64,000 nt of DNA from Gemmataceae bacterium. Its GTDB lineage: Bacteria > Planctomycetota > Planctomycetia > Gemmatales > Gemmataceae. The stretch covers positions 1 to 64,000 of the forward strand of contig JAIBBI010000013.1 in the NCBI GenBank assembly GCA_019694755.1, written 5' to 3'. The notes under the pieces are model-generated. The model was not told where the DNA came from and did not search any database. It worked only from the letters and a program-made list of their open reading frames with translations. The position numbers and the translations under genes were made by a program. Each line of letters opens with the position of its first letter. The stretch's first letter is position 1. Of the stretch, positions 1 to 64,000 are shown one piece after another.

Positions 1-650
1 GCCGAGCAATGCATGGAAAGCACGCCCCGCTTCGGCATCAGGTAGTTCATGATCGTGAAGACGCCCTTCTTCATCTCGCCGGCATACTCCGTGCCGAGGA
101 TGACCATCTCGCCGTCTTCGAACGATACATCAATGCTTGTCTTTGAGGTCATGCCCTCGGACCGGCTGTTGGCGGGAAACTGCCCCGCGTTGTAGACGAC
201 GAAGTCCGGCCGACCGAAGCTCGCCAACTCTTCCTTCGTCGGCCGGATGAGCATAGTGTGCATGAATAGGGCGTGGTAAGGCCGGGCACATATGATCCGC
301 ACCTTCAACCGGTAACGCGGGTCCCAGCCGGCAAACGCATCGATGCAATACAGCAAGGACCGGGTGTTGAGGAAATCCTTGGCCCGCTCGCGGTTGATCT
401 CGAACCCGCGGTTGTCCATCCCGATATTGACGTTGCCCCACCAGATGTCTTTTTCGGACGCGGCGTTGCGGACGATCCGCTTGTCCTTGGGGCTCCGCCC
501 GGTCTTGGCGCCGGAATAGGCCACGAGCGCGCCCGACAGGGCCAGCCGGCCGCCGTCAAATCGCAGGGCGTCTTCGTACAACGCCGCTGGCGTGGGGTTC
601 CGACGAACGTCTTCCACCGCGATTCCGGACTCGTTCAGCGAGAATTTCAC
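1..650 (-). CDS. pckA: Phosphoenolpyruvate carboxykinase (ATP), N-terminal part
   Basis: The gene runs off the left edge, so only about the first 216 residues are present; the family is usually about 530 residues long. The enzyme converts oxaloacetate and ATP to phosphoenolpyruvate in gluconeogenesis. The translated minus strand shows the family's conserved stretches: GALVAYSGAKTGRSPKDK, then FAGWDPRYRLKVRII, MLIRPTKEEL, and GTEYAGEMKKGVFT followed by NYLMPKRGVLSMHCSA at the edge. The P-loop and metal-binding residues lie beyond the window. I chose a GTG start at 650-648 (VKFSLNESGIAVEDV) because a GGAGG lies 8 bases upstream and an in-frame stop lies shortly before it; no ATG is available. 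It follows the LOG gene on the same strand with a 146-base gap, so it may have its own promoter. Confidence 0.93.
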   Translation of the reverse strand, partial: MKFSLNESGIAVEDVRRNPTPAALYEDALRFDGGRLALSGALVAYSGAKTGRSPKDKRIVRNAASEKDIWWGNVNIGMDNRGFEINRERAKDFLNTRSLLYCIDAFAGWDPRYRLKVRIICARPYHALFMHTMLIRPTKEELASFGRPDFVVYNAGQFPANSRSEGMTSKTSIDVSFEDGEMVILGTEYAGEMKKGVFTIMNYLMPKRGVLSMHCS

Positions 651-796
651 GACGAAGGCCTCCGGGAAAATGCCAGGAGGGAGGATGACCCAACCCGTAC
701 TGTCAGACTACAAAACCGGGCAGATTATTAAACTGCCAGCCGGCCGGGGGGCGAACCCCTGCGGCCCGGACCACCCGAACTCTGTCCCCCGGGGCC

Positions 797-1519
797 TTAC
801 TTGTGTTTCTGCACCCACCCGGCGTGGTGCGGGCGGAGGATCGCCATTGTTTCCTCGGCCGAGCCAACGCAGGTCGGGATCTTCAAGTCGTCCGGGCTGG
901 CCAGCTCGAACCCGGGAATCAGCATGTGCTTCCGGCTCCACGCTACCAGTTCCTCCCACATTTTGCCGACGACGATCAACGGCGTGTCGTACAGCTTCCG
1001 TACCTGCAAGAGCTGCCAGATCATGGACAATTCCAGCAACGATCCGATCCCCCCGGGCACGACCACGAATGCGTCGGACACGAGCACAAAATGGTGCAGC
1101 CGGGAGAAAAACGTGCGGTGCGTGATCGAATGACCGACGAACGGATTCACGTTCTGTTCGAACGGCAGGTCGACGCGGATACCGGTGGATCGCTTGAGCG
1201 CTTCGGGCCCGGCCATGGCCGCGCCCTCGTTCGCGGCCTGCATCAGGCCCGGGCCGCCACCTGTGACGATGGCCGCCCCCATACCGGCCAGGTCCCGGGA
1301 CATGTCGCGAACGGCATCGTAAACCCAGTTGCCCGGCCCGATCCTCGCCGAACCGAAGATTGTCACGCGGTAAACTTCGCGATTCGTTGGGCGGAGCCGG
1401 GTCAGGTTGTTCACGACCTCCCAGAGTCCGAGGATCGACTGACTGATCACGTCGACGGCCGCCCGCTCGTCGCCGATCGAGACTGTGTCCGCGCCCGAAG
1501 TCGCATCGTCACTTGTCAT
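797..1519 (-). CDS. LOG-family protein (TIGR00730), probable nucleotide 5'-monophosphate phosphoribohydrolase
   Basis: This 240-residue Rossmann-like protein belongs to the LOG family, whose characterised members release the base from cytokinin riboside 5'-monophosphates or other nucleoside monophosphates. It has the phosphate-binding GGGPGLMQAANEGA at about residues 87-100 and the family signature PGGxGTxxE as PGGIGSLLE at about 155-163, a conservative T-to-S change. I chose the ATG at 1519 rather than the upstream ATG at 1537 because AAGGA sits 6 bases before it. The start overlaps the last codons of the RND pump gene by 11 bases, so translation is probably coupled. The true substrate in bacteria without cytokinin signalling cannot be read from the sequence; a role in nucleotide clean-up is an inference. 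Confidence 0.88.
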   Translation of the reverse strand: MTSDDATSGADTVSIGDERAAVDVISQSILGLWEVVNNLTRLRPTNREVYRVTIFGSARIGPGNWVYDAVRDMSRDLAGMGAAIVTGGGPGLMQAANEGAAMAGPEALKRSTGIRVDLPFEQNVNPFVGHSITHRTFFSRLHHFVLVSDAFVVVPGGIGSLLELSMIWQLLQVRKLYDTPLIVVGKMWEELVAWSRKHMLIPGFELASPDDLKIPTCVGSAEETMAILRPHHAGWVQKHK

Positions 1520-4500
1520 GTGCGTCCTTCCCTTCATCCGGCTTGTGCACTTCCGCGACCACAGGCCTGGCGATGCGGGCGACGGCGTAGTAGAAGACGG
1601 GCGTCAGGAAGATGCCGAAGCCCGTGACGCCGAGCATACCGCTGAATACCGCCGTGCCCAGCGTCCGCCGCATCTCGGCACCCGCCCCGTGGGCGATGAC
1701 CAGCGGCACCACGCCGAGGATAAAAGCCAGAGAGGTCATGATGATCGGCCGGAGGCGCTGCGTGCTCGCGGTCACCGCGGCCTCGAACGCGGGCATCCCC
1801 TCCTTCTGCCGCTCGCGGGCGAATTCAACGACCAGAATGGCGTTCTTGCACGCGAGGCCGACGAGCACGACAAATCCGATCTGGACGAAGATGTTCATGT
1901 CCATCTTCGCGATCATGATGCCGACAACCGAGCAGAGCACGCACATCGGCACCACGAGAATCACCGCCAGAGGCAGCGACCAGCTTTCGTATTGGGCCGC
2001 GAGCACGAGAAACACGAGCGACACGGCTCCGACAAATGCGAACACCGCCGTGTTGCCGGCAATGATCTGCAGGTAGGTCAGCTCGGTCCATTCCGTCGTC
2101 ATGCCGGCCGGGAGCTTTTCGGCGAGATCGTCCATCACGCGGATGACAGTACCGGTGCTGACGCCGGGCATGCTGCCGCCATTGATGGGGGCAGCCGGGA
2201 ACATGTTGTACCGGGTCACCGTCACCGGCCCGGCATTATCGCGGACTTCGGCCAGCGTACCCAGCGGCACCATGTCGCCACGGTTGTTGCGGACCTTTAG
2301 CGTGCGGATGGTCGCGGCGTCGGCCCGGAATTTCTGGTCGGCCTGGATATTCACCTGCCAGTTGCGACCGAAGTCGTTGAAGTCGTTGACGTACAGGCCG
2401 CCCATGTAAATCTGCAGTGTGTCGAACACCGTCGAGAGCGGAACGCCCAGAGTCTTGCATTTGGTCCTGTCGATGTCGACGAAGAGTTGCGGCGTGTTCG
2501 CCCGAAACCCGTTGAACAGCCCGACCAGCCCCGGCTGCTTGTTGCCCTGGTCCGCGAGTTCGTCGGCCTGCCCGGCGAGCATGGCCATGCCAAGGCTGCC
2601 GCGATCCTGCACCATGAGCTTGAAGCCGCCGGCGTTGCCCAGGCCGTCGACCGCCGGCGCGCCGAAGATCGACACCAGCGCTTCGGGGATCTCCTTGATG
2701 ACCCGACCGCGGATGGCCGCACCGATGGCGTCGGCCGAGAGGTGATGGCCCCGCCGGTCCTCAAACGGCTTGAGCACGATGTACCCGCCGCCGAAGTTGG
2801 AGCTGAACGCGTTGAGCACGAACGACTGCCCGGCATTCGTAATCACGTGGCCGACGCCTTCGGTCTCGAGCACGATCTTCTCGAGTTGCTTCTGGACGGC
2901 AATCGTCCGCTCGAGCGATGCCGAGTCGGGCAACTGGACGTTAAAGACCAGATAGCCCTTGTCCTGGCTCGGAATGAAGCCGGTCGGCAGCCGGGTGAAG
3001 CCGACGTAAGTCAGCACCAGAAGGCCGCAGTAGACGAATCCGACGATCACGAACACACGCAATAACTTACCAATGGTCCAGCCGTACGCGGCCGTCGCGG
3101 CCTCGAAGAACTTGTTGAATCCGCGGAACAGGATGCCGAGCAAGTGATTGAGGGGCGGGGCGATGAACCAGCCGGCCACCCCTCCGACCACGCCCAGCCC
3201 GGCCCGGACTCCCCAGATCGCGTTGTCGCCGCCCAGTCGCCCCGCAAGGAGCGGCTCCAGAAAATGCACCGCGAGGAATCCGAAGAGCAACACGACGCCC
3301 CAGCGCGGCAGCGCCTCACCGTGGTGTTCCTGACCCGGCGTGCGATGGCCGAACACCGACGACGCGCGGGCCGGCGTCATGGTCATGGCGTTGGTCGCCG
3401 ACAGCACCATCGATGCCGCGATGACCAGGGCGAACTGCTTGTAGAACTGTCCCGTGATTCCGGGGATCATGGCGCTGGGGAGAAACACCGAGCAGAGCAC
3501 GAGCGTCACGCCGATGATCGGCCCCGTGATCTCGCCCATCGCCCGAATCGTGGCTTCGCGGACCGCGTACCCCTTGTTGAGCCAGACCTCGATGTTCTCG
3601 ATAACCATGATGGCGTCGTCGACGACGATGCCGATGGCCAGCACCAATCCGAAAAGCGTCAGGTTGTTCAGCGTGAAGCCGAGCAAGTACATGATGCCCA
3701 TCGTGCCGATCAGCGAGACGCCGACGTCGATGAGGGGCAGAATCGTCGCCCGCCAGTCCTGAAGAAACAGCAGCACGACGAGCGTCACCAGGATGACGGC
3801 ATCGCGAAGCGTCTTGATCACCTCATGCACGGACTCTTCGATGAACGGCGTCGTATCGTAGACGATGGCGTACTGCAGGCCCTGCTTCCAGGTCTTGGCC
3901 GTCGCGAGGTCCTTCATTTTCTTCTTGACTCGCTCAGCGGTTTCGAGCGCGTTGGTGCCCGGAAGCTGAAAGATCGCGATGCCGACCGTGGGCTTGCCGT
4001 CAAGTGTCGCGCTCTGGTCGAGCGATTTGGATCCGAGTTCGACCCGGCCGACGTCGCGCAGTCGGACGACGGCCGTATCCGGTTCGCCGCCTTCGCCCGG
4101 CTTGCCGGCCCGGACGATGATGTCGGAGAATTGCTGCGGGTCGGTGAGCCGTCCGAGCGCGGTCATAGTGAGCTGCGATTGCTGCCCGGACGGGACGGGC
4201 GGACGCCCGATCGCTCCGGCGGCCACCTGCACGTTCTGCTCCTTCAGCGCGCTTGACACGTCGCCGGCCGTCAGGCCGCGGGTGGCCAGAAGATCCGGGT
4301 CGAGCCAGATCCGCATCGAATAATCCTGCTGCCCGAGAAACGACACGTCGCCCACGCCTTCGAGGCGGGCCAGCTCGTCCTTCACCTGGATCGTCGCATA
4401 GTTCGAGAGGAAAAGCTGGTCGTAGTACGGTTTCTTCGTTTCCGGATTCTCGTCGGAAAACAGGTTGACCACGAGCAGAATGTTCGGCGACTTCTTCTTG

Positions 4501-4889
4501 GTCGTCACGCCGGTCGCCTGCACGGCCGACGGCAGGCTCGGCATCGCGATGGCCACCCGGTTCTGCACCAGTACCTGGGCCATGTCGAGGTTCGTGCCGA
4601 GCTTGAAAGTCACGTTGAGCGTGTAGCTACCGTCGTTGCTGCTCTGCGACGACATGTACAGCATGTTTTCGACGCCGTTCACCTGTTGCTCGATCGGCGC
4701 GGCTACCGTGTCGGCCACCACTGTCGCGTCCGCCCCGGGATAGGTACACGTCACGGAGACCGTCGGCGGAGTGATCTCGGGGTACTGCGCGATCGGCAGC
4801 ACGAAGTAAGCGACCAGGCCACCGAACACGATGACGATGGAGATCACCCAGGCGAAGACCGGCCGGTCGATAAAGAATCGGGCTAACAT
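1509..4889 (-). CDS. RND-family multidrug efflux pump, inner-membrane permease (HAE1 type)
   Basis: This 1,126-residue proton-driven exporter resembles AcrB/MexB. The N-terminus (MLARFFIDRPVFAWVISIVI) is typical, with TM1 at about residues 10-28. The porter domains follow, then the TM4 proton-relay pair VVDDAI with aspartates at about 424-425. The second half repeats the architecture (TM8-12 with AAQYESWSLPLAVILVVP). The family is usually about 1,040-1,050 residues. The surplus is mostly an insertion at about 515-590, between the two halves, with two extra hydrophobic stretches. The ATG at 4889 has GGAG 7 bases upstream. It follows the adaptor gene and overlaps the LOG gene. No TolC-type outer-membrane partner is encoded in the window, so one must be supplied elsewhere. 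Confidence 0.96.
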   Translation of the reverse strand: MLARFFIDRPVFAWVISIVIVFGGLVAYFVLPIAQYPEITPPTVSVTCTYPGADATVVADTVAAPIEQQVNGVENMLYMSSQSSNDGSYTLNVTFKLGTNLDMAQVLVQNRVAIAMPSLPSAVQATGVTTKKKSPNILLVVNLFSDENPETKKPYYDQLFLSNYATIQVKDELARLEGVGDVSFLGQQDYSMRIWLDPDLLATRGLTAGDVSSALKEQNVQVAAGAIGRPPVPSGQQSQLTMTALGRLTDPQQFSDIIVRAGKPGEGGEPDTAVVRLRDVGRVELGSKSLDQSATLDGKPTVGIAIFQLPGTNALETAERVKKKMKDLATAKTWKQGLQYAIVYDTTPFIEESVHEVIKTLRDAVILVTLVVLLFLQDWRATILPLIDVGVSLIGTMGIMYLLGFTLNNLTLFGLVLAIGIVVDDAIMVIENIEVWLNKGYAVREATIRAMGEITGPIIGVTLVLCSVFLPSAMIPGITGQFYKQFALVIAASMVLSATNAMTMTPARASSVFGHRTPGQEHHGEALPRWGVVLLFGFLAVHFLEPLLAGRLGGDNAIWGVRAGLGVVGGVAGWFIAPPLNHLLGILFRGFNKFFEAATAAYGWTIGKLLRVFVIVGFVYCGLLVLTYVGFTRLPTGFIPSQDKGYLVFNVQLPDSASLERTIAVQKQLEKIVLETEGVGHVITNAGQSFVLNAFSSNFGGGYIVLKPFEDRRGHHLSADAIGAAIRGRVIKEIPEALVSIFGAPAVDGLGNAGGFKLMVQDRGSLGMAMLAGQADELADQGNKQPGLVGLFNGFRANTPQLFVDIDRTKCKTLGVPLSTVFDTLQIYMGGLYVNDFNDFGRNWQVNIQADQKFRADAATIRTLKVRNNRGDMVPLGTLAEVRDNAGPVTVTRYNMFPAAPINGGSMPGVSTGTVIRVMDDLAEKLPAGMTTEWTELTYLQIIAGNTAVFAFVGAVSLVFLVLAAQYESWSLPLAVILVVPMCVLCSVVGIMIAKMDMNIFVQIGFVVLVGLACKNAILVVEFARERQKEGMPAFEAAVTASTQRLRPIIMTSLAFILGVVPLVIAHGAGAEMRRTLGTAVFSGMLGVTGFGIFLTPVFYYAVARIARPVVAEVHKPDEGKDAHDK

Positions 4890-6073
4890 GGATGCTCCGG
4901 AATGAGGGGGCGGGCGGTGGCGCGGCCGGCTACTTCATTTCGCCCGTTTTGGGAATCACAGTAAGGCCCCGGGCGGACCCGCTGAAGTCCGGTGACGATC
5001 ACCTTGTCCCCCGCACTCAGGCCCGACTCGACCACCCGGAACCCGTCGTGCGACTGGCCCAGACTCACCGGGCGGAACACCACCTCGTTCTTGTCGTTGA
5101 CGATCAGCACGTACTTCTGGCCCTGATCCGAGGCGACGGCTCGCTCGCTGATCAGAAGGGCCTTGTGCGGCGCGCCGAGCGGCAGCCGGACGTGGACAAA
5201 CAGCCCGGCCGACAGCACCCGGTCGCCATTCGAGTCCGCCGGGTTCGCAAACATGCCCCGGCACTTTATCGATCCGGTGGAGGAATCCACCTTGTTGTCC
5301 ACGAAATTGATCGTGCCGCGGTATGGGAATCCGGGATCGTTCGCGAGACCGATCTCGACGGGCACGTCATCGTTCTTTCGCGCGGACTTAAACGTGCCTT
5401 CGCGAATCCGTTTCTGAATCTCCAGAATCCTTCGCTCATCGACATCGAAGTAGACGTACATCGGGTCCTGCGAAACGATCGTTGTCAGCAGCGTCGAGGT
5501 GGTGATGAGGTTACCGACGGTGGCGTAGATCCGGCTGACCCGGCCGTCCTGCTCGGCAACCACCTTGCTGTAATCCACATCGAGTTTCTTGGCCGCGACA
5601 GTCGCCTCGGCCGCCTTGACGGCTGCGTCGGCCTCCAGCTTATCGGCGACGTACTTGTCGTATTCCTGCGCGCTGATCACGCCGGGCTGTTTGCGCTGGT
5701 CTTCGGCCCGCTTGAGGTCGTTTAATGTTCGCGTGGCGCGGGCCTTGGCGAGTTCGAGTTGGCTCGTGGCCACGTTGTAGTCCGCGATGAATGGCCGGGG
5801 GTCGATGACGAACAGCACATCACCCTTTTTGACCTCCTTGCCCTCGGCGAACTTGATTTCGACGATGTGGCCTGTGACTTTGGCCTGAACCTTTTGCAAT
5901 TGCGGGGCTTCGGTCCGCCCGGTGAACTCGGCAAAGTCGGTCACCGATTTTTCGACGGGGGTGGCCACCACCACTTCGGTCGGAACAGCTTTCGCGCTTT
6001 TGCCTTCGGGTCCGGAGTTACTGCAGCCGGCAACGAACATCAAAGCAGCGATTGCCGCAAGTCGGCGGGACAT
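4883..6073 (-). CDS. RND efflux periplasmic adaptor (MFP/HlyD family), lipoprotein, 3' end probably frameshifted
   Basis: This is the AcrA/MexA-type adaptor that couples the downstream RND pump to an outer-membrane channel. Starting at the ATG at 6073 (GGGGAA just upstream), residues 1-17 are a lipoprotein signal with lipobox VAGC and Cys17. A lipoyl-like half, a coiled-coil hairpin (about residues 85-165, rich in E/K/A) and beta-barrel segments follow. The last residues of this frame (PYCDSQNGRNEV and on to 4883) do not look like the family. One frame over, the DNA encodes LTVIPKTGEMK and then a stop at 4930, which is a normal adaptor ending after RVRPG. One extra C near 4965-4966 would explain this. 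As written, the gene overlaps the pump start by 7 bases. Confidence 0.92.
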   Translation of the reverse strand: MSRRLAAIAALMFVAGCSNSGPEGKSAKAVPTEVVVATPVEKSVTDFAEFTGRTEAPQLQKVQAKVTGHIVEIKFAEGKEVKKGDVLFVIDPRPFIADYNVATSQLELAKARATRTLNDLKRAEDQRKQPGVISAQEYDKYVADKLEADAAVKAAEATVAAKKLDVDYSKVVAEQDGRVSRIYATVGNLITTSTLLTTIVSQDPMYVYFDVDERRILEIQKRIREGTFKSARKNDDVPVEIGLANDPGFPYRGTINFVDNKVDSSTGSIKCRGMFANPADSNGDRVLSAGLFVHVRLPLGAPHKALLISERAVASDQGQKYVLIVNDKNEVVFRPVSLGQSHDGFRVVESGLSAGDKVIVTGLQRVRPGPYCDSQNGRNEVAGRATARPLIPEHPC

Positions 6074-6101
6074 GGCAGTTCCCCGTAGTCGTGGACTGGA
6101 C

Positions 6102-7289
6102 CTAGTCTGTGTTACCGACCCCTGTCGCACCTTCAAGCGGACGGCAGATCAGTGCCGTGGGCTTCCCCAAAACCGGCGTTAACATGACGTAGCGATAGGC
6201 CGGCCCCTGCAACTTGAGATGTCGCGTCAGCGTTACTACGTCGACCGCGCTGCCACGCTTGATGATGGTCACTCGGCCGACGCCGACCGACCGCAAGTAC
6301 TCCCGCAACCGGCCCAGATGGAAAGGCAGCGACGCCTCGATCGCATACCCTCGGGCGAACGGCGTTGCGACGGCATGATCCGCGGTCAGGAACGCCGTCG
6401 ACGAATCCAGCGGGCCGGCGTCGATCCGCTCTGCCAGATCGGTCACCAAACCGGCCCGGGTAACGGCCGGGTCGGGATCGTACAGATACGCCCGCGCCGG
6501 CCCGGCCGGCCGTAGAGGCGCAGGCACGTCGGCCGCAAGAGTTGCCTGGGCCGGCAACAGGGTGGCTCGGCGGCGTGCCCCGCGGAGGCCGCCCATCCAT
6601 GCCGTGCATTCTTTGAGTTCGCCGGCCAGCGACACGAATTCGATCCCGGCATCCAGTGAATCAAGTTCGGCCCACGGCGTTGCCGGCGCGAGTTTGACCA
6701 CGGAACCCGGGTAACGCCACTGACTGAGCAGGCTGAGTGGCGGTTCCAGGTCGATGAGCCGGGCACTGCGTCGGCCGGTCGCCCGCCGATCCGGGTCGAA
6801 CACCAGCACGTCGCCGGCCGGCATCGACATCTCCCGCAAATCACCGTGCAACCATGTCACATTGTCGAGATGTCCGGATACCCGGACATTTTCCCGCGCG
6901 ATCGCCAGCCGCAGGGGATCGGCATCAATAGCGACCACCGGGCCTCGGGCCGCCAATGCCTGCGTATCGCCACCGATGCCGCAGCACGCCTCGACGACCT
7001 TGCCGACCAATCGCGAAGCGCGATACCGCGCGACTTCCGCGCAAGTGGCTTGCTCGTAACCCTCGCGGGTAAAGTACATGGCGGCCGCGAGCGGAAATTT
7101 CTCACGTGCCCGCAGTCGGAGCATGGCCTGCTCCAACGCGACGCGGGACAGGTCGGGATCGAATCGGCGAGTCAGCGACCGGTGATGCCGGAGGTAGGTC
7201 GCCTCCGTCGGTGCTAGCGCGTCGGCCGCGGCGAGCGCGACCTGCCCCGCAGGCGACAGCAACTGTTCAAATTGCTCCAGCGACATCAT
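6102..7289 (-). CDS. Class I SAM-dependent methyltransferase with THUMP-like C-terminal domain
   Basis: This cytoplasmic protein of 395 residues has a Rossmann methyltransferase core with the SAM-binding motif VVEACCGIGGDTQAL at about residues 97-111 and an acidic motif II (AIDADPLRLAIARENV). The post-motif is VLVFDPDRR, where many RNA and DNA methyltransferases have DPPY. The C-terminal third (about 285-385, ending LKLQGPAYRYVML and ICRPLEG) matches the THUMP-like domain that accompanies this methyltransferase type in many bacteria. The target is unknown; an RNA substrate is a family-based guess. The start is MMSLEQF at 7289, and the second Met is an equally possible start. It lies between the response regulator (84-base gap) and the efflux adaptor, same strand, with no obvious functional link. 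Confidence 0.85.
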   Translation of the reverse strand: MMSLEQFEQLLSPAGQVALAAADALAPTEATYLRHHRSLTRRFDPDLSRVALEQAMLRLRAREKFPLAAAMYFTREGYEQATCAEVARYRASRLVGKVVEACCGIGGDTQALAARGPVVAIDADPLRLAIARENVRVSGHLDNVTWLHGDLREMSMPAGDVLVFDPDRRATGRRSARLIDLEPPLSLLSQWRYPGSVVKLAPATPWAELDSLDAGIEFVSLAGELKECTAWMGGLRGARRRATLLPAQATLAADVPAPLRPAGPARAYLYDPDPAVTRAGLVTDLAERIDAGPLDSSTAFLTADHAVATPFARGYAIEASLPFHLGRLREYLRSVGVGRVTIIKRGSAVDVVTLTRHLKLQGPAYRYVMLTPVLGKPTALICRPLEGATGVGNTD

Positions 7290-7373
7290 CCGGGAGGTGT
7301 ATCGCCGGATGCGACATCAGTAAATGGCGGCACGCGCCTGCCCCCAGCCCCGGCCGGGCCCGCCGTAATCGGC

Positions 7374-8051
7374 TCAGCTATTCTCCAGCAACCACTGCGC
7401 TGCAAATCGATTCAATTCCGCGCCGCTGGGAAGTCCGAGTTTGGCGCGAATCCGGTCGCGGTATGTCGAAATCGTCTTGGGGCTGAGGTGCATCCTCCTG
7501 GCGATTTCGGCCCGCGTGTGCCCCCGGCCGATGAGCCGCAGTACTTCCAGTTCGCGATCCGAGAGATCGGCTACGATCGACCGCCGGGCCCCGCTGCTGT
7601 CCTGAGTCAGACCCTTGATCAGGCGGTTGCTGAACTCCTGGCTCAGATAGAGCTTGCCGGACAGGACCTCCCGCAGGGCGTCGACAATCCGGTCGGTCGC
7701 ATGCTCCTTCGTGATATAGCCCGAGGCACCCGCCCGCACGGCCCGCTCGGCGAAGTCGCCCTCGCTCTGCATGGACCAGACCAGCGTCCGGACTTTTGAA
7801 AATTGATCCTTGATGCGCTTGATGAGGTTGATGCCGTCGCCCGACTTCAGGCCGAGGTCGATAATGACCACGTCCGGCTTCAGCGTGCGGGTGAGTCTTA
7901 TGGCCTCCGCCTCGTCCTCGGCCTCGCCGCAGACGACGAGGTCCGGAGTGGTCGCGATTCGAATAGTCAACGCTTCGCGGACGGCCGGGTGGTCATCGAC
8001 GATGAGTATCCGTGCCGCCGACGGCGGCAACGGTTTAGGCGGGCGGGCCAT
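7374..8051 (-). CDS. NarL/FixJ-family response regulator (receiver plus LuxR-type HTH)
   Basis: A DNA-binding response regulator of 225 residues. The receiver domain (about residues 14-130) has the acidic pair at 19-20 (IVDDHP), the phospho-acceptor Asp65 (VVIIDLGLKSGD) and the conserved Lys in GYITKEH. The LuxR/GerE-type helix-turn-helix covers about 158-220 (LSDRELEVLRLIGRGHTRAEIA and KTISTYRDRIRAKLG). The start codon overlaps the last 17 bases of the histidine kinase gene, with AGGGA 9 bases upstream, so the two are co-translated and very probably partners. Target genes are not identifiable from the sequence. Confidence 0.95.
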   Translation of the reverse strand: MARPPKPLPPSAARILIVDDHPAVREALTIRIATTPDLVVCGEAEDEAEAIRLTRTLKPDVVIIDLGLKSGDGINLIKRIKDQFSKVRTLVWSMQSEGDFAERAVRAGASGYITKEHATDRIVDALREVLSGKLYLSQEFSNRLIKGLTQDSSGARRSIVADLSDRELEVLRLIGRGHTRAEIARRMHLSPKTISTYRDRIRAKLGLPSGAELNRFAAQWLLENS

Positions 8052-11043
8052 CAGAGCTGTCCCTGGGCAGGATGCAAGTCACCACGGTTTTTTTCGGTTT
8101 CTGCCGCTCAATGGCCAGATGCCCCCGCATCATATTGGCCCGGTGCTTCATGATGCGGATGCCCAACCCCCCCGGCGATGGCTCCGCAAAGCCGCAGCCG
8201 TTGTCTTCAACATGCAGCGCGACGCGGGCCGGTTCGACCGAAAGACGAATACTGATCCGCGTTGCCCGGCCGTGACGAAGGGCATTCGTACACGCTTCCT
8301 GGGCGATGTGGTACAGGTGCGTCGCCTGAGTCCCATCAAGGTCGTGGACCTGTCCTTCGATGCTGCATTTGCACCGGACTTTCGCCGCTTCGCCGAGTGA
8401 CGCGGCGAGGTTGCCCAGCGCGGCCGGCAGTTCGCCGGCGTTGATTTGCATCTGGGCCAGCCCCTTGGCGATCCCACGCAGCCTTTGCAATACCCGGTGG
8501 ATGCCCCCGCGAATCTTTGTCGCAATGTGGACATTGCCGGGGGCCTGCGTTTTCAGCAGTTCCGCCAGGCTGTCGGTGAGCAGACCGAGCGCCGTCAACT
8601 CCTGCCCGCATTCGTCGTGAAGGTAATGCCCGATCCGCTGTTGCTCCATCGTCGCGATGTTGACGACGTCGCGCTCGAGTTCCTTTCTCGGCGAGATGTC
8701 GCGGATGATGCCGGTAAACAGTCGCAGGTGCTCGATATGGCTGACGGCCAATTCCACGGGGAAGGCCACCCCGTTGGATCGGCGAGCCAGCACTTCCCGT
8801 GTGGTGCCGATGACTCGCCGTTCGCCAGTGCGCAGGTAATTGTCGAGATAGCCCCGGGCCTGCTCACGGTGCGGCGACGGCATGATGGTCGAGAGGTCCA
8901 GGCCGACGAGTTCGGTAGCCGAGTAGCCGAACATCCTCTCCGCCGCCAAGTTGATCGACTGTATCGCGCCGGCCTCATCCATAGTGACGATCGCATCGGA
9001 AGCGGTCCTCAGTATGGTGGTCAGTTTCTCTTCGCTGGCGCGAAGGGCTTCCGTCCGCTCGGTGACCCGCCGCTCCAGATCCTCGTTGAGTTGCCGGAGC
9101 GTCTGTTCGTCGCGTTTGCGGGCGGTGATGTCGCGGTAGATGGCCGCAAAACGGCCGGGTGCCGGCCGATAGGCCCGGCATTCGAAATAGCGATCGAGAT
9201 CTTCTGAGTAGTTTTCGAATTGAACGGGCACGCCCGTAACAACGACGTTATGAAACGCACGAAGTGTCGACGGGCGGATTTTGGGCGTCAGTTCCCGCGC
9301 CGATCGGCCGGCCACTTCAAACGGCTTGAATCCAGTGTGCTGTTCGAGCGCGTGATTTGTAATCGTCGCCCGGAAATCGACCGGCTCTCCGTCGGGATCG
9401 CAGATCATCTCGGCGAGCATGAATCCGTCGGTAAGGTTCTCGATCAGTGACCGGTGGTGCTTCTCACTCTCTTCCAGAGACTTCTCCGCTGCCCGGCGTT
9501 CGGTAATGTCGGTGATCGAACCCACCATGCGATGGGCACGACCAGATTCGTCGCGGATCGCCTCTCCCCGGCTTAACACCCATCGGTAACTGCCGTCTTT
9601 GTGGCGCAATCGCATTTCAACGGAAAATGGCTGATTCCCGTTCAGATGATGATCGACCGCTTCCGCTACCCTGGCCCGGTCGTCGGGATGAATCGATTCA
9701 AAGAATGAACTTTCAACATTCGGTAACTCGTCGGGAGAATACCCGAGAATCTCCTTCCACCGCGGCGACAGATAATCCTCACCCGTGATGATGTTCCAGT
9801 CCCAGAGGGCGACCAGCGAGTACCGCTCCTCCGCGTCGCGCACGAGACGCTCGGTCCGTTTCTGACCGGTAATGTCGAAGCAAACGCCGGCCATTCGGAC
9901 CGGCTGCCCCGACTCACTGTAATACGCACGGCCTCGCCCGCGCACCCAGTGAAGGGTGCCGTCCGGCCAGACAATGCGCATTTCGACGTTGTACTCGCTC
10001 CCCGTCGTGATGGCGTTCTGGACCGCCTGGCCGATCCGCTCCCGGTCATCCGGATGGACGAAGGATATGAAGTCCTCGAACGTCACATGAGTCCCCGGTG
10101 GCAGACCGAATATGGCGAGACAACGGGTGCAAGGATCGAGATGGCGGGTGATCAGATTCCAGTCCCACGACCCGATATTTGCGCTTTCCATCGCCATCTG
10201 ACTTCGTGACTCGCTGACCTTCAGCGCGTCGTGCGCCTGCCGCTCTGCCGTGACGTCCATGCAAACGCCGATCATCCGATACGGATTGGCAGCCGGATCG
10301 TAATGTGCCGTGCCCACGGCCCGGATCCATCGAACTGTCCCGTCGGATCGGACGACGCGATAGAGCAGGTCGCACGGCTGATGCTCTTCGATAGCGCGAT
10401 TCAGGCTGAAGAAGGCATCGTCGTAGTCGTCGGGGTGGACCACCGATTGCCAGGTCGCGAAGGTAGCCTCTGCGTCGCGCGTCAAACCGAAAATGTCATA
10501 AAGACCATCAGACCAGGTCAGTTTGCCGGTCGCGATGTCCCAGTACCAACCGCCCACGTGGCCGGCCTGTTCACACAAACGCAGCCGCTCGAGAGTCTGC
10601 ATGAGATTCTGTTCGGCCAGGTGGCGCTCGGTCTCGTCCGTAATGATCCCCGTCAGTTGCAGAGCCGTCCCGTCCTGATCACGCCGCGTCACCATGCCCC
10701 GGTTGGTCACCCAAATCACCCTACCGTCGGGCCGGACAACCGAGTGCGTCATCGAAAAACGGTCGCCAGTCGCCTGACCGGAAAACACCGCGGCCATGGC
10801 CGCATGAACTCCCGGCCAATCGCCGGGCAGGATCAGGCGTTGCCATACATCGCACGTGCCGCGAGACTCAGACTGGCCGAGCAGCGTACAGAGGTGGGGG
10901 GAAAAATCGACAGTGTTTTTCGACCGATCCCAATCCCACAACCCGCTCCGCCCGCCGTCCACGAGTCGGCGGAGGTCGGAATCATGGTCGTGGGTTACCG
11001 CCGGGTGAATCGACCCGGCCCGGCCGTTCGTCATCGATGCCAT
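8035..11043 (-). CDS. Six-PAS sensor histidine kinase (HisKA_3/NarX-like), cytoplasmic
   Basis: A 1,002-residue sensor kinase with no membrane segment, so it probably senses a cytoplasmic or diffusible signal. Six consecutive PAS/PAC modules can be counted from about residue 20 to 790; the first four are of the PAS_3 type, each ending in a PAC motif such as ITDETERHLAEQ or ITDITERRAAEK. A short coiled coil precedes the sixth. The dimerisation/phosphoacceptor region reads QQRIGHYLHDECGQELTAL with His809, as in NarX/DegS-type kinases. The HATPase follows, with the N-box QEACTNALRHG at about 915-925 and G1 box DNGCGF at about 947-952. It overlaps its response regulator gene. Start: ATG at 11043; a second Met three codons on is possible, and neither has a clear ribosome binding site. 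Confidence 0.94.
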   Translation of the reverse strand: MASMTNGRAGSIHPAVTHDHDSDLRRLVDGGRSGLWDWDRSKNTVDFSPHLCTLLGQSESRGTCDVWQRLILPGDWPGVHAAMAAVFSGQATGDRFSMTHSVVRPDGRVIWVTNRGMVTRRDQDGTALQLTGIITDETERHLAEQNLMQTLERLRLCEQAGHVGGWYWDIATGKLTWSDGLYDIFGLTRDAEATFATWQSVVHPDDYDDAFFSLNRAIEEHQPCDLLYRVVRSDGTVRWIRAVGTAHYDPAANPYRMIGVCMDVTAERQAHDALKVSESRSQMAMESANIGSWDWNLITRHLDPCTRCLAIFGLPPGTHVTFEDFISFVHPDDRERIGQAVQNAITTGSEYNVEMRIVWPDGTLHWVRGRGRAYYSESGQPVRMAGVCFDITGQKRTERLVRDAEERYSLVALWDWNIITGEDYLSPRWKEILGYSPDELPNVESSFFESIHPDDRARVAEAVDHHLNGNQPFSVEMRLRHKDGSYRWVLSRGEAIRDESGRAHRMVGSITDITERRAAEKSLEESEKHHRSLIENLTDGFMLAEMICDPDGEPVDFRATITNHALEQHTGFKPFEVAGRSARELTPKIRPSTLRAFHNVVVTGVPVQFENYSEDLDRYFECRAYRPAPGRFAAIYRDITARKRDEQTLRQLNEDLERRVTERTEALRASEEKLTTILRTASDAIVTMDEAGAIQSINLAAERMFGYSATELVGLDLSTIMPSPHREQARGYLDNYLRTGERRVIGTTREVLARRSNGVAFPVELAVSHIEHLRLFTGIIRDISPRKELERDVVNIATMEQQRIGHYLHDECGQELTALGLLTDSLAELLKTQAPGNVHIATKIRGGIHRVLQRLRGIAKGLAQMQINAGELPAALGNLAASLGEAAKVRCKCSIEGQVHDLDGTQATHLYHIAQEACTNALRHGRATRISIRLSVEPARVALHVEDNGCGFAEPSPGGLGIRIMKHRANMMRGHLAIERQKPKKTVVTCILPRDSSDGPPA

Positions 11044-11443
11044 GTTTGAATTCTAACGTGAAACCTTGTACGCCAAAACAGGCGTGCGCGGAATTGACCG
11101 TAGGACTTTTTCTTACGCAAAGTGTCGGACCTTGCCGACTACCGCCAATGTCTCCAATAGGCTAAATTAACCCCGCGGTCGTCACGGCGTCGCCAATTCA
11201 GGGGCAGGAGTTCACCGCCCATGCACTCCTGTCCCGACTTTATCAATCGACTTTTCGCGGCTGCAAATCACTTCCTGCCGCTCTGGAAACGAAAAAAGCC
11301 CACTGCAATCGTCACCCGGCGTCGCCCAATCACCGAGAGTCGTATTACAGTGAGCGAAATTAGTTTAGGGTCGTGAGTGGTCTGAAGTCAATATCCGGCG
11401 GCCACTTCGCCGATTTTTTTGTTCCACCCGGGAAACGACGAGG
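11044..11443. other. 400-base non-coding region between histidine kinase and K+ channel genes
   Basis: The region holds no convincing gene. It contains a structured hairpin element at 11292-11352 (listed separately) and a weak, possibly degenerate relative at 11170-11204. It must also carry the promoter for the histidine kinase operon, but I see no clear -35/-10 pair. A 51-codon open frame at 11221-11376 is considered and rejected elsewhere. Confidence 0.7.
11292..11352 (-). ncRNA. Hairpin element 1 of an unrecognised repeated family; likely terminator of the K+ channel gene
   Basis: On the plus strand the arm CACTGCAAT (11301-11309) pairs with ATTACAGTG (11344-11352) with one C/A mismatch. 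Seven and eight bases further in lies a short inner stem CGG/CCG enclosing the 13-base loop CGTCGCCCAATCA (11320-11332). Read on the minus strand the hairpin is followed by GGGC and a run of six T (11297-11292), the layout of an intrinsic terminator. It lies 92 bases past the stop of the minus-strand K+ channel gene. The loop and spacing match two further copies near 57.9 kb. Confidence 0.6.
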
Positions 11444-12148
11444 TTACTTTGACGGCTGGGCAGTCTGGCTGATCCACTTGCCGATCAGCCCGGCAATCAG
11501 CACCGCCATGTAGAACTGCCCGATCACCGCCTCCAGCAGGCACAGCGATCGAGCCGTATCGCTGGCCGGCAGAATATCGCCGTACCCCACGGTCGTCAGC
11601 GTAATGAAGCTGAAATAGGTCAGGACAAACTGCTGCCGCACGTCGGTCATGGGGGGCACGCCTTGAAACGTCTCGGGGGCCAGCGTGTGCATGATCGTAA
11701 AGATGTGGCCAAAGGTCAGGCCCACGAGCAGATAGCCGCAAAGGGCACCACTCAGGGTGTCGGGAGTCACCTCCGGCAATCGAAACACCGATCTGAGCAC
11801 TGCCACGACGGTGAAGCTCAGGAAAGCCGCCGAACTGAGATGGACTTCCAGCGCGACCGTCGATGCCGATCTGCCGGGTAACACGAAGTTCGACCAGAGG
11901 CCGACGATTGCCAGTATGGCTAACCCGATCGCAAAGATTCGCAGCGGGTGATCGACGAATGCGACTCGCAGGCCGACCAGAAGCATGCACGACCGAACAA
12001 AGTTAAAGGCAAATGTCGATCCGTGCCGTTCGTGAAGGGGCGGATAAAGCACGAGTAGGACAAGCAGCGAAGCCAGCAGCCAGATATTGGGATGCCGCCC
12101 GACGTGACGCCGCAGCCAGCTCTCCGATTCCGGGACGGTGGTCGACAA
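11444..12148 (-). CDS. Two-pore-loop-type potassium channel protein (ion channel family, TVGYGD filter)
   Basis: This 234-residue inner-membrane protein ends in a K+ channel pore. The selectivity filter TTVGYGD is at about residues 185-191, flanked by a pore helix (YFSFITL) and a last TM helix (LLEAVIGQFYMAVLIAGLIG). Four hydrophobic segments precede it at about 22-36, 50-66, 71-90 and 98-122, and a fifth at about 132-153, giving about six TM helices as in voltage-gated-like channels. There is no S4 arginine ladder and no cytoplasmic RCK domain. The start is inferred as TTG at 12148: GGAGAAG lies just upstream and the preceding gene stops 2 bases before, so translation is coupled. A longer in-frame extension to 12301 would lie inside the upstream gene and is rejected. 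Confidence 0.85.
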   Translation of the reverse strand: MSTTVPESESWLRRHVGRHPNIWLLASLLVLLVLYPPLHERHGSTFAFNFVRSCMLLVGLRVAFVDHPLRIFAIGLAILAIVGLWSNFVLPGRSASTVALEVHLSSAAFLSFTVVAVLRSVFRLPEVTPDTLSGALCGYLLVGLTFGHIFTIMHTLAPETFQGVPPMTDVRQQFVLTYFSFITLTTVGYGDILPASDTARSLCLLEAVIGQFYMAVLIAGLIGKWISQTAQPSK

Positions 12149-12150
12149 GG

Positions 12151-13422
12151 CTACTTCTCCGGCTTCGGCTGATCCACGCGCACGAGCATCATCTGGCTTG
12201 CTTTCTGGGGGCCGAGGTGGACCAGGCAGGGGCACTGGCCCTGCGTCAGGTTGTACACGCCGGCCTCGAAGACACGGTCCTGCTTTTTCCCGATGGTCCA
12301 CGCGGCCCGCTGGGTGGACTTATCGATCGATCCGAAGACGGGCGTCGTGGAGTCCATCAGCCCGTCGTAGTAGTTGCCGCGGATGATACCGTCCTTGTTC
12401 ACGGCCAACTGGAAGATGTTGTTGGAGGTCGTCTCGTCACCCTGGACGAGGGCAAACACGCCGATGGCTTTCCAATCATCGGTCGGCGGCGGATTCGCGG
12501 TCTGGCCCTGATTGGCAATCGCCGTCGCCTGGCTGGCGTACTGCTGAGCCGAGGCGGACTCCTGCCCGTTCACATAAACCGTGTCGTCCTGATAAACGAC
12601 CGCACTGCCGTAGTCGTAGTCAGGCGGGTAGTCGGTCGCGGTGATGCCGCAATAGGCGGCGAGCGCGCCGTAGGTCGGGGTTGCCCAGGCCGCACCGGCC
12701 GCCCAGCCGGCTGCCGCCCAGCAACCGGGGTGGGCGGCGTACCAGGCCGGGTGGAAGCAGTTGTAGTAGCCGAATCCTCCGCGGACTGCGGCCGCGTGGT
12801 TTGTCATGTAGCTTCCGGACCAGTAAGCAGTGCCGTGTGCGGTGGCGGCATCGAAGCTCGAATAGTGAGCCATGTTGCCGTAACGGTTGCCGGCGAATGC
12901 CGTGTTCCAATTGCTGGTGCCATACCGCCCGTCGACACTACCGGACGCTCCGCCGATCGTACGGCCCATCGGACCGCCAGCCACACCGCCCTCCCGGCTG
13001 CCCGAGTAAGTCTTGCCGCCGGCCGTGGTCACCGAGGTATCGCGAGTCCCGCCTGCGGCGAAGCCGCCGTACCGCCCCTCGGCCGCCCCGCGCGTCCCCG
13101 AGGTGCTGATGGAGCCGCCGCGGGCCGTGTCCCAAGTGTGATCGTAACTGCTCGTCGCACCCCGGCCGCCCCAACCGGACGCAGAGTCGAACGACCGGGA
13201 CCCGGAATACGATCCACCAAACCGGTCGCTGCCGCTGAAGCTGGAGAATCCACCTCCGCCGCTGCGATCGAAGCCGCCACTGAATCCACCGCCGTAGCCG
13301 CCCCGGTAGCCGCCGCCGAATCCACCGCCGTAGCCGCCACGGAAGCCGCCACCGCCGAACCCCCGGCCGTAGACGTGGCCGCACATCACGCACAACAGCA
13401 GAGGCAAAACGAGCCGCTTCAT
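12151..13422 (-). CDS. Secreted glycine-rich protein of unknown function (often annotated protocadherin in planctomycetes)
   Basis: This 423-residue exported protein has a signal peptide at residues 1-19 (MKRLVLPLLLCVMCGHVYG). Residues 20-150 are very rich in Gly, Ser, Arg, Phe and Tyr (repeats such as GGGFRGGYGGGFGGGYRGG). An Ala/Trp/Tyr/Pro-rich middle follows, with CFHPAWYAAHPGCW. The C-terminal part, about 290-423, is a compact folded region (WKAIGVFALVQGDE, AWTIGKKQDRVFEAGVYNL, CPCLVHLGP) that looks like a small beta domain. The annotation protocadherin used for such proteins has no basis in cadherin repeats, and none are visible here. It is the upstream partner of the K+ channel gene (2-base gap). 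Function unknown. Confidence 0.75.
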   Translation of the reverse strand: MKRLVLPLLLCVMCGHVYGRGFGGGGFRGGYGGGFGGGYRGGYGGGFSGGFDRSGGGGFSSFSGSDRFGGSYSGSRSFDSASGWGGRGATSSYDHTWDTARGGSISTSGTRGAAEGRYGGFAAGGTRDTSVTTAGGKTYSGSREGGVAGGPMGRTIGGASGSVDGRYGTSNWNTAFAGNRYGNMAHYSSFDAATAHGTAYWSGSYMTNHAAAVRGGFGYYNCFHPAWYAAHPGCWAAAGWAAGAAWATPTYGALAAYCGITATDYPPDYDYGSAVVYQDDTVYVNGQESASAQQYASQATAIANQGQTANPPPTDDWKAIGVFALVQGDETTSNNIFQLAVNKDGIIRGNYYDGLMDSTTPVFGSIDKSTQRAAWTIGKKQDRVFEAGVYNLTQGQCPCLVHLGPQKASQMMLVRVDQPKPEK

Positions 13423-13468
13423 TTCAAATCCTCTTACGGGCGGTGAATCGTAGACCTTGTGTCAACCA

Positions 13469-14368
13469 CTACTTCTGGCGGGCAAGCCGCAGGGGCCGGG
13501 TGTCGGGCAATCGCTCGCCGCCCAGCACACGGTCGATGGCACGCCAGGTGATCGTGTCGGCATCGACGCGATGGAGGACTATCGTCTCCGAGAATGCAGT
13601 GCCGTTGGCCAGCACACCTCGAATCTCGATCGTCCAGTTCTTCCCGTCGTGCGACCAGATCGCCTGCGAATGGGCGCCGTCGTCCTCGAAGCCCCACGAC
13701 CGCAACCGGCCCGTCTCCGGGTCGAGTGCGAGGCGAATCGATCCGTTGGCCGGTGTCTGCCCCGTGACGGTCCGCGTAAACGTCCCGGCAATCAGCGGCT
13801 TCTGCCCGTCGCGGGTGAAGGCAAACTTCACGGCCGCATTATCGCTCTTGCCGGACCATGAGCCGAGGAGCCAATCGAGGTCTTCCAGGCGATCCTGCCC
13901 GTGACCCGATTCACTGGACAACGCGATCTTCCAGACGCCGCCTTCGCGGGCATGGATGGCAACATATGTGGTAGTCGTCGGAAGTTGTTTCGGTCCTGCG
14001 GTCAGCCGAAGAAGGCCCTCCTCGATGGCGAGGTCTTTCGCCGGAAACCGGACGGACTTCACGAGGACTTCGATCTTCGCACCGGGTCGGGCGCGGAACA
14101 ACTCCGAGTACGACTTTTCGATCGCGGCCCGGCCGACGAAATTCGTTCCGTCGTTGTCGCGGGACTCGCCGGATTCCGTCCACATCGCCGCGAGCGCACG
14201 AGCATCGCCGCGATTGAACGCTTCCGCAAAGTCCCGGGCGGATTTCATGATCGCCGCCTGATCCGACTCGAGCGAAGCCCTGGCAGGCTGTTGTGCGTAT
14301 CCGGAGATTGAAACGCCCGCGCCGGCCGCGACGACAATCAGCAGTCCCAACGTGATGCGCCCGAGCAT
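13469..14368 (-). CDS. Exported NTF2-like/SnoaL-like (DUF4440) protein with C-terminal beta domain
   Basis: A protein of 299 residues with an N-terminal signal/anchor (residues 1-25, LGLLIVVAAGAGVSISGYA). Residues 35-150 have the NTF2-like fold signature seen in SgcJ/EcaC and DUF4440 proteins (ARDFAEAFNRGDARALAAMWTE, then TNFVGRAAIEKSYSELF). A second region, about 165-290 (DWLLGSWSGKS, GTFTRTVTGQ, IRLALDPETGRLRSWGFEDDG), resembles a lipocalin-like or DUF1579-type beta barrel. These families are often ligand-binding or of unknown function, and no catalytic residue assignment is possible. It is transcribed away from the glycosyltransferase operon and sits 46 bases upstream of the glycine-rich gene. 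Confidence 0.78.
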   Translation of the reverse strand: MLGRITLGLLIVVAAGAGVSISGYAQQPARASLESDQAAIMKSARDFAEAFNRGDARALAAMWTESGESRDNDGTNFVGRAAIEKSYSELFRARPGAKIEVLVKSVRFPAKDLAIEEGLLRLTAGPKQLPTTTTYVAIHAREGGVWKIALSSESGHGQDRLEDLDWLLGSWSGKSDNAAVKFAFTRDGQKPLIAGTFTRTVTGQTPANGSIRLALDPETGRLRSWGFEDDGAHSQAIWSHDGKNWTIEIRGVLANGTAFSETIVLHRVDADTITWRAIDRVLGGERLPDTRPLRLARQK

Positions 14369-14524
14369 GGCATCGGCTCCGTGTGTGAGGCAGTTTCGAC
14401 CACCGACTATCGTACAAACCGGTCAACGCGTCGCGTCCCCTCCCGGTTTTCGCTCGCAGGCGATTTCCGCGTCGATAGACTAATTCTGAAACAATATGCC
14501 CGGAATGGTCTTGCGGTTGCATCG

Positions 14525-15763
14525 ATGATTGTTTGCCTGTCGGTTGCCTCGCTGCTGCTGTTGGCGTCGCTCCTGTTGCAGTTGTTGTGGGCCGGACGGT
14601 TCATGAAGCTCTACAGTCGAGGGGCCGTGCCGCCCGCCGACGAACTGCCCCGTGCCGCCGTCGTACTCTCGGTTCGCGGGGCCGATCCGTCGCTGGCCGG
14701 CTGCCTCGAAGGGCTCCTGAGACAGGACTACCCCGATTACCGCGTCGTCGTGATCGTCGACAGCCGCGACGATCCCGCGTGGGCCGTCGTCCAGCACGCG
14801 GTCGCGGAATCGCGTCACCCGGACGTGACGATTCAGCCGCTGACGGCCCGTCGGAGATCGTGCAGCCTGAAGTTGAGCGCACTGGTCCAGGCGATTGGCG
14901 AACTCGACGAGTCGTTCCGCATCATCGCGCTGATCGACGCCGACGGACATGCCGGGCCCGGATGGCTGCGCGAATTGGCGAGCCCGCTCCGCGACCCGGC
15001 CGTCGGCGCATCGACGGGTGTCCGATGGTTCATCCCCGGCGACAATTCAGCGGGCACGCTCGTCCGATACCTGTGGAACGTGGCGGCCGTCACCCAGATG
15101 AACAGCCTCGGAGTCGCCTGGGGCGGCTCACTGGCCTTCCGACGCGACGCCCTCGAGGCCGCCAACCTCGTGCGATCCTGGAAGCACAGCTTTGCAGAGG
15201 ATGTCGGAGCGGGAGGCCGGTTGCGGCGGCTGGGCTACCGCGTCGAGACCGTGGCCGCGGCGACGATGGTGAGCGCTGAATCGACGGGCCTGCGGGATTG
15301 CTTCCGTTTCATCCGTCGGCAACTTCTCTGCGCCCGCCTTCACCACGAACGGTGGCGCTGGGTGCTCACGCAAGGCCTTGCCGACGCCACCCTGTCTCTG
15401 GCGACCTGGGTAATGCTGGGTACGGCGATCGCGTTAGGCTGGTGGGGTTGTGCGGTCTGGGCCGCCGGGCTTCTGACTGTTCAGTATCTGGGACTCGCGA
15501 TCGGCCTGCGCCGGGTCGCAGCCCGGGTACAATCGCACCTCGCGGGGCGTGGGTGCGTCGTGGGGCCGGTGCCGGCCGGCGCGTACGCGGCCATCCCGCT
15601 GAGCCGGGTGGTGTATGCCGCCGCGCTCGTCGCGGCGGCCGTCGCGCGGACCGTGGCGTGGCGCGGAATCACTTACCGTGTGACCCGACCGCGCCGCATT
15701 CGGCTGATCGACGACGTGCCTTTCCTCCCGGCCGTGGCCGGTGGCCGGGCTTCCCTTATCTGA
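14525..15763 (+). CDS. Membrane glycosyltransferase family 2 (ceramide-glucosyltransferase-like)
   Basis: A processive or lipid-type GT2 of about 412 residues. It has an N-terminal TM helix (CLSVASLLLLASLLLQLLW), a GT-A domain with the nucleotide-binding Asp in IVDSRDD, the DxD-like metal site IDADG, an SFAEDV acceptor/base motif and a R(Q/R)xxRW-like box (RQLLCARLHHERWRW). Two or three C-terminal TM helices follow. This is the layout of GT21/GT2 enzymes that glycosylate lipid carriers or sphingoid lipids. The start is uncertain: the open frame reaches back to 14381, close to the divergent gene, but the ATG at 14525 begins right at the TM helix. It heads a run of seven same-strand genes with small gaps. 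Confidence 0.85.
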   Translation: MIVCLSVASLLLLASLLLQLLWAGRFMKLYSRGAVPPADELPRAAVVLSVRGADPSLAGCLEGLLRQDYPDYRVVVIVDSRDDPAWAVVQHAVAESRHPDVTIQPLTARRRSCSLKLSALVQAIGELDESFRIIALIDADGHAGPGWLRELASPLRDPAVGASTGVRWFIPGDNSAGTLVRYLWNVAAVTQMNSLGVAWGGSLAFRRDALEAANLVRSWKHSFAEDVGAGGRLRRLGYRVETVAAATMVSAESTGLRDCFRFIRRQLLCARLHHERWRWVLTQGLADATLSLATWVMLGTAIALGWWGCAVWAAGLLTVQYLGLAIGLRRVAARVQSHLAGRGCVVGPVPAGAYAAIPLSRVVYAAALVAAAVARTVAWRGITYRVTRPRRIRLIDDVPFLPAVAGGRASLI

Positions 15764-15775
15764 GTACGGATCGCG

Positions 15776-16906
15776 ATGTCGAAATATCTCTTTGTAACAG
15801 GAATCACCGGGCAGGTCGGGCAGTATCTGCTCAGGGAGTTGCTGCGTGCCGGCCGGCCGATCGCCGCCCTTGTCCGCTCGCGACCCGGGGAAGACGCCCG
15901 CACCCGGCTCGCCGAACTCGTCGATCGCTGGTCCGAGCCCGGCTTTCCCACCCCGCGCACGGCCTGCCTGGAGGGCGATATCACCCTGCCCGGCCTCGGG
16001 CTCAGCGAATCCGATATCGCCTGGATCGGCCGGCACTGCGACTCGATCCTGCACAACGCCGCCAGCCTCACCTTTTACGGCAGCGACCGCTCCAAAGACC
16101 CCTGGCTCTCCAACCTGACGGGCACCCAGAACGTCCTGGATGTCTGCCGGTTGACCGGCCTGAAATCCATGCACTACGTCAGCACGGCCTACGTGTGCGG
16201 CACCCGGACGGGAACCATCCGCGAAGACGAGCTCGTGTCGCCGCCGGGGTTCCGCAACGACTACGAAGAGTGCAAGCACGCTGCCGAGAAGCTTGTCCGC
16301 GAGAGCGGCCTGTTCGACACGCTGACCATCTACCGCCCTGCCATGATCGTGGGCGACACGAAGACCGGCTACACGGCGACCTACCATGGCCTCTACCCGT
16401 ACTTTCAGTTCGTTCATCTCCTCAGCACTTATGCCGAACGTGAGGAAGACGGCCGGTTCGAGGTGCCCGTCCGCCTCAACCTGACCGGCGACGAGGCTCG
16501 GAATCTCGTGCCGATCGACTGGGTCGGCGAAATGATGGCGCACATCCTGCTCCACCCGGAGTTGCACGGAAAGACGTATCACCTGACGCCGTTCCAACCG
16601 GTCGTCGCCCGGACAATCGAGACGGCGATGGCGACTAAGTTCGGCTTCTACGGGGTGACCTACGTCGGCCCCGATGCGCTGACGAAAGAGAATCAGACGG
16701 AGATCGAGAAGCAGTTTTACGAGTACGTGGCCACTTACCAGCCGTACTGGAATGCCGAGCCGGTCTTCGACGTGTCGAACTCGTCGGCGGCGGCACCACA
16801 CCTGCCCTGCCCGCCCGTGGATGAGCCGTACCTGCACAAGCTGATCGATTTCGCCGTCGAAGACCGCTGGGGGAAAGGCCCGGCAAAGTCGCGGAGCGTA
16901 TCATAA
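15776..16906 (+). CDS. SDR-family oxidoreductase, thioester-reductase-like (extended NAD(P)-binding)
   Basis: This cytoplasmic enzyme of 376 residues has an extended short-chain dehydrogenase fold. The glycine-rich NAD(P) motif TGITGQVGQYLLREL is at residues 8-22. The active-site pair YEECK is preceded by the STAYV serine region (HYVSTAYVCG). A substrate-domain segment follows (RNLVPIDWVGEMMAHIL). These features match the thioester-reductase/fatty acyl-CoA reductase-like subgroup (SDR_e5 type), which reduce acyl thioesters or act on lipid or polyketide intermediates. Only 12 bases separate it from the upstream glycosyltransferase, which supports a lipid or glycolipid role, but the substrate is not established. 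Confidence 0.85.
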   Translation: MSKYLFVTGITGQVGQYLLRELLRAGRPIAALVRSRPGEDARTRLAELVDRWSEPGFPTPRTACLEGDITLPGLGLSESDIAWIGRHCDSILHNAASLTFYGSDRSKDPWLSNLTGTQNVLDVCRLTGLKSMHYVSTAYVCGTRTGTIREDELVSPPGFRNDYEECKHAAEKLVRESGLFDTLTIYRPAMIVGDTKTGYTATYHGLYPYFQFVHLLSTYAEREEDGRFEVPVRLNLTGDEARNLVPIDWVGEMMAHILLHPELHGKTYHLTPFQPVVARTIETAMATKFGFYGVTYVGPDALTKENQTEIEKQFYEYVATYQPYWNAEPVFDVSNSSAAAPHLPCPPVDEPYLHKLIDFAVEDRWGKGPAKSRSVS

Positions 16907-16955
16907 CATGACGGGGAGAGGCCGACGCCCCGCCCCCATCAGGAGCGAATTCGAC

Positions 16956-18257
16956 ATGGCGACGTTGACGGAAAAGGTGCTCGCGAAGGCGGCCGGCCGC
17001 GATAGCGTCGATCCGGGCGAGAACGTGTGGGTCAACGTCGACGTTTTGATGACCCACGACGTTTGCGGGCCGGGCACCATCGGCATCTTTCACAAGCATT
17101 TCGGCCGCGACGCCAAGGTCTGGGACCTCACTAAGGTCGTCATCATCCCGGACCATTACATCTTCACCGCTGACGCGATGGCCAACCGCAACGTGGACAT
17201 CCTCCGGCAATTCGTCGCCGAGCAGAAGCTGCCGTACTTCTACGACGTGGGAACCGACCGCTACAAGGGCGTCTGCCACATCGCCCTGCCGGAAGAAGGG
17301 CACACCCGCCCCGGCGAAGTCCTCCTGGGCACCGATAGCCACACCTGCACGGCCGGGGCCTTCGGCGAGTTCGCCACCGGGATCGGCAACACCGATGCCG
17401 GGTTCGTCATGGGTACCGGCAAGCTGTGGCTCAAGGTCCCGCCGACCATGCGGTTCGTGTTTCAGGGCCAGCTCCCCCCTTACCTCATGGCCAAAGACCT
17501 GATTCTCGCCGTGATCGGCGACATCGGCTGCGACGGCGCGACCTACCGCGCCATGGAATTCGACGGCGAAGCCGTGTACGCGCTGAACATCGAAGAGCGG
17601 ATGACGCTTTGCAACATGGCCATCGAGGCCGGCGGCAAGAACGGCTGCATCGCCCCGGATCAGGTCACGCTCGATTACGTGAACCGCCGGAATGCCGGGC
17701 AGAAGCCGTACACGGTCATGAAGTCCGATGCCGATGCAAAGTTCATCTACGAAAAGGTCTACGACGTCTCCAAGCTCGAACCGGTCGTCGCCAAGCCTCA
17801 CAGCCCGGACAACAAGGCCAAGGTCAGCGAGGTCCGGGGTACCCGGCTCGACCGCGCGTACATCGGCAGTTGTACCGGCGGCAAACTGACCGATTTCCTC
17901 GCGGCGGCCCGGCTGTTGCAGGGACGCACCGTCAAGATCGACACGTTCGTCGTACCGGCGACCAGCGACATTGCCGCGAGCCTGAAGACCGAGAAGATCG
18001 GCAACGCCACGCTCGAGGAGATCTTCACGAATGCCGGCGCGAAGATCGGTCTGCCGAGTTGCGCGGCCTGTCTCGGCGGCCCTTCCGACACCTTCGGCCG
18101 GCTGAACGGGCCGATGAGCTGCATCAGCACGACCAACCGCAATTTCCCCGGTCGGATGGGCCATAAGGACGCGCAGGTCTTCCTCGCCAGCCCGCTGACT
18201 GTTGCAGCGAGCGCACTCCGCGGCGAGATCACCGACCCGCGGGAGTTGCTGGCCTAG
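16956..18257 (+). CDS. leuC: Aconitase-family dehydratase, 3-isopropylmalate dehydratase large subunit-like (HacA/LeuC type)
   Basis: A 433-residue large subunit of an isopropylmalate isomerase/homoaconitase. The three [4Fe-4S] ligand cysteines can be placed: Cys in GTDSHTCTAGAFGEFATG, and the pair in IGSCTGGKLTDF and GLPSCAACLGG. This is the shorter HacA/archaeal-LeuC subtype (about 420 residues). With a small subunit (LeuD) it would interconvert 2- and 3-isopropylmalate in leucine synthesis. No leuD lies in the window, which is unusual because the two are commonly adjacent. The start is ATG at 16956, with AGGAG 9 bases upstream; an in-frame ATG at 16908 overlaps the region right after the dehydrogenase stop and is less likely. 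It sits within the glycosyltransferase run. Confidence 0.9.
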   Translation: MATLTEKVLAKAAGRDSVDPGENVWVNVDVLMTHDVCGPGTIGIFHKHFGRDAKVWDLTKVVIIPDHYIFTADAMANRNVDILRQFVAEQKLPYFYDVGTDRYKGVCHIALPEEGHTRPGEVLLGTDSHTCTAGAFGEFATGIGNTDAGFVMGTGKLWLKVPPTMRFVFQGQLPPYLMAKDLILAVIGDIGCDGATYRAMEFDGEAVYALNIEERMTLCNMAIEAGGKNGCIAPDQVTLDYVNRRNAGQKPYTVMKSDADAKFIYEKVYDVSKLEPVVAKPHSPDNKAKVSEVRGTRLDRAYIGSCTGGKLTDFLAAARLLQGRTVKIDTFVVPATSDIAASLKTEKIGNATLEEIFTNAGAKIGLPSCAACLGGPSDTFGRLNGPMSCISTTNRNFPGRMGHKDAQVFLASPLTVAASALRGEITDPRELLA

Positions 18258-18310
18258 CCGGCAGACGGCCCGTAACCTGCGATTAGCCCTGTCTTCGGTT
18301 GGCGTGCCGG

Positions 18311-19303
18311 ATGGATTCGCAGCCGCGATCTCTCGCCGCCGGGCTCGTCTCGGTGGTGATTCCCTGTTTCGACGAAGAAGAGGTTCTGCCGCTCCTGTTC
18401 GCCCGGCTCGAGCGGGCGGCCGAGTCGTGGGGCGCGCCCTACGAGATCATTCTCGTCGATGACGGCTCGCGCGATTCCACCTGGGCGAGAATAGAAGCCC
18501 GCAATTCCACCGACCCGCGCTGGAAGGGCGTCCGACTCGCCCGAAACTTCGGACACCAGATTGCACTCTGGACGGGCCTGCAGCACGCCCGTGGGCAGGT
18601 CATCGCCGTGCTCGATGCCGACCTTCAGGACCCGCCCGAAGTCCTGCCCCGCTACTTCGCCAAGTGGGCCGAGGGGTACGATGTGGTCTACGCCGTGCGC
18701 CGCAAGCGCAAGGAAGGGCCGCTGAAGAAGGCGGCCTACTACCTCTACTATCGCACGCTGGCCTTCCTTTCCGAGATCGACATCCCGCTCGATTCGGGCG
18801 ACTTCTGCGTCATGGACCGGCGAGTCCTCGACGCCGTGCTGCTGACACGCGAGCAGGTGCCGTTCATCCGCGGCCTCCGGGCCTGGGCGGGGTTTCGCCA
18901 GGTCGCCCTCGAGTACGAGCGCGAGGCCCGCGCGGCCGGGCAGGTCAAATACACTCTGCGGAAGCTCATTCAACTCGGGATGAACGGGATCATCAGCTTC
19001 TCGACCCGCCCGCTTCGACTCGCGACCTACTTCGGCTTCGCCGTCTCGGCGACGGCCTTTGCCGGTGTGCTGTTCACGCTGATCCAGCGAATATTCCGCA
19101 CCCAATTTGCCCGCTACGGAATGGACCTTCCGCCCGGCCTGGCCACGACCGTCACCGCCGTGTTGTTTCTCGGCGGCGTGCAACTCGTCTGCCTGGGAAT
19201 CCTCGGCGAGTACGTGGGCCGGGTGTATGAAAACGTGAAAGGCCGGCCGCTGACCATCATTAGCGAGCGTGCGGGGGTCGAGAAACCGACCCCGCCCGGA
19301 TAG
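18311..19303 (+). CDS. Glycosyltransferase family 2, DPM1/GtrB-like polyprenyl-phosphate glycosyltransferase
   Basis: This 330-residue enzyme is likely to transfer a sugar from a nucleotide donor to a polyprenyl phosphate at the cytoplasmic face of the inner membrane. The GT-A domain begins VSVVIPCFDEEEVLP and has ILVDDGSRDST (UDP-binding Asp), VLDADLQDPPE (DxD) and a C-terminal RGLRAWAGFRQ region. Two C-terminal TM helices are visible (TYFGFAVSATAFAGVLFTLI and TAVLFLGGVQLVCLGILGEY), the ArnC/GtrB pattern. The open frame extends to a TTG at 18299, but ATG at 18311 is the better start. It is followed closely by a small membrane protein, as GtrB is often paired with small membrane partners. Confidence 0.92.
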   Translation: MDSQPRSLAAGLVSVVIPCFDEEEVLPLLFARLERAAESWGAPYEIILVDDGSRDSTWARIEARNSTDPRWKGVRLARNFGHQIALWTGLQHARGQVIAVLDADLQDPPEVLPRYFAKWAEGYDVVYAVRRKRKEGPLKKAAYYLYYRTLAFLSEIDIPLDSGDFCVMDRRVLDAVLLTREQVPFIRGLRAWAGFRQVALEYEREARAAGQVKYTLRKLIQLGMNGIISFSTRPLRLATYFGFAVSATAFAGVLFTLIQRIFRTQFARYGMDLPPGLATTVTAVLFLGGVQLVCLGILGEYVGRVYENVKGRPLTIISERAGVEKPTPPG

Positions 19304-19330
19304 AGTAATGGGAACCCCGGAGTGAACTGC

Positions 19331-19588
19331 ATGAGCTTCTGGTTGCGCGAGTTGATCGGCTGGTTTCTCGTCGCGCTGGGGCTGGCGGTGTTTTTCCTCG
19401 TGATCGTCCACCTCGTGAACGGCCGCGTGTATCCCACCGCCGGCATGACGGTCATCGGCATCTTCGTCTTCCGGGGCGGAATCCACCTGCTGAAAGTCGC
19501 GCTGGCGGCGCGGGTGTGCGCGGAGGCGGCCGAGCGATTGCGGGCACCGGTCACACTTCCCGCCCGCCGGGGCCGGACTGTCGCATGA
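19331..19588 (+). CDS. Small membrane protein of unknown function
   Basis: An 85-residue protein with one clear TM helix at about residues 8-28 (IGWFLVALGLAVFFLVIVHL) and a second amphipathic or TM stretch (AGMTVIGIFVFRGGIHLLKV). The tail is basic. I chose the ATG at 19331 (MSFWLREL), preceded by GGAG; an in-frame GTG lies 9 bases upstream. The stop overlaps the start of the next gene in an ATGA, which supports it being real and translated. I cannot assign a family; its position after a GtrB-like glycosyltransferase suggests a membrane partner. Confidence 0.7.
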   Translation: MSFWLRELIGWFLVALGLAVFFLVIVHLVNGRVYPTAGMTVIGIFVFRGGIHLLKVALAARVCAEAAERLRAPVTLPARRGRTVA

Positions 19589-20712
19589 CCGAGTCCATTC
19601 TCCAATTCGGTGCGGGTAACTTTCTCCGCGGGTTCGTCGACCTCTTCGTACATCAGGCCCGGCAACAGGGCGACCCGATCGGCCACGTCGTGGTCGTGCA
19701 AAGCACCGGCGACGACCGCGCCCGGATGCTCAACCTTGCCGAGGGGCAGTATCACGTCGCCGTGCGCGGCTTGGAGGGCGGGCGGGTCGTCGATCGCGTC
19801 GAGGAGTGCCGGAGCATCAGCCGGGCGCTTGTCGCGACAAAAGACTGGTCGGAGATTCTCCGGCTCGCGGCCAGCCCGTCGCTGCAATACATCGTCTCGA
19901 ATACCACGGAGGCCGGCTACTCCCTTAACGAAGGCGACGGGCCGGGCGATCGGCCGCCCCGCTCATTCCCGGCCAAGCTGCTGGAAGTGCTGCGTGCCCG
20001 CTGGCATGCCGGCGGCTCGCCGCTGACGCTTTTGCCCTGCGAATTGCAGGAAAACAACGCGCAGTTGCTGCGTTCTCGGGTCGTCACGCTTTCTCACCTG
20101 TGGGGCGACCCGGCCGAACTGACCGACTGGATCGAGCGCGAGTGTGTTTGGCTCAACAGTCTTGTTGACAGGATTGTCCCCGGGCGCCCGGCCGAGCACC
20201 CGCTGCTCGATATCGACCCGCTGCTGATCGCGGCCGAGCCGTATGCCCTCTGGGCCCTGGAAACTCACCCGCGGGCCGGGAAGTGGATTCAGCATCCCGC
20301 CATCACCCGGACTCAGGACGTTCGGCCGTACTTCCTTCGAAAAGTCCGGATCCTGAACGGCGCACACACCGCACTCGTTTGCCGGGTGGGGACCGACCAA
20401 TTCGCCACGGTCGGCGACGCGATGGACGATCCGGAGACGTCCGCGTGGCTGGAACGACTGCTGTTCGACGAGATCGTGCCGACACTCGCCGACCGGTGTG
20501 AGATGCCGGAGGAATTCGCCCAACAGACCCTGGACCGGTTTCGCAATCCGTTCCTGCGACACCGACTGGCCGACATCGCCTTGCATCATTCCAGCAAGAA
20601 AGCCATTCGCCTGGAAACTACGATTGCCGACTACCGGGCCCGGTTCGGGAAAGAGCCACCCCTCCTCGCGGCCGTACTCGCCGGCGACCGCACAGCAGCA
20701 CCGACTGTCTGA
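19585..20712 (+). CDS. Tagaturonate reductase / mannitol dehydrogenase family oxidoreductase (UxaB-like)
   Basis: A polyol/uronate dehydrogenase of 375 residues. The N-terminal NAD-binding segment is FGAGNFLRGFVDLFVHQA, matching the FGxGxFxRxF motif of the mannitol dehydrogenase family. The catalytic region is KVRILNGAHTAL, with Lys, Asn and His in the K-x4-N-x2-H arrangement. NTTEAGY in the middle is typical of altronate oxidoreductase/tagaturonate reductase (UxaB), which reduces tagaturonate to altronate in galacturonate breakdown. It could instead act on another hexuronate or polyol. The start is ATG at 19585, overlapping the preceding stop; an in-frame GTG at 19516 is not needed. No other uronate-pathway gene lies nearby. 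Confidence 0.87.
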   Translation: MTESILQFGAGNFLRGFVDLFVHQARQQGDPIGHVVVVQSTGDDRARMLNLAEGQYHVAVRGLEGGRVVDRVEECRSISRALVATKDWSEILRLAASPSLQYIVSNTTEAGYSLNEGDGPGDRPPRSFPAKLLEVLRARWHAGGSPLTLLPCELQENNAQLLRSRVVTLSHLWGDPAELTDWIERECVWLNSLVDRIVPGRPAEHPLLDIDPLLIAAEPYALWALETHPRAGKWIQHPAITRTQDVRPYFLRKVRILNGAHTALVCRVGTDQFATVGDAMDDPETSAWLERLLFDEIVPTLADRCEMPEEFAQQTLDRFRNPFLRHRLADIALHHSSKKAIRLETTIADYRARFGKEPPLLAAVLAGDRTAAPTV

Positions 20713-20732
20713 TTCATCGAGAGACCTCTGCC

Positions 20733-21857
20733 ATGCGTGGAATCCTGCTGTCGTTCGCAGTCGTCTGGGCTGCGGGTCCGCTCCCGGCCTCGGACACGCC
20801 CATCGACATCTACATCGGGACATACGCCAAGGGCGCGGGCCAGGGTATTCACCGGCTGGAGCTCGACCGGAAGTCGGGCACGCTCCGGTCGCTTGGAGTA
20901 GTCACCGAAGCGGTCAACCCTTCGTTCCTCGCGCTGTCGCCGGACCGGCGGTTTCTCTTCAGTGTAAGCGAAGTGAGCGGCGGGCCGGGCGTCGCCGCCT
21001 ACGCGATCGACGCCCAAGGCGGGCTGCAGTTCCTCAACCGCCAACCGGTCGGCGGCAACGGACCGTGTCACGTCGCGGTCGATCCCTCGGGAAAACTACT
21101 GCTCGTCGCTAATTACGGTGGCGGCAGTATCAACGCACTGCCAATCGACTCCGACGGTCGGCTGAAGAAGCCGGCCGCGTTCGTGCAACACCCCCGCCCG
21201 GGCACTCGCGTGGTCGCCAGTCGGCAGGAGGGGCCGCACGCACATTCCGTGACCGTGGACCCGGCCGGCAAGCACGTCATCGTCGCCGACCTCGGATTGG
21301 ACACGCTTTTTTCATACCGCATCGACCCGGCCGCGGGCACGTTGCCAAAGGCCGGCGAGGTGGTTGTCGGGCCGGGAACCGGCCCCAGACACTTCGCATT
21401 TCATCCGAACGGAGAGTTGGCGTTTTCCATCAACGAATTGAGTTCGACCCTCACGTGTTTCCGCTACGATGTGAGGTCGGGGAAGTTGACGCCGCTGGGA
21501 CAGGTGACGACTCTGCCGGCCGACTTCCGCGGAGAGAACCACACGGCCGAAGTCAGGGTTCACCCCAATGGACGATGGGTCTACGCCTCGAACAGGGGCC
21601 ACGACTCCATCGTGCAGCTCAGCGTCGACCCGAAATCGGGTGCGATGACCGTCGTGGGGCACACTCCGACGGGGGGAAAGACGCCGCGAAACTTCAATCT
21701 CGACCCGAGCGGCCGATTCCTGATTGCCGCCAACCAGAACTCCGAGACAGTGATCGCGTTCCGCATCGACCCCGAGACCGGCAGACTATCGCCAACCGGA
21801 TCGACAGTATCGGTGCCATCGCCAGTCTGCGTATTGTTCCGGCAGACAGATAGTTGA
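20733..21857 (+). CDS. Secreted lactonase-family seven-bladed beta-propeller (6-phosphogluconolactonase-like, PF10282)
   Basis: A propeller protein of 374 residues with a signal peptide at about residues 1-19 (RGILLSFAVVWAAGPLPA). Repeated blade motifs are visible: PSFLALSPDRRFLFSV, PCHVAVDPSGKLLLVANY, PRHFAFHPNGELAFSINE and PRNFNLDPSGRFLIAANQ. The conserved lactonase pieces YIGTYAKGAGQGI, HAHSVTVDPAG and ENHTAEVRVHPNGRWVYASNRG are all present. Cytosolic Pgl hydrolyses 6-phosphogluconolactone; exported planctomycete members more likely act on other sugar lactones, which is an inference. It sits 20 bases after the uronate dehydrogenase gene, whose product could generate such lactones. Confidence 0.9.
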   Translation: MRGILLSFAVVWAAGPLPASDTPIDIYIGTYAKGAGQGIHRLELDRKSGTLRSLGVVTEAVNPSFLALSPDRRFLFSVSEVSGGPGVAAYAIDAQGGLQFLNRQPVGGNGPCHVAVDPSGKLLLVANYGGGSINALPIDSDGRLKKPAAFVQHPRPGTRVVASRQEGPHAHSVTVDPAGKHVIVADLGLDTLFSYRIDPAAGTLPKAGEVVVGPGTGPRHFAFHPNGELAFSINELSSTLTCFRYDVRSGKLTPLGQVTTLPADFRGENHTAEVRVHPNGRWVYASNRGHDSIVQLSVDPKSGAMTVVGHTPTGGKTPRNFNLDPSGRFLIAANQNSETVIAFRIDPETGRLSPTGSTVSVPSPVCVLFRQTDS

Positions 21858-21867
21858 TCGCGTGCTT

Positions 21868-23163
21868 TCAGGCGGCCAGTCGCGGCCAGACGTTGTTTGC
21901 CGCGGCCGGACGGGACAGGTCGCGCACTCCCCAGATCCAAAGCGGGATCGTGCCGAGCGGGGCGAATCCGTAGTTGCGGATCGGCTCCCAGATGAGCGGG
22001 ATCGATACACCAATCACGTGAATGCCGAGCCAGAACCACAGCCGGCGATCATCCGGGTGCCGTTGCAGGAGCCCGGTAATCAGCGGCACGGTCAGACAGT
22101 AGTAGTGCAGATGGCACATCGGGCTGATGAACAACAGCACGACGATGAGCGACCCGCCGAGGATCAGCCCGTCGTTTCCGGCCAACGATCGGCCGCGGGC
22201 AGCGCCCAGCGTCGTCGCCGTGAGCACGGCGGCGATCAGCCAATGAATGCTTCGAAGTCCCGCCCCCGGTTCGGCCGGGGCGGCCGGGTCGCCTGCCCAT
22301 TGCCAGGCGTGCATGACGGCCATCAGCGACTGATTATCCGTCTTGAGTACATGAAACATCTCGAGGGCCCGCTCGGCGTCTTTCGCGCCCCCGAGAGCCG
22401 GAGCGATCATGGCATCGACGAAAGAGATGTTGGCTTGAATCGCGCCGGCCGGCCCGAGGAAGATCGCGGGCAGTCCGAACAGCAGCACGACGAGGCCGAC
22501 GGCGAACCCGGCGAGGCACCGCACGTCGCGGCGGACCAGCGGTACGATAACCAGGAACGCAGGAATCACCTTGAGCGCAACCGTGCCGGCAAGCCAGTAG
22601 CCCGCCTGCCGCGCCCGCCCGAGCATCATCGCGGCCAGGAAACCACACACGAGCAGCAACAGGAGATTGTTGACCTGACCGTGCGAGAGTGTGTGTCCGA
22701 TTCCCGGCAGCGCGAACAGGAACGGCCATATTCGTCGACGCCACCATTCGCCCGACCAGGTCGCCGTCGGCAACTCCGTCCGTTCCAGTGCGCGGGCGAT
22801 GAGGTGGATTCCGGCCGCGGCACACGCGACGCTGATCGCGTACCAGATCGCGACGGAGATGTCGAATCTCAAGTAATACCCACCGTCCGGCGACGGCGGT
22901 TCCGCAAACGGAACCATGAGGAACGCGAACGGGGGCGGATAACAGTAGTGCAAGCCGTACTCGTCGGTGACATCGTAGAGGTCGGCATGCGTCCGAGCGG
23001 CCCAGCCCGCCCGGGCGTAGACAGTGAAATCCGTATGTCGCTTCGCCAGGTACGCCGACCGGACAACCGTCAACACGCCGAACGCGATCGTGACGGCCAG
23101 CAGAGTTGCAATCAGAAGTCGGTCGAACAGGGTCGGACCGTCACCGGCGGTTGATCGGCCCAT
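21868..23163 (-). CDS. GT87-family integral membrane glycosyltransferase (DUF2029)
   Basis: A polytopic inner-membrane protein of 431 residues with about nine to ten hydrophobic segments (for example LFDRLLIATLLAVTIAFGVL, AIWYAISVACAAAGIHLIA, VNNLLLLLVCGFLAAMML and FAVGLVVLLFGLPAIFL). The first periplasmic loop has DFTVYARAGWAARTHADLY, close to the acidic D-x-x-V/Y region of GT87 mannosyltransferase-like enzymes, and GQVNNLL is the family's conserved Gln-Asn motif. Such GT-C enzymes use polyprenyl-phosphate sugars as donors, so the GtrB-like enzyme encoded at 18311 could supply its substrate; this is an inference. It converges on the lactonase gene (10-base gap) and diverges from the LptF/G gene. 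Confidence 0.87.
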   Translation of the reverse strand: MGRSTAGDGPTLFDRLLIATLLAVTIAFGVLTVVRSAYLAKRHTDFTVYARAGWAARTHADLYDVTDEYGLHYCYPPPFAFLMVPFAEPPSPDGGYYLRFDISVAIWYAISVACAAAGIHLIARALERTELPTATWSGEWWRRRIWPFLFALPGIGHTLSHGQVNNLLLLLVCGFLAAMMLGRARQAGYWLAGTVALKVIPAFLVIVPLVRRDVRCLAGFAVGLVVLLFGLPAIFLGPAGAIQANISFVDAMIAPALGGAKDAERALEMFHVLKTDNQSLMAVMHAWQWAGDPAAPAEPGAGLRSIHWLIAAVLTATTLGAARGRSLAGNDGLILGGSLIVVLLFISPMCHLHYYCLTVPLITGLLQRHPDDRRLWFWLGIHVIGVSIPLIWEPIRNYGFAPLGTIPLWIWGVRDLSRPAAANNVWPRLAA

Positions 23164-23315
23164 CCCATACCCCCACCCCAGTCGCGCCAGTCCGTACAGA
23201 TTTACATCGACATTTCGACCGATCGAGGGTGAGCCCGTTTTCCCAAACCGAAAACTTGCCGAAAGATGGGTCAGGGGACCGATGAAACACCTGACGCGGC
23301 AGCGCAGGGGGGCGG

Positions 23316-24512
23316 GTGATCGGGACTATTCTCCAGCGGATGATCTTCTGGGAACTCGTTCGCGTTTTCCTCCTCGCCTGGGGGGCGCTGACGGGACTGT
23401 TCCTTCTCGGTGGCGTCGTGCAGGAGGCGTCGCAACGCGGTCTCACGCCACCGCAGATCCTCTACGTCATCCCGCTTCTCGTTCCCAGTACGATGCCTTA
23501 CACCGTGCCGGCTACGGTGTTGTTTGCGTGTTGTGTCGTCTACGGCCGACTGGCACATGACCACGAAATTACCGCGTTGCGGGCCGCCGGGGTCCATCTC
23601 GGCCGGCTATTGTCGCCCGCCGTGGTCCTTTCATTGATTGTCGCCGCGGGCCTGACCGCACTGCAGACCGAGATCGTGCCGCGATCCCGGCAGATGCTGG
23701 CCGAGCGGGTCGTCTCCGATGTCGATGAATTGATCTACAGCATGCTCAAGCGGACCGGGAGTATCCGGCACAACAAGCTCGACTTCGCCGTGTACGTCCG
23801 GGAAGTCCGCGGCAAGCAACTCGTCGACCCCGTCATCAAGAAGCGGTCCGGCAACTTCGGGTACAGCGTGGTGGCTCACGCCCGCGAGGCCAAGCTGACC
23901 ACGGACCTGGCCCGCGACATGGTCTACATCGACATGCCGCACTGCACTCTGTGTGGCGTCGACATCGACGGATCACTGCGGGATCAGCGGTTCGATGTCG
24001 CGTTTCCTGCGAGCACTTTCCGCGACACCGCGGTGCGCCCCATGAACATGACACGCGGCCAGATCCGGGCCAAGTGGGACGAAATCCAGGACGAGCGCGA
24101 ACGACGCAAGGAGCAGCTCGAGATCATCGATTCGCAGATCTCCACGCTGTCTGCGCCCGCGCCGCAAGCTTTGCTCGACCTTCGGAAGGATAACGAGTTC
24201 CACGTCAAGGACTCGTACCGGACCGAGCGTCTGCTTCGGGCCGAGTCGAACCTCCGGCCCGCACTGGCGTTCGGCTGCCTCTGCTTCGCGCTCGTGGCCG
24301 TGCCCGTCGGCGTGCAGTTTCACCGGGCCGATTATCTGAGCGCGTTTGTGAGCTGCTTCCTGCCGGTGGTCGTGATCTACTACCCGCTCCTGTTGGCCGG
24401 TACCAATTTCGCCCGCGAGGGTCGGCTGCCCGCGTCGGTCGCCGTGTGGATCGCCGACCTGACGGCCGGGCTCGCGGGCACGTTTCTCCTCCGCCGGCTG
24501 TTTCGGCAGTAG
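23316..24512 (+). CDS. LptF/LptG-family permease
   Basis: A 398-residue inner-membrane subunit of the lipopolysaccharide-transport ABC exporter family. It has the hallmark N-terminus (LQRMIFWELVRVFLLAWGALTGLFLL), TM2-3 with the coupling region LAHDHEITALRAAGVHLGRL (the conserved E-x-x-A-LR motif), a periplasmic jellyroll-like middle (about residues 130-255), a coiled-coil stretch (about 250-285) and three C-terminal TM helices. Only one permease is encoded here; the partner permease and the LptB ATPase are not in the window. The GTG start at 23316 has AGGGGGGCGG just upstream. It shares the 152-base divergent region with the GT87 gene. Confidence 0.93.
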   Translation: MIGTILQRMIFWELVRVFLLAWGALTGLFLLGGVVQEASQRGLTPPQILYVIPLLVPSTMPYTVPATVLFACCVVYGRLAHDHEITALRAAGVHLGRLLSPAVVLSLIVAAGLTALQTEIVPRSRQMLAERVVSDVDELIYSMLKRTGSIRHNKLDFAVYVREVRGKQLVDPVIKKRSGNFGYSVVAHAREAKLTTDLARDMVYIDMPHCTLCGVDIDGSLRDQRFDVAFPASTFRDTAVRPMNMTRGQIRAKWDEIQDERERRKEQLEIIDSQISTLSAPAPQALLDLRKDNEFHVKDSYRTERLLRAESNLRPALAFGCLCFALVAVPVGVQFHRADYLSAFVSCFLPVVVIYYPLLLAGTNFAREGRLPASVAVWIADLTAGLAGTFLLRRLFRQ

Positions 24513-24585
24513 CCGGATCGGCGTTGACGCCGCGGCAGAAATCGATTCAGATGCCATCGCCCAAATTCCGTGGCGAGCGTGCGCG

Positions 24586-25365
24586 ATGATCTGGAATCGG
24601 CGGACCACCAATTATTGGCCCGATACGAAGTGTGCCAAGGCTTTCTGGAGCCAGCACGAGTTGCCGCCCTACCGGCAACTCCTGGCCGACACCACGGCCC
24701 GACTCGCGCCGCAAGCCGGCGAACGCTGGCTCGATCTCGGCTGCGGCCGGGGCATGCTCACCAAGGGGATCTTTCAGGATTCCTGCGGCACGGTCGCGGA
24801 GATCACCGGCATCGACATCGCGCCAGTCAACGCCCAGGCCTATGACAAGCTCTCCCGCGAACTCAAAGCTCAGCCCGGGCAGATCCGATTTGTGGCCGGC
24901 GACTTTCTCGACGGTTTGAGACAATTCGCCAGTGGATCCGTCGACGGCATCGTATCGGGGCTCGCACTGTCGTATGCCGAGTCACTGGTCGACGGCCGAT
25001 GGACCACGTCGGCCCTCGACCGCACGCTGGCGGAATGCCGGCGGGTCCTCGCACCACGTGGTCGTTTCGTTTTCTCGATCAACGTGCCCGAGCCAGCCTG
25101 GGGCACGGTGGCCCGCGACTGCCTGACCGGCGTCTGGAGCAGGCCGCGACCGCACCGCTACCTCGTCAAAGCGTGGCGCATCTGGCGGTACGGCGGCTGG
25201 TTGAAGCGCGAAGCCCGCCGCGGCCGGTTCCATTACCTTTCGGCCGAGGCGCTGCGGGCCAAGCTACTGGCCGCGGGATTTCCCGAAGTTGATATCGCCC
25301 TGAGTTTCTCCGGGCAGGCGTACGTTGTCACGTGCCGGCCGACGGCCCGGTCCGTCGCCGCCTGA
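24586..25365 (+). CDS. Class I SAM-dependent methyltransferase (small-molecule/lipid type)
   Basis: A cytoplasmic methyltransferase of 259 residues. Motif I is WLDLGCGRGMLTKGIF at about residues 46-61, motif II GIDIAPVNAQAY, and the motif-III region (GIVSGLALSYAESL) is followed by RVLAPRGRFVFSINVPEP, the pattern of methyltransferase 11/25 enzymes that act on small molecules, quinones or lipids. The C-terminal part includes a HYLSAEALRAKLLAAGF helix common in these enzymes. The substrate is unknown. It lies 73 bases after the LptF/G gene and converges on the DUF1445 gene with a 1-base gap. Confidence 0.87.
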   Translation: MIWNRRTTNYWPDTKCAKAFWSQHELPPYRQLLADTTARLAPQAGERWLDLGCGRGMLTKGIFQDSCGTVAEITGIDIAPVNAQAYDKLSRELKAQPGQIRFVAGDFLDGLRQFASGSVDGIVSGLALSYAESLVDGRWTTSALDRTLAECRRVLAPRGRFVFSINVPEPAWGTVARDCLTGVWSRPRPHRYLVKAWRIWRYGGWLKREARRGRFHYLSAEALRAKLLAAGFPEVDIALSFSGQAYVVTCRPTARSVAA

Positions 25366-25366
25366 C

Positions 25367-26152
25367 CTACTCCCCTTCCAACTGCACGTCGCGCCAGTCG
25401 GTCACGAACATGTGACCCGGAGCGTGGGTGATGGCGAATGCAGGCCGTGCCGCCATCAGCGCGGCCTGGGGCGTCACGCCGCACGCCCAGAACACCGGGA
25501 TTTCACCCGGGCGAATCGTCACGGCCTCTCCGAAGTCGGGCTTGGCGATATCGGTAATGCCGATGGCGGCGGGGTCACCGAAATGCACCGGCACCCCGTG
25601 AGCCCGTGGGAATCGAGCGCAGACCCGCGTCGCCGTTATCGCCTGGGCAGGAGTCATGGGCCGCATCGACACGACGAGCGGGCCATGAAACACCCCGGCC
25701 GGACGGCAGGCCACATTCGTTCGGTACATCGGTACGTTTCGCCCTTCGTCGATGTGACGAACGGGCACGCCCGCCTCCAGCAACGCCTTTTCAAACGTGA
25801 ACGAACAACCCAGCAGGAAGCCGACGAGGTCGTCGCGCCACGCGGGCCGGGCGTCGATCGGCTCTTCGACCAGTTCACCGTTGTCCCAGACCCGGTAGCG
25901 CGGGATATCGCTGCGAAGGTCCGCGCCCGGCGCGACGACTCGCGGTTCGGTCGATCCGGGTTCGGTGACGTCCAGGAGCGGGCACGGTTTGGGATTCCGC
26001 TGGCAGAACAACAGGAAGTCGAAGGCCAGGTCGCGGGGGACGGCGACGAAATTGGCTTGAACGTACCCGTCGGCCATGCCGGGCGTGGGTCCGGTGAGAT
26101 TGCCTAGCCGGCAGGCCGCGCGGACTTCTCTGCCCGTGTTGTAGCTGGTCAT
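25367..26152 (-). CDS. DUF1445 putative hydro-lyase (D-glutamate cyclase-like family)
   Basis: A protein of 261 residues that covers the whole DUF1445 family. Conserved segments include [81 protein letters not shown] and a C-terminal [13 protein letters not shown]. Some family members are annotated as hydro-lyases and the eukaryotic relative is a D-glutamate cyclase, which dehydrates D-glutamate to 5-oxo-D-proline. The exact reaction here is not established. The ATG at 26152 lies 20 bases from the end of the c-di-GMP-type gene upstream, so the two may be co-transcribed. Confidence 0.88.
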
Positions 26153-26171
26153 ATCATCCTTCGATCGGTTA

Positions 26172-28799
26172 CTACTGAGGCAGCACGAGCGGCCGCTCGA
26201 ACTCCCGCCGCGAGTCGCCTTCCAATTCCGGCTTGGTGACTGCGACGGATTTCAGGGTACCGATTTCAGAGAAGATCGACTCGGGGTCTTCGACCGACGA
26301 GGCGGCCGGGATCGTCGGCTCACTCGGTTCGGCATTCGTCGTCGGCCTTCGCATGACCCCGCTGGCGGCCGTGTCCTCCCGCGCGCTGCGGAGGTAGACG
26401 CTTTGTGCCGATCGGCAGATTTCGAGTAGCTCGTGCGCCAACGCTACGACCATCGTCCAGTCGCCGCCGGTTGTGACCAGCTTCTTGAGATGCTCGGCCG
26501 CCTCATCGAGGGCGGTCAGACCGCATCGGCGGGCTTCGAGGGCGACTTCGTCGGCCGACACGGCCAGGACGGCCGTGTCGCGGGCGTCGATGGCGTTGGC
26601 GAGATGTTCGATCTGAGTCCCAAGGCGAAGAGCGACGTCCTTCGTGATGCTCGGCGTCGGCTCGTGTACCCGCAGGGACGACTGAGCGGATACGACCGTG
26701 ATAAACTTCTCGACGAGCTTCGGGTCGAATTGCGATCCACTGCATTGCCGCAGCTCGGCATAAGCCTGTTCGCGGGTGAGCCCCTTGCGCCAGGCCCGGT
26801 CGGTGGTCATGGCATCGAACGCATCGGAGATGGCCAACAGGCGGGCGGCGAGCGGGATCGAGGTGCCGATCGGGGCCGAACGGTCGCGCGGCGAACCGCC
26901 GTACCGCGATTGGTAGCTTCCGACGATACGGGTCAGCCCTTCGGAGCCGAACGCAGCCGTGACGATCTCGACGCCCATGCGGTCATGCACCCGCATGACC
27001 TTCCATTCTTCGTCGGTCAGCGGGCCGGGCTTGAACAGGATCGAATCCGGCACGCCGAGTTTGCCGATATCGTGAAGCAGGGCGGCTACTTCGAGGAGAT
27101 AACATTCGGATTGGGAAAGCAACGACCGCCCGACGGCGACACAGTAGTCTGCGACTCGCCGGGAGTGCTCCGCCGTGAGAGTGTCGCGATACGCCAGTGC
27201 GGAGATCAGCGCCGTCACCGCGGGGTAAGGAATGGTCGATTCCTTGTGGGCCGGCATGATCGGCTCGGTCGCCGGGCCGGAGGGCGCGATTGTGTCACCA
27301 GTTTCCAGAATTACATCGCTGAAGACGACCACTTTGTTTCGGCCCGTCCGCTTGGCCGAATACAGCGCCTGATCGGCCTGATCGAGAAGCCCCTGCGGGC
27401 CAGTGGGGCCGAGCTGCAACGAAGATACCCCGAAGCTGGCCGTCACGGAGACGCCGGCGAGCGGCGTCTCGGCCAGGGCCATGCGCAGCCGCTCGGCGAT
27501 GATCCGGGATCCTTCGAGATCCGTCTGCGGCAATATGACCGCAAACTCCTCGCCACCGTACCGGCAGACGACATCGGTCGTCCGCGACCGGTTGCGGAGC
27601 AACTCGGCGATCTGGAACAGCACCTGATCACCGGTCGAGTGGCCGTACCGGTCGTTGATGCTCTTGAAATGATCGACGTCGATCATGAGGCAGGTGAGTG
27701 GCGCACCGGTCCGTAGCGACTGTTCATAAAGCGGATTCAACTCGGTAAAGAACGCCCGGCGATTCAGGCAGAGGGTCAGCGGATCGCGCGTGGCCAGCAG
27801 CTTCAGTTCCTGGTTCTGGCGGTGGATCTCGGCACGCGACTGCTTCAGTTTCTGAAGAAGTTCCTGGAGTGAGGAGTTTTTCCGCTCCATTTCGCTGAGG
27901 TCGTCGAACGTGGCGAGTACACCACGGTGCGAGCCGTCGTCGGCCAGGATCGGCGTGGCATTCACGGAGACCAGCGTCTCCACCATTTCACCTGCACCGA
28001 GAACGAGCGGCACGCCGACGCGAGTGATGCCATCACCTGCGGCTGCATCCCAGGGCAGGCCGGGATCGGTGCCGGCGACTCCCCGGGGCCGTGCCCAGCC
28101 GAGTGCGTCGATCGACTTGCCCTGCAGGTGAGTAATGTCTGTCTGGGCGAGCTTGGCAAAGGCGGCATTTGCGTGCGCGATCCGTCGGTCCTTGTCGAGG
28201 ACGATGACCCCTTCCGCGAGGGTGTCGAGCGCGGAGCGGACGCGATGCGGGACAACCGTGTCGGCCTCGGAAAGTACCCGGCCGAGAACGTACCAGACGT
28301 AAAAGGCGAACATGCCGAGCGATGTCACGCCGATGAAGGTAAACAACCGCCCGACGGGCCCACCGGGCCAGAGCCCGAACAGGGCGGGTTTGGCCAGTTG
28401 GCGAAACCGAAACTCGGCCTGCCCCCACGGTGCGCCATTGACATCGACCCAGAGCCAGACGTTGGTCGGCGTCGACTTGTCGCCCGGGTGCTTCCATTGT
28501 CCGACGTGATCGCCGGCTTCGGCCACGAGATCGCCGGCTGCATTGCGGAGACCGGCCGAGAGGAGATCGGAACCTGAATTGATGACCTGCCGTGCAACAT
28601 TCTCAAACAGCCGCGGCTGATCCGCCTCGACGGCGGCGGCGGCCTCGACACCGAGCGCCTTGGCCATGCCCGCGCGGCTATCGAGGGCCAGTTCTTCGGG
28701 GTCGGGGATCAGCCCCAGGCCGTACGCCAGGAACAGCAAACTCAACGACAACGCCGCGAGTGCGAAGCTGAGCCGGGCGACATACCAGATGCGGGTCAT
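26172..28799 (-). CDS. Membrane sensor with PAS, GGDEF and degenerate HD-GYP-like domains, C-terminal helical (Hpt-like) region
   Basis: An 875-residue signalling protein. TM helices at about residues 8-28 and 155-178 bracket a periplasmic sensor. A PAS domain follows at about 185-310 and a coiled coil ([20 protein letters not shown]). The GGDEF domain has the intact active site RYGGEEFAV and an RxxD inhibitory site (RTTD) five residues before it, so it probably makes c-di-GMP under feedback control. The next domain has [10 protein letters not shown] and MRVHDRMG, but where an HD-GYP phosphodiesterase has HHE..DGSGYP this protein reads [12 protein letters not shown], so phosphodiesterase activity is doubtful. 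A helical Hpt-like segment at about 715-800 lacks an obvious phospho-His context. It starts 25 bases after the giant gene, with a short hairpin in between. Confidence 0.9.
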
Positions 28800-28805
28800 G
28801 CGGGG

Positions 28806-28821
28806 CCTCGGGGGGCCGAGG
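28806..28821 (-). promoter_or_regulatory. Short GC hairpin just upstream of the GGDEF gene start
   Basis: CCTCGG and CCGAGG, separated by four G, form a six-pair hairpin in the 25 bases between the stop of the giant gene and the ATG of the GGDEF gene. It ends seven bases before the start codon and has no following T-run, so it is not an ordinary terminator. It could affect ribosome access. The call rests only on base pairing. Confidence 0.35.
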
Positions 28822-28824
28822 GTC

Positions 28825-31800
28825 TCAGGTTAGTGCCGAGTGCGCCAGGTCGGCGAGGGATTCACCATCATCATCGGGCGCGGAACGCGATCGGGCCCGC
28901 CGTTTTGCGTTCAGGAGGGCGAGCGGGTCGAGGACTGTCCAGGCCGGTGCGGCCGACACGGTGGCCGAAAGCAGCCACGCCGCACCGCGGAGACTCCACA
29001 AGACGCAACCGGCTGACGCGATGACCACGGTACCGAGCGTGAGTTTTACGGAGGATGCGCGGGCGACCTTCTCGGCCGCGAGTTCCTGATCGAGTCGCTC
29101 GTATGTTTCGGGCGGAGCGTACGGGATCACAATCGATCCGGGGACCACGAGTGAGCGCGTCGCCGCCGCCAGGAATGCGGACGCGGCTCGGGGAGTCTCG
29201 ACGCCGGCGAGTCGCTGCGCCGCGCTCACGAAAGACTGGTTGGGAGCTGTCGCTGCCTTCGCCTCGTTGGCCGCGAGCGCGAGAGCCGCCTCCATTTCCT
29301 CGCCGCCTCCTCCACCGGACGGAAGCCGGGTCCCGTCGCCGTCTGATCGACCCACGACGGGGTTGGACGGAATCCCGGACTCGGGCACGCCGGCCCCGTT
29401 CTGCCCCGTCCCGAACATCAGACGCACAGGATTGAATGGAGGGCTGATCGCATCGGAGGCCGGCGGCGGGTGGTACGTCGTGCGTGCGGTTGTTGAGAGA
29501 TTTCGGCCGTCGTAAGACGAGTCGGCGCTGCTGACGAGGAACTCGATACGCGTGAGGAAGTCGCCGGATAGTTGGCCGGAGCTGACGCCCCGGAGAATGA
29601 CCTCATGCCCCACCGACCAGTCGGACACTCCAAACGTGATGAACGTGGGATCCACAGCGACTTCCCGCGGATTCGCGCTCACGATCTCGATCACGACAGA
29701 CGCGGCCGGCTCACTGGTTAATGAAACGACCACTCTGGCCGTCCCCGTCACCGGGTCGACGACCGTGCCGCCAACCGTGTCGATGAGGACGCCCGCCACG
29801 TCGTTGTCGAGATTGACCAATGCAACGTCCGCACCCTGCAACCCGTCGTAACCGGCATCTAGTGATCGGGCGATGCCGGATTGGACCAAGTAGGCTTGGT
29901 TGCCGTCGGCCACCTTGTCGTCGACGCCGCGGACGGTGACGAATTGCGAGATGTTCCAATCGAGTGACGTAAAGGTGAGCCGAGTGACATCGACGGAGCC
30001 TTCGCTCGGCCGAGTGGAGATCACAGGAATGACGACTTCGCCCAGGGGTTGCGACGAAAGGACCAAGGAAAACTGGGCCGTTCCGCCGGCTTCCGAAGTG
30101 AAAGGTGACGAAGTCAGAGTAACAATGATGGCAGCATGGTCATTGTCATGATTGGACAAGGCCACGTCGACAGCGTCACGCCGATCATACCGACTGTCAG
30201 CACTGGTGGCGGCAGCCAGAAACACCGTGTAGCCGATGTCACCGTCGGCCACGAAGTCGTCGACGCCCGTCACCGTCACCGTCTGAGCCACGTTCCAGTT
30301 GGCCGCCGTGAACGTCAGCGAAGTGACGCTGATCGTACCTTCGGTGGTTTTGCTCACACTGAGGGGGATCACCACGTTTGCCGTCGGCTGGCTAGTCAAT
30401 ACGACGGTGAAGTTTGCGTTGCCGCCGGCTTCCGTCGTCACCAGGCTATTCGTCGGCGTGACCACGATCCCGGCCACGTCGTTGTCCGTGTTCGTGACGC
30501 CGATGTCACTCGCGTCCCGACCGTTGTACTTCCCGTCTGCGCTGGTCGCTGGTGCGAGGACGACCGTGTACCCGATGTCGCCGTCGGCCACGAAGTCGTC
30601 GACGCCCGTCACCGTCACCGTCTGCGCCAAATTCCAGTTAGCGGTGGTAAACGTCAGCGACGTGACGCTCACTGTCCCCTCGCCCGGATTGCTCACGGCG
30701 ACCGGGATGACCACGTCCGCCGTCGGCTGACTCGTCAACACGACCGTGAAGGTAGCCTGGCCGCCGGCTTCGCTCGTTATCAGCCCAGTCGTCGGCGTGA
30801 CAACGATCCCGGCCACGTCGTTGTCCGTATTCGTGACGCCGACGTCGCTTGCGTCGTATCCGCTGTAGTTCCCGTCGGCGCTGGTCGCCGCACCCAGAAC
30901 GATCGTGTATCCGACGTTGCCGTCCGCCACGAAGTCGTCGACGCCCGTCACCGTCACCGTCTGCGCCACGTTCCAGTTGGCGGCCGTGAAGGTAAGTGAG
31001 TTGACAGTGACCGAGCCTTCGCCCGGACTGCTTACGCTCACCGGAATGACCACATCCGCCGTCGGCTGGCTGGTCAGCACGATCGTGAAGGTGGCCTGAC
31101 CGCCGGCCTCCGTCGTCACCAGGCCAGTCGTCGGTGTGACCACGATCCCGGCCACGTCGTTGTCCGTGTTCGTGACGCCGACGTCGCTCGCGTCCCGACC
31201 GGTGTACTTCCCGTCTGCGCTCGACGCGGCACCCACTACCACCGTGTAACCGATGTCGCCGTCCGCGACAAAGTCGTCGACGCCCGTCACCGTCACCGTC
31301 TGAGCCACGTTCCAGTTGGCCGCCGTAAACGTCAGCGAGCTAACAGTGACCGAGCCCTCGCCCGGGTTGCTTACGCTCACCGGAATCACCACGTCCACCG
31401 TCGGCTGGCTGGTCAGCACGACCGTGAAGGTGGCCTGGCCGCCGGCTTCGCTCGTCGTGAGTCCGGTCGTCGGCGTGACGACGATCCCGGCCACGTCGTT
31501 GTCCGTGTTCGTGACGCCGACATCGCTCGCGTCCCGGCCATTGTACTTCCCGTCTGCGCTGGTCGCTGGTGCGAGGACGACCGTATACCCGACGTTGCCG
31601 TCCGCCACGAAGTCGTCCACTCCCGTCACCGTCACCGTCTGAGCCACGTTCCAGTTGGCCGCCGTGAAGGTAAGTGAGTTGACAGTGACCGAGCCCTCGC
31701 CCGGGTTGCTCACGGCGACCGGGATGACCACGTCCGCCGTCGGCTGACTCGTCAACACGACCGTGAAGGTAGCCTGGCCGCCGGCTTCGCTCGTTATCAG

Positions 31801-34800
31801 CCCAGTCGTCGGCGTGACAACGATCCCGGCCACGTCGTTGTCCGTATTCGTGACGCCGACGTCGCTTGCGTCGTATCCGCTGTAGTTCCCGTCGGCGCTG
31901 GTCGCCGCACCCAGAACGATCGTGTATCCGACGTTGCCGTCCGCCACGAAGTCGTCGACGCCCGTCACCGTCACCGTCTGCGCCACGTTCCAGTTGGCGG
32001 CCGTGAAGGTAAGTGAGTTGACAGTGACCGAGCCTTCGCCCGGACTGCTTACGCTCACCGGAATGACCACATCCGCCGTCGGCTGGCTGGTCAGCACGAT
32101 CGTGAAGGTGGCCTGACCGCCGGCCTCCGTCGTCACCAGGCCAGTCGTCGGTGTGACCACGATCCCGGCCACGTCGTTGTCCGTGTTCGTGACGCTGACG
32201 TCGCTCGCGTCCCGACCGTTGTACTTCCCGTCTGCGCTGGTCGCTGCTGCGAGGACGACCGTATACCCGATGTCACCGTCCGCCACGAAGTCGTCGACGC
32301 CCGTCACCGTCACCGTCTGCGCTACGTTCCAGTTGGCCGCCGTGAAGGTAAGTGAGCTGACAGTGACTGTGCCCTCGCCCGGGTTGCTCACGGCGACCGG
32401 GATGACCACGTCCGCCGTCGGCTGACTTGTCAGCACGACCGTGAAGGTGGCCTGGCCGCCGGCTTCGCTCGTCGTGAGTCCGGATGTCGGCGTGACAACG
32501 ATCCCGGCTACGTCGTTGTCCGTGTTCGTGACGCCGACATCGCTCGCGTCCCGGCCATTGTACTTCCCGTCTGCGCTCGACGCGGCACCCACTACCACCG
32601 TGTACCCGATGTCGCCATCGGCCACGAAGTCGTCGACGCCCGTCACCGTCACCGTCTGCGCTACGTTCCAGTTGGCCGCCGTGAAGGTAAGTGAGCTGAC
32701 AGTGACTGTGCCCTCGCCCGGGTTGCTTACGCTCACCGGGATCACCACGTCCGCCGTCGGCTGACTCGTCAGCACGACTGTGAAGGTGGCCTGGCCGCCG
32801 GTTTCGCTCGTCGTAAGTCCGGACGGCGGCGTAACCACGATCCCGGCCACGTCGTTATCCGTGTTCGTGACGATGACGTCGCTCGCGTCCCGACCGTTGT
32901 ACTTCCCGTCTGCGCTGGTCGCAGGTGCGAGGACGACCGTATACCCGACGTTGCCGTCCGCCACGAAGTCGTCCACGCCTGTCACGGTCACAGTCTGAGC
33001 CACGTTCCAGTTGGCCACCGTGAACGTCAGCGACGTGACGCTCACTGTGCCCTCGCCCGGGTTGCTCACACTCACCGGAATCGTGACAGTCGCCGTCGGC
33101 TGGCTCGTCAGCACGACCGTGAAGGTAGCCTGGCCGCCGGCTTCGCTCGTCGTGAGTCCGGATGTCGGCGTGACGACGATCCCGGCCACGTCGTTGTCCG
33201 TGTTCGTGACGCCGACGTCGCTCGCGTCCCTGCCGTTGTACTTCGCATCCCCGCTGGTCGCTGGTGCGAGGACGACCGTATACCCGATTGCACCGTCGGC
33301 CACGAAGTCGTCGACGCCCGTCACCGTCACCGTCTGCGCTACGTTCCAGTTGGCCGCCGTGAAGGTAAGTGAGCTGACAGTGACTGTGCCCTCGCCCGGG
33401 TTGCTCACGGCGACCGGGATGACCACGTCCGCCGTCGGTTGGCTGGTCAGCACGATCGTGAAGGTGGCCTGACCGCCGGCTTCGCTCGTCGTGAGTCCGG
33501 ATGTCGGCGTGACCACGACCCCGGCCACGTCGTTGTCCGCGTTCGTGACGCTGACGTCGCTCGCGTCCCGGCCGTTGTACTTCCCGTCTGCGCTCGACGC
33601 GGCACCCACTACCACCGTGTACCCGATGTCGCCATCGGCCACGAAGTCGTCCACGCCTGTCACGGTCACCGTCTGCGCTACGTTCCAGTTGGCGGCCGTG
33701 AACGTCAGCGATGTGACGCTCACCGTGCCCTCGCCCGGGTTGCTTACGCTCACCGGGATCACCACGTCCGCCGTCGGCTGACTCGTCAGCACGACCGTGA
33801 AGGTGGCCTGACCGCCGGCTTCGCTCGTCGTGAGTCCGGATGTCGGCGTGACCACGATCCCGGCCACGTCGTTGTCCGTGTTCGTGACGCCGACGTCGCT
33901 CGAGTCGTATCCGCTGTAATTCCCGTCGGTGCTGGTCGCCGCACCCAGAACGACCATGTAACCGACGTTGCCGTCCGCCACGAAGTCGTCGACGCCCGTC
34001 ACCGTCACCGTCTGCGCTACGTTCCAGTTGGCCGCCGTGAAGGTAAGTGAGCTGACAGTGACTGTGCCCTCGCCCGGGTTGCTTACGCTCACCGGGATCA
34101 CCACGTCCGCCGTCGGCTGACTCGTCAGCACGACTGTGAAGGCGGCCTGGCCGCCGGCTTCGCTCGTCGTGAGTCCGGATGTCGGCGTGACGACGATCCC
34201 GGCCACGTCGTTATCCGTGTTCGTGACGCCGACGTCGCTCGCGTCCCGGCCGTTGTACTTCCCGTCTGCGCTGGTCGCTGGTGCGAGGACGACAGTATAC
34301 CCGACGTTGCCGTCCGCCACGAAGTCGTCCACGCCTGTCACGGTCACCGTCTGAGCCACGATCCAGTTGGCCACCGTGAACGTCAGCGACGTGACGCTCA
34401 CTGTGCCCTCGCCCGGATTGCTTACGCTCACCGGTATCACCACGTCCGCCGTCGGCTGACTCGTCAGCACGACCATGAAGGTAGCCTGGCCGCCGGCTTC
34501 GCTCGTCGTGAGTCCGGACGTCGGCGTGACAACGATCCCGGCCACGTCGTTGTCCGTGTTCGTGACGCTGACGTCGCTCGCGTCCCGGCCGTTGTACTTC
34601 GCATCCCCGCTGGTCGCCGCGCCCAGAACGATCGTGTAACTGACGTTGCCGTCAGCCACGAAGTCGTCGACGCCCGTCACCGTCACCGTCTGCGCCAAAT
34701 TCCAGTTAGCGGTGGTAAACGTCAGCGACGTGACGCTGACCGTGCCCTCGCCCGGATTGCTCACGGCGACCGGGATGACCACGTCCGCCGTCGGTTGGCT

Positions 34801-37800
34801 GGTCAGCACGACCGTGAAGGTAGCCTGGCCGCCGGCTTCTGTTGTCGTCAGCCCGCTCGTCGGCGTGACCACGACCCCGGCCACGTCGTTGTCCGCGTTC
34901 GTGACGCTGACGTCGCTCGCGTCCCGGCCGTTGTACTTCGCATCCCCGCTGGTCGCTGCTGCGAGGACGACCGTGTACCCGATTGCCCCGTCGGCCACAA
35001 AGTCGTCGACGCCCGTCACCGTCACCGTCTGCGCCACGTTCCAGTTGGCCGCCGTGAAGGTAAGTGAGCTGACAGTGACCGTGCCCTCGCCCGGGTTGCT
35101 CACACTCACCGGAATTGTGACAGTCGCCGTCGGCTGGCTCGTCAGCACGACCGTGAAGGTAGCCTTTCCGCCGGCCTCCGTCGTCACCAGGCCGGTCGTC
35201 GGCGTGACAACGATCCCGGCCGAGTCGTTGTCCGTGTTGATCCCACTGACGTCACTCGCGTCGTATCCGCTGTAATTCACGTCGACGCTTGTCGCCGCAC
35301 CCAAAATGATCGTGTAACCAATGTTGCCATCGGCAACGAAATCATTCACGCCCGTCACCGTCACCGTCTGAGCCACGTTCCAGTTGGCGGCTGTGAAAGT
35401 GAGTGAGGATACACTCAGACTGGCCTCTCCCGGTTGGCTGACACTGAGAGGGATCGTGACGTTCCCGGCGGGAGCAGACCGCAGCCGGACGGAAAACACC
35501 GCAGTACCGCCCGCTTCTGTCGTCGTCAGACCGGTCGTCGGCGAAACGACGGCACCCCAAACCGAAACACCGATTGCCTTACTGTCGGTGAGTGCTCCGC
35601 CATTTCCGGAGTTGGCGAGATCGTCTACCTGCACAGTGACTGTCCCACCGCCGACGGTATTAGTCGGAGCAACAAAGCTCATGCCGTTGAGGGCGGCGTT
35701 AATGTCCGCGACAGTTCCCCGAAAGGTCATCAACGAGTTTGCCATCCCATCGCCAACGGTGAATGACAGTCCAATGGTTCCGCTGAGAGTCAGCGTCCCG
35801 CCGCTTGCGGTCAGTGAAACCTGCATGATGCCCGAACCGGCATCGACATCACTGACAACGATGGCGTTACCTGTACCCGACGAGAACACCAAGGAGGAAC
35901 CGTCACGCACGCCCTGACTGCCGGGCACGGTGATGACAGGGGCGTCATTGACCGCAGTCACTGCGATATTCTGAATGCCGGGAGAACTCGCTCCCGCACT
36001 GGAATCGTTGACGACCACGCGGACGGTCCGCACGGTTGTATCCGGAGCCTCGGAGAGATTTCGATATGTGAGGTTTCGAATCACCGCCTGGACGGCGGCG
36101 ACACTCGAGTTGTTGTTGAAACTTACCACGAGTGGAGTCGAACCGGTACCGCCGGAGAAGGTCCCGATCGCCACCCCTCCCCACGTCACGATCGAACCCG
36201 AAACTCCGACTTGTCCGGCCCCGGTCCCCTGGTTGCGAATGGCGAGGAGATCCTCAGCCAGACCGCCGGCAGCAAAGTCGACAGTCAGTGTCGCCCCGGA
36301 ATAGTTGGATTGATCTCCATCCGTCAGTGTGGCGGTGCCATCAATGATGACACCCGGGGAGTTTTCGGTGTAGCCGATGGTGCCGGTCGACATCGTCAGG
36401 ATCGGCGGAAGTCCCACGGAAAGCGCGATGGCGTCGAGTCGTTCGCCCCCGGAAGACAATCCCACCATGCTTCCGTTGAAAAGCATGGTGGCCGTGGCGC
36501 TCGACGTGCCCGCGCCTGTGGCCGTGACGTCGAGAATGAAAATGTCGTACTCATCGACGGCCAGGCCATTCGTCCCGATGACGTCCGGTCCATGAAGAGA
36601 CGCAAGAATCTGTCCGGGCACCAACGTGACTCCGCCCACAATCATGGGCCGGGTAATCAACTCAATGCCATAGAAGTGCTTCGAGTTGCCGACGCCCGCG
36701 CTTCCATTGCCGTCGACCAGCACGCTGAGCGTTCCTGCCGTCGCCAGTCCCGCAGCGGTGGGTCGAAAGAGTGAAATGTCCTTGTCGTAGGTGGCCGAGG
36801 ACATTGCGTATATGAGGTCGCCCGGCAGGAGTTGTTTTCCCCCGACAATCACCGGCTCTTGGACCAGTGCGAAATCGCGGACGTCGTTGCCGGTACCGCC
36901 GGGGTTGCTGAAGAGAACTTGGAATGATCCTGAGGAGTAGTCGCCCGGGACTGTTGGCCGAAACACAACGACATCGCGTTTCGTAACTGCCAGTCCACTT
37001 AAGACCTCATTCTCTCGGGTGGAAAACAGGATGTCTCCCGGCAGAAGCGAGACCGAGCTTCCCTTGCCGACGGTCAACGCCGTTCGCACGACGTCCAACC
37101 CGTTGATGTCTACCTTGAGGTCGGCGGCAAACTGGTTGAAATTGAGAATGGACCCGAAGTAACCCGACGTGCTCGACGGACCGAGTACGAAATTCGGCTC
37201 CCCGAACCGGACAACAGAGCTGTCACCCCAGGACACGCCACCGGACGTAACCGGAACGGAAGCGTTGCCGTCAGTAGAAAGCCAGATACTGGCCAACTGG
37301 GTCACGGCTATCGATTGGGAGAACTCAGAGGTACTCAGGATCTTCGTATCCGTCGCCGTAGCCGACAGGATGGAATTGGGCGATATGGTTACGGGCAGGG
37401 TCAGATTGAAGGTCCCGTTGCCTTTAGAATCCGTGACGACGGTCGTCGATCCAATGTAGTTCTGGCCCTCGCCATAACCCGACACATCCATCGAAGTGCT
37501 AACGAAAAACTCCAGGCGGTAGGTATTCGAGCCGGAACTGTTGTAATTGCCGGTGATCGTTATCTGCGAACCGTTGTAGACGGCGCTGACAAGTACCGGG
37601 AAATTCTTGTCATAGTTGGCGCCCGAGTCGCCGTCGCCGGTGTCGTTGGCCGTCGGGCCGTCGCCGTCGAGGTCGATGCCGAGCCCGCCGTTTGAGTAAA
37701 TGGAATTACCGAGGAACTGGATGCCGACGGTGAGATCATTGGGCCCGATGACATTGATTCCGATCCCGCCGTTGAACGCGATGACGTTCCCCTGCCCGGC

Positions 37801-39249
37801 CGTCGTGCCGCCGACGATGGAGTCGACGGTCCCGTTGATCAGCGACACGCCGTGCCTGGTGTTGCCGAGCCCGGCCACACCCGAACTGGTCGTGCCGATC
37901 CAATTGCCGCGGGCCGTCAGGTTGGAGACATTGTCGGCGATGATCCCGTCGGTCCCGTTGCCGGCAATGACGTTGTCCGAAACCGTCGCAGAGTCCGCGC
38001 CGGCGAGAAGGTGTATTCCCGCGCCGGTATTGGCCATTTTCGCGGTCCCGGCCGAGTCGACTCCGATCCAGTTTCCCTGAATTGTCGTATTCCTGGCCGT
38101 CAACTCCGCGCGGATGCCCGCTCCGGTGTTGCCCGCGATGATGTTTCTGTCGGAAGTCGCCGACCCGCCGACAATGTTGTCGTTCGAGCGAATCGTGACC
38201 CCGTTGACCCCATTTCCGACCTGACTGCCGCTGGCATTGAGGCCGATCCAGCACCCTGCGACTGTATGCCCGCCCGTACCGCGAAGGGCGATCCCCTCGG
38301 CCGGCGCGTCAAAGATCGCGAGGCCGCGAATCGTCGACTTCGCTCCATTGACCAGAAACGCGGGTGAACCTGCCGGCAAGATGGCACCGTCGATTTCCAC
38401 CCGAGGCGACCCTGCGTACCCGGGTTGGGTCGTTGCGTCGATGATGACAGATTCGGAAATTGTGTAGGTCGCCATCGGGCGGATGTTGCGTATTCCGCCG
38501 CCAGCGATGTTGAATGTGATCGTGTCCAATCCGGCGGTCAGATTGGCGGAGTTGATTGCCGCCGCCAGGCTGCCCGTGCCGGTGGGCGCGTTGCTTGTAA
38601 CAACAAACAACGCCAGATTCCCGCGGTAACTTGCCTGGGCCCAATCGGAAAATGCCACGCGGGAGTCGATAACTCCCGAGGTATACTCAAAGCACCAGTC
38701 ACCGTCGACACCCGTCTTGTTACTGCTACCGGCGACATCCGCGCCGGTGGTCCGATGCAGTCCGTCGAGCAACGCCCGACCGCCCGGCCCCGCTGCCACA
38801 TCGCAGCCGTAAATCAAGAGGTCCGCGCCGGGCGCGAGAGACTTCGCCCACTCCGCCGTCGAGCCCACATCCCCCGCCCCGATCCGGCCGCGACCCAACA
38901 ACAGGCCGCCCGAATCGCCGTGGCTGACGATGTGAATGGCGTCGAGGTCATTGCTCCGCGCGGCGATGGCCGAGATCTGCTCGATGCCGTCGTGTTGTGC
39001 GTCGAGGAAGGCAATGTCGAATCGACGATCAGTCTGCGCGAGGAGGTCGCGGAGCAGGAACTGCGCATCCGTCACCCGCGAGTCGATGACGACGAGCTCG
39101 TGTCGCAGGCCGCCCGCGCTCGGAGTCGAGCGGTCTTCACACGGGACAACCTGAAGCCGGGCCCGACGTCCGAGTCGGGGCGCTTCAATGTTCAGGGAAG
39201 TAGATCGGCCGACGGGCATCGCGGGGAGAGTCTCGAAGGCTCCGCCCAA
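28825..39249 (-). CDS. Giant surface protein: DUF4347, beta-helix, 18 Calx-beta-like tandem repeats, C-terminal membrane anchor
   Basis: A 3,474-residue protein. Residues about 45-215 are a DUF4347 domain (VVIDSRVTDAQFLLRDLLAQ, IHIVSHGDSGGLLLG). Residues about 220-560 form a right-handed parallel beta-helix of pectate-lyase type (repeated NxIxGN turns). Residues about 560-1230 hold beta-sandwich-like regions (GYTENSPGVIIDGTATLTDGD). From about residue 1233, 18 repeats of 113 residues follow; 16 are near-identical (EAGGQATFTVVLTSQPTADV, WNVAQTVTVTGVDDFVADG, TDNDVAG) and resemble Calx-beta domains; the last two have diverged. A Pro/Gly linker and a hydrophobic stretch near residues 3,395-3,435 end in a basic tail. 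No classical signal peptide is visible. The open frame starts at a TTG at 39249; ATG at 39219 (MPVGRSTS) is an alternative. DUF4347 proteins are usually exported adhesin-like proteins; adhesion here is an inference. Confidence 0.9.
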   Translation of the reverse strand: MGGAFETLPAMPVGRSTSLNIEAPRLGRRARLQVVPCEDRSTPSAGGLRHELVVIDSRVTDAQFLLRDLLAQTDRRFDIAFLDAQHDGIEQISAIAARSNDLDAIHIVSHGDSGGLLLGRGRIGAGDVGSTAEWAKSLAPGADLLIYGCDVAAGPGGRALLDGLHRTTGADVAGSSNKTGVDGDWCFEYTSGVIDSRVAFSDWAQASYRGNLALFVVTSNAPTGTGSLAAAINSANLTAGLDTITFNIAGGGIRNIRPMATYTISESVIIDATTQPGYAGSPRVEIDGAILPAGSPAFLVNGAKSTIRGLAIFDAPAEGIALRGTGGHTVAGCWIGLNASGSQVGNGVNGVTIRSNDNIVGGSATSDRNIIAGNTGAGIRAELTARNTTIQGNWIGVDSAGTAKMANTGAGIHLLAGADSATVSDNVIAGNGTDGIIADNVSNLTARGNWIGTTSSGVAGLGNTRHGVSLINGTVDSIVGGTTAGQGNVIAFNGGIGINVIGPNDLTVGIQFLGNSIYSNGGLGIDLDGDGPTANDTGDGDSGANYDKNFPVLVSAVYNGSQITITGNYNSSGSNTYRLEFFVSTSMDVSGYGEGQNYIGSTTVVTDSKGNGTFNLTLPVTISPNSILSATATDTKILSTSEFSQSIAVTQLASIWLSTDGNASVPVTSGGVSWGDSSVVRFGEPNFVLGPSSTSGYFGSILNFNQFAADLKVDINGLDVVRTALTVGKGSSVSLLPGDILFSTRENEVLSGLAVTKRDVVVFRPTVPGDYSSGSFQVLFSNPGGTGNDVRDFALVQEPVIVGGKQLLPGDLIYAMSSATYDKDISLFRPTAAGLATAGTLSVLVDGNGSAGVGNSKHFYGIELITRPMIVGGVTLVPGQILASLHGPDVIGTNGLAVDEYDIFILDVTATGAGTSSATATMLFNGSMVGLSSGGERLDAIALSVGLPPILTMSTGTIGYTENSPGVIIDGTATLTDGDQSNYSGATLTVDFAAGGLAEDLLAIRNQGTGAGQVGVSGSIVTWGGVAIGTFSGGTGSTPLVVSFNNNSSVAAVQAVIRNLTYRNLSEAPDTTVRTVRVVVNDSSAGASSPGIQNIAVTAVNDAPVITVPGSQGVRDGSSLVFSSGTGNAIVVSDVDAGSGIMQVSLTASGGTLTLSGTIGLSFTVGDGMANSLMTFRGTVADINAALNGMSFVAPTNTVGGGTVTVQVDDLANSGNGGALTDSKAIGVSVWGAVVSPTTGLTTTEAGGTAVFSVRLRSAPAGNVTIPLSVSQPGEASLSVSSLTFTAANWNVAQTVTVTGVNDFVADGNIGYTIILGAATSVDVNYSGYDASDVSGINTDNDSAGIVVTPTTGLVTTEAGGKATFTVVLTSQPTATVTIPVSVSNPGEGTVTVSSLTFTAANWNVAQTVTVTGVDDFVADGAIGYTVVLAAATSGDAKYNGRDASDVSVTNADNDVAGVVVTPTSGLTTTEAGGQATFTVVLTSQPTADVVIPVAVSNPGEGTVSVTSLTFTTANWNLAQTVTVTGVDDFVADGNVSYTIVLGAATSGDAKYNGRDASDVSVTNTDNDVAGIVVTPTSGLTTSEAGGQATFMVVLTSQPTADVVIPVSVSNPGEGTVSVTSLTFTVANWIVAQTVTVTGVDDFVADGNVGYTVVLAPATSADGKYNGRDASDVGVTNTDNDVAGIVVTPTSGLTTSEAGGQAAFTVVLTSQPTADVVIPVSVSNPGEGTVTVSSLTFTAANWNVAQTVTVTGVDDFVADGNVGYMVVLGAATSTDGNYSGYDSSDVGVTNTDNDVAGIVVTPTSGLTTSEAGGQATFTVVLTSQPTADVVIPVSVSNPGEGTVSVTSLTFTAANWNVAQTVTVTGVDDFVADGDIGYTVVVGAASSADGKYNGRDASDVSVTNADNDVAGVVVTPTSGLTTSEAGGQATFTIVLTSQPTADVVIPVAVSNPGEGTVTVSSLTFTAANWNVAQTVTVTGVDDFVADGAIGYTVVLAPATSGDAKYNGRDASDVGVTNTDNDVAGIVVTPTSGLTTSEAGGQATFTVVLTSQPTATVTIPVSVSNPGEGTVSVTSLTFTVANWNVAQTVTVTGVDDFVADGNVGYTVVLAPATSADGKYNGRDASDVIVTNTDNDVAGIVVTPPSGLTTSETGGQATFTVVLTSQPTADVVIPVSVSNPGEGTVTVSSLTFTAANWNVAQTVTVTGVDDFVADGDIGYTVVVGAASSADGKYNGRDASDVGVTNTDNDVAGIVVTPTSGLTTSEAGGQATFTVVLTSQPTADVVIPVAVSNPGEGTVTVSSLTFTAANWNVAQTVTVTGVDDFVADGDIGYTVVLAAATSADGKYNGRDASDVSVTNTDNDVAGIVVTPTTGLVTTEAGGQATFTIVLTSQPTADVVIPVSVSSPGEGSVTVNSLTFTAANWNVAQTVTVTGVDDFVADGNVGYTIVLGAATSADGNYSGYDASDVGVTNTDNDVAGIVVTPTTGLITSEAGGQATFTVVLTSQPTADVVIPVAVSNPGEGSVTVNSLTFTAANWNVAQTVTVTGVDDFVADGNVGYTVVLAPATSADGKYNGRDASDVGVTNTDNDVAGIVVTPTTGLTTSEAGGQATFTVVLTSQPTVDVVIPVSVSNPGEGSVTVSSLTFTAANWNVAQTVTVTGVDDFVADGDIGYTVVVGAASSADGKYTGRDASDVGVTNTDNDVAGIVVTPTTGLVTTEAGGQATFTIVLTSQPTADVVIPVSVSSPGEGSVTVNSLTFTAANWNVAQTVTVTGVDDFVADGNVGYTIVLGAATSADGNYSGYDASDVGVTNTDNDVAGIVVTPTTGLITSEAGGQATFTVVLTSQPTADVVIPVAVSNPGEGTVSVTSLTFTTANWNLAQTVTVTGVDDFVADGDIGYTVVLAPATSADGKYNGRDASDIGVTNTDNDVAGIVVTPTNSLVTTEAGGNANFTVVLTSQPTANVVIPLSVSKTTEGTISVTSLTFTAANWNVAQTVTVTGVDDFVADGDIGYTVFLAAATSADSRYDRRDAVDVALSNHDNDHAAIIVTLTSSPFTSEAGGTAQFSLVLSSQPLGEVVIPVISTRPSEGSVDVTRLTFTSLDWNISQFVTVRGVDDKVADGNQAYLVQSGIARSLDAGYDGLQGADVALVNLDNDVAGVLIDTVGGTVVDPVTGTARVVVSLTSEPAASVVIEIVSANPREVAVDPTFITFGVSDWSVGHEVILRGVSSGQLSGDFLTRIEFLVSSADSSYDGRNLSTTARTTYHPPPASDAISPPFNPVRLMFGTGQNGAGVPESGIPSNPVVGRSDGDGTRLPSGGGGGEEMEAALALAANEAKAATAPNQSFVSAAQRLAGVETPRAASAFLAAATRSLVVPGSIVIPYAPPETYERLDQELAAEKVARASSVKLTLGTVVIASAGCVLWSLRGAAWLLSATVSAAPAWTVLDPLALLNAKRRARSRSAPDDDGESLADLAHSALT
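30689..31178 (-). repeat. 490-base exact direct repeat, copy A (second copy at 31706-32195)
   Basis: Compared base by base, 30689-31178 and 31706-32195 are identical; they differ immediately outside. The offset is 1,017 bases, exactly three 339-base units. It carries most of unit 14 plus part of unit 15, and copy B carries the corresponding parts of units 11 and 12. Neighbouring units differ from each other by several per cent, so this is a recent three-unit duplication or a gene-conversion tract. Confidence 0.85.
31706..32195 (-). repeat. 490-base exact direct repeat, copy B
   Basis: Partner of the tract at 30689-31178, in the same orientation and the same reading frame of the giant gene. 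Confidence 0.85.
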
Positions 39250-39403
39250 GCCGCAATCCGGTTGCCAGGCTCCGTCCGGCTGTGAGATTTACGGGGAGAC
39301 GGAAATTCGGGCTGCTAGAACGTAGGTCACAGGCCCTGCGGGGTCAAACCGCTCGTGCATACCGAATTCGCGGAAAAATCCGCCCGGCACCAAAAAGCGC
39401 ACT

Positions 39404-40846
39404 ATGGTTGTTCGTTCGCCTCCGGTGTGCCCCCCGAGCCTCCCCCTGGTCATCCCGACATTGATGAGTGCTCCCCCGGCCCCCGTCCGGCCACCCGAAT
39501 CACTGCCCGAATCGGCCATCACTCGGGCCGACCAGCGGCTGCTCCGCGTGCTCGCCGAACAAGGCGTCAGCCCGCAGGAACTGGCGACGCTTGAGCGCCA
39601 CTGGCGTACCGATCGCAAGCCGGACGAACCGCTCGCCGAGTTTCTCGTGCGCCAGCGGGTCCTCCGCGACGCGGCCCCGGCGGTTCTCGCGATGAACTGG
39701 GGCGACGACCTACTCCATTCCGGCTCCAGCGATCTGATTCGCCCCGCCGGCGTGGAACTTCTCCGGCAATACCTCGGCGGCCCGCCGCACATCAGTATTG
39801 ATCGCCCGACGCCGATCCCGGAAGTGCCGCTCCGCGGTCTGACCATCCCGGCCGCCTCGGTATCGGCCATGGAAACACCCGTCACCCGAAAATCGCGCCC
39901 CGTGTTTCAACTGCCAAGCGAGCCCGTCGCTCCGCCGCCCCCGGCCGCTCCGGCAAGCTGCGAGCTGACGAGCGGCCAGTCGCTCGGCCGATGCCTCATC
40001 ACGGGCCGCATCGCCGAGGGGTCGTACGGCGTCGTCTACCGTGCGCTCCATCGCACTTTGAACATCCCCGTCGCGGTCAAGGTCCTGCACCCTGACCTTC
40101 TCGAAGGCGACTCCAAGGCCGCCCAGCAGTTCCGCACCGAAGCAATGCTGCTGGCCCGGCTGAATCATCCGAATATCGTCCGCCTGTGGGATTTCGACGA
40201 CACCGTCGTCCCACCCTACCTCGTTCTCGAATTCATCGAAGGCTCCTCGGTCTCCGAAGTCATCCAGAAACGCGGGGTCATTCGCCTAGACCTGGCCATG
40301 CGGATCACGCTTCAGGTCATCGACGGCCTGGAGGCTGCCCACCACCTCGGGATCGTTCACCGCGACGTCAAGCCGGCCAATATGCTGCTCACCCGCGATG
40401 AGAGGGCCAAAATCGCGGACCTGGGTCTGGCAACGGTCGCCGACCTGGGCCGGCAACTCGGGCACATGCCCACCGGCGCGACGCCCATGGCCGGCACCGT
40501 CGCGTACCTCGCTCCCGAACAGGCCAGTAACCCGGGGATTCTGGACCACCGATCCGACATCTATTCCCTCGGCGCGAGCTTTTACCACATGGTGACCGGG
40601 CGATTGCCGTTTACGGGTAAGTCGTCGCTCGAGGTTCTCCTAAAACACGCACGCGAAACGCTCACGCCGCCCGTGTCCATCGTCCCCGAACTCGATCGCC
40701 GGATCAACGACATCATCATGCGCATGATGGCGAAGAATCCCGCAGACCGATTCCGCAATTACGACGATCTCCGCGACGCGATTATTGATGCCGACATCGA
40801 AATGCAGTCGCACCTCACCGGCGTCGAGCCTCCTGCGCGGCGTTGA
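39404..40846 (+). CDS. Ser/Thr protein kinase with N-terminal regulatory extension
   Basis: A soluble kinase of 480 residues. Residues 1-190 are a planctomycete-type Pro-rich extension with a helical segment (ADQRLLRVLAEQGVSPQELA). The kinase domain, about 200-465, has the Gly loop GRIAEGSYGVVYRA, VAVKVLHPD with the ATP-binding Lys, HRDVKPANMLL as catalytic loop, DLG in place of DFG (KIADLGLATV) and APEQ with a downstream DIYSLGASFYHM. There is no TM helix or C-terminal sensor, so it is likely cytosolic. It diverges from the giant surface-protein gene across about 155 bases. The next gene downstream is a sigma factor 109 bases away. Confidence 0.93.
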   Translation: MVVRSPPVCPPSLPLVIPTLMSAPPAPVRPPESLPESAITRADQRLLRVLAEQGVSPQELATLERHWRTDRKPDEPLAEFLVRQRVLRDAAPAVLAMNWGDDLLHSGSSDLIRPAGVELLRQYLGGPPHISIDRPTPIPEVPLRGLTIPAASVSAMETPVTRKSRPVFQLPSEPVAPPPPAAPASCELTSGQSLGRCLITGRIAEGSYGVVYRALHRTLNIPVAVKVLHPDLLEGDSKAAQQFRTEAMLLARLNHPNIVRLWDFDDTVVPPYLVLEFIEGSSVSEVIQKRGVIRLDLAMRITLQVIDGLEAAHHLGIVHRDVKPANMLLTRDERAKIADLGLATVADLGRQLGHMPTGATPMAGTVAYLAPEQASNPGILDHRSDIYSLGASFYHMVTGRLPFTGKSSLEVLLKHARETLTPPVSIVPELDRRINDIIMRMMAKNPADRFRNYDDLRDAIIDADIEMQSHLTGVEPPARR

Positions 40847-40955
40847 TTTCCTGTTCCGCGAGTCCCCTCGCCTCACCTCTCGACCGAATTGACGGAAAAA
40901 ATCCGTACCGTTAGACTTGAGTGAGGCCTTTTTTCATCCCCACGGGGCTACAGGG

Positions 40956-41594
40956 GTGACCGCCGCCGCCCGAGACACCGAGAAATGGCTGCTGGCCGCA
41001 CGGTCGGGCAACCCGGATGCCGTGGGTCTGGCCCTCGAATCGTGCCGGAATTACCTGCTGCTGATCGCGGAACGGGAGATCTCGCCCCGCCTGAAAGCCA
41101 AGGGCGGCGCGTCCGATGTGGTTCAGCAGACGTTTCTGGAGGCCCATCAGGCGTTTGAGCGGTTTCAGGGCGACACGGAGCAGGAACTTCTGGCTTGGCT
41201 TCGCCGGATGCTCCTGAACAACGTGGCGAACTTCCGCCGGCACTATGACGGGACCGACAAGCGGCGGACCGATCGGGAAATCCCGATGGACGCCGGAAAC
41301 TCACAGGGCGGCGGCAACTCGTGGATTCCGTCCGGCGGGCTTACCCCCAGCCGCGAGTTGATGGTCGACGAACGCGACGCCCAGCTGAATGCCGCGATCG
41401 CCCGACTTCCTGAAGACTACCAGCAGGTCCTCCGCCTGCGCTACCGTGAGGACTGCTCGTTCGACGACATTGCGGTCACGATGAACCGCACGGCCAACGC
41501 GGTTCGCAAGCTCTGGGCTCGTGCCGTCGAACGCCTGCAGCAGGAACTGGAAATGCCTCATGACCCGGGATCCGAAACCACTCGTGACGGATGA
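40956..41594 (+). CDS. ECF-like sigma-70 family RNA polymerase sigma factor, paired with a Ser/Thr kinase
   Basis: A small sigma factor of about 212 residues. Region 2 includes KGGASDVVQQTFLEAHQAFERFQG and LLAWLRRMLLNNVANFRRHY (the -10-recognising helix). Region 4 includes LPEDYQQVLRLRYREDCSFDDIAVTM and RTANAVRKLWARAVERLQ (helix-turn-helix for the -35 element). It is of the planctomycete type that lacks a classical anti-sigma factor and sits beside a kinase. The start is uncertain: GTG at 40956 with GGGG/AGGG upstream, or TTG at 40917. Its 3' end overlaps the kinase gene by 35 bases, so the two are translationally coupled. Control of the sigma factor by the kinase is known in some systems and is inferred here. 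Confidence 0.9.
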   Translation: MTAAARDTEKWLLAARSGNPDAVGLALESCRNYLLLIAEREISPRLKAKGGASDVVQQTFLEAHQAFERFQGDTEQELLAWLRRMLLNNVANFRRHYDGTDKRRTDREIPMDAGNSQGGGNSWIPSGGLTPSRELMVDERDAQLNAAIARLPEDYQQVLRLRYREDCSFDDIAVTMNRTANAVRKLWARAVERLQQELEMPHDPGSETTRDG

Positions 41595-44079
41595 CGACTT
41601 CGCCGACCGCCTGGCAGCACTCGACGATGCTATCGCCGACGGTAACTCAGCCGGCAACTCCTCCGACGCCACCCTCCCACCCGAACTTCAGCAGCGGCTC
41701 CAGCGCGGCTTCGCCGCACTTCAGCGACTCCGGCAGGCTCGCCCCGTTTCGCGTCCGTCGACCTTGCACGTGCAAGACGGCGCAACGATGGGCGGCGTGT
41801 CGGCCGGCCCCCTGCCGTTTACCCTCGGCCGATTCGAGGTCCTTCGCGAACTCGGTCGCGGCGGGTTCGGAATCGTTTTCCTGGTCCGCGACCCCAAACT
41901 GAATCGTGAAGTCGCGCTGAAAGTACCGCACGCCTCGGCTCTGATGAACGGCACGCTCCGCGAGCGCTTCCGTCGCGAGGCCCAAACCGCGGCCGGGCTC
42001 ACGCACCCCAATCTCGTCCCGGTCTACGAGGTCGACGAACAAGGGCCGCTCGTCGCCATCGTCTCCGCATACTGCCCCGGCCCTACGCTCGCCGAATGGC
42101 TGGCCCGTCAGACCTCCCCGCCGGCCACGCGGGAGGTGGCGGAACTCGTGGCCACGCTGGCGAACGCCATCGAGTATGCCCACCGCCGGGGGATTGTCCA
42201 TCGCGATCTGAAGCCCGCCAATGTCATCCTGACATTGCCGGACGTGGATAATCGGCACAGCGGCTCCACCGCGCTCGGTCGCTGGCAGCCCAGAATCACT
42301 GACTTTGGCCTGGCACAACTCACCGAGGACGCCGGCGACCTGACACAGTCCGGGGCCATCCTCGGCACGCCAGCGTACATGGCTCCGGAACAAGCCCGCG
42401 GCAAAGGCGCGGCCGCGGTCGGCCCTGCCGCCGACATTTACTCACTCGGCGCAATTCTTTACGAGTCGCTGACGGGCCGGCCGCCGTTCCGCGGTGAGAC
42501 GGACCTCGAAACGCTGCAACTCGTCGCCCAACACGAGCCCGTCCCGCCGCGGAGACTCCGCCCCCGCCTGCCGCGTGATTTGGAGACGATCTGTCTCAAA
42601 TGTCTGGAGAAGAATCCGGCCGACCGGTATCAGACCTGTGCCGGCCTCGAAGAAGACCTTCGCCGTTTTCTAGACGGTCGGCCGACGATCGCCAGGCCGG
42701 TTAGCCTGCCCGGACGCGTTCGCCGCTGGTGTGCCCGCAAGCCCATGGTTGCTGCGCTGACGGCCGGTCTGATCGCGGCGATCGCCCTCGGTGCCGCGGG
42801 CGTGGGCCGGGAATACCGCCGGGCCGAGTGTCAGCGCGACGCGGCCGTCGCCTCCAGCGAACGGTCCAATCGCTTGCTGGAATCGGCTCGCAAGTCCATT
42901 GGCGAGATGGTCGGACTGGGGCACACGCTGGTTCACGATGCCGCGACCGTCCCTCAGGGGATCGAGGTCCTCGAAACCGGCCGAAGGTACTACCAGCAAT
43001 TGTTGATCGAACAACCCGACGACATCGAACTCCGCCAGCAGGCCATCGTTATCTGTCGACGGCTCGGGATGCTGTATTTTGAACAGCCCCAGCTCGAGAA
43101 AGCGGACAGCGCATGGTCGGAAGCCAATCGTATGGCGATGGTGCTTGTCAACGGCCCGGACGGCGCGAATCACCGTCAGGAATACGTCGACTTCGTGATC
43201 AACTGGATGGAAAATCTCCACTTCTCCGGTCAATGGCAGCGATCGCTGGAAGTGACGGCCGAAGCCGCGACGATGACCGCCGATGATTATGCTTCCCACC
43301 CGACCGAACCTTCGGCTGCGTGGAAGTACTACGGCGTGCGCCTTTTCCGCGGCATGGCGCAACGGAAACTCGGGCAGTTCGACGAAGGGCAGAAATCGCT
43401 CACGGCCGCGCTCGAAGCCCTTCGCGCGAACTATGACGCGATCGGCTCTCCCGACGTCGTCCTCGCCGAGACCAACTGCCTGAACCATCTGGCCGGTATC
43501 GCCCGAGAACGTGGTAGATTGGAAGAGGCATTGCAGTTGGCCTTGGAAAGCAACGCCGTATGCCAACGGGCTCGGGAGCAGAAGCCTGACGAAATCCGCC
43601 TGATCCGCGCACAGGCCCGATGTGAGGATGTGCTGGGGCAGGTCCGCTTCAGTCGCGGCGAGTGGTCAGCCGCTGTTGACCTGCTGCGATCGTCCAATCA
43701 GATGCTGATCCAGCATCAAAAAGAGCTGTGGTTCACGCCCGGCGTGTACGTCGAGATTGCCGCCAACACGCTGTTGATTGGCGACGCTCTCGCCAGGCTG
43801 GGCCGACCCAACGACGACCTGCAGGATCTGATCGACCTTTCCCGCCTCCCGCCGCCGGGCAACCGCCCGGGCCGGATCGAGGCGCACCCGGCCGACGTGC
43901 TGATGGGGCTGGTCCGCCTGACCCGCCGGCACCTCGACGCCGGGCGTGCCGAGGACGCGGCCCTGGCACACCTGGACGCGACCCGCCGGATGGCCAAAGT
44001 CGCGGTCCGAACGCCCGAGCACGACCGGATCGACGGGATTCTCAAAGAGTTGTCCGGGGTGGTGATCCCGCTGCCGTAG
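41560..44079 (+). CDS. Ser/Thr protein kinase with TM helix and TPR-like C-terminal region
   Basis: A membrane kinase of 839 residues. The kinase domain covers about residues 85-370: ELGRGGFGIVFLVRD, VALKVPHAS, HRDLKPANVIL, ITDFGLAQL, APEQ and DIYSLGAILYE. A proline-rich juxtamembrane segment leads to a TM helix at about 400-420 (MVAALTAGLIAAIALGAAGV). The rest, about 425-839, is alpha-helical with tetratricopeptide-like pairs (RYYQQLLIEQPDDIELRQQ, GQFDEGQKSLTAALEALR), presumably extracytoplasmic and sensing. I chose the ATG at 41560 (MTRDPKPL); the upstream ATG at 41521 lies in the sigma gene's coding overlap. A weak terminator follows the stop. Confidence 0.93.
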   Translation: MTRDPKPLVTDDDFADRLAALDDAIADGNSAGNSSDATLPPELQQRLQRGFAALQRLRQARPVSRPSTLHVQDGATMGGVSAGPLPFTLGRFEVLRELGRGGFGIVFLVRDPKLNREVALKVPHASALMNGTLRERFRREAQTAAGLTHPNLVPVYEVDEQGPLVAIVSAYCPGPTLAEWLARQTSPPATREVAELVATLANAIEYAHRRGIVHRDLKPANVILTLPDVDNRHSGSTALGRWQPRITDFGLAQLTEDAGDLTQSGAILGTPAYMAPEQARGKGAAAVGPAADIYSLGAILYESLTGRPPFRGETDLETLQLVAQHEPVPPRRLRPRLPRDLETICLKCLEKNPADRYQTCAGLEEDLRRFLDGRPTIARPVSLPGRVRRWCARKPMVAALTAGLIAAIALGAAGVGREYRRAECQRDAAVASSERSNRLLESARKSIGEMVGLGHTLVHDAATVPQGIEVLETGRRYYQQLLIEQPDDIELRQQAIVICRRLGMLYFEQPQLEKADSAWSEANRMAMVLVNGPDGANHRQEYVDFVINWMENLHFSGQWQRSLEVTAEAATMTADDYASHPTEPSAAWKYYGVRLFRGMAQRKLGQFDEGQKSLTAALEALRANYDAIGSPDVVLAETNCLNHLAGIARERGRLEEALQLALESNAVCQRAREQKPDEIRLIRAQARCEDVLGQVRFSRGEWSAAVDLLRSSNQMLIQHQKELWFTPGVYVEIAANTLLIGDALARLGRPNDDLQDLIDLSRLPPPGNRPGRIEAHPADVLMGLVRLTRRHLDAGRAEDAALAHLDATRRMAKVAVRTPEHDRIDGILKELSGVVIPLP

Positions 44080-44082
44080 TTG

Positions 44083-44106
44083 AGCTGGCCGAAACCGGCT
44101 GTTTTT
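44083..44106 (+). terminator. Weak intrinsic terminator after the kinase gene
   Basis: AGCTGG pairs with CCGGCT (one G-T pair) around the loop CCGAAA, and a run of five T follows at 44102-44106. It is placed three bases after the kinase stop and before rpsA, so it would separate the sigma/kinase operon from the ribosomal protein gene. The six-pair stem is short. Confidence 0.5.
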
Positions 44107-44208
44107 CCTATCCTTTTCTGTTCCTGCGGTGTAGGCAGGCCGCGCAGTCGGCCGGCCGCGGGTTCGCGTCCTTACTCCCGCCTGGGTGCGGGTCATCACC
44201 ACACTCCT

Positions 44209-46002
44209 ATGGTCAACAGAAATCTGATGCGTCAGCTCGAAGTAGCTGACAACGAAATCGATTCGGCATTCGAGGGGTTTGAGGCCGGGCACGACTGGCT
44301 GCCGCCCGAAGAGCAGCACTTCGAATCGAACAAAATCGTCCGGGGCCGGGTGCTCAGCGTCGTCGGCGAGGAACTCCTCATCGACGTCGGATACAAGTCC
44401 GAAGGCCACGTCCGCGTGGAAGAGTTCCGCGACGAGACCACCGGCGAACTGGTCCTGCCCAAAGTCGGCGACGAGATCGAGGTCCTCCTCGAGACGGTCG
44501 AAAACGAGCAGGGCGTGGTCAACCTGTCCTACCGCAAGGCCAAGCGGCAGAAGGAATGGGAAGGCATCCTCGCCAAGCACAAGGAAGGCGACGTGGTCAA
44601 GGGCCTCGTCGGCCGGAAGATCAAGGGCGGCCTGCTCGTCAACATCGGCGTCAACGTGTTTCTGCCGGCAAGTCAGGTCGATATCCGCCGTCCGCCCGAT
44701 ATCGGCGACTACATCGGTCGCGAGATCGAGTGCAAGATTCTCAAGATCGACGAAGTCCGCCGCAACATCGTCGTCAGCCGGCGCAAGATGATCGAAGACC
44801 AGCGGGCCGAACTCAAGGCCAAGCTGCTCGCCGACATCCAGCCAGGCCAGGTCCGCAAGGGCACGGTCAAGAACATCGCCGACTTCGGCGCGTTCGTCGA
44901 CCTCGGCGGCATTGACGGCCTGCTGCACATCACCGACATGTCGTGGGGCCGGGTCACCAACCCGCACGACATGGTGAAGATCGACCAGGAGCTGGAAGTC
45001 TTCATCATCCAGGTCGACCGCGAAAAGGAAAAGATCGCCCTCGGCCTGAAGCAGAAGAGCGCTTCGCCCTGGGCGAACGTGGAAGCCAAGTACCCGGTGA
45101 ACAGCAAGCACACCGGCGAAGTCGTGAACATTATGAGCTACGGGGCCTTCGTGAAGCTCGAGCCGGGCATCGAGGGTCTGGTCCACATCAGCGAAATGAG
45201 CTGGACCAAGCGGATCAACCACCCGTCCGAGATCGTGCAGATCGGCGAGCAGATCGAAGTGCAGGTCCTGAACATCAACCGGGACAAGCAGGAAATCTCG
45301 CTGGGCATGAAGCAGGTCCAGCCGAATCCGTGGGACCAAGTCGCCGGCCGCTACCCGCCGGGCACCAAGGTCGGCGGCATCGTCCGCAATCTGACCAACT
45401 ACGGCGCGTTCATCGAGATCGAGGAAGGCATCGACGGCCTGCTGCACGTCAGCGACATGAGCTGGGTGCGGAAGGTCAGCCACCCGAGCGAAGTGGTCCA
45501 GAAGGGCCAGCGCGTCGAGTGCGTGGTGCTGAACGTCGACCAGGAACGCAAGCGCGTCGCGCTCGGCCTCAAGCAGATGGCGACCGACCCGTGGGAAGGC
45601 GACATCCCCGGCCGCTACCACCCGGGCGACGTCAAGACCGGCAAGGTGACGAAGGTCACCAACTTCGGCGTGTTCATCGAACTGGAACAAGGCCTCGAAG
45701 GCCTGCTCCACGTCTCGGAACTTTCCGAAGGCAAGGTCGACAGCGTCGAGGAGATGGTCAAGGTCGGCGACGAACTGGAGGTCAAGGTCCTCCGAGTCGA
45801 CTCCAAGGACCGGAAGATCGGCCTGTCGCGCAAGAACCTGCACGGCGGCGTGACCGAGGAAGAACTGGCCGCGCTCGACGCCCGGCCGCAGCCGCCGGTC
45901 GAAGAAGAACCTCAGGAGCCGGGCGAACCGAAGGGTCCTTCGAAGACGCTCCGCGGCGGAACCGGTGCGGCCGGCCCGCACATCCAGATGCCGGGAAGCT
46001 GA
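44209..46002 (+). CDS. rpsA: 30S ribosomal protein S1
   Basis: This 597-residue protein carries six S1 RNA-binding domains, beginning with NKIVRGRVLSVVGEELLIDV and followed by GDVVKGLVGRKIKGGLLVN, QVRKGTVKNIADFGAFVDLG, KHTGEVVNIMSYGAFVKLEP, GTKVGGIVRNLTNYGAFIEIE and GDVKTGKVTKVTNFGVFIELE. The two N-terminal domains bind the ribosome and the remainder hold mRNA, as known for S1. The acidic and Pro-rich C-terminal tail (EEEPQEPGEPKGP) is ordinary. The start is ATG at 44209 (MVNRNLMRQLE). An in-frame extension back to 44080 is open but carries no S1-like sequence and has no good start. The 100-base leader after the upstream terminator should contain its promoter. A strong terminator follows. Confidence 0.97.
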   Translation: MVNRNLMRQLEVADNEIDSAFEGFEAGHDWLPPEEQHFESNKIVRGRVLSVVGEELLIDVGYKSEGHVRVEEFRDETTGELVLPKVGDEIEVLLETVENEQGVVNLSYRKAKRQKEWEGILAKHKEGDVVKGLVGRKIKGGLLVNIGVNVFLPASQVDIRRPPDIGDYIGREIECKILKIDEVRRNIVVSRRKMIEDQRAELKAKLLADIQPGQVRKGTVKNIADFGAFVDLGGIDGLLHITDMSWGRVTNPHDMVKIDQELEVFIIQVDREKEKIALGLKQKSASPWANVEAKYPVNSKHTGEVVNIMSYGAFVKLEPGIEGLVHISEMSWTKRINHPSEIVQIGEQIEVQVLNINRDKQEISLGMKQVQPNPWDQVAGRYPPGTKVGGIVRNLTNYGAFIEIEEGIDGLLHVSDMSWVRKVSHPSEVVQKGQRVECVVLNVDQERKRVALGLKQMATDPWEGDIPGRYHPGDVKTGKVTKVTNFGVFIELEQGLEGLLHVSELSEGKVDSVEEMVKVGDELEVKVLRVDSKDRKIGLSRKNLHGGVTEEELAALDARPQPPVEEEPQEPGEPKGPSKTLRGGTGAAGPHIQMPGS

Positions 46003-46028
46003 CCGGGATCATTATTTGAAAACAACAA

Positions 46029-46066
46029 GGCCCGGGTCGGCACCAGCCGACCCGGGCCTTTCGTTT
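46029..46066 (+). terminator. Strong intrinsic terminator of rpsA, probably bidirectional
   Basis: A perfect 12-pair stem, GGCCCGGGTCGG with CCGACCCGGGCC, encloses a six-base loop and is followed by TTTCGTTT. On the opposite strand the hairpin is followed by TTGTTGTTTT, so it can also stop the convergent P450 gene, which ends 14 bases away. Confidence 0.92.
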
Positions 46067-46079
46067 ACGTGTCCCGGGG

Positions 46080-47447
46080 TTATGCCGCCCGCCGGATCGG
46101 CTGAACCTCGGCCCGGGATTCGACCAGCACCCGGAGGCCGCCCTTGGGCCGCAGGACGACTTCCATTTCGTGCTCGGGAGTCGGCTGGGCCAGCGTTACC
46201 CTGTACTTCTGCAGCACGGTCGCGGCCATCAGGATGATCTGCATGGTGGCCAGGGCGTTGCCGATGCAGATGCGCGGCCCCCCGCCGAACGGGATGTAGG
46301 CGTAAGCGGGTATCTGCTCGATCCGCCCCGGGGCGAACCGCTCGGGATCGCAGACCTCAGGGTCAGGGAAGTTGCGGGCATCATGATGCACGACGTACGG
46401 GGCAATGAAGACCCAGCTCCCCTTGCTTATGGTGAAGCCGCCGATCTCCACATCCTCGATCGCCTCCCGGCCGAACAGAAACGCCGCCGCCGGGTACAGC
46501 CGCATGGATTCCTTAACCACCCGTTCCAGGTAGTGCAGTTTCGGAACGTCCGCAGCGGTCGGCGTCCGACCGCCCAGCACCGTCCCGATCTCGCGGAGGA
46601 CCCGCTCCTCGACGAGCGGGTTCTGCATCAGCGTCAGCCAGAACCATGCGAGGGCTGCGGAGGTGGTGTCGTGCCCGGCCACGAATAGAGTCGCCGCCTC
46701 GTCCCGGATCTCCGCGTCGCTGATGGGCACCGGCGCGGCCGACGCGGCCGTGAGCATCTGTGCCAGCATGTCGTTTCGCGGCACGTCGGATGTCCGTCGC
46801 TCGCGGATCTGGCTCCAGATCAGATCGTTGACGACCTGAACGGCCCGCTTCTGTCGGATCTTGCCCGGTAACGGCAGCCAGTCGGGTAGATGCACCGAGC
46901 CACTGACTTCCTTTTGCATCTCCGTGCGGAAACTATGCACGGCATCGCGAAGGCGGGCCGCATCGTCCGACAGGTCGACATCGAAGACGATCTTGGCGAT
47001 GATCTCGAGGGCCAATTCGTTCATCTCGTCGGCGATGTTGATCGGCTCGCCGGCCGTCCATCGCTCCATGCGTCGCTGCGTGTACTCGACCACGACGTTG
47101 CCGTGTCCGCCGAAGTGCCGGCCGTGAAAGCTCCCCTGGACCACCGGCCGGTGCCGGCTCCAGGTTGTCCCCTCGGACACGACGAGCCCCTCACCCTCGA
47201 TCTTGCGGAGCGATCGCATCTGCCGGCCGAGCTTGCGGAAGCTCTTCACCTTGGTCGCGAGTACGTCCCGGATCAACTCCGGGCGGTTGACGAAGTACAG
47301 CCGGACCCAGCCCAAACGCACGAATGTGAAGTCGCCGTACTTCTCTGCCACGTCTACGGCAAAGGCAAGCGGGTCGGCCCGGAACGGCTTGTAGAAGCTG
47401 ATGCCGAGCCGGCCGTCGCGCGGACCCGGAGGGTATTTGGCCTGCAT
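46080..47447 (-). CDS. Cytochrome P450
   Basis: A 455-residue haem monooxygenase. It has the I-helix oxygen-binding motif AGHDTTSAAL, the K-helix ExxR as VVKESMRLYP, the meander region FPDPEVCDPERFAPGR and the haem-ligand loop FGGGPRICIGNA with the cysteine thiolate. No TM anchor is present at the N-terminus, so it is a soluble bacterial P450 resembling CYP4/CYP102-like fatty-acid or lipid hydroxylases. The substrate and redox partner are unknown; no ferredoxin or reductase gene is adjacent. I chose the ATG at 47447 (MQAKYPPGPRDG) because GGGGACAGGGAC precedes it; an in-frame extension to 47552 does not look like P450 sequence. Confidence 0.95.
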   Translation of the reverse strand: MQAKYPPGPRDGRLGISFYKPFRADPLAFAVDVAEKYGDFTFVRLGWVRLYFVNRPELIRDVLATKVKSFRKLGRQMRSLRKIEGEGLVVSEGTTWSRHRPVVQGSFHGRHFGGHGNVVVEYTQRRMERWTAGEPINIADEMNELALEIIAKIVFDVDLSDDAARLRDAVHSFRTEMQKEVSGSVHLPDWLPLPGKIRQKRAVQVVNDLIWSQIRERRTSDVPRNDMLAQMLTAASAAPVPISDAEIRDEAATLFVAGHDTTSAALAWFWLTLMQNPLVEERVLREIGTVLGGRTPTAADVPKLHYLERVVKESMRLYPAAAFLFGREAIEDVEIGGFTISKGSWVFIAPYVVHHDARNFPDPEVCDPERFAPGRIEQIPAYAYIPFGGGPRICIGNALATMQIILMAATVLQKYRVTLAQPTPEHEMEVVLRPKGGLRVLVESRAEVQPIRRAA

Positions 47448-47742
47448 GTCCCTGTCCCCGCAATGCGAAAAGTCCCGGGACGTATAACGCGGGTCGGCCT
47501 TGAGGCAAAGTCCATGTTTTTGCCGAGCGCGGGGTGTAGAATCCGAAATCACCCGAACTTCGCTTCAGGCTGAAGGTCGGACACAATCCGGACCGCGTGA
47601 ATCCTCATCGACTTGCGCAGGGTTAAGCGGGCCGACCCGCGTCCGGCCCGGCGTAGAACTTCAGTCGCCCCAGCCCCCTATCCGACTCAAATTCTCTGTG
47701 TCACCGACTTCCACTGTCGGCCGGTCTTTCGGAGCGAGACTC

Positions 47743-48519
47743 ATGAGGCGTGTCGCCTTTTCGCTGAATGCTGCCCTGGCCCTGGCGACGATCGCCTGCT
47801 CCACGTACCGCGGTCAGGCCGTCGACCCGATCTTCAGCAAGTACGGTACCGGCACTCTGCTCCATCCGATTCAGGAGCCCGACATCGTCGCATCCGACTG
47901 CCCGGCGACGAAGGCGGCCAAGGAGCACATTCACATTTTCGCCGTCAACGGGCTGAACCCGATGTGCCTGGGCAACTTCAACGGCCTGTGCGAGTATCTG
48001 AAGCGCCAGGGTTATACCAACACATACTTCGGCCAATTGTACACCTGCGCCAACTTCGCCGACCGTGCCCGCCAGGTCCGGCAGGCCGACCCGGAAGCGA
48101 AGATCGTGCTCATCGGGTTCAGCCTCGGCGCGAACAGCGTCCGGACCATCGCCAATGACCTCGCGAAAGACGGGACCTCGGTCGACCTGCTGGTGTATAT
48201 GGTGGGCGACTACGTTTACAACAAGCCGGCCAGCCGACCGGACAATGTCCGCCGGATTCTGAATATCCGGGCCCAGGGCATTGTGCTGACAGGAGGCGAC
48301 CTGATGTTCAACGGCGAAGACATCGACGGCGCCCGCAACCACCGACTCAACGTCCGTCACATTCTGGTTCCGAGCCGCCGGGAAACCCTGGAACTGCTGA
48401 CCAACGAACTGGCCGGCGTTGTCGCCGAGACGAAGCCTGCCGCGGCAACCGCGGTGCCGGTGAAGGAACTGCCCCCCACCGTCACGCAGCGCGGGACCTC
48501 GCCGTACAACAGCCGGTAA
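47743..48519 (+). CDS. Secreted alpha/beta-hydrolase-like protein
   Basis: A protein of 258 residues, exported by an N-terminal signal of about 25 residues (MRRVAFSLNAALALATIACS); the Cys context is not a perfect lipobox. The body follows the alpha/beta-hydrolase plan: a first strand ending in IHIFAVNGLNP, a long alpha segment, then KIVLIGFSLGANSVRTIAND, where Ser in GFSLGAN is the nucleophile-elbow residue. The acid and His of a triad cannot be assigned with certainty (GDYVYNK and NHRLNVRH are candidates). Start ATG at 47743 with GGAG 9 bases before. It is convergent with the kinase-like gene. The substrate is unknown. Confidence 0.78.
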   Translation: MRRVAFSLNAALALATIACSTYRGQAVDPIFSKYGTGTLLHPIQEPDIVASDCPATKAAKEHIHIFAVNGLNPMCLGNFNGLCEYLKRQGYTNTYFGQLYTCANFADRARQVRQADPEAKIVLIGFSLGANSVRTIANDLAKDGTSVDLLVYMVGDYVYNKPASRPDNVRRILNIRAQGIVLTGGDLMFNGEDIDGARNHRLNVRHILVPSRRETLELLTNELAGVVAETKPAAATAVPVKELPPTVTQRGTSPYNSR

Positions 48520-48645
48520 GATCAGGTCAACAAGTTACAACAGCATTCAGCACGTCGAGAGTTGCGAAGCAGGGCAATCCAAATTGACCTCTTCGCAAAT
48601 CTCAACGTGCCGTGGTTTCGATGTCTGACAGCCTGCAGAGGACAT

Positions 48646-49860
48646 TTACACGATGTGCAGGTGACGAAGTTTCTTATCCGCGTACTCGACCGACCTTTTA
48701 ATGGCAGTTTGATCATCCAGACCCGCCCGACGGTGCTTGTAGTACAATCGACGGATCTTGAACGTCGTCCAGTCGTAGTTCGCGCCGCCACCGTACTTGC
48801 CGAGCAGGAATCGAAACTTGACTTTGGTCGCCAGCCAACTGATACGGAATCGGCCGAACAGAATACTGTCTACTTCGCGCATGCCCAGTTCGACACCGTC
48901 GAAAAACGCCTGCCGGCCTTTTTCCCAGGTCGATTCGGATGGAGTGGGGATCTTGCACTGAAGAAGCCGGGCCTCAATGCCGACCCGGAACTCGCGCTTC
49001 CACCACGCTGCCGGATCGAACAGGTTTTCCATGGCAAACGACGGCGCGAGGACGGGCGTGGTTGCACTTGTCAGTTGTTGGGCCGTGGGAGCCATGCCGC
49101 CGGTGTTCCTTCCGACGATTGCGTTTGTCACGAACCCCTTGGGTGATAGGTCGCGACCGGACTTCCCGGAATCGCTGTAATCCTCGGGAAACGCCGTCCC
49201 GAGTCCCTTTTCCGCGCCTCGACACGCGGCAGTGTATTCCTGCAGAATGGTCTCCGAGTCGATGGCGACCATTTGCCGGTTACTGTTGAACAGGATGTTT
49301 CCGGAGTTCAAATTGCTCAGTCGATCACCGTTGCCGATCATCGCGTCGGCGACGAACAGCCTGCCGAGATTCGCCATGAGCTTTTCGTCCTGCAGCATTT
49401 CCTCCATGCCGCCGCTTTCCCTCTCCCGGTCGCCGAATTCCGTAATCGCGGCCTGTGTCTCCATGATCAGGAAGTACTTGGCAGTGTTGTAATAAGGGAA
49501 CACCTTCTGCCAGCGGTCGCGTCGCCCCTGATCGCCTTTTTTCATCTGCTCGCGGATCACGTTAACCAGCGCCGAGCCGGGCTCGCTCATCCGTTCGATC
49601 GGGCGAGTGTGGGGCGTCAGCAGCCCGCCGATCTTTTTGAGCATCGATTCGGCGAATTTGGTGCTCGCCGCAGTATCCTGAGTCGGCTTGATGACGAAGT
49701 CTGCCGCGCTCGGGCTGGAATACAGGGATTTGTTGCCGTACGTGGAATCCATCTTCATGTAGGCGAACAGGACTCCGACCGCCCCGCCGCCGGAGGGGAT
49801 GAGTCCTTTGACGTTCCACCAGTCCTTTCCCTTCCACTTTGCCACGTCACTCGTTTTCAT
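48646..49860 (-). CDS. Predicted atypical kinase-like protein (PI4K/actin-fragmin/HipA-type catalytic motifs)
   Basis: A cytoplasmic protein of 404 residues that I cannot place in a named family. Three motifs in the right order resemble the atypical kinase superfamily. A strand ends in ADFVIKPTQD at about residues 53-62, whose Lys could bind ATP. A catalytic-loop-like IGNGDRLSNLNSGNILF occupies about 175-191, with Asp as base and Asn as metal ligand. A metal-binding Asp sits in MVAIDSETIL about ten residues later. The order VIKP...GNxDR...N...IDSE is the pattern of actin-fragmin kinase, PI3/4-kinases and HipA. A Gly-rich SGGGAVGVLF stretch lies near residues 23-32. Kinase activity is an inference. 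It starts 146 bases from, and diverges from, a sigma factor/Ser-Thr kinase pair. Confidence 0.55.
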   Translation of the reverse strand: MKTSDVAKWKGKDWWNVKGLIPSGGGAVGVLFAYMKMDSTYGNKSLYSSPSAADFVIKPTQDTAASTKFAESMLKKIGGLLTPHTRPIERMSEPGSALVNVIREQMKKGDQGRRDRWQKVFPYYNTAKYFLIMETQAAITEFGDRERESGGMEEMLQDEKLMANLGRLFVADAMIGNGDRLSNLNSGNILFNSNRQMVAIDSETILQEYTAACRGAEKGLGTAFPEDYSDSGKSGRDLSPKGFVTNAIVGRNTGGMAPTAQQLTSATTPVLAPSFAMENLFDPAAWWKREFRVGIEARLLQCKIPTPSESTWEKGRQAFFDGVELGMREVDSILFGRFRISWLATKVKFRFLLGKYGGGANYDWTTFKIRRLYYKHRRAGLDDQTAIKRSVEYADKKLRHLHIV

Positions 49861-50005
49861 GATTGTTCTCCCACCCGGTCAATCGTTGCGTGATATCCTC
49901 GACAGGAGGAGACTCCCGTTGGCCCGGCGAACCCGACACGGTTCGGAAAAAAAACTGGTAAAATCTTCTGGAACATGAGAAACACCGGGGATTTCGCGAC
50001 GGATC

Positions 50006-50590
50006 ATGGGTAGCGACAAGACCGTCTCTGATTGGATTGGTGGAGCGCGGGCCGGCGACGATGAATCCGTCCGCCGGCTCTGGGAGCGGTATTTTCACCG
50101 GCTGGCCGGGTTGGCCCGCAAGCAACTGGAAGACCTGCCTCGCCTGCCCGCCGACGGAGAAGACGTCGCCCTCAGCGCATTTCACAGTCTTTGCCGTGGC
50201 ATGGAGAACGGGCGATTCGGTGACCTCACCGACCGAGACGGCCTTTGGCGTTTGCTGGTGACAATCACTTCCAACAAAGCTCGGCGTTTGAAGCGCGACG
50301 AATGCCGACTGAAACGGGGAGGCGGGCGAGCCACCCCTGAATTGGCAGCGCTCGACCAGCTACCGCATTGTGACCCCACACCCGCAGACGCCGCTGAGGT
50401 CGCCGACGAGTGCCGGCGACTGCTGACGCTTCTCGACAGTGATGAATTGCGTTCGATCGCGCTGGCCAGATTGGACGGTTCGACAGTCGAGGAGATTGCG
50501 GCCCAACTCAAGAAAACGCCCCGGACCATCGAGCGAAAGCTTCGGCTGATTCGCGCCGCATGGAGCGAATCCGGGGACCGGTCGGAATGA
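50006..50590 (+). CDS. ECF-like sigma factor, kinase-paired
   Basis: A sigma factor of 194 residues. Region 2 runs from WIGGARAGDDESVRRLWERYFHRL through DVALSAFHSLCRGME and LWRLLVTITSNKARR. Region 4 is LLDSDELRSIALARLDGSTVEEIAAQLKKTPRTIERKLRLIR, with a good helix-turn-helix. It is of the same general type as the sigma factor at 40956 but clearly a different paralogue. The stop codon is embedded in an ATGATGA with the kinase start, so the two are translationally coupled. The 145-base divergent region upstream, shared with the atypical kinase-like gene, holds an A-rich stretch near 49947-49953 but no promoter I can name. Confidence 0.88.
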   Translation: MGSDKTVSDWIGGARAGDDESVRRLWERYFHRLAGLARKQLEDLPRLPADGEDVALSAFHSLCRGMENGRFGDLTDRDGLWRLLVTITSNKARRLKRDECRLKRGGGRATPELAALDQLPHCDPTPADAAEVADECRRLLTLLDSDELRSIALARLDGSTVEEIAAQLKKTPRTIERKLRLIRAAWSESGDRSE

Positions 50591-52983
50591 TGAAGCAATC
50601 TGCCAATGACACAGCGTCCTATTCGGCCCAGCGGCAGATCGATGCGGTGTGTGACGCGTTCGAGGCTGCGTGGGCCAATGTGCCGCGCCCGAAAATCGAG
50701 GATTTTCTCGACAGCTTTTCCGCCCAGCATCGGCCCGCGGCTCTCCGTGAACTCGTCGTCCTCGACATCTATTTGCGCGGCCAACAAGGTGAGACCGTCA
50801 CGTTCGCCGAGTATGTGTCTCGTTTTCCCGATCTTCCCTCTGCATCATTTACCTCCCTGCTGGCCGATGAACGGCCAACAATTCCGGGATTCGAAATCGA
50901 GCGCGAACTGGGCCGCGGTGGGATGGGGATCGTCTACCTCGCGCGGCAACTCACACTGGATCGACTCGTGGCCATCAAGATGGTCATCGACGGCGCGCTG
51001 ACCAGCCCGGAACGCAGGTTGCGATTCCTGTTCGAGGCGGAACTGGCGGCCCGCGTCCGACACCCGAATGTCGTTGCCATCCACGATGTCGCAGCCCATG
51101 CCGGCCGGCCCTACCTGGTACTCGAGTATGTCGATGGCGGCTCACTCGCCGACCGTCTGGCGAACGGGCGACCGACGTACCGCGAAGCCGCAGCACTCGT
51201 TGCCACTCTGGCTGACGGGATTCACGCCGCCCATATCCAGGGCGTCATTCACCGTGATCTCAAACCTGGCAACATCCTGTTGACTCGCGAAGGGTCAAAC
51301 CCCAAGGTCACGGACTTCGGGCTGGCCCGAAACAGGCATCGAAGTTCGGATCTGACCCTGACCGGTCATGTCCTCGGTACGCCAGGCTACATGGCACCGG
51401 AACAGGCGGCCGGGGAGAAAAACGTCAGCCCGGCCGTGGATGTGTACTCCCTCGGCGCGATACTTTACGAATGTCTCACGGGGCGGCGGCCGTTTGTGGG
51501 AAAGACCACCGACGAGGTCATTTCCCGATTGTTGCACGACGCCCCCGTTCATCCGCGGTCGATCGTCGGTAATATCCCTCGCGATTTGGAAGTGGTTTGC
51601 CTGAAGTGCCTTGAGAAGGAGCCGGCCCGGCGGTACGCGACAGCAGGCGACCTGGCAGTCGACCTCCGAAATGTGCTGGCCGGGCGTCCGGTCACGGCCC
51701 GGCCGATCAGCATCCCCGAATCGGCGCTCCGCTGGTGCCGTCGCCGACCGGCAGTTGCCGGGATGCTCATCATGTCGTTGATCGGGGTAGTCGCAGCGAC
51801 ATTCGGCATGGCGTATCACACACGCCAGCTTAATCAAAGTCTCGTTTCCGAGACCGCCGCCCGCAATGCGGCGGCGGCGGCGGCAATCCAGTCACGCGAA
51901 CGGCTGGAACTCGCCCTCGACGGATACCGCAACATCGTTCAACAGTTTCGCGAACTCGGCCGCGATCCGGCGACCCGCCCCGCGCAGCAGAAACTGCTTG
52001 CGGTTGCGATCACAGGGCTGGAGAAGATTGCCGCCAGTTACGAAGGAAGAGAACCCGACTATCACCGGGCGGAAGCACACCGGCAGATTGCGGTCATCTA
52101 TTGGGACCTCGGGCGCAATCGGGAGTGTATCGAGCAGCACGAGAAATGCGCAGAGATTGCACGCTCGCTCCTGTCCCGGTCTCCGCGATCGGTGTCCTTT
52201 GGCATTCTGCTCGGCAACGCCCTCTTCGGCATGCTCGATCCGGCCATGCGCCTCGATCGCACCGACTTTGCAATTGCAACCGCAATTGAAGGTTGCAAGG
52301 TACTCAAGGACTGCTTTGAATTCAATCCCGATGACCTTGGTGTTTTGAACTGCCTGTGCCAGATCAACGCCAAACTCGCGCACATTTATACTTGGAAGCG
52401 AGACACCAGATCGGCCCGGGCCACACTCGAAACCGGTCTGCCCTGGGTGCGCGATCTGCAGTCCCGCAAGCCGGAAGATAATGACACACTGTTGATCCTG
52501 AACAACCATTACGATCAACTGGCGGCACTGGCCGACGCCGAAAAGGACTGGGAACGAGCGTACGCCATGACTTCGGAACAAGCAACGGTCGCTCGCGAAA
52601 TGTTGCGGCGTCAGCCCGACGATGCGGCATGCCGACGTCGGTTACTCGTGGCAATTGGCAATCTTGGAATCTACCTTTCCGAATTGAATCGCGACGCGGA
52701 AGCGTTTCCCAAGTACGTTGAGGCGGAAGCCCTCGCACGGTCAGTCGCCAACAGCGATGCTGGCAATACCTCCGTCCAGTGTGAATGGGCCATGTCTTTG
52801 AGTCAATTGGGCACGATCGAATTGAAAGCAGGCCTCAAAAGCGATGCGAAGAAGCACTTGATCCAGTCCCATGACATCCTGGTGCGACTGCGAGACGCCG
52901 GTCGACTGGCAGACCACCCTCAGGTATTGAGAGAGCTGTTACCCCAGGTAGAGCAAACGCTGGCAAAGCTGTCCCCGAACTGA
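50587..52983 (+). CDS. Ser/Thr protein kinase with TM helix and TPR-like region
   Basis: A membrane kinase of 798 residues. A helical N-terminal region (about residues 10-90) precedes the kinase domain (about 100-365): ELGRGGMGIVYLARQ, VAIKMVID, HRDLKPGNILL, VTDFGLARN, GTPGYMAPEQ and DVYSLGAILYECLTG. A TM helix follows at about 395-415 (AVAGMLIMSLIGVVAATFGM). The C-terminal half is helical with tetratricopeptide-like repeats (YHRAEAHRQIAVIYWDLGRN, AKKHLIQSHDILVRL). It is coupled to the sigma gene upstream. Start is the ATG at 50587, or the next codon, also ATG. Confidence 0.93.
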   Translation: MMKQSANDTASYSAQRQIDAVCDAFEAAWANVPRPKIEDFLDSFSAQHRPAALRELVVLDIYLRGQQGETVTFAEYVSRFPDLPSASFTSLLADERPTIPGFEIERELGRGGMGIVYLARQLTLDRLVAIKMVIDGALTSPERRLRFLFEAELAARVRHPNVVAIHDVAAHAGRPYLVLEYVDGGSLADRLANGRPTYREAAALVATLADGIHAAHIQGVIHRDLKPGNILLTREGSNPKVTDFGLARNRHRSSDLTLTGHVLGTPGYMAPEQAAGEKNVSPAVDVYSLGAILYECLTGRRPFVGKTTDEVISRLLHDAPVHPRSIVGNIPRDLEVVCLKCLEKEPARRYATAGDLAVDLRNVLAGRPVTARPISIPESALRWCRRRPAVAGMLIMSLIGVVAATFGMAYHTRQLNQSLVSETAARNAAAAAAIQSRERLELALDGYRNIVQQFRELGRDPATRPAQQKLLAVAITGLEKIAASYEGREPDYHRAEAHRQIAVIYWDLGRNRECIEQHEKCAEIARSLLSRSPRSVSFGILLGNALFGMLDPAMRLDRTDFAIATAIEGCKVLKDCFEFNPDDLGVLNCLCQINAKLAHIYTWKRDTRSARATLETGLPWVRDLQSRKPEDNDTLLILNNHYDQLAALADAEKDWERAYAMTSEQATVAREMLRRQPDDAACRRRLLVAIGNLGIYLSELNRDAEAFPKYVEAEALARSVANSDAGNTSVQCEWAMSLSQLGTIELKAGLKSDAKKHLIQSHDILVRLRDAGRLADHPQVLRELLPQVEQTLAKLSPN

Positions 52984-52998
52984 TCCGCGTGGCGAATG

Positions 52999-55944
52999 TC
53001 ATTGGTCATTGGCCGGCTGAGCGGACCATTCGTCCCGGATCGCCTTAAACCGGGGGTCGTTTCGGAGATTGTCCAGATCGGGCTGATTCAGGAAACTCGC
53101 CGGCCGGAGTCCGCCGCGCTCTATCCACGTCAACATTTCGAACGCACGGTCGAAGTATGGTTGGCCCGCCCGGGCGTAAACGCGGGACAAAATCACTGCC
53201 GCGGAAACGCGGACCGGTTTGGCCCGGCTCAGATCATCCGCGAGGGCAGTCGCTTCCGCGTGACGGCCGAGGTGGGCCAAGTAAAGCGCCCGCGCTTCCT
53301 GGAGGTCGTCGTCGAGAGACGATGGAATCCGGAGCCCGGCATTGGCATCCGCCAGCGCGCCGGCCGAGTCGCCCAGGCAATCGCGCGCCGTCGACCGGTG
53401 GTTGTAGCTGTTTCGGAGATATCTTTGCGTATCGCCCGGAGGGTGAGGGCTCCGCATCAGTCGCTCCAGGATTTCGACGGCGCGGTCGGCGGACGCGAGG
53501 GCCTCGCGGAACCGTCCCACGGCGCTCAGCTCGATGGACAGGTTGCAGCTCACGCCCGCCTCGGTGCATTCCGCCTCGGACGAAACCGGGCCGGCCGCCC
53601 GGAGCACTTCCATGTTGCGGATGGCCTCCTGGTTGATTTCGATCGCGTCATTGAACTCGCCCGACCGGCGCGAGCGGTTCGCCAGGCCCATCAGCGCGAG
53701 GATGAAAGTCTGCCGGGTCGGCCCGTGATCGGGTTGATCGGCCACGAGCTTACGCCCGACCACGACCGCCTCCCGGGCCAGCACGAGGGCCTCGTCCAGT
53801 TTGGAGGGGTCGTGGCTCAGACAGGTCGACAGGTTGCTCAGCGTGTGCAACCGCGACGCCCGGTACTGGGCCATTCCCGGGCACGTCGTGGCGAGTTCGT
53901 CGACGATCACCAGCGCGCGGCGATAACTCTTCGCCGCTTCCGCGTGTTTGCCCATTCTCCAGTAGACGTGGGCGTAAGTCGTGTACGCGGTGCAGAGGTC
54001 GAACCGCACGTTGAAGTCCCAGCCGTGAGTCCGCACGGCCTCCAGGCTCAGCTCGATCACGCGCTCGTGCTGCGCCAGAGCCTCGGCGAGCCGACCCAAT
54101 CGCGTTAGGGCCTCGGCCCGGTGCAAGGTGGCATTGGTCAGGTCGCGGCGGGCATCGAAACTGTCGGGCTTCTCCTCGACCAGACCCGTCCGGATGGCCA
54201 CGGCCTCCTCCGCAGCGGTCAGGGCGTCGGCGGCCTTGCCGGTCTGCTTGTAAAGCTCGGCCAGCTTGGCGAGGCAGTGCGCCTTGTTCTTCCGCCGCAT
54301 CGCGTCGTGCTCCCGTGTGGCCGACGGTCCCGCGCACATCGCGATCGTCTTCCGCAATTGCGGCTCCGCCTCCGCCCACAAACCGTGATGGAGTTGCACG
54401 CACCCCAGGTAGAGATTGGCCTCGGCCCGCAGGTTCTCGATGGCGGCCGGGTCGTCACCCCGGCCGACGCACGACTCGTACGTGGCGACGCACGCCCGGG
54501 CGGCGACCAGCGCCTCGGCATTCCGCCCCATCTCCTGATTCATCTGGGCCACGCGGAACTGGGCCTTGGCGACGCGCACCAGATCGTCCACGCTGTCGGC
54601 CGACTCCTGCGCGAATTCCCGGTAGTACTCCAGCATCCGGCCGAGGAATTCCTTCTGCACGCTGGTGATCCGATTCTGCTCGTTCAGCGATTGCGACGCG
54701 ATACCGGTGGTCATGGAGTCCAGGGCGTCGCGAGTACGCTGGCGCTGTCGCCGGGCTTCGTCGCGCTGGTCGGCCGCTTCCTTTCGTGCCTGCTCCGTGT
54801 ACTCGCGGGCCTGGTTCACCGCCACGAGGCCGAGAGACAGGCCGGCGACAGCCACCACGAGCAACGACGTGCCCGTGGTCATCAGCGTGCGGTGACGCCG
54901 GCACCAGCGTGCCGCGCGGCGAATCCATGACTCCCGCTCGGCGGTGACCGGTTCGTCGGCCAACCATCGCTGCAGGTCGTCTGCCATCAAATCGGCGGCC
55001 TGGTATCTGTCTGCGGCGCGGAGTGCCATCGCCTTGCGAACGACGGCGGCCAGCCCCCTTGGAATCCGCCAGTCTGCCACCGGCGGCGGGGCGGCCGGCG
55101 TCGGCACATGACCGGTGAGCGCGTGCAGCAGCGTCGCCCCGAGGCTGTAGACATCGCTCGCCGGGCCGAGCTCATCGATCCGCCCGCCGGCCTGCTCGGG
55201 GCTCATGTAGGCCGGCGTGCCCAGGGTATCCCCCGCCCGGGTCGATGTGTCACCGCTCGGAATGCCGGTCGTGCGTCGCTCGGTAACCGGACTCGGTACA
55301 TCTTCGTTTGTTGGACCGGACCCGAATCGCCTTGCCAGGCCCCAATCGACGACGAGCGTCTCGCCGTACGGCCCGAGCATGATGTTCGACGGCTTCAGGT
55401 CGCGGTGGATGATGCCGCGAGAGTGAGCGTAACCAATCGCCTGACACACGTCGACCAGTCGCTCGATCAACTCGCGGAACGCCAGTCGGCGATCGGTGGA
55501 TCGCCCGACCGCCTTCCCGCCGTGGTAGCTTTCGATGGCCTTCAGCAGCGTCTCGCCCCGGATCAGGCGCATCGCGTAGAACAGGTGGCCGTCGTTGCGC
55601 TGGCCGAGGTCGTAGACGGGCACGACTCCGGGGTGCTCGAGCATCCCGGTGACTTCGGCCTCGCGGATGAAGCGGTTGCGGGCGTCGGTATCGAGTGCGA
55701 ACCTGTCCTGGATCTGTTTGATGGCGACTTCGCGACCGAGCCGGGTATCGACTGCCAGATAGATTTCGCCGAGTCCGCCGCGGGCGTGACTCTTCAAGAC
55801 GCGGAATCGCTGGTCGGTGGGTGCGGGGCGTTCGCGGGGAGCCGCGTCGTTCCGCGGCGTGGCGATGAGCGCGGTCGCGATGTCGTTGCTGCTCGGCGCA
55901 TGCCCGTCAGGCAGGACCTTCGTCGGAATGCTGGAAGCCGGCAT
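52999..55944 (-). CDS. Ser/Thr protein kinase with TM helix and long TPR array
   Basis: A membrane kinase of 981 residues. The kinase domain, about residues 47-335, has SHARGGLGEIYLAVD, VAIKQIQDRF, HRDLKPSNIML, the common variant DWG in place of DFG (LVVDWGLARRF) and GTPAYMSPEQ. An insertion rich in Thr, Ser and Pro lies in the activation region (about 230-255), a likely phosphorylation site cluster. A TM helix follows at about 358-378 (LMTTGTSLLVVAVAGLSLGL), then a coiled coil (ARKEAADQRDEARRQRQR). Many tetratricopeptide-like repeats fill about 450-970 (GLWAEAEPQL, GRLAEALAQHERVIEL, GKHAEAAKSYRRALVI). The C-terminus faces the end of the preceding kinase gene (15-base gap, convergent). Confidence 0.94.
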   Translation of the reverse strand: MPASSIPTKVLPDGHAPSSNDIATALIATPRNDAAPRERPAPTDQRFRVLKSHARGGLGEIYLAVDTRLGREVAIKQIQDRFALDTDARNRFIREAEVTGMLEHPGVVPVYDLGQRNDGHLFYAMRLIRGETLLKAIESYHGGKAVGRSTDRRLAFRELIERLVDVCQAIGYAHSRGIIHRDLKPSNIMLGPYGETLVVDWGLARRFGSGPTNEDVPSPVTERRTTGIPSGDTSTRAGDTLGTPAYMSPEQAGGRIDELGPASDVYSLGATLLHALTGHVPTPAAPPPVADWRIPRGLAAVVRKAMALRAADRYQAADLMADDLQRWLADEPVTAERESWIRRAARWCRRHRTLMTTGTSLLVVAVAGLSLGLVAVNQAREYTEQARKEAADQRDEARRQRQRTRDALDSMTTGIASQSLNEQNRITSVQKEFLGRMLEYYREFAQESADSVDDLVRVAKAQFRVAQMNQEMGRNAEALVAARACVATYESCVGRGDDPAAIENLRAEANLYLGCVQLHHGLWAEAEPQLRKTIAMCAGPSATREHDAMRRKNKAHCLAKLAELYKQTGKAADALTAAEEAVAIRTGLVEEKPDSFDARRDLTNATLHRAEALTRLGRLAEALAQHERVIELSLEAVRTHGWDFNVRFDLCTAYTTYAHVYWRMGKHAEAAKSYRRALVIVDELATTCPGMAQYRASRLHTLSNLSTCLSHDPSKLDEALVLAREAVVVGRKLVADQPDHGPTRQTFILALMGLANRSRRSGEFNDAIEINQEAIRNMEVLRAAGPVSSEAECTEAGVSCNLSIELSAVGRFREALASADRAVEILERLMRSPHPPGDTQRYLRNSYNHRSTARDCLGDSAGALADANAGLRIPSSLDDDLQEARALYLAHLGRHAEATALADDLSRAKPVRVSAAVILSRVYARAGQPYFDRAFEMLTWIERGGLRPASFLNQPDLDNLRNDPRFKAIRDEWSAQPANDQ

Positions 55945-56125
55945 GTGCCTATCTCAGAGGGGGGAGACAGTCGGTTGAACTCTAGCTTTTTTTCGGCCGC
56001 CTTGCCGAAACGCACCCCATGATCCGCCCGCACCACAACTCATTGCAAAAATACCACTTACGGCACGACCACACGGGATCTCTCGGCCGCGATACAATCA
56101 CGGTGTCATCCGGAGGGACCATCGA

Positions 56126-56629
56126 ATGATCAAGTCATTGGATTCCGCGCTCGGGCATACTCTGGTCGATGAGCTCACGAGCGCGTTCGGGCAGATTCGG
56201 CACTGCGTCGATCAGCTCGACGACGAACAGGTCTGGCGTCGACCGGAAGGAGACCGCAACGCCGTCGGCAACCTGCTGCTGCATCTCGCCGGGAATCTCC
56301 GCCAGTACATCGTCAGCGGCCTGGGCGGGGCGGCTGATGTCCGCGACCGCCCGGCCGAGTTCTCGGCCCGCGGGCCGACACCCGGCAAGCGCGAACTGCT
56401 CGGGATGTTCGAGACCGTGTTCGCCGATTGCCGGACCGCGTTGGAGAAGCAGACCGCCGAAGATTGGCTGCGGGTTCGCACCGTCCAGAACATGCCCCAC
56501 ACCGGCTTGGCCGCGGCGATCCGCAGCGTGGCCCATTGCCGGGGCCACGCCCAGGAGATCATTCACATGACTCGGGGCATGCTCGGCGAGCGATACCGCT
56601 TCGCCGGCCGGGGCGCGACCTCGAAATGA
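56126..56629 (+). CDS. DinB-family protein (DUF664/DUF1572 type)
   Basis: A four-helix-bundle protein of 167 residues with the DinB/YfiT metal-binding pattern. The first His is in NLLLHLAGNLRQYI, and the other two are probably in SVAHCRGHAQEIIHMTRGML near the C-terminus. Some DinB-like proteins are metal-dependent thiol or glutathione/bacillithiol transferases; the activity of this subgroup is unknown. The stop codon overlaps the ATG of the MEMO1-like gene (ATGA), so the two are co-translated. Confidence 0.9.
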   Translation: MIKSLDSALGHTLVDELTSAFGQIRHCVDQLDDEQVWRRPEGDRNAVGNLLLHLAGNLRQYIVSGLGGAADVRDRPAEFSARGPTPGKRELLGMFETVFADCRTALEKQTAEDWLRVRTVQNMPHTGLAAAIRSVAHCRGHAQEIIHMTRGMLGERYRFAGRGATSK

Positions 56630-57834
56630 GCCGCCGACCGGATCGCCCCCGGCTGCGGCCGGGGCTGGTGGCATCACCCGACCCGGCCGTGCCGGGCACA
56701 TACATCCTCGCCGACCGGATGCGGATCACCCAGCGGCATGTCCGCGTCCGGCACGAGGAGATCATCCACGCGCAATTCTTCGACGGGCAGACGAGTCTCG
56801 ATCATGCCCGCGTCATCAGTCAGCAGAAAGGCGTCGCGACGACGATCGACCAACTGGCTGATCTCGTGGCCCGGCTGGACTCCGCGCTGCTCCTCGATTC
56901 GCCGGCGCTGCAGGATTACCTCGCGGGGCCCGTCCGCGACCCTTCGTGTGTCGGCGTCTATTCCGCTGACCCGGATGAGCTGCGCGGGCAACTGGGAATG
57001 CTGTTCGTGGAGTCCGGGTTGCCCGGCCCGAAGCCGGCAGAGGAGGACGGCGGACTACGTGCCGTCCTCGCGCCGCACATGGACTACGGCCGTGGCGGAC
57101 AAGTCTACGGCCACGCCTTCAAGGAACTGTTTGACCGCTCCGCAGCCCGGGTCTTCGTGATCGTCGGTACGTCGCACTACTCCTCGGCCCGTTTCTCGCT
57201 GACCCGGCAGAGCTTTCGGACGCCGTTCGGCGTGATGCCGACCGACGTGGAGTACGTCGACCGGATCGCCAACGAGTACGGCGACGGCGCGTTCGGCGAT
57301 CCGCTGGCCCATTTTCCGGAACACAGCATCGAGCTGGAAGTCGTCCTGTTGCAGTACCTTTACGAGCGGCGACGCGACGTGCGGATCGTGCCGCTGCTGG
57401 TCGGTTCATTCTTCGATGCGGTCCGGGTCCGGCAATCGCCGGCCGTGCGGGCCGACATCAGCCGGATGGTCTCCGCGTTGCAGGCGGCAGAGCGGGCGTG
57501 CGGCGAGGAAGTCTGCTACATCGTCTCGGGAGACCTGGCCCATATCGGCCCGAAATTCAAAGACCCGGAGCCGGTTCATGCGGCGCAGTTGGCCGCGAGC
57601 CGGCAACAGGACGCCAGGATCATCGAGCGGGCGGCCGCGGCCGATGCCGACGGCTACTTCGACGTGATCGCGGAGGAAGGTGACGCCCGGAGGATTTGCG
57701 GCCTGCCGCCGACCTGGCTGACACTGGCGGCCGCCCGGCCGAGCAAGGGCCGACTGCTGAAATATGATCAGTACGTGGAACCGACGGAAGGATTTGAAAG
57801 CGTGAGCTTTGCGAGCATGGCATTCGACCGGTGA
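56626..57834 (+). CDS. MEMO1-family protein (AmmeMemoRadiSam system protein B)
   Basis: A protein of 402 residues. About 130 N-terminal residues (RMRITQRHVRVRHEEIIHAQFF) form the extension found in planctomycete homologues. The MEMO1 core follows: APHMDYGRGGQVYGHAFKEL, VIVGTSHYSSARF, AHFPEHSIELEVVLLQYLY, IVSGDLAHIGPKF and RRICGLPPTWLTL. The metal and active-site residues of MEMO1-like extradiol-dioxygenase folds (two His, Asp/His of GDLAH and a Cys) are all present. The AMMECR1 and radical-SAM partners that often accompany it are not in the window. The start is ATG at 56626, embedded in the DinB stop. The true function of the system is not established. Confidence 0.92.
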   Translation: MSRRPDRPRLRPGLVASPDPAVPGTYILADRMRITQRHVRVRHEEIIHAQFFDGQTSLDHARVISQQKGVATTIDQLADLVARLDSALLLDSPALQDYLAGPVRDPSCVGVYSADPDELRGQLGMLFVESGLPGPKPAEEDGGLRAVLAPHMDYGRGGQVYGHAFKELFDRSAARVFVIVGTSHYSSARFSLTRQSFRTPFGVMPTDVEYVDRIANEYGDGAFGDPLAHFPEHSIELEVVLLQYLYERRRDVRIVPLLVGSFFDAVRVRQSPAVRADISRMVSALQAAERACGEEVCYIVSGDLAHIGPKFKDPEPVHAAQLAASRQQDARIIERAAAADADGYFDVIAEEGDARRICGLPPTWLTLAAARPSKGRLLKYDQYVEPTEGFESVSFASMAFDR

Positions 57835-57848
57835 GTTCGGCAAAGCGC

Positions 57849-57910
57849 AAAAAAAGGACCCGCCAGCGCTACCTCGGCGTCGCCCAATCACCGAAGCCAC
57901 AACTGGCGGG
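57849..57910 (-). ncRNA. Hairpin element 2 of the unrecognised family
   Basis: On the plus strand CCCGCCAG (57859-57866) pairs with CTGGCGGG (57903-57910). A seven-base and an eight-base spacer surround the inner stem TCGG/CCGA, which encloses CGTCGCCCAATCA (57878-57890), the same 13-base loop as element 1. On the minus strand the hairpin is followed by TCC and seven T (57855-57849), like an intrinsic terminator. No minus-strand gene precedes it, so it may end an unannotated RNA. Confidence 0.6.
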
Positions 57911-57926
57911 CCGCAGATTGTAAAGT

Positions 57927-57983
57927 GTCCTGCCGGGACAACTCAGGCGTCGCCCAGTCACCTGAACTATCGCGCGGCAGGAC
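57927..57983 (-). ncRNA. Hairpin element 3 of the unrecognised family
   Basis: On the plus strand GTCCTGCCG (57927-57935) pairs with CGGCAGGAC (57975-57983). A seven-base and a nine-base spacer surround the inner stem TCAGG/CCTGA, enclosing CGTCGCCCAGTCA (57948-57960), one base different from elements 1 and 2. It has no T-run of its own. It lies 16 bases from element 2 in the same orientation. Confidence 0.6.
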
Positions 57984-58265
57984 GTTGACAAGCTACCATA
58001 ACGAGTCGCTGTTTCAAGAAAGATCCGCCAAAAATTTCCAGAAATTGACAGCCCACCCTATCGGCGGGTCCGGCTGGGAAAGCGTTGCGTTTTTCGTGTC
58101 GGCTATCCCCGGAGTTAGCGGGCAAAAATACCGGTCGTATCGAAGGTCGGGTGCTTGCGGTCGCCCTGTCCCGGCTGGTATGATGCCAACGAACCCGCCG
58201 GGCGGCGTCGGTGTCGCTCATGGGCGGTGTGGAGCCGCATTGCCCTTGTGGGAGACCCCCCGATT

Positions 58266-58904
58266 ATGAATCCGGCGGCTGGGACTGCCCTCGACACGAG
58301 TGTGCTGGTCCTCAACAGGATGTTCATGGCGATTCACGTCATTTCCGTGAAGCGGGCTTTCTGTCTGCTTTGTAAGGAACTGGCCGAGGTCGTCAGCGTG
58401 GAGGACGGCGGTCAGTTTGCGACCTACGACTTCGAATCGTGGCGTGAGCTGAGCGACTACCGGCGCACGCACTTCCGGCCCGAGCACGACGACTGGGTCC
58501 GCACCGGCAACAGCGAGATCCAGGTGCCGCGTGTGATCCGGCTGTTCTCCTACGACAAGCTGCCCCGGCAGACGGTGAAGTTCAATCGCCGGACACTGTT
58601 CGCCCGCGACGGTAACCAGTGCCAGTACTGCGGCAAGCGGTTCCCGACATCGGAGCTCAGCCTCGACCACGTCGTGCCGCGGAGCCAGGGCGGGCAGACC
58701 ACTTGGGAAAACATCGTGTGTGCGTGCGTCGCGTGCAACGTCCGCAAGGGCGGCCGCACGCCGAAACAGGCTCACATCGCGCTGATCCGCCCGCCGGTCA
58801 AACCGCGGCGGAGCCCTCTGCTCAGCCTGAAGTTGACTCAGCAGAAGTACCGGTCCTGGCAGGCGTTCCTGGATGCTGCCTACTGGGAAGTGGAACTGAA
58901 GTAA
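58266..58904 (+). CDS. HNH endonuclease-family protein
   Basis: A 212-residue protein with an HNH motif in the centre: a CxxC pair (CQYCGK) at about residues 118-123, then LSLDHVVPRSQGGQTTWENIVCACVACNVRKGG (residues about 128-160), with the catalytic DH, the Asn and a second CxxC for a zinc knuckle. The N-terminal 100 residues (TSVLVLNRMFMAIHVISVKRA) and the C-terminal tail are those of the widespread HNH protein found in planctomycetes and other phyla. Its target is unknown, and a housekeeping repair role is more likely than a homing role because it lies outside introns. The start is ATG at 58266, with GGGAG 12 bases upstream. A strong terminator follows. Confidence 0.92.
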   Translation: MNPAAGTALDTSVLVLNRMFMAIHVISVKRAFCLLCKELAEVVSVEDGGQFATYDFESWRELSDYRRTHFRPEHDDWVRTGNSEIQVPRVIRLFSYDKLPRQTVKFNRRTLFARDGNQCQYCGKRFPTSELSLDHVVPRSQGGQTTWENIVCACVACNVRKGGRTPKQAHIALIRPPVKPRRSPLLSLKLTQQKYRSWQAFLDAAYWEVELK

Positions 58905-58911
58905 CAACGAC

Positions 58912-58944
58912 GAGCCCGCCGAACCCCGGCGGGCTCGCTTTTTT
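58912..58944 (+). terminator. Intrinsic terminator of the HNH gene
   Basis: GAGCCCGCC pairs with GGCGGGCTC around a seven-base loop and is followed by GC and six T (58939-58944). The stem is perfect. It lies seven bases past the HNH stop. Confidence 0.93.
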
Positions 58945-58945
58945 C

Positions 58946-61072
58946 CTAAAGCCGGTCCAGCGTCTCGATCCAGCGGACGAGGTCTTCGAACGTCGCGCGG
59001 TCGAGGTACTCCTTGCCCATGTCGGGCACTTCCCGGAAGCACACCGGAAATCGCTTCTCGGTCAGTGCGGGCTTGGCCCCGGCAATGTCCTTCGCCAGCG
59101 GGTCCTTGCCCCCGGCTACCACAAAAAAACTGAGCCGCTGCCCGGCGACGTTGTCCTTGGGCGTGCTCGCCAGCGGCGCGCCGCTCGTGGCCACGCCCCG
59201 GATCAGGTCGCGGGAGTTGAACGCGAGGTAATAAGCCATCTGCCCGCCCGTGCCCATTCCGTGCGCGACGATCCGCTGCCGGTCGACGGTGTATTGGGGC
59301 AGCACTTCCTGCAGCGTCTCGATGACAAACTCGGCTTCACTGGCCAGCCAGCCGGTCGCACTGGTCGATTTCGGGCCGATCATGATGAGATTGTTCGAGG
59401 CACACACGGGACCCCAGATCTCCATGACGTCTTTGCCCTCGCGACCCACGGCCGTCGACCCGTGCAGCCAGATCACGACACCGTGGGCGACGTTCGGGTC
59501 GTAGGTCGGCGGCACATACATCCAGTATTCCCGGTCGCGCGCCGGACTGGTCCGCTGCAACAGCCCCGTCTCCGGCGGCTTGGCGGCGGCCTTCTTTTCT
59601 TCAGCCTTCGGCTCCTCCTTCTTCGGGGCTTTGTCCTTCGCCTTTCCCTTGTCTTTGTCCTTGCCCTTCAGCAAGTCCGGTAGGTCGGGCGCGGGCTGCT
59701 TCCGCGGCGCGAGGGCCTTTCGGGCGGTCGCATCGCCGCCGCTCACCAGCACAGGTGCGTCGTCGGGCAGCAGGCCGGCCGTCAACGTCGCCGACTTCGA
59801 CTTGCCGTCGCCGGCCGTGCATTCGAGTTGGATCTCCACGCCGGCTGGCACCGTGTCGAGCATCTCGCGCAGTTGATCCCGCCCCGAAAACGCCCGGGCC
59901 TTCGCCATGCCGGGCAGTTTGACCTTCATGATGCGATCGCCCGCCTGCAGGCCCGCCTTCTCGGCCGGGCTGCCGGGGTAAACGGAACGAATAGCGACGC
60001 CCAACTCGGGGTCGTCGCGCACGGGCAGGATGCCGAGGAATGGGTGCCGGTAAGGCGGCACGTTTCCCATCAACTCCAGGTCGCGGAAAGTCTTCTCCTC
60101 GTCACCGCGCTTGACGGTGATCGCGACTTTGTCGCCGGCATACTTCGGGCCGAGAATGTGGTACGCCTGGGCCTGATTGGCCACAGGCTGACCGTCGACG
60201 GCGATCACCACGTCGCCGGGCTTGATGCCGCCCCGGGCCGCCGTCGATTCCGGCGTGACCGTGTTCACGGTCAGCGCGACGGAAAACTGATCGCTACCCT
60301 TGGGCGTGATGCCGAGCAGGCCGCGTTTCAGGTCCTTCCCGGCCTTCAATTGCGGCAGCACGGCCAGGACGTGATGAAACGGCACGGCGAAGCTGATGCC
60401 GGAGTCGTACCATTCGAAGCCGGACGTTTCACCGTCGCCGCTGGGCGAGGCGGGGACGAGGATGCCGAGCACCCGGCCGTCGGCCGCGACGAGCGGGCCG
60501 CCGTAATTCACCGGCGACACCTTGGCGTCCGTCTGGAGGCACCGGCCCCAGATCCGATTGACCGCGCTGATGATTCCGACACTCATTGAGGGCGGGTGAT
60601 CCGGGAGCGGATCGAGTGCCCGCCCGAGGGCGATGGCCCATTGGCCGATGCGGACGTCTCCCGGGGGAACGGCTTCGGGCACGGGCAATCCCGTCGCTTC
60701 GATCTTCAGGAGCGTGAGCATGCGCGAGTGATCGATCGCGACGACTTTGGCCACGAGCCGGCCGGGCCGGCCGGGCACGCTGACCGTGATCGCCGTCGGC
60801 TTGTCGGCGAAGTTGAACGAACTGGTAATGACATAACCGTCGGCCGCGACGACGAGGCCGGTCGTGGGGCCGGTCCCTTTGCGAATACCGGAATCAGTCG
60901 GCCCGCCGGTGCCGGCCCGGCCGCGACCGCCCGTGGTCTCGATGAGCACGACGGACGGAGCGACCTTCCCGGCGGCCGCCTGGAGCCACTGCTCATTGGC
61001 CGCGTCGAGGTCCGGCTGAGCCAGAGCCGGGGATGCCGTCAGAAGTAGGCCGAGCCACACGTACCGACGCAT
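58946..61072 (-). CDS. Secreted pseudo-protease with two PDZ domains and a C-terminal esterase-like domain
   Basis: A 708-residue protein with a signal peptide at residues 1-18 (WLGLLLTASPALA). Residues about 30-250 have the trypsin/HtrA fold, but the catalytic positions have changed: the usual TNxHV region is VITSSFNFADK (no His) and GNSGGPL is VNYGGPL (Ser replaced by Tyr). Two PDZ domains follow (about 255-345, with STAARGGIKPGDVVIAVDGQ; 350-440, with SPAEKAGLQAGDRI). A Lys/Ala/Pro linker at about 465-510 leads to an alpha/beta-hydrolase domain (WMYVPPTYDPN, VVIWLHGS) whose elbow reads HGMGTGGQ, with Gly where Ser should be. Both catalytic sites look lost. It lies downstream of two related genes. 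Confidence 0.88.
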   Translation of the reverse strand: MRRYVWLGLLLTASPALAQPDLDAANEQWLQAAAGKVAPSVVLIETTGGRGRAGTGGPTDSGIRKGTGPTTGLVVAADGYVITSSFNFADKPTAITVSVPGRPGRLVAKVVAIDHSRMLTLLKIEATGLPVPEAVPPGDVRIGQWAIALGRALDPLPDHPPSMSVGIISAVNRIWGRCLQTDAKVSPVNYGGPLVAADGRVLGILVPASPSGDGETSGFEWYDSGISFAVPFHHVLAVLPQLKAGKDLKRGLLGITPKGSDQFSVALTVNTVTPESTAARGGIKPGDVVIAVDGQPVANQAQAYHILGPKYAGDKVAITVKRGDEEKTFRDLELMGNVPPYRHPFLGILPVRDDPELGVAIRSVYPGSPAEKAGLQAGDRIMKVKLPGMAKARAFSGRDQLREMLDTVPAGVEIQLECTAGDGKSKSATLTAGLLPDDAPVLVSGGDATARKALAPRKQPAPDLPDLLKGKDKDKGKAKDKAPKKEEPKAEEKKAAAKPPETGLLQRTSPARDREYWMYVPPTYDPNVAHGVVIWLHGSTAVGREGKDVMEIWGPVCASNNLIMIGPKSTSATGWLASEAEFVIETLQEVLPQYTVDRQRIVAHGMGTGGQMAYYLAFNSRDLIRGVATSGAPLASTPKDNVAGQRLSFFVVAGGKDPLAKDIAGAKPALTEKRFPVCFREVPDMGKEYLDRATFEDLVRWIETLDRL

Positions 61073-61094
61073 GGGGTGTTTCCGTGAGAGGTGC

Positions 61095-62147
61095 TTATTT
61101 CTGCGGCTTGCGCTCGCCGAGTTTCAACTCGACGGGCTCGAGCCGATCGCCCCGGCGGACTTCGAGTTTGATGACCTGACCGGCATGCGTCCGGCTCATG
61201 ATGGCGCGGAACGCCGCGACGCTGATCACCGGTTCGCCGTCTACGTACACGATCAGATCATCCGGGCGTAATCCCGCGGCCGCGGCCGGCGAGCCGGGGA
61301 CGGTCTCTTCCACATAGGGCGGCGTGCGCTCGACGACATTGGGAACCAGCACGATGCCGTGGTATCCGCCGTCGCCCGCGCTCTTCTCAGGCTTCGCCGT
61401 CGGCTTGTACTGCCCGCGCATGCCCAGCGACACGAACTCGGCGAGGCTCACAATCCGCTTCGCTTCGCCGTCGCGGACTTCGATTCGTGCCTGGACCGGC
61501 ACGGCATAGTTCACCCAGGTGTCGGCGGCCGCGTTCCGAAGTTCCTTGCCGATCAAGCCGAGCAGCGTCCCGCTCCGCGAAACGAGCGCTCCCCCGGCCG
61601 CCCCCGGGTTGTTGGTGACGGCGTCGAGCACATACACCTCGCCGGTGTACGGGGCCTCGAAGATTCCGCGCTGCAGCGGCAGGCGAGTGTACGCCTGGAT
61701 GACGCCCCGCTGCACGCTCATCGCCTCGTCGCGGGTTGCGATCTCGAAGCAGTTGGTGAATCCGAGGATCCAAGTCCCCGGCAGGGCGAGTGGCCGAGCC
61801 GCGGCGGCGGCCACGTCGAAGAAAGGCAGATCTTCGACCATCTCCACCTTGATCAGCGCGGCATCCAGCGCGGGTTCGATGACCACAAGTTTGGCGGAGC
61901 AACGCCGGCCGTCGGGCAGGTGGACGCGGAGTTCGGGCGTGTCGAGCAGGCTCCCGGCCGCGGTGAGGACGTAGCCGTCGGGCGAGACGACAATCCCGGT
62001 TCCGTACGCGACCACGCCGCGAAAGCCGCCGGAGCCGAACACCTTCACCATCCGGGCGTTGGTCGCCTGGGCGATGGTGGCGTAGCGGTCCTGAGCCGGG
62101 GCCGCGGCAGCCAGGAATACCAGGGCGATCGTCGCGCGGATCTTCAT
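61095..62147 (-). CDS. Secreted trypsin-fold pseudo-protease with PDZ domain
   Basis: A protein of 350 residues with a signal peptide (residues 1-18, IRATIALVFLAAAAPA). The trypsin-like domain at about 25-230 retains the Asp (EPALDAALIKVEM) but has LTAAGSLLD where active HtrA proteins have TNxHVV, and NNPGAAGGAL where they have GNSGGPL, so both His and Ser are missing. A C-terminal PDZ domain is present at about 255-340 (YVEETVPGSPAAAAGLRPDDLI). I chose the ATG at 62147, which overlaps the stop of the upstream HtrA-like gene (ATGA); the open frame extends further to 62501, but only within that upstream gene. Likely a substrate-binding or regulatory protein. Confidence 0.87.
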   Translation of the reverse strand: MKIRATIALVFLAAAAPAQDRYATIAQATNARMVKVFGSGGFRGVVAYGTGIVVSPDGYVLTAAGSLLDTPELRVHLPDGRRCSAKLVVIEPALDAALIKVEMVEDLPFFDVAAAAARPLALPGTWILGFTNCFEIATRDEAMSVQRGVIQAYTRLPLQRGIFEAPYTGEVYVLDAVTNNPGAAGGALVSRSGTLLGLIGKELRNAAADTWVNYAVPVQARIEVRDGEAKRIVSLAEFVSLGMRGQYKPTAKPEKSAGDGGYHGIVLVPNVVERTPPYVEETVPGSPAAAAGLRPDDLIVYVDGEPVISVAAFRAIMSRTHAGQVIKLEVRRGDRLEPVELKLGERKPQK

Positions 62148-63901
62148 GATTTGGGGAGTTGGTAGGTGCGAATGAGCAACGTGCCGTAATGCTGATCGCC
62201 GAACTGGATGTCGATCCGGTGCGGGAGCTTTCGGCCGCCGGTCTCCTTCAGGCTGCCGAAGCTGATTTCGCACGGGTCTTCTCCGCGGGCCTGCGAGACT
62301 TCGCCGCCGAGCAGTCGGCCGTCGGCCGCGTAGTACCACTTGCCCTTCACGGCGGCGTGTTCGGTGCGAAGCACCCCGGCATCGATGCGGCGCAGCGCGG
62401 GGCGGCCCGGCTTGCCCTCCGTCGGGTAATACGGCTCGGTGCCACCGTGCGTGAATTCGCCTTCGAAACCTTTGGCCGCCTGCGTCTGCAGTCGGTGCCA
62501 ATGATAGAGGGCCATGAGGAGTCCGCCGCTACCGGGCGGGTCGCGAAGCTCGCGCGGGTCGGCCGCGGCCTTGAGCGGCTCCATTGCGAAGATCACGCCG
62601 GCGAGGTCCGCGCTGATGACCGTCTTGGTGGTCTTGTTCTCGGCATCGGGCCGTTCGGCAATCGTAATCTTGATCGGCTGCTTCTGACCCTTGCGCTCCA
62701 ACTCGCCCTCGATCACCCATTCCCCGGTCATGCCGGTGAAGTCGCCGTGACTCCGCGCCTTGGTCAGGAGCGTGTCGCGGGCCTGCTCGTTGAAATGGTA
62801 ATTGGCGTAGCCCGTCTTCGCCTTGAAGAGTTTCATCGCCTCGGCCGAGCGCTTTTCCGGCTCGGGCCGCGGGCCGCGCTCCGGGCGGGGGCCCCGCTCC
62901 TTCGGCTGGGCCTCCTCTTTCGGCAATAGCCCTTCAAGGCGGACCAGGATTTCCTTCTTCACATTGTCGCGGCGATAGGTCAGCGGTAGCCGCCAGCCCT
63001 TCGGGTAGATGCCGAGGACGTTCTTGTACTGGTTCACGCTCGTGACCGGCCGGCCGGCGAACTCGACGAGTTCGTCGTCCGGGTTCAGTCCCCGGCGGAA
63101 CGCGTCGCAATCTTCGATCATCGCCTGCACGAGGATCTTCGGCGTCGGGTCGTCTTCCGATTCCGTGGTCTTCACCGTCGCGCCGAGCGTGGCGTGGTCG
63201 GTGTCGATGCCGGCATAGAGGTGCCCGAGGAAGTTCTTGATCTGGTTGATGCTGATGGCATAGCCGACGCCGGAGTTCACCCGACCGCGCTTCTCGAAGC
63301 TTCCCCGGCCGTTGATGCCGATGAGCTCGCCGGCGTCGTTGAACAGCGGGCCGCCCGAATTGCCCGGGTTGATCGAAGTATCGATCTGAATGCAATCGGT
63401 GTACTCGAGCAGCGTCCCGGCCGGGTACTGATACCGGTGGACGCCGCTGACCATGCCGAACGTCACGGTCGGCGTGAAGTCGGTCGCCACGAGGAACGGG
63501 TTGCCCATCGCGATCGACCAGTCGCCCGCCTGCACCTTGTCCGAATCACCCATCGGCACGAAAGGAAACGGCTTGTCCTTTTCCTTCGGCAGCAGCTTGA
63601 TCAGGGCGACATCGCCGACGCGGTCGAGCCCGACCAGCACGGCGTCGTAAAGAACGCCGTCGGCGAGGCCGCACTTCATCGTGGGGCCGACACCCTGCAC
63701 GACGTGAAAGTTCGTGAGCGCGAAGCCGGCCGGGTCGATGAGCACGCCCGAGCCGCCGCCCTGGCCGCCGTTGGCGAACACGGCGACTACGGCGGGACGA
63801 ATCTTCCCGACCACGGCAATCCGCCGGGCTTCCGCCTCGCGCACAATGTCCGGCGGCGCGGCCCCCGCGACAAGCCCGGCCAGTATCAGTGCATACCTCA
63901 T
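62144..63901 (-). CDS. Secreted HtrA/DegP-like serine protease with PDZ domain and long C-terminal domain
   Basis: A 585-residue exported protease. Residues 1-15 are the signal peptide (MRYALILAGLVAGAA). The trypsin-like domain, about 25-230, has a complete triad: His in FALTNFHVV, Asp in DRVGDVALIKL and Ser in NPGNSGGPLFNDAG. A PDZ-like region (about 235-325) contains FRRGLNPDDELVEFAGRPV. A charged Pro/Arg/Glu linker (about 330-350) leads to a C-terminal domain of about 230 residues (MKLFKAKTGYANYHFNEQ, GEWVIEGELERKGQKQPIKI, IDIQFGDQHYGTLLI) that I cannot assign and that may bind substrate or the cell surface. First gene of a three-gene operon whose other two protease domains are degenerate. 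The ATG at 63901 faces about 100 bases of upstream sequence. Confidence 0.93.
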   Translation of the reverse strand: MRYALILAGLVAGAAPPDIVREAEARRIAVVGKIRPAVVAVFANGGQGGGSGVLIDPAGFALTNFHVVQGVGPTMKCGLADGVLYDAVLVGLDRVGDVALIKLLPKEKDKPFPFVPMGDSDKVQAGDWSIAMGNPFLVATDFTPTVTFGMVSGVHRYQYPAGTLLEYTDCIQIDTSINPGNSGGPLFNDAGELIGINGRGSFEKRGRVNSGVGYAISINQIKNFLGHLYAGIDTDHATLGATVKTTESEDDPTPKILVQAMIEDCDAFRRGLNPDDELVEFAGRPVTSVNQYKNVLGIYPKGWRLPLTYRRDNVKKEILVRLEGLLPKEEAQPKERGPRPERGPRPEPEKRSAEAMKLFKAKTGYANYHFNEQARDTLLTKARSHGDFTGMTGEWVIEGELERKGQKQPIKITIAERPDAENKTTKTVISADLAGVIFAMEPLKAAADPRELRDPPGSGGLLMALYHWHRLQTQAAKGFEGEFTHGGTEPYYPTEGKPGRPALRRIDAGVLRTEHAAVKGKWYYAADGRLLGGEVSQARGEDPCEISFGSLKETGGRKLPHRIDIQFGDQHYGTLLIRTYQLPKS

Positions 63902-64000
63902 CCACCGGCCCCCGGCGAAACCGTTGTCCTGATACCACGATACACATTCGCCGGGGGGTTGCCTATTCTTCCCAAGTAACGGCGGGTCAAACCGCGCTTC

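Follow-up and report, generated by a model that had tools for sequence, protein, structure and literature searches.

A conserved three-gene planctomycete locus encoding an HtrA-like protease and two probable pseudo-proteases

Three consecutive genes in the 64,000-nucleotide stretch of Gemmataceae DNA analysed here (the window) appear to form an ancient module in which an active envelope HtrA-type protease (gene 1) is accompanied by two non-catalytic HtrA paralogues (genes 2 and 3) acting as its partners, a reading to which we assign a probability of roughly 0.55. More tentatively, and at somewhat less than even odds, the Planctomycetota may possess a hetero-oligomeric HtrA machine in which a single catalytic subunit is joined by two obligatory subunits that are dead, inherited by much of the phylum and with its genes often forming the tail end of a MoxR/DUF58 cluster.

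The three open reading frames proposed in an earlier sequence-only reading are all present on the minus strand (Table 1), as is the overlap between genes 1 and 2, which share the four bases ATGA (62147-62144); the spacing from gene 2 to gene 3 is 22 bases. All three proteins match the Pfam family Trypsin_2 above its cut-off of 27.6 bits, with scores of 98.8, 62.0 and 66.3 bits for genes 1, 2 and 3, respectively. A PDZ domain had also been proposed for each protein, and this is borne out for genes 2 and 3 by matches exceeding the Pfam cut-off. For gene 1, whose own domain scores below the threshold (PDZ_2, 20.7 versus 27), the assignment derives from the family alignment, where 28 of 30 members match PDZ_2 at E≤0.1, and from an AlphaFold2 model (mean pLDDT 88.2), residues 21-328 of which align with protease-plus-PDZ structures. 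The N-termini predict Sec-dependent export of all three proteins to the periplasm. The stem-loop behind gene 3 is a consensus match only, in a region containing 9 such sites against 4.5 expected.

Table 1. Features of the three-gene locus in the window.
Feature	Coordinates	Strand	Description
Gene 1	62144..63901	-	HtrA-like serine protease, predicted export, triad intact, one PDZ domain, C-terminal β-rich domain
Gene 2	61095..62147	-	Pseudo-protease (probable), predicted export, one PDZ domain
Gene 3	58946..61072	-	Pseudo-protease (probable), predicted export, two PDZ domains, C-terminal α/β-hydrolase-like domain
Hydrolase-like domain of gene 3	58949..59566	-	Residues ~503-708
Terminator-like stem-loop	58910..58938	-	13 pairs, 10 of them G-C, followed by T's; directly 3' of gene 3

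Gene 1 displays both hallmarks of the HtrA/DegP proteins, the triad and a PDZ domain. The retention of the three catalytic residues, as previously suggested, is confirmed (His66, Asp97 and Ser182), and the triad is present in every readable row (125-126) of the 132-row alignment spanning the order and class. While the protease-plus-PDZ fold and the full triad are shared with DegP, DegQ, DegS and HtrA, gene 1 differs from these proteins by an extra C-terminal β-rich domain (residues ~353-585), and genes 2 and 3 differ from them by missing catalytic residues. Its score against the NCBIfam model TIGR02037 (Do family), 207.4 bits against a cut-off of 416.2, places gene 1 outside this curated subfamily, as an HtrA-like protein.

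In gene 2 the catalytic His and Ser are replaced by Gly65 and Ala184, consistent with the losses read from the sequence, while Asp95 and the oxyanion Gly182 are kept in a loop that reads NPGAAGG. The gene 2 profile matches DegP structures, by sequence, across both the protease and PDZ regions, and the aligned loop reads like that of DegP chain 3mh4, which carries Ala. In the order and class alignments His is found in none of 135 rows and Ser in two of 136, both of which lack His. These two sequences (from loci L082 and L176) occupy separate places within the Gemmatales clade; as they are scattered and without His they look like local changes, and the view that they represent an ancestral active form was rejected.

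The claim that genes 2 and 3 had lost the same two residues holds for His and Ser but understates the changes in gene 3, where Phe86, Met118 and Tyr190 stand in place of His, Asp and Ser, and Val188 replaces the oxyanion glycine. In the same two alignments His is absent from all 131 gene 3 rows and Ser from all 130, with Tyr at the latter position in 129. The AlphaFold2 model of gene 3 (mean pLDDT 87.9) has DegP (3otp) as its best Foldseek match, with an E value of 3.1e-28. Gene 3 also contains a second PDZ domain and a hydrolase-like domain, both absent from the earlier description. The strands and helices of the latter were placed from the AlphaFold2 model, and its nucleophile elbow is altered to HGMGTGG (Gly607), with Asp657 kept; in the order-level alignment position 607 is Ser in one of 94 readable rows, and position 657 is Asp in 93 of 94. 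The C-terminus matches the NCBIfam PHA depolymerase model NF050058 with an E value of 3.6e-11 (43 bits against a cut-off of 150), and gene 3 lacks the nucleophile Ser in the elbow that defines PHA depolymerases and α/β-hydrolases.

Genes 2 and 3 thus combine the two features of a pseudo-protease, a retained HtrA fold with PDZ and the family-wide loss of catalytic residues, and no homologue with an intact triad was found among the 135-136 gene 2 and 130-131 gene 3 rows. They are probably non-catalytic HtrA paralogues. As the residue losses hold across the class they are not due to chance, and because genes 1, 2 and 3 each form one clade with 100% bootstrap support, genes 2 and 3 likely became inactive before the class Planctomycetia radiated. 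The dN/dS ratios, 0.02-0.19 in 11 pairs covering all three genes, show that genes 2 and 3 are under strong purifying selection, like gene 1. These low ratios, together with the open frames and the near-invariant residues of the pseudo-sites (Gly182 and Thr62 in gene 2; Tyr190, Asn189 and Ser186 in gene 3), argue for function, and recent decay of the two genes was rejected on these grounds.

The sequence-only reading had proposed looking for the trio, with its losses, in other planctomycetes and had named the lack of a conserved association with gene 1 as a refutation. In Gemmatales the order 1-2-3 holds at 81 of the 96 loci, and in other orders of the class at 36 of the 40 sampled, which contradicts the latter. 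Of 397 genomes of the class Planctomycetia, 343 contain gene 2, and genes 1 and 2 overlap by four bases (ATGA or GTGA, in the gene 2 frame) in 37 of 121 pairs. Among the 61 class genomes scored for both genes 2 and 3, none has one without the other (58 with both, 3 with neither). In family f3 gene 1 is absent as well: at E≤1e-60, it was found in none of the 13 genomes of this family and in seven of the eight gene 2-containing genomes outside family f1; the single miss (G113) has gene 2 alone at its locus, L217. One event that removed a linked block may account for the co-absence of the genes in one family. A strong gene 2 match is also present in 29 genomes outside the class; in 27 of them a same-strand gene 3 match follows downstream at a distance of less than 500 bases, and in 12 of the 29 the open frame holding the gene 2 match is 861-1290 codons long, so genes 1 and 2 may be fused in some of these lineages. 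Viral contigs gave 37 pattern matches, with no relative among them.

The conserved order, the co-occurrence and the fixed losses in genes 2 and 3, while the gene 1 triad is never lost, favour a partnership. Against it, gene 3 can relocate, and gene 1 is sometimes distant or not seen nearby. Gene 3 is apart from genes 1 and 2 in three of the 40 class loci (L212, L213 and L215) and in G051, where genes 1 and 2 are at 1.11 Mb and gene 3 at 8.45 Mb of the same 9.38-Mb contig; in L104 and L111 ~5 kb separates gene 2 from the upstream gene 1, and in L125, L176 and L217 gene 1 was not seen near gene 2. The separations of gene 3, and the retention of PDZ domains and HtrA fold, would also suit stand-alone envelope chaperones or adaptors that bind peptides or proteins and share an operon with gene 1 without entering a complex. 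We consider this explanation rather unlikely, however, given the strict co-occurrence and order over the class and the adjacency of genes 2 and 3 beyond it.

The trio often comes after a MoxR/DUF58 cluster. Same-strand genes designated A, B and C precede it in 89 of 111, 87 of 103 and 83 of 95 sufficiently long loci, respectively. Among the matches listed, nine of 20 genomes have a same-strand MoxR match ~15-18 kb upstream of the trio, and 11 of 16 have a DUF58 match at an upstream distance of 14-19 kb. This neighbourhood is consistent with a MoxR/DUF58 machine of which the trio forms the periplasmic arm, for processing or assembly, and in which the pseudo-proteases dock the proteins of genes A-D rather than regulate gene 1, and it counts against a partnership in that the dead copies could serve other cluster proteins instead. 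Such a role is improbable, as the trio persists where gene A was not found upstream, in the window genome and 21 others of the 111 loci. The window genome, where the trio is outside its usual neighbourhood with its members still together, speaks for the partnership. The trio also provides a way into the planctomycete envelope, still poorly known, and its MoxR clusters.

Residual catalysis by gene 2 or 3 through other residues, such as the gene 2 His66 (found in 49 of 135 rows, one residue past the catalytic His site) or the almost invariant gene 3 Tyr, is highly improbable, as His66 is not conserved and never occurs with Ser184, and in gene 3 the oxyanion glycine is missing along with the whole triad. 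The same behaviour of His66 led us to reject an alignment error masking the gene 2 His.

Genes 2 and 3 are most likely, by analogy with the system described below, non-catalytic partners of gene 1 in a putative periplasmic complex. The regulatory partnership put forward in the sequence-only reading is the best supported explanation, although decoy, scaffold and regulator are indistinguishable from sequence. Gene 2, which keeps the oxyanion loop and PDZ domain and so could hold substrates without cutting, may be a naturally occurring equivalent of the Ser-to-Ala trap used in the laboratory; it would bind unfolded proteins or C-terminal peptides without cleavage, and either hand them to gene 1 or activate gene 1 via HtrA protomer-to-protomer contacts. 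The degenerate site of gene 3, with Tyr for Ser, its two PDZ domains and its dead hydrolase make a scaffold or cargo-binding arm the more likely role.

The nearest precedent is magnetosome MamE/MamO, from which we infer both the formation of a complex and an effect on gene 1 through activation or substrate delivery. According to PMC4794232, MamE-dependent proteolysis requires MamO, a pseudo-HtrA. MamO carries a TauE domain, and its Ser and 193 positions are occupied by Thr and Glu, respectively. In both systems the gene for an active HtrA-type protease is accompanied by that of a trypsin-like relative with a degenerate active site, and the glycine at chymotrypsin position 193 is lost in both MamO and gene 3. 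In contrast, MamE/MamO has one pseudo-protease while the planctomycete trio has two, and none of the three MamO features is found in genes 2 and 3. Matches to the curated MamE and MamO models are far under their cut-offs; for the MamO model NF040961, genes 2 and 3 score 43.1 and 22.5 bits against 800. A survey of 91 prokaryotic genomes lists 42 inactive homologues among 966 serine proteases (PMC2605481), and the passages of it examined describe no operon of active and inactive HtrA proteins in planctomycetes; a search of titles and abstract openings in open-licence PubMed Central found no paper on planctomycete pseudo-proteases or the trio operon. The pairing of active and pseudo-protease HtrA proteins, known from magnetosomes, seemed a niche invention there. 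A class-wide trio whose dead copies are selected like the live one would, if true, make this pairing a general strategy, and would supply a set of naturally occurring HtrA subunits, catalytically dead, for asking how protomers control one another.

The C-terminal domain of gene 1 gives weak hints of a lipoprotein-carrier-type fold, the structure comparison being dominated by protease matches. DUF4292, which we take to be akin to lipoprotein-carrier-type proteins, matches four of 30 whole gene 1 family proteins (best E 1e-4) and four of ten C-terminal pieces (E 0.15-0.18, all under the cut-off), and one of these four pieces also matches LolB, again under the cut-off (E 0.029).

All three genes are on the minus strand in a head-to-tail arrangement, and the overlap of genes 1 and 2 claimed in the sequence-only reading is present (see table). 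The protein encoded by gene 1 contains the complete protease triad expected of it, His66, Asp97 and Ser182, which is intact in every readable row: His 125/125, Asp 126/126 and Ser 126/126 in the combined order (Gemmatales) and class (Planctomycetia) alignments, from which gapped rows, 3 to 7 per column and mostly fragments, were excluded, and His 67/67, Asp 68/68 and Ser 72/72 in the 80 named loci, which come partly from the same assemblies. The equivalent positions in gene 2 are Gly65, Asp95 and Ala184, and the proposed loss of His and Ser was borne out, with His in 0/135 and Ser in 2/136 rows of the combined alignments. The Asp position is occupied by Asp in 102/135 and Glu in 26/135, and Gly182, which corresponds to the oxyanion glycine (chymotrypsin 193), is retained in 136/136. 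In gene 3 the triad positions are occupied by Phe86, Met118 and Tyr190, and Val188 takes the place of the oxyanion glycine. His and Ser have thus gone, as had been read, but the losses are not restricted to the same two positions as in gene 2, as Asp and the oxyanion glycine are also missing (His 0/131, Asp 1/131, Gly at position 188 0/130; the Ser column contains Ser 0/130, Tyr 129 and Val 1). The register of the Ser site was confirmed by profile alignments against solved DegP-type chains.

The lost residues stay lost in other members of the class, as the His counts for the two genes demonstrate. In the class loci alone, gene 2 displays neither His nor Ser (40 rows), and gene 3 lacks His in 36 rows, with Tyr (35) or Val (1) at the Ser position. 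The named loci gave His 0/79 and Ser 0/81 for gene 2, and His 0/77 with Tyr 74/75 and Trp 1/75 at the Ser position for gene 3. In a 79-row tree, in which long branches are present, each of the three genes forms one clade with 100% bootstrap, and four of the five other HtrA-like rows from the window's genome group next to gene 1. The losses in genes 2 and 3 were therefore separate events that predate the radiation of the class. The dN/dS values, computed on 11 pairs of related genomes, were 0.025-0.144 for gene 1, 0.038-0.167 for gene 2 and 0.022-0.191 for gene 3; the dead copies are under constraint as tight as the live gene.

Gene 2 matches (E<=1e-20) occur in 95/102 order genomes and 343/397 class genomes, and the suggested conserved association with the active gene is evident in the adjacency of all three genes in 81/96 order loci, 67/80 named loci and 36/40 class loci, the last picked for family spread among genomes with a gene 2 match and thus informative only on such genomes. 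Six of the remaining 15 order loci are at a contig edge, while in nine gene 1 or gene 3 is farther away or unseen. In genome G051 one contig carries genes 1 and 2 (1.11 Mb) and gene 3 (8.45 Mb) at separate places; three class loci (L212, L213 and L215) likewise have gene 3 apart from genes 1 and 2, and each genome has a gene 3 match elsewhere. Genes 2 and 3 are concordantly present or absent in 61/61 class genomes covered by both searches. In one family of the class (f3) the trio was absent among the genomes listed (13 genomes appear as lacking gene 2; gene 1 0/13, gene 3 0/2). A phylum sample of 391 genomes revealed 29 outside the class with a gene 2 match at E<=1e-55; all 29 have a gene 3 match, and in 27 it follows the gene 2 match on the same strand at a distance of <500 bases. 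In 12 of the 29 (G693, G463, G447, G493, G590, G650, G454, G701, G598, G677, G665 and G441) the gene 2 match is inside a frame of 861-1290 codons, approximately the combined size of genes 1 and 2. Match positions and frame length make these possibly gene 1-gene 2 fusions, a lead.

Four further genes on the same strand recur upstream of gene 1: A, which encodes an NPCBM domain, and B, C and D, without a clear Pfam family. Where sufficient upstream sequence was available, A was found in 89/111, B in 87/103 and C in 83/95 loci. At least 9/20 genomes have a same-strand MoxR-type AAA match ∼15-18 kb upstream of gene 2, and at least 11/16 have a DUF58 match at 14-19 kb upstream. In many Planctomycetia (L075-L218) the chain sits between the MoxR/DUF58 pair and the trio. 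A rival view is that genes 2 and 3 serve this MoxR cluster instead. In the window's genome gene A was not found upstream of the trio, its best relative being on another contig; the trio is nevertheless complete and thus behaves as a unit.

At its C-terminus gene 3 has a domain similar to short-chain PHA depolymerases (E 3.6e-11, below the curated cut-off). The nucleophile Ser of this domain is present in just 1/94 readable rows of the order-level alignment, the class-level alignment of the domain being poor, so gene 3 looks doubly dead, in its protease site and its hydrolase nucleophile. All three N-termini comprise a short basic stretch followed by a hydrophobic one, which by eye looks like a Sec signal peptide. 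HtrA enzymes assemble as trimers or larger complexes, where each active site is set by loops of the neighbouring protomer, and their Ser-to-Ala forms retain substrates; such variants are among the structure matches to the gene 1 model. We propose that the three proteins would cooperate in the periplasm, with cleavage by gene 1 and binding by genes 2 and 3. A gene 2 protomer may act as an inbuilt trap or as an allosteric switch, while gene 3, given its degenerate site, two PDZ domains and dead hydrolase domain, could be a scaffold or cargo receptor. Another alternative is that genes 2 and 3 are stand-alone chaperones. What this analysis shows directly is the anatomy, the fixed losses, the selection, the gene order and the co-occurrence.

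The pairing of an active HtrA with a pseudo-HtrA is of a known kind, the nearest precedent being MamE/MamO of magnetotactic bacteria, although genes 2 and 3 score below the curated cut-off of the MamO family and fall outside it. An open-licence PubMed Central search found no earlier description of a class-wide trio with two distinct pseudo-proteases, one bearing a dead hydrolase domain.

The window's genome comprises 5.64 Mb in 335 contigs, its closest named relatives being Gemmataceae and other Planctomycetia, and the window covers positions 1-64000 of its contig (C250), which extends to 67902. Here an ABC ATPase and FtsX-type permease replace the usual neighbours upstream of gene 1. A gene family that by eye resembles the window's HNH endonuclease gene recurs on the opposite strand past the 3' end of the trio in 17/131 loci, and in none outside the order. 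Elsewhere in the genome, a protein containing a tandem pair of trypsin-like domains (Pfam Trypsin_2 in two stretches), each carrying a GNSGG-type Ser motif, displays an HtrA-like architecture unlike that of the trio.

Features of the trio and its surroundings (window positions unless an extracted locus, L, is named)
Feature	Position	Strand	Size	Remark
Gene 1	62144-63901	-	585 aa	
Gene 2	61095-62147	-	350 aa	shares four bases, ATGA, with gene 1
Gene 3	58946-61072	-	708 aa	starts 22 bases past gene 2
Terminator-like hairpin				3' of gene 3
ABC ATPase + FtsX-type permease	L009:6890-10901 (C250 63889-67900)	+		divergent, directly upstream of gene 1
HNH endonuclease gene	58155-58904	+		convergent with gene 3
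DinB/DUF1572-like, then Memo-family gene	56126-57834	+		same strand
Large protein-kinase gene	50560-52983	+		end to end with next, 15 bases between
Large protein-kinase gene	52999-55944	-		also TPR repeats
Two-domain trypsin-like protein	L010 (contig C62):3452-7813	-	1453 aa	
Upstream-chain example	L199:11991-13181	-		
Upstream-chain example	L082:13188-14285	-		
Upstream-chain example	L141:12252-14237	-		
Upstream-chain example	L080:82-2463	+
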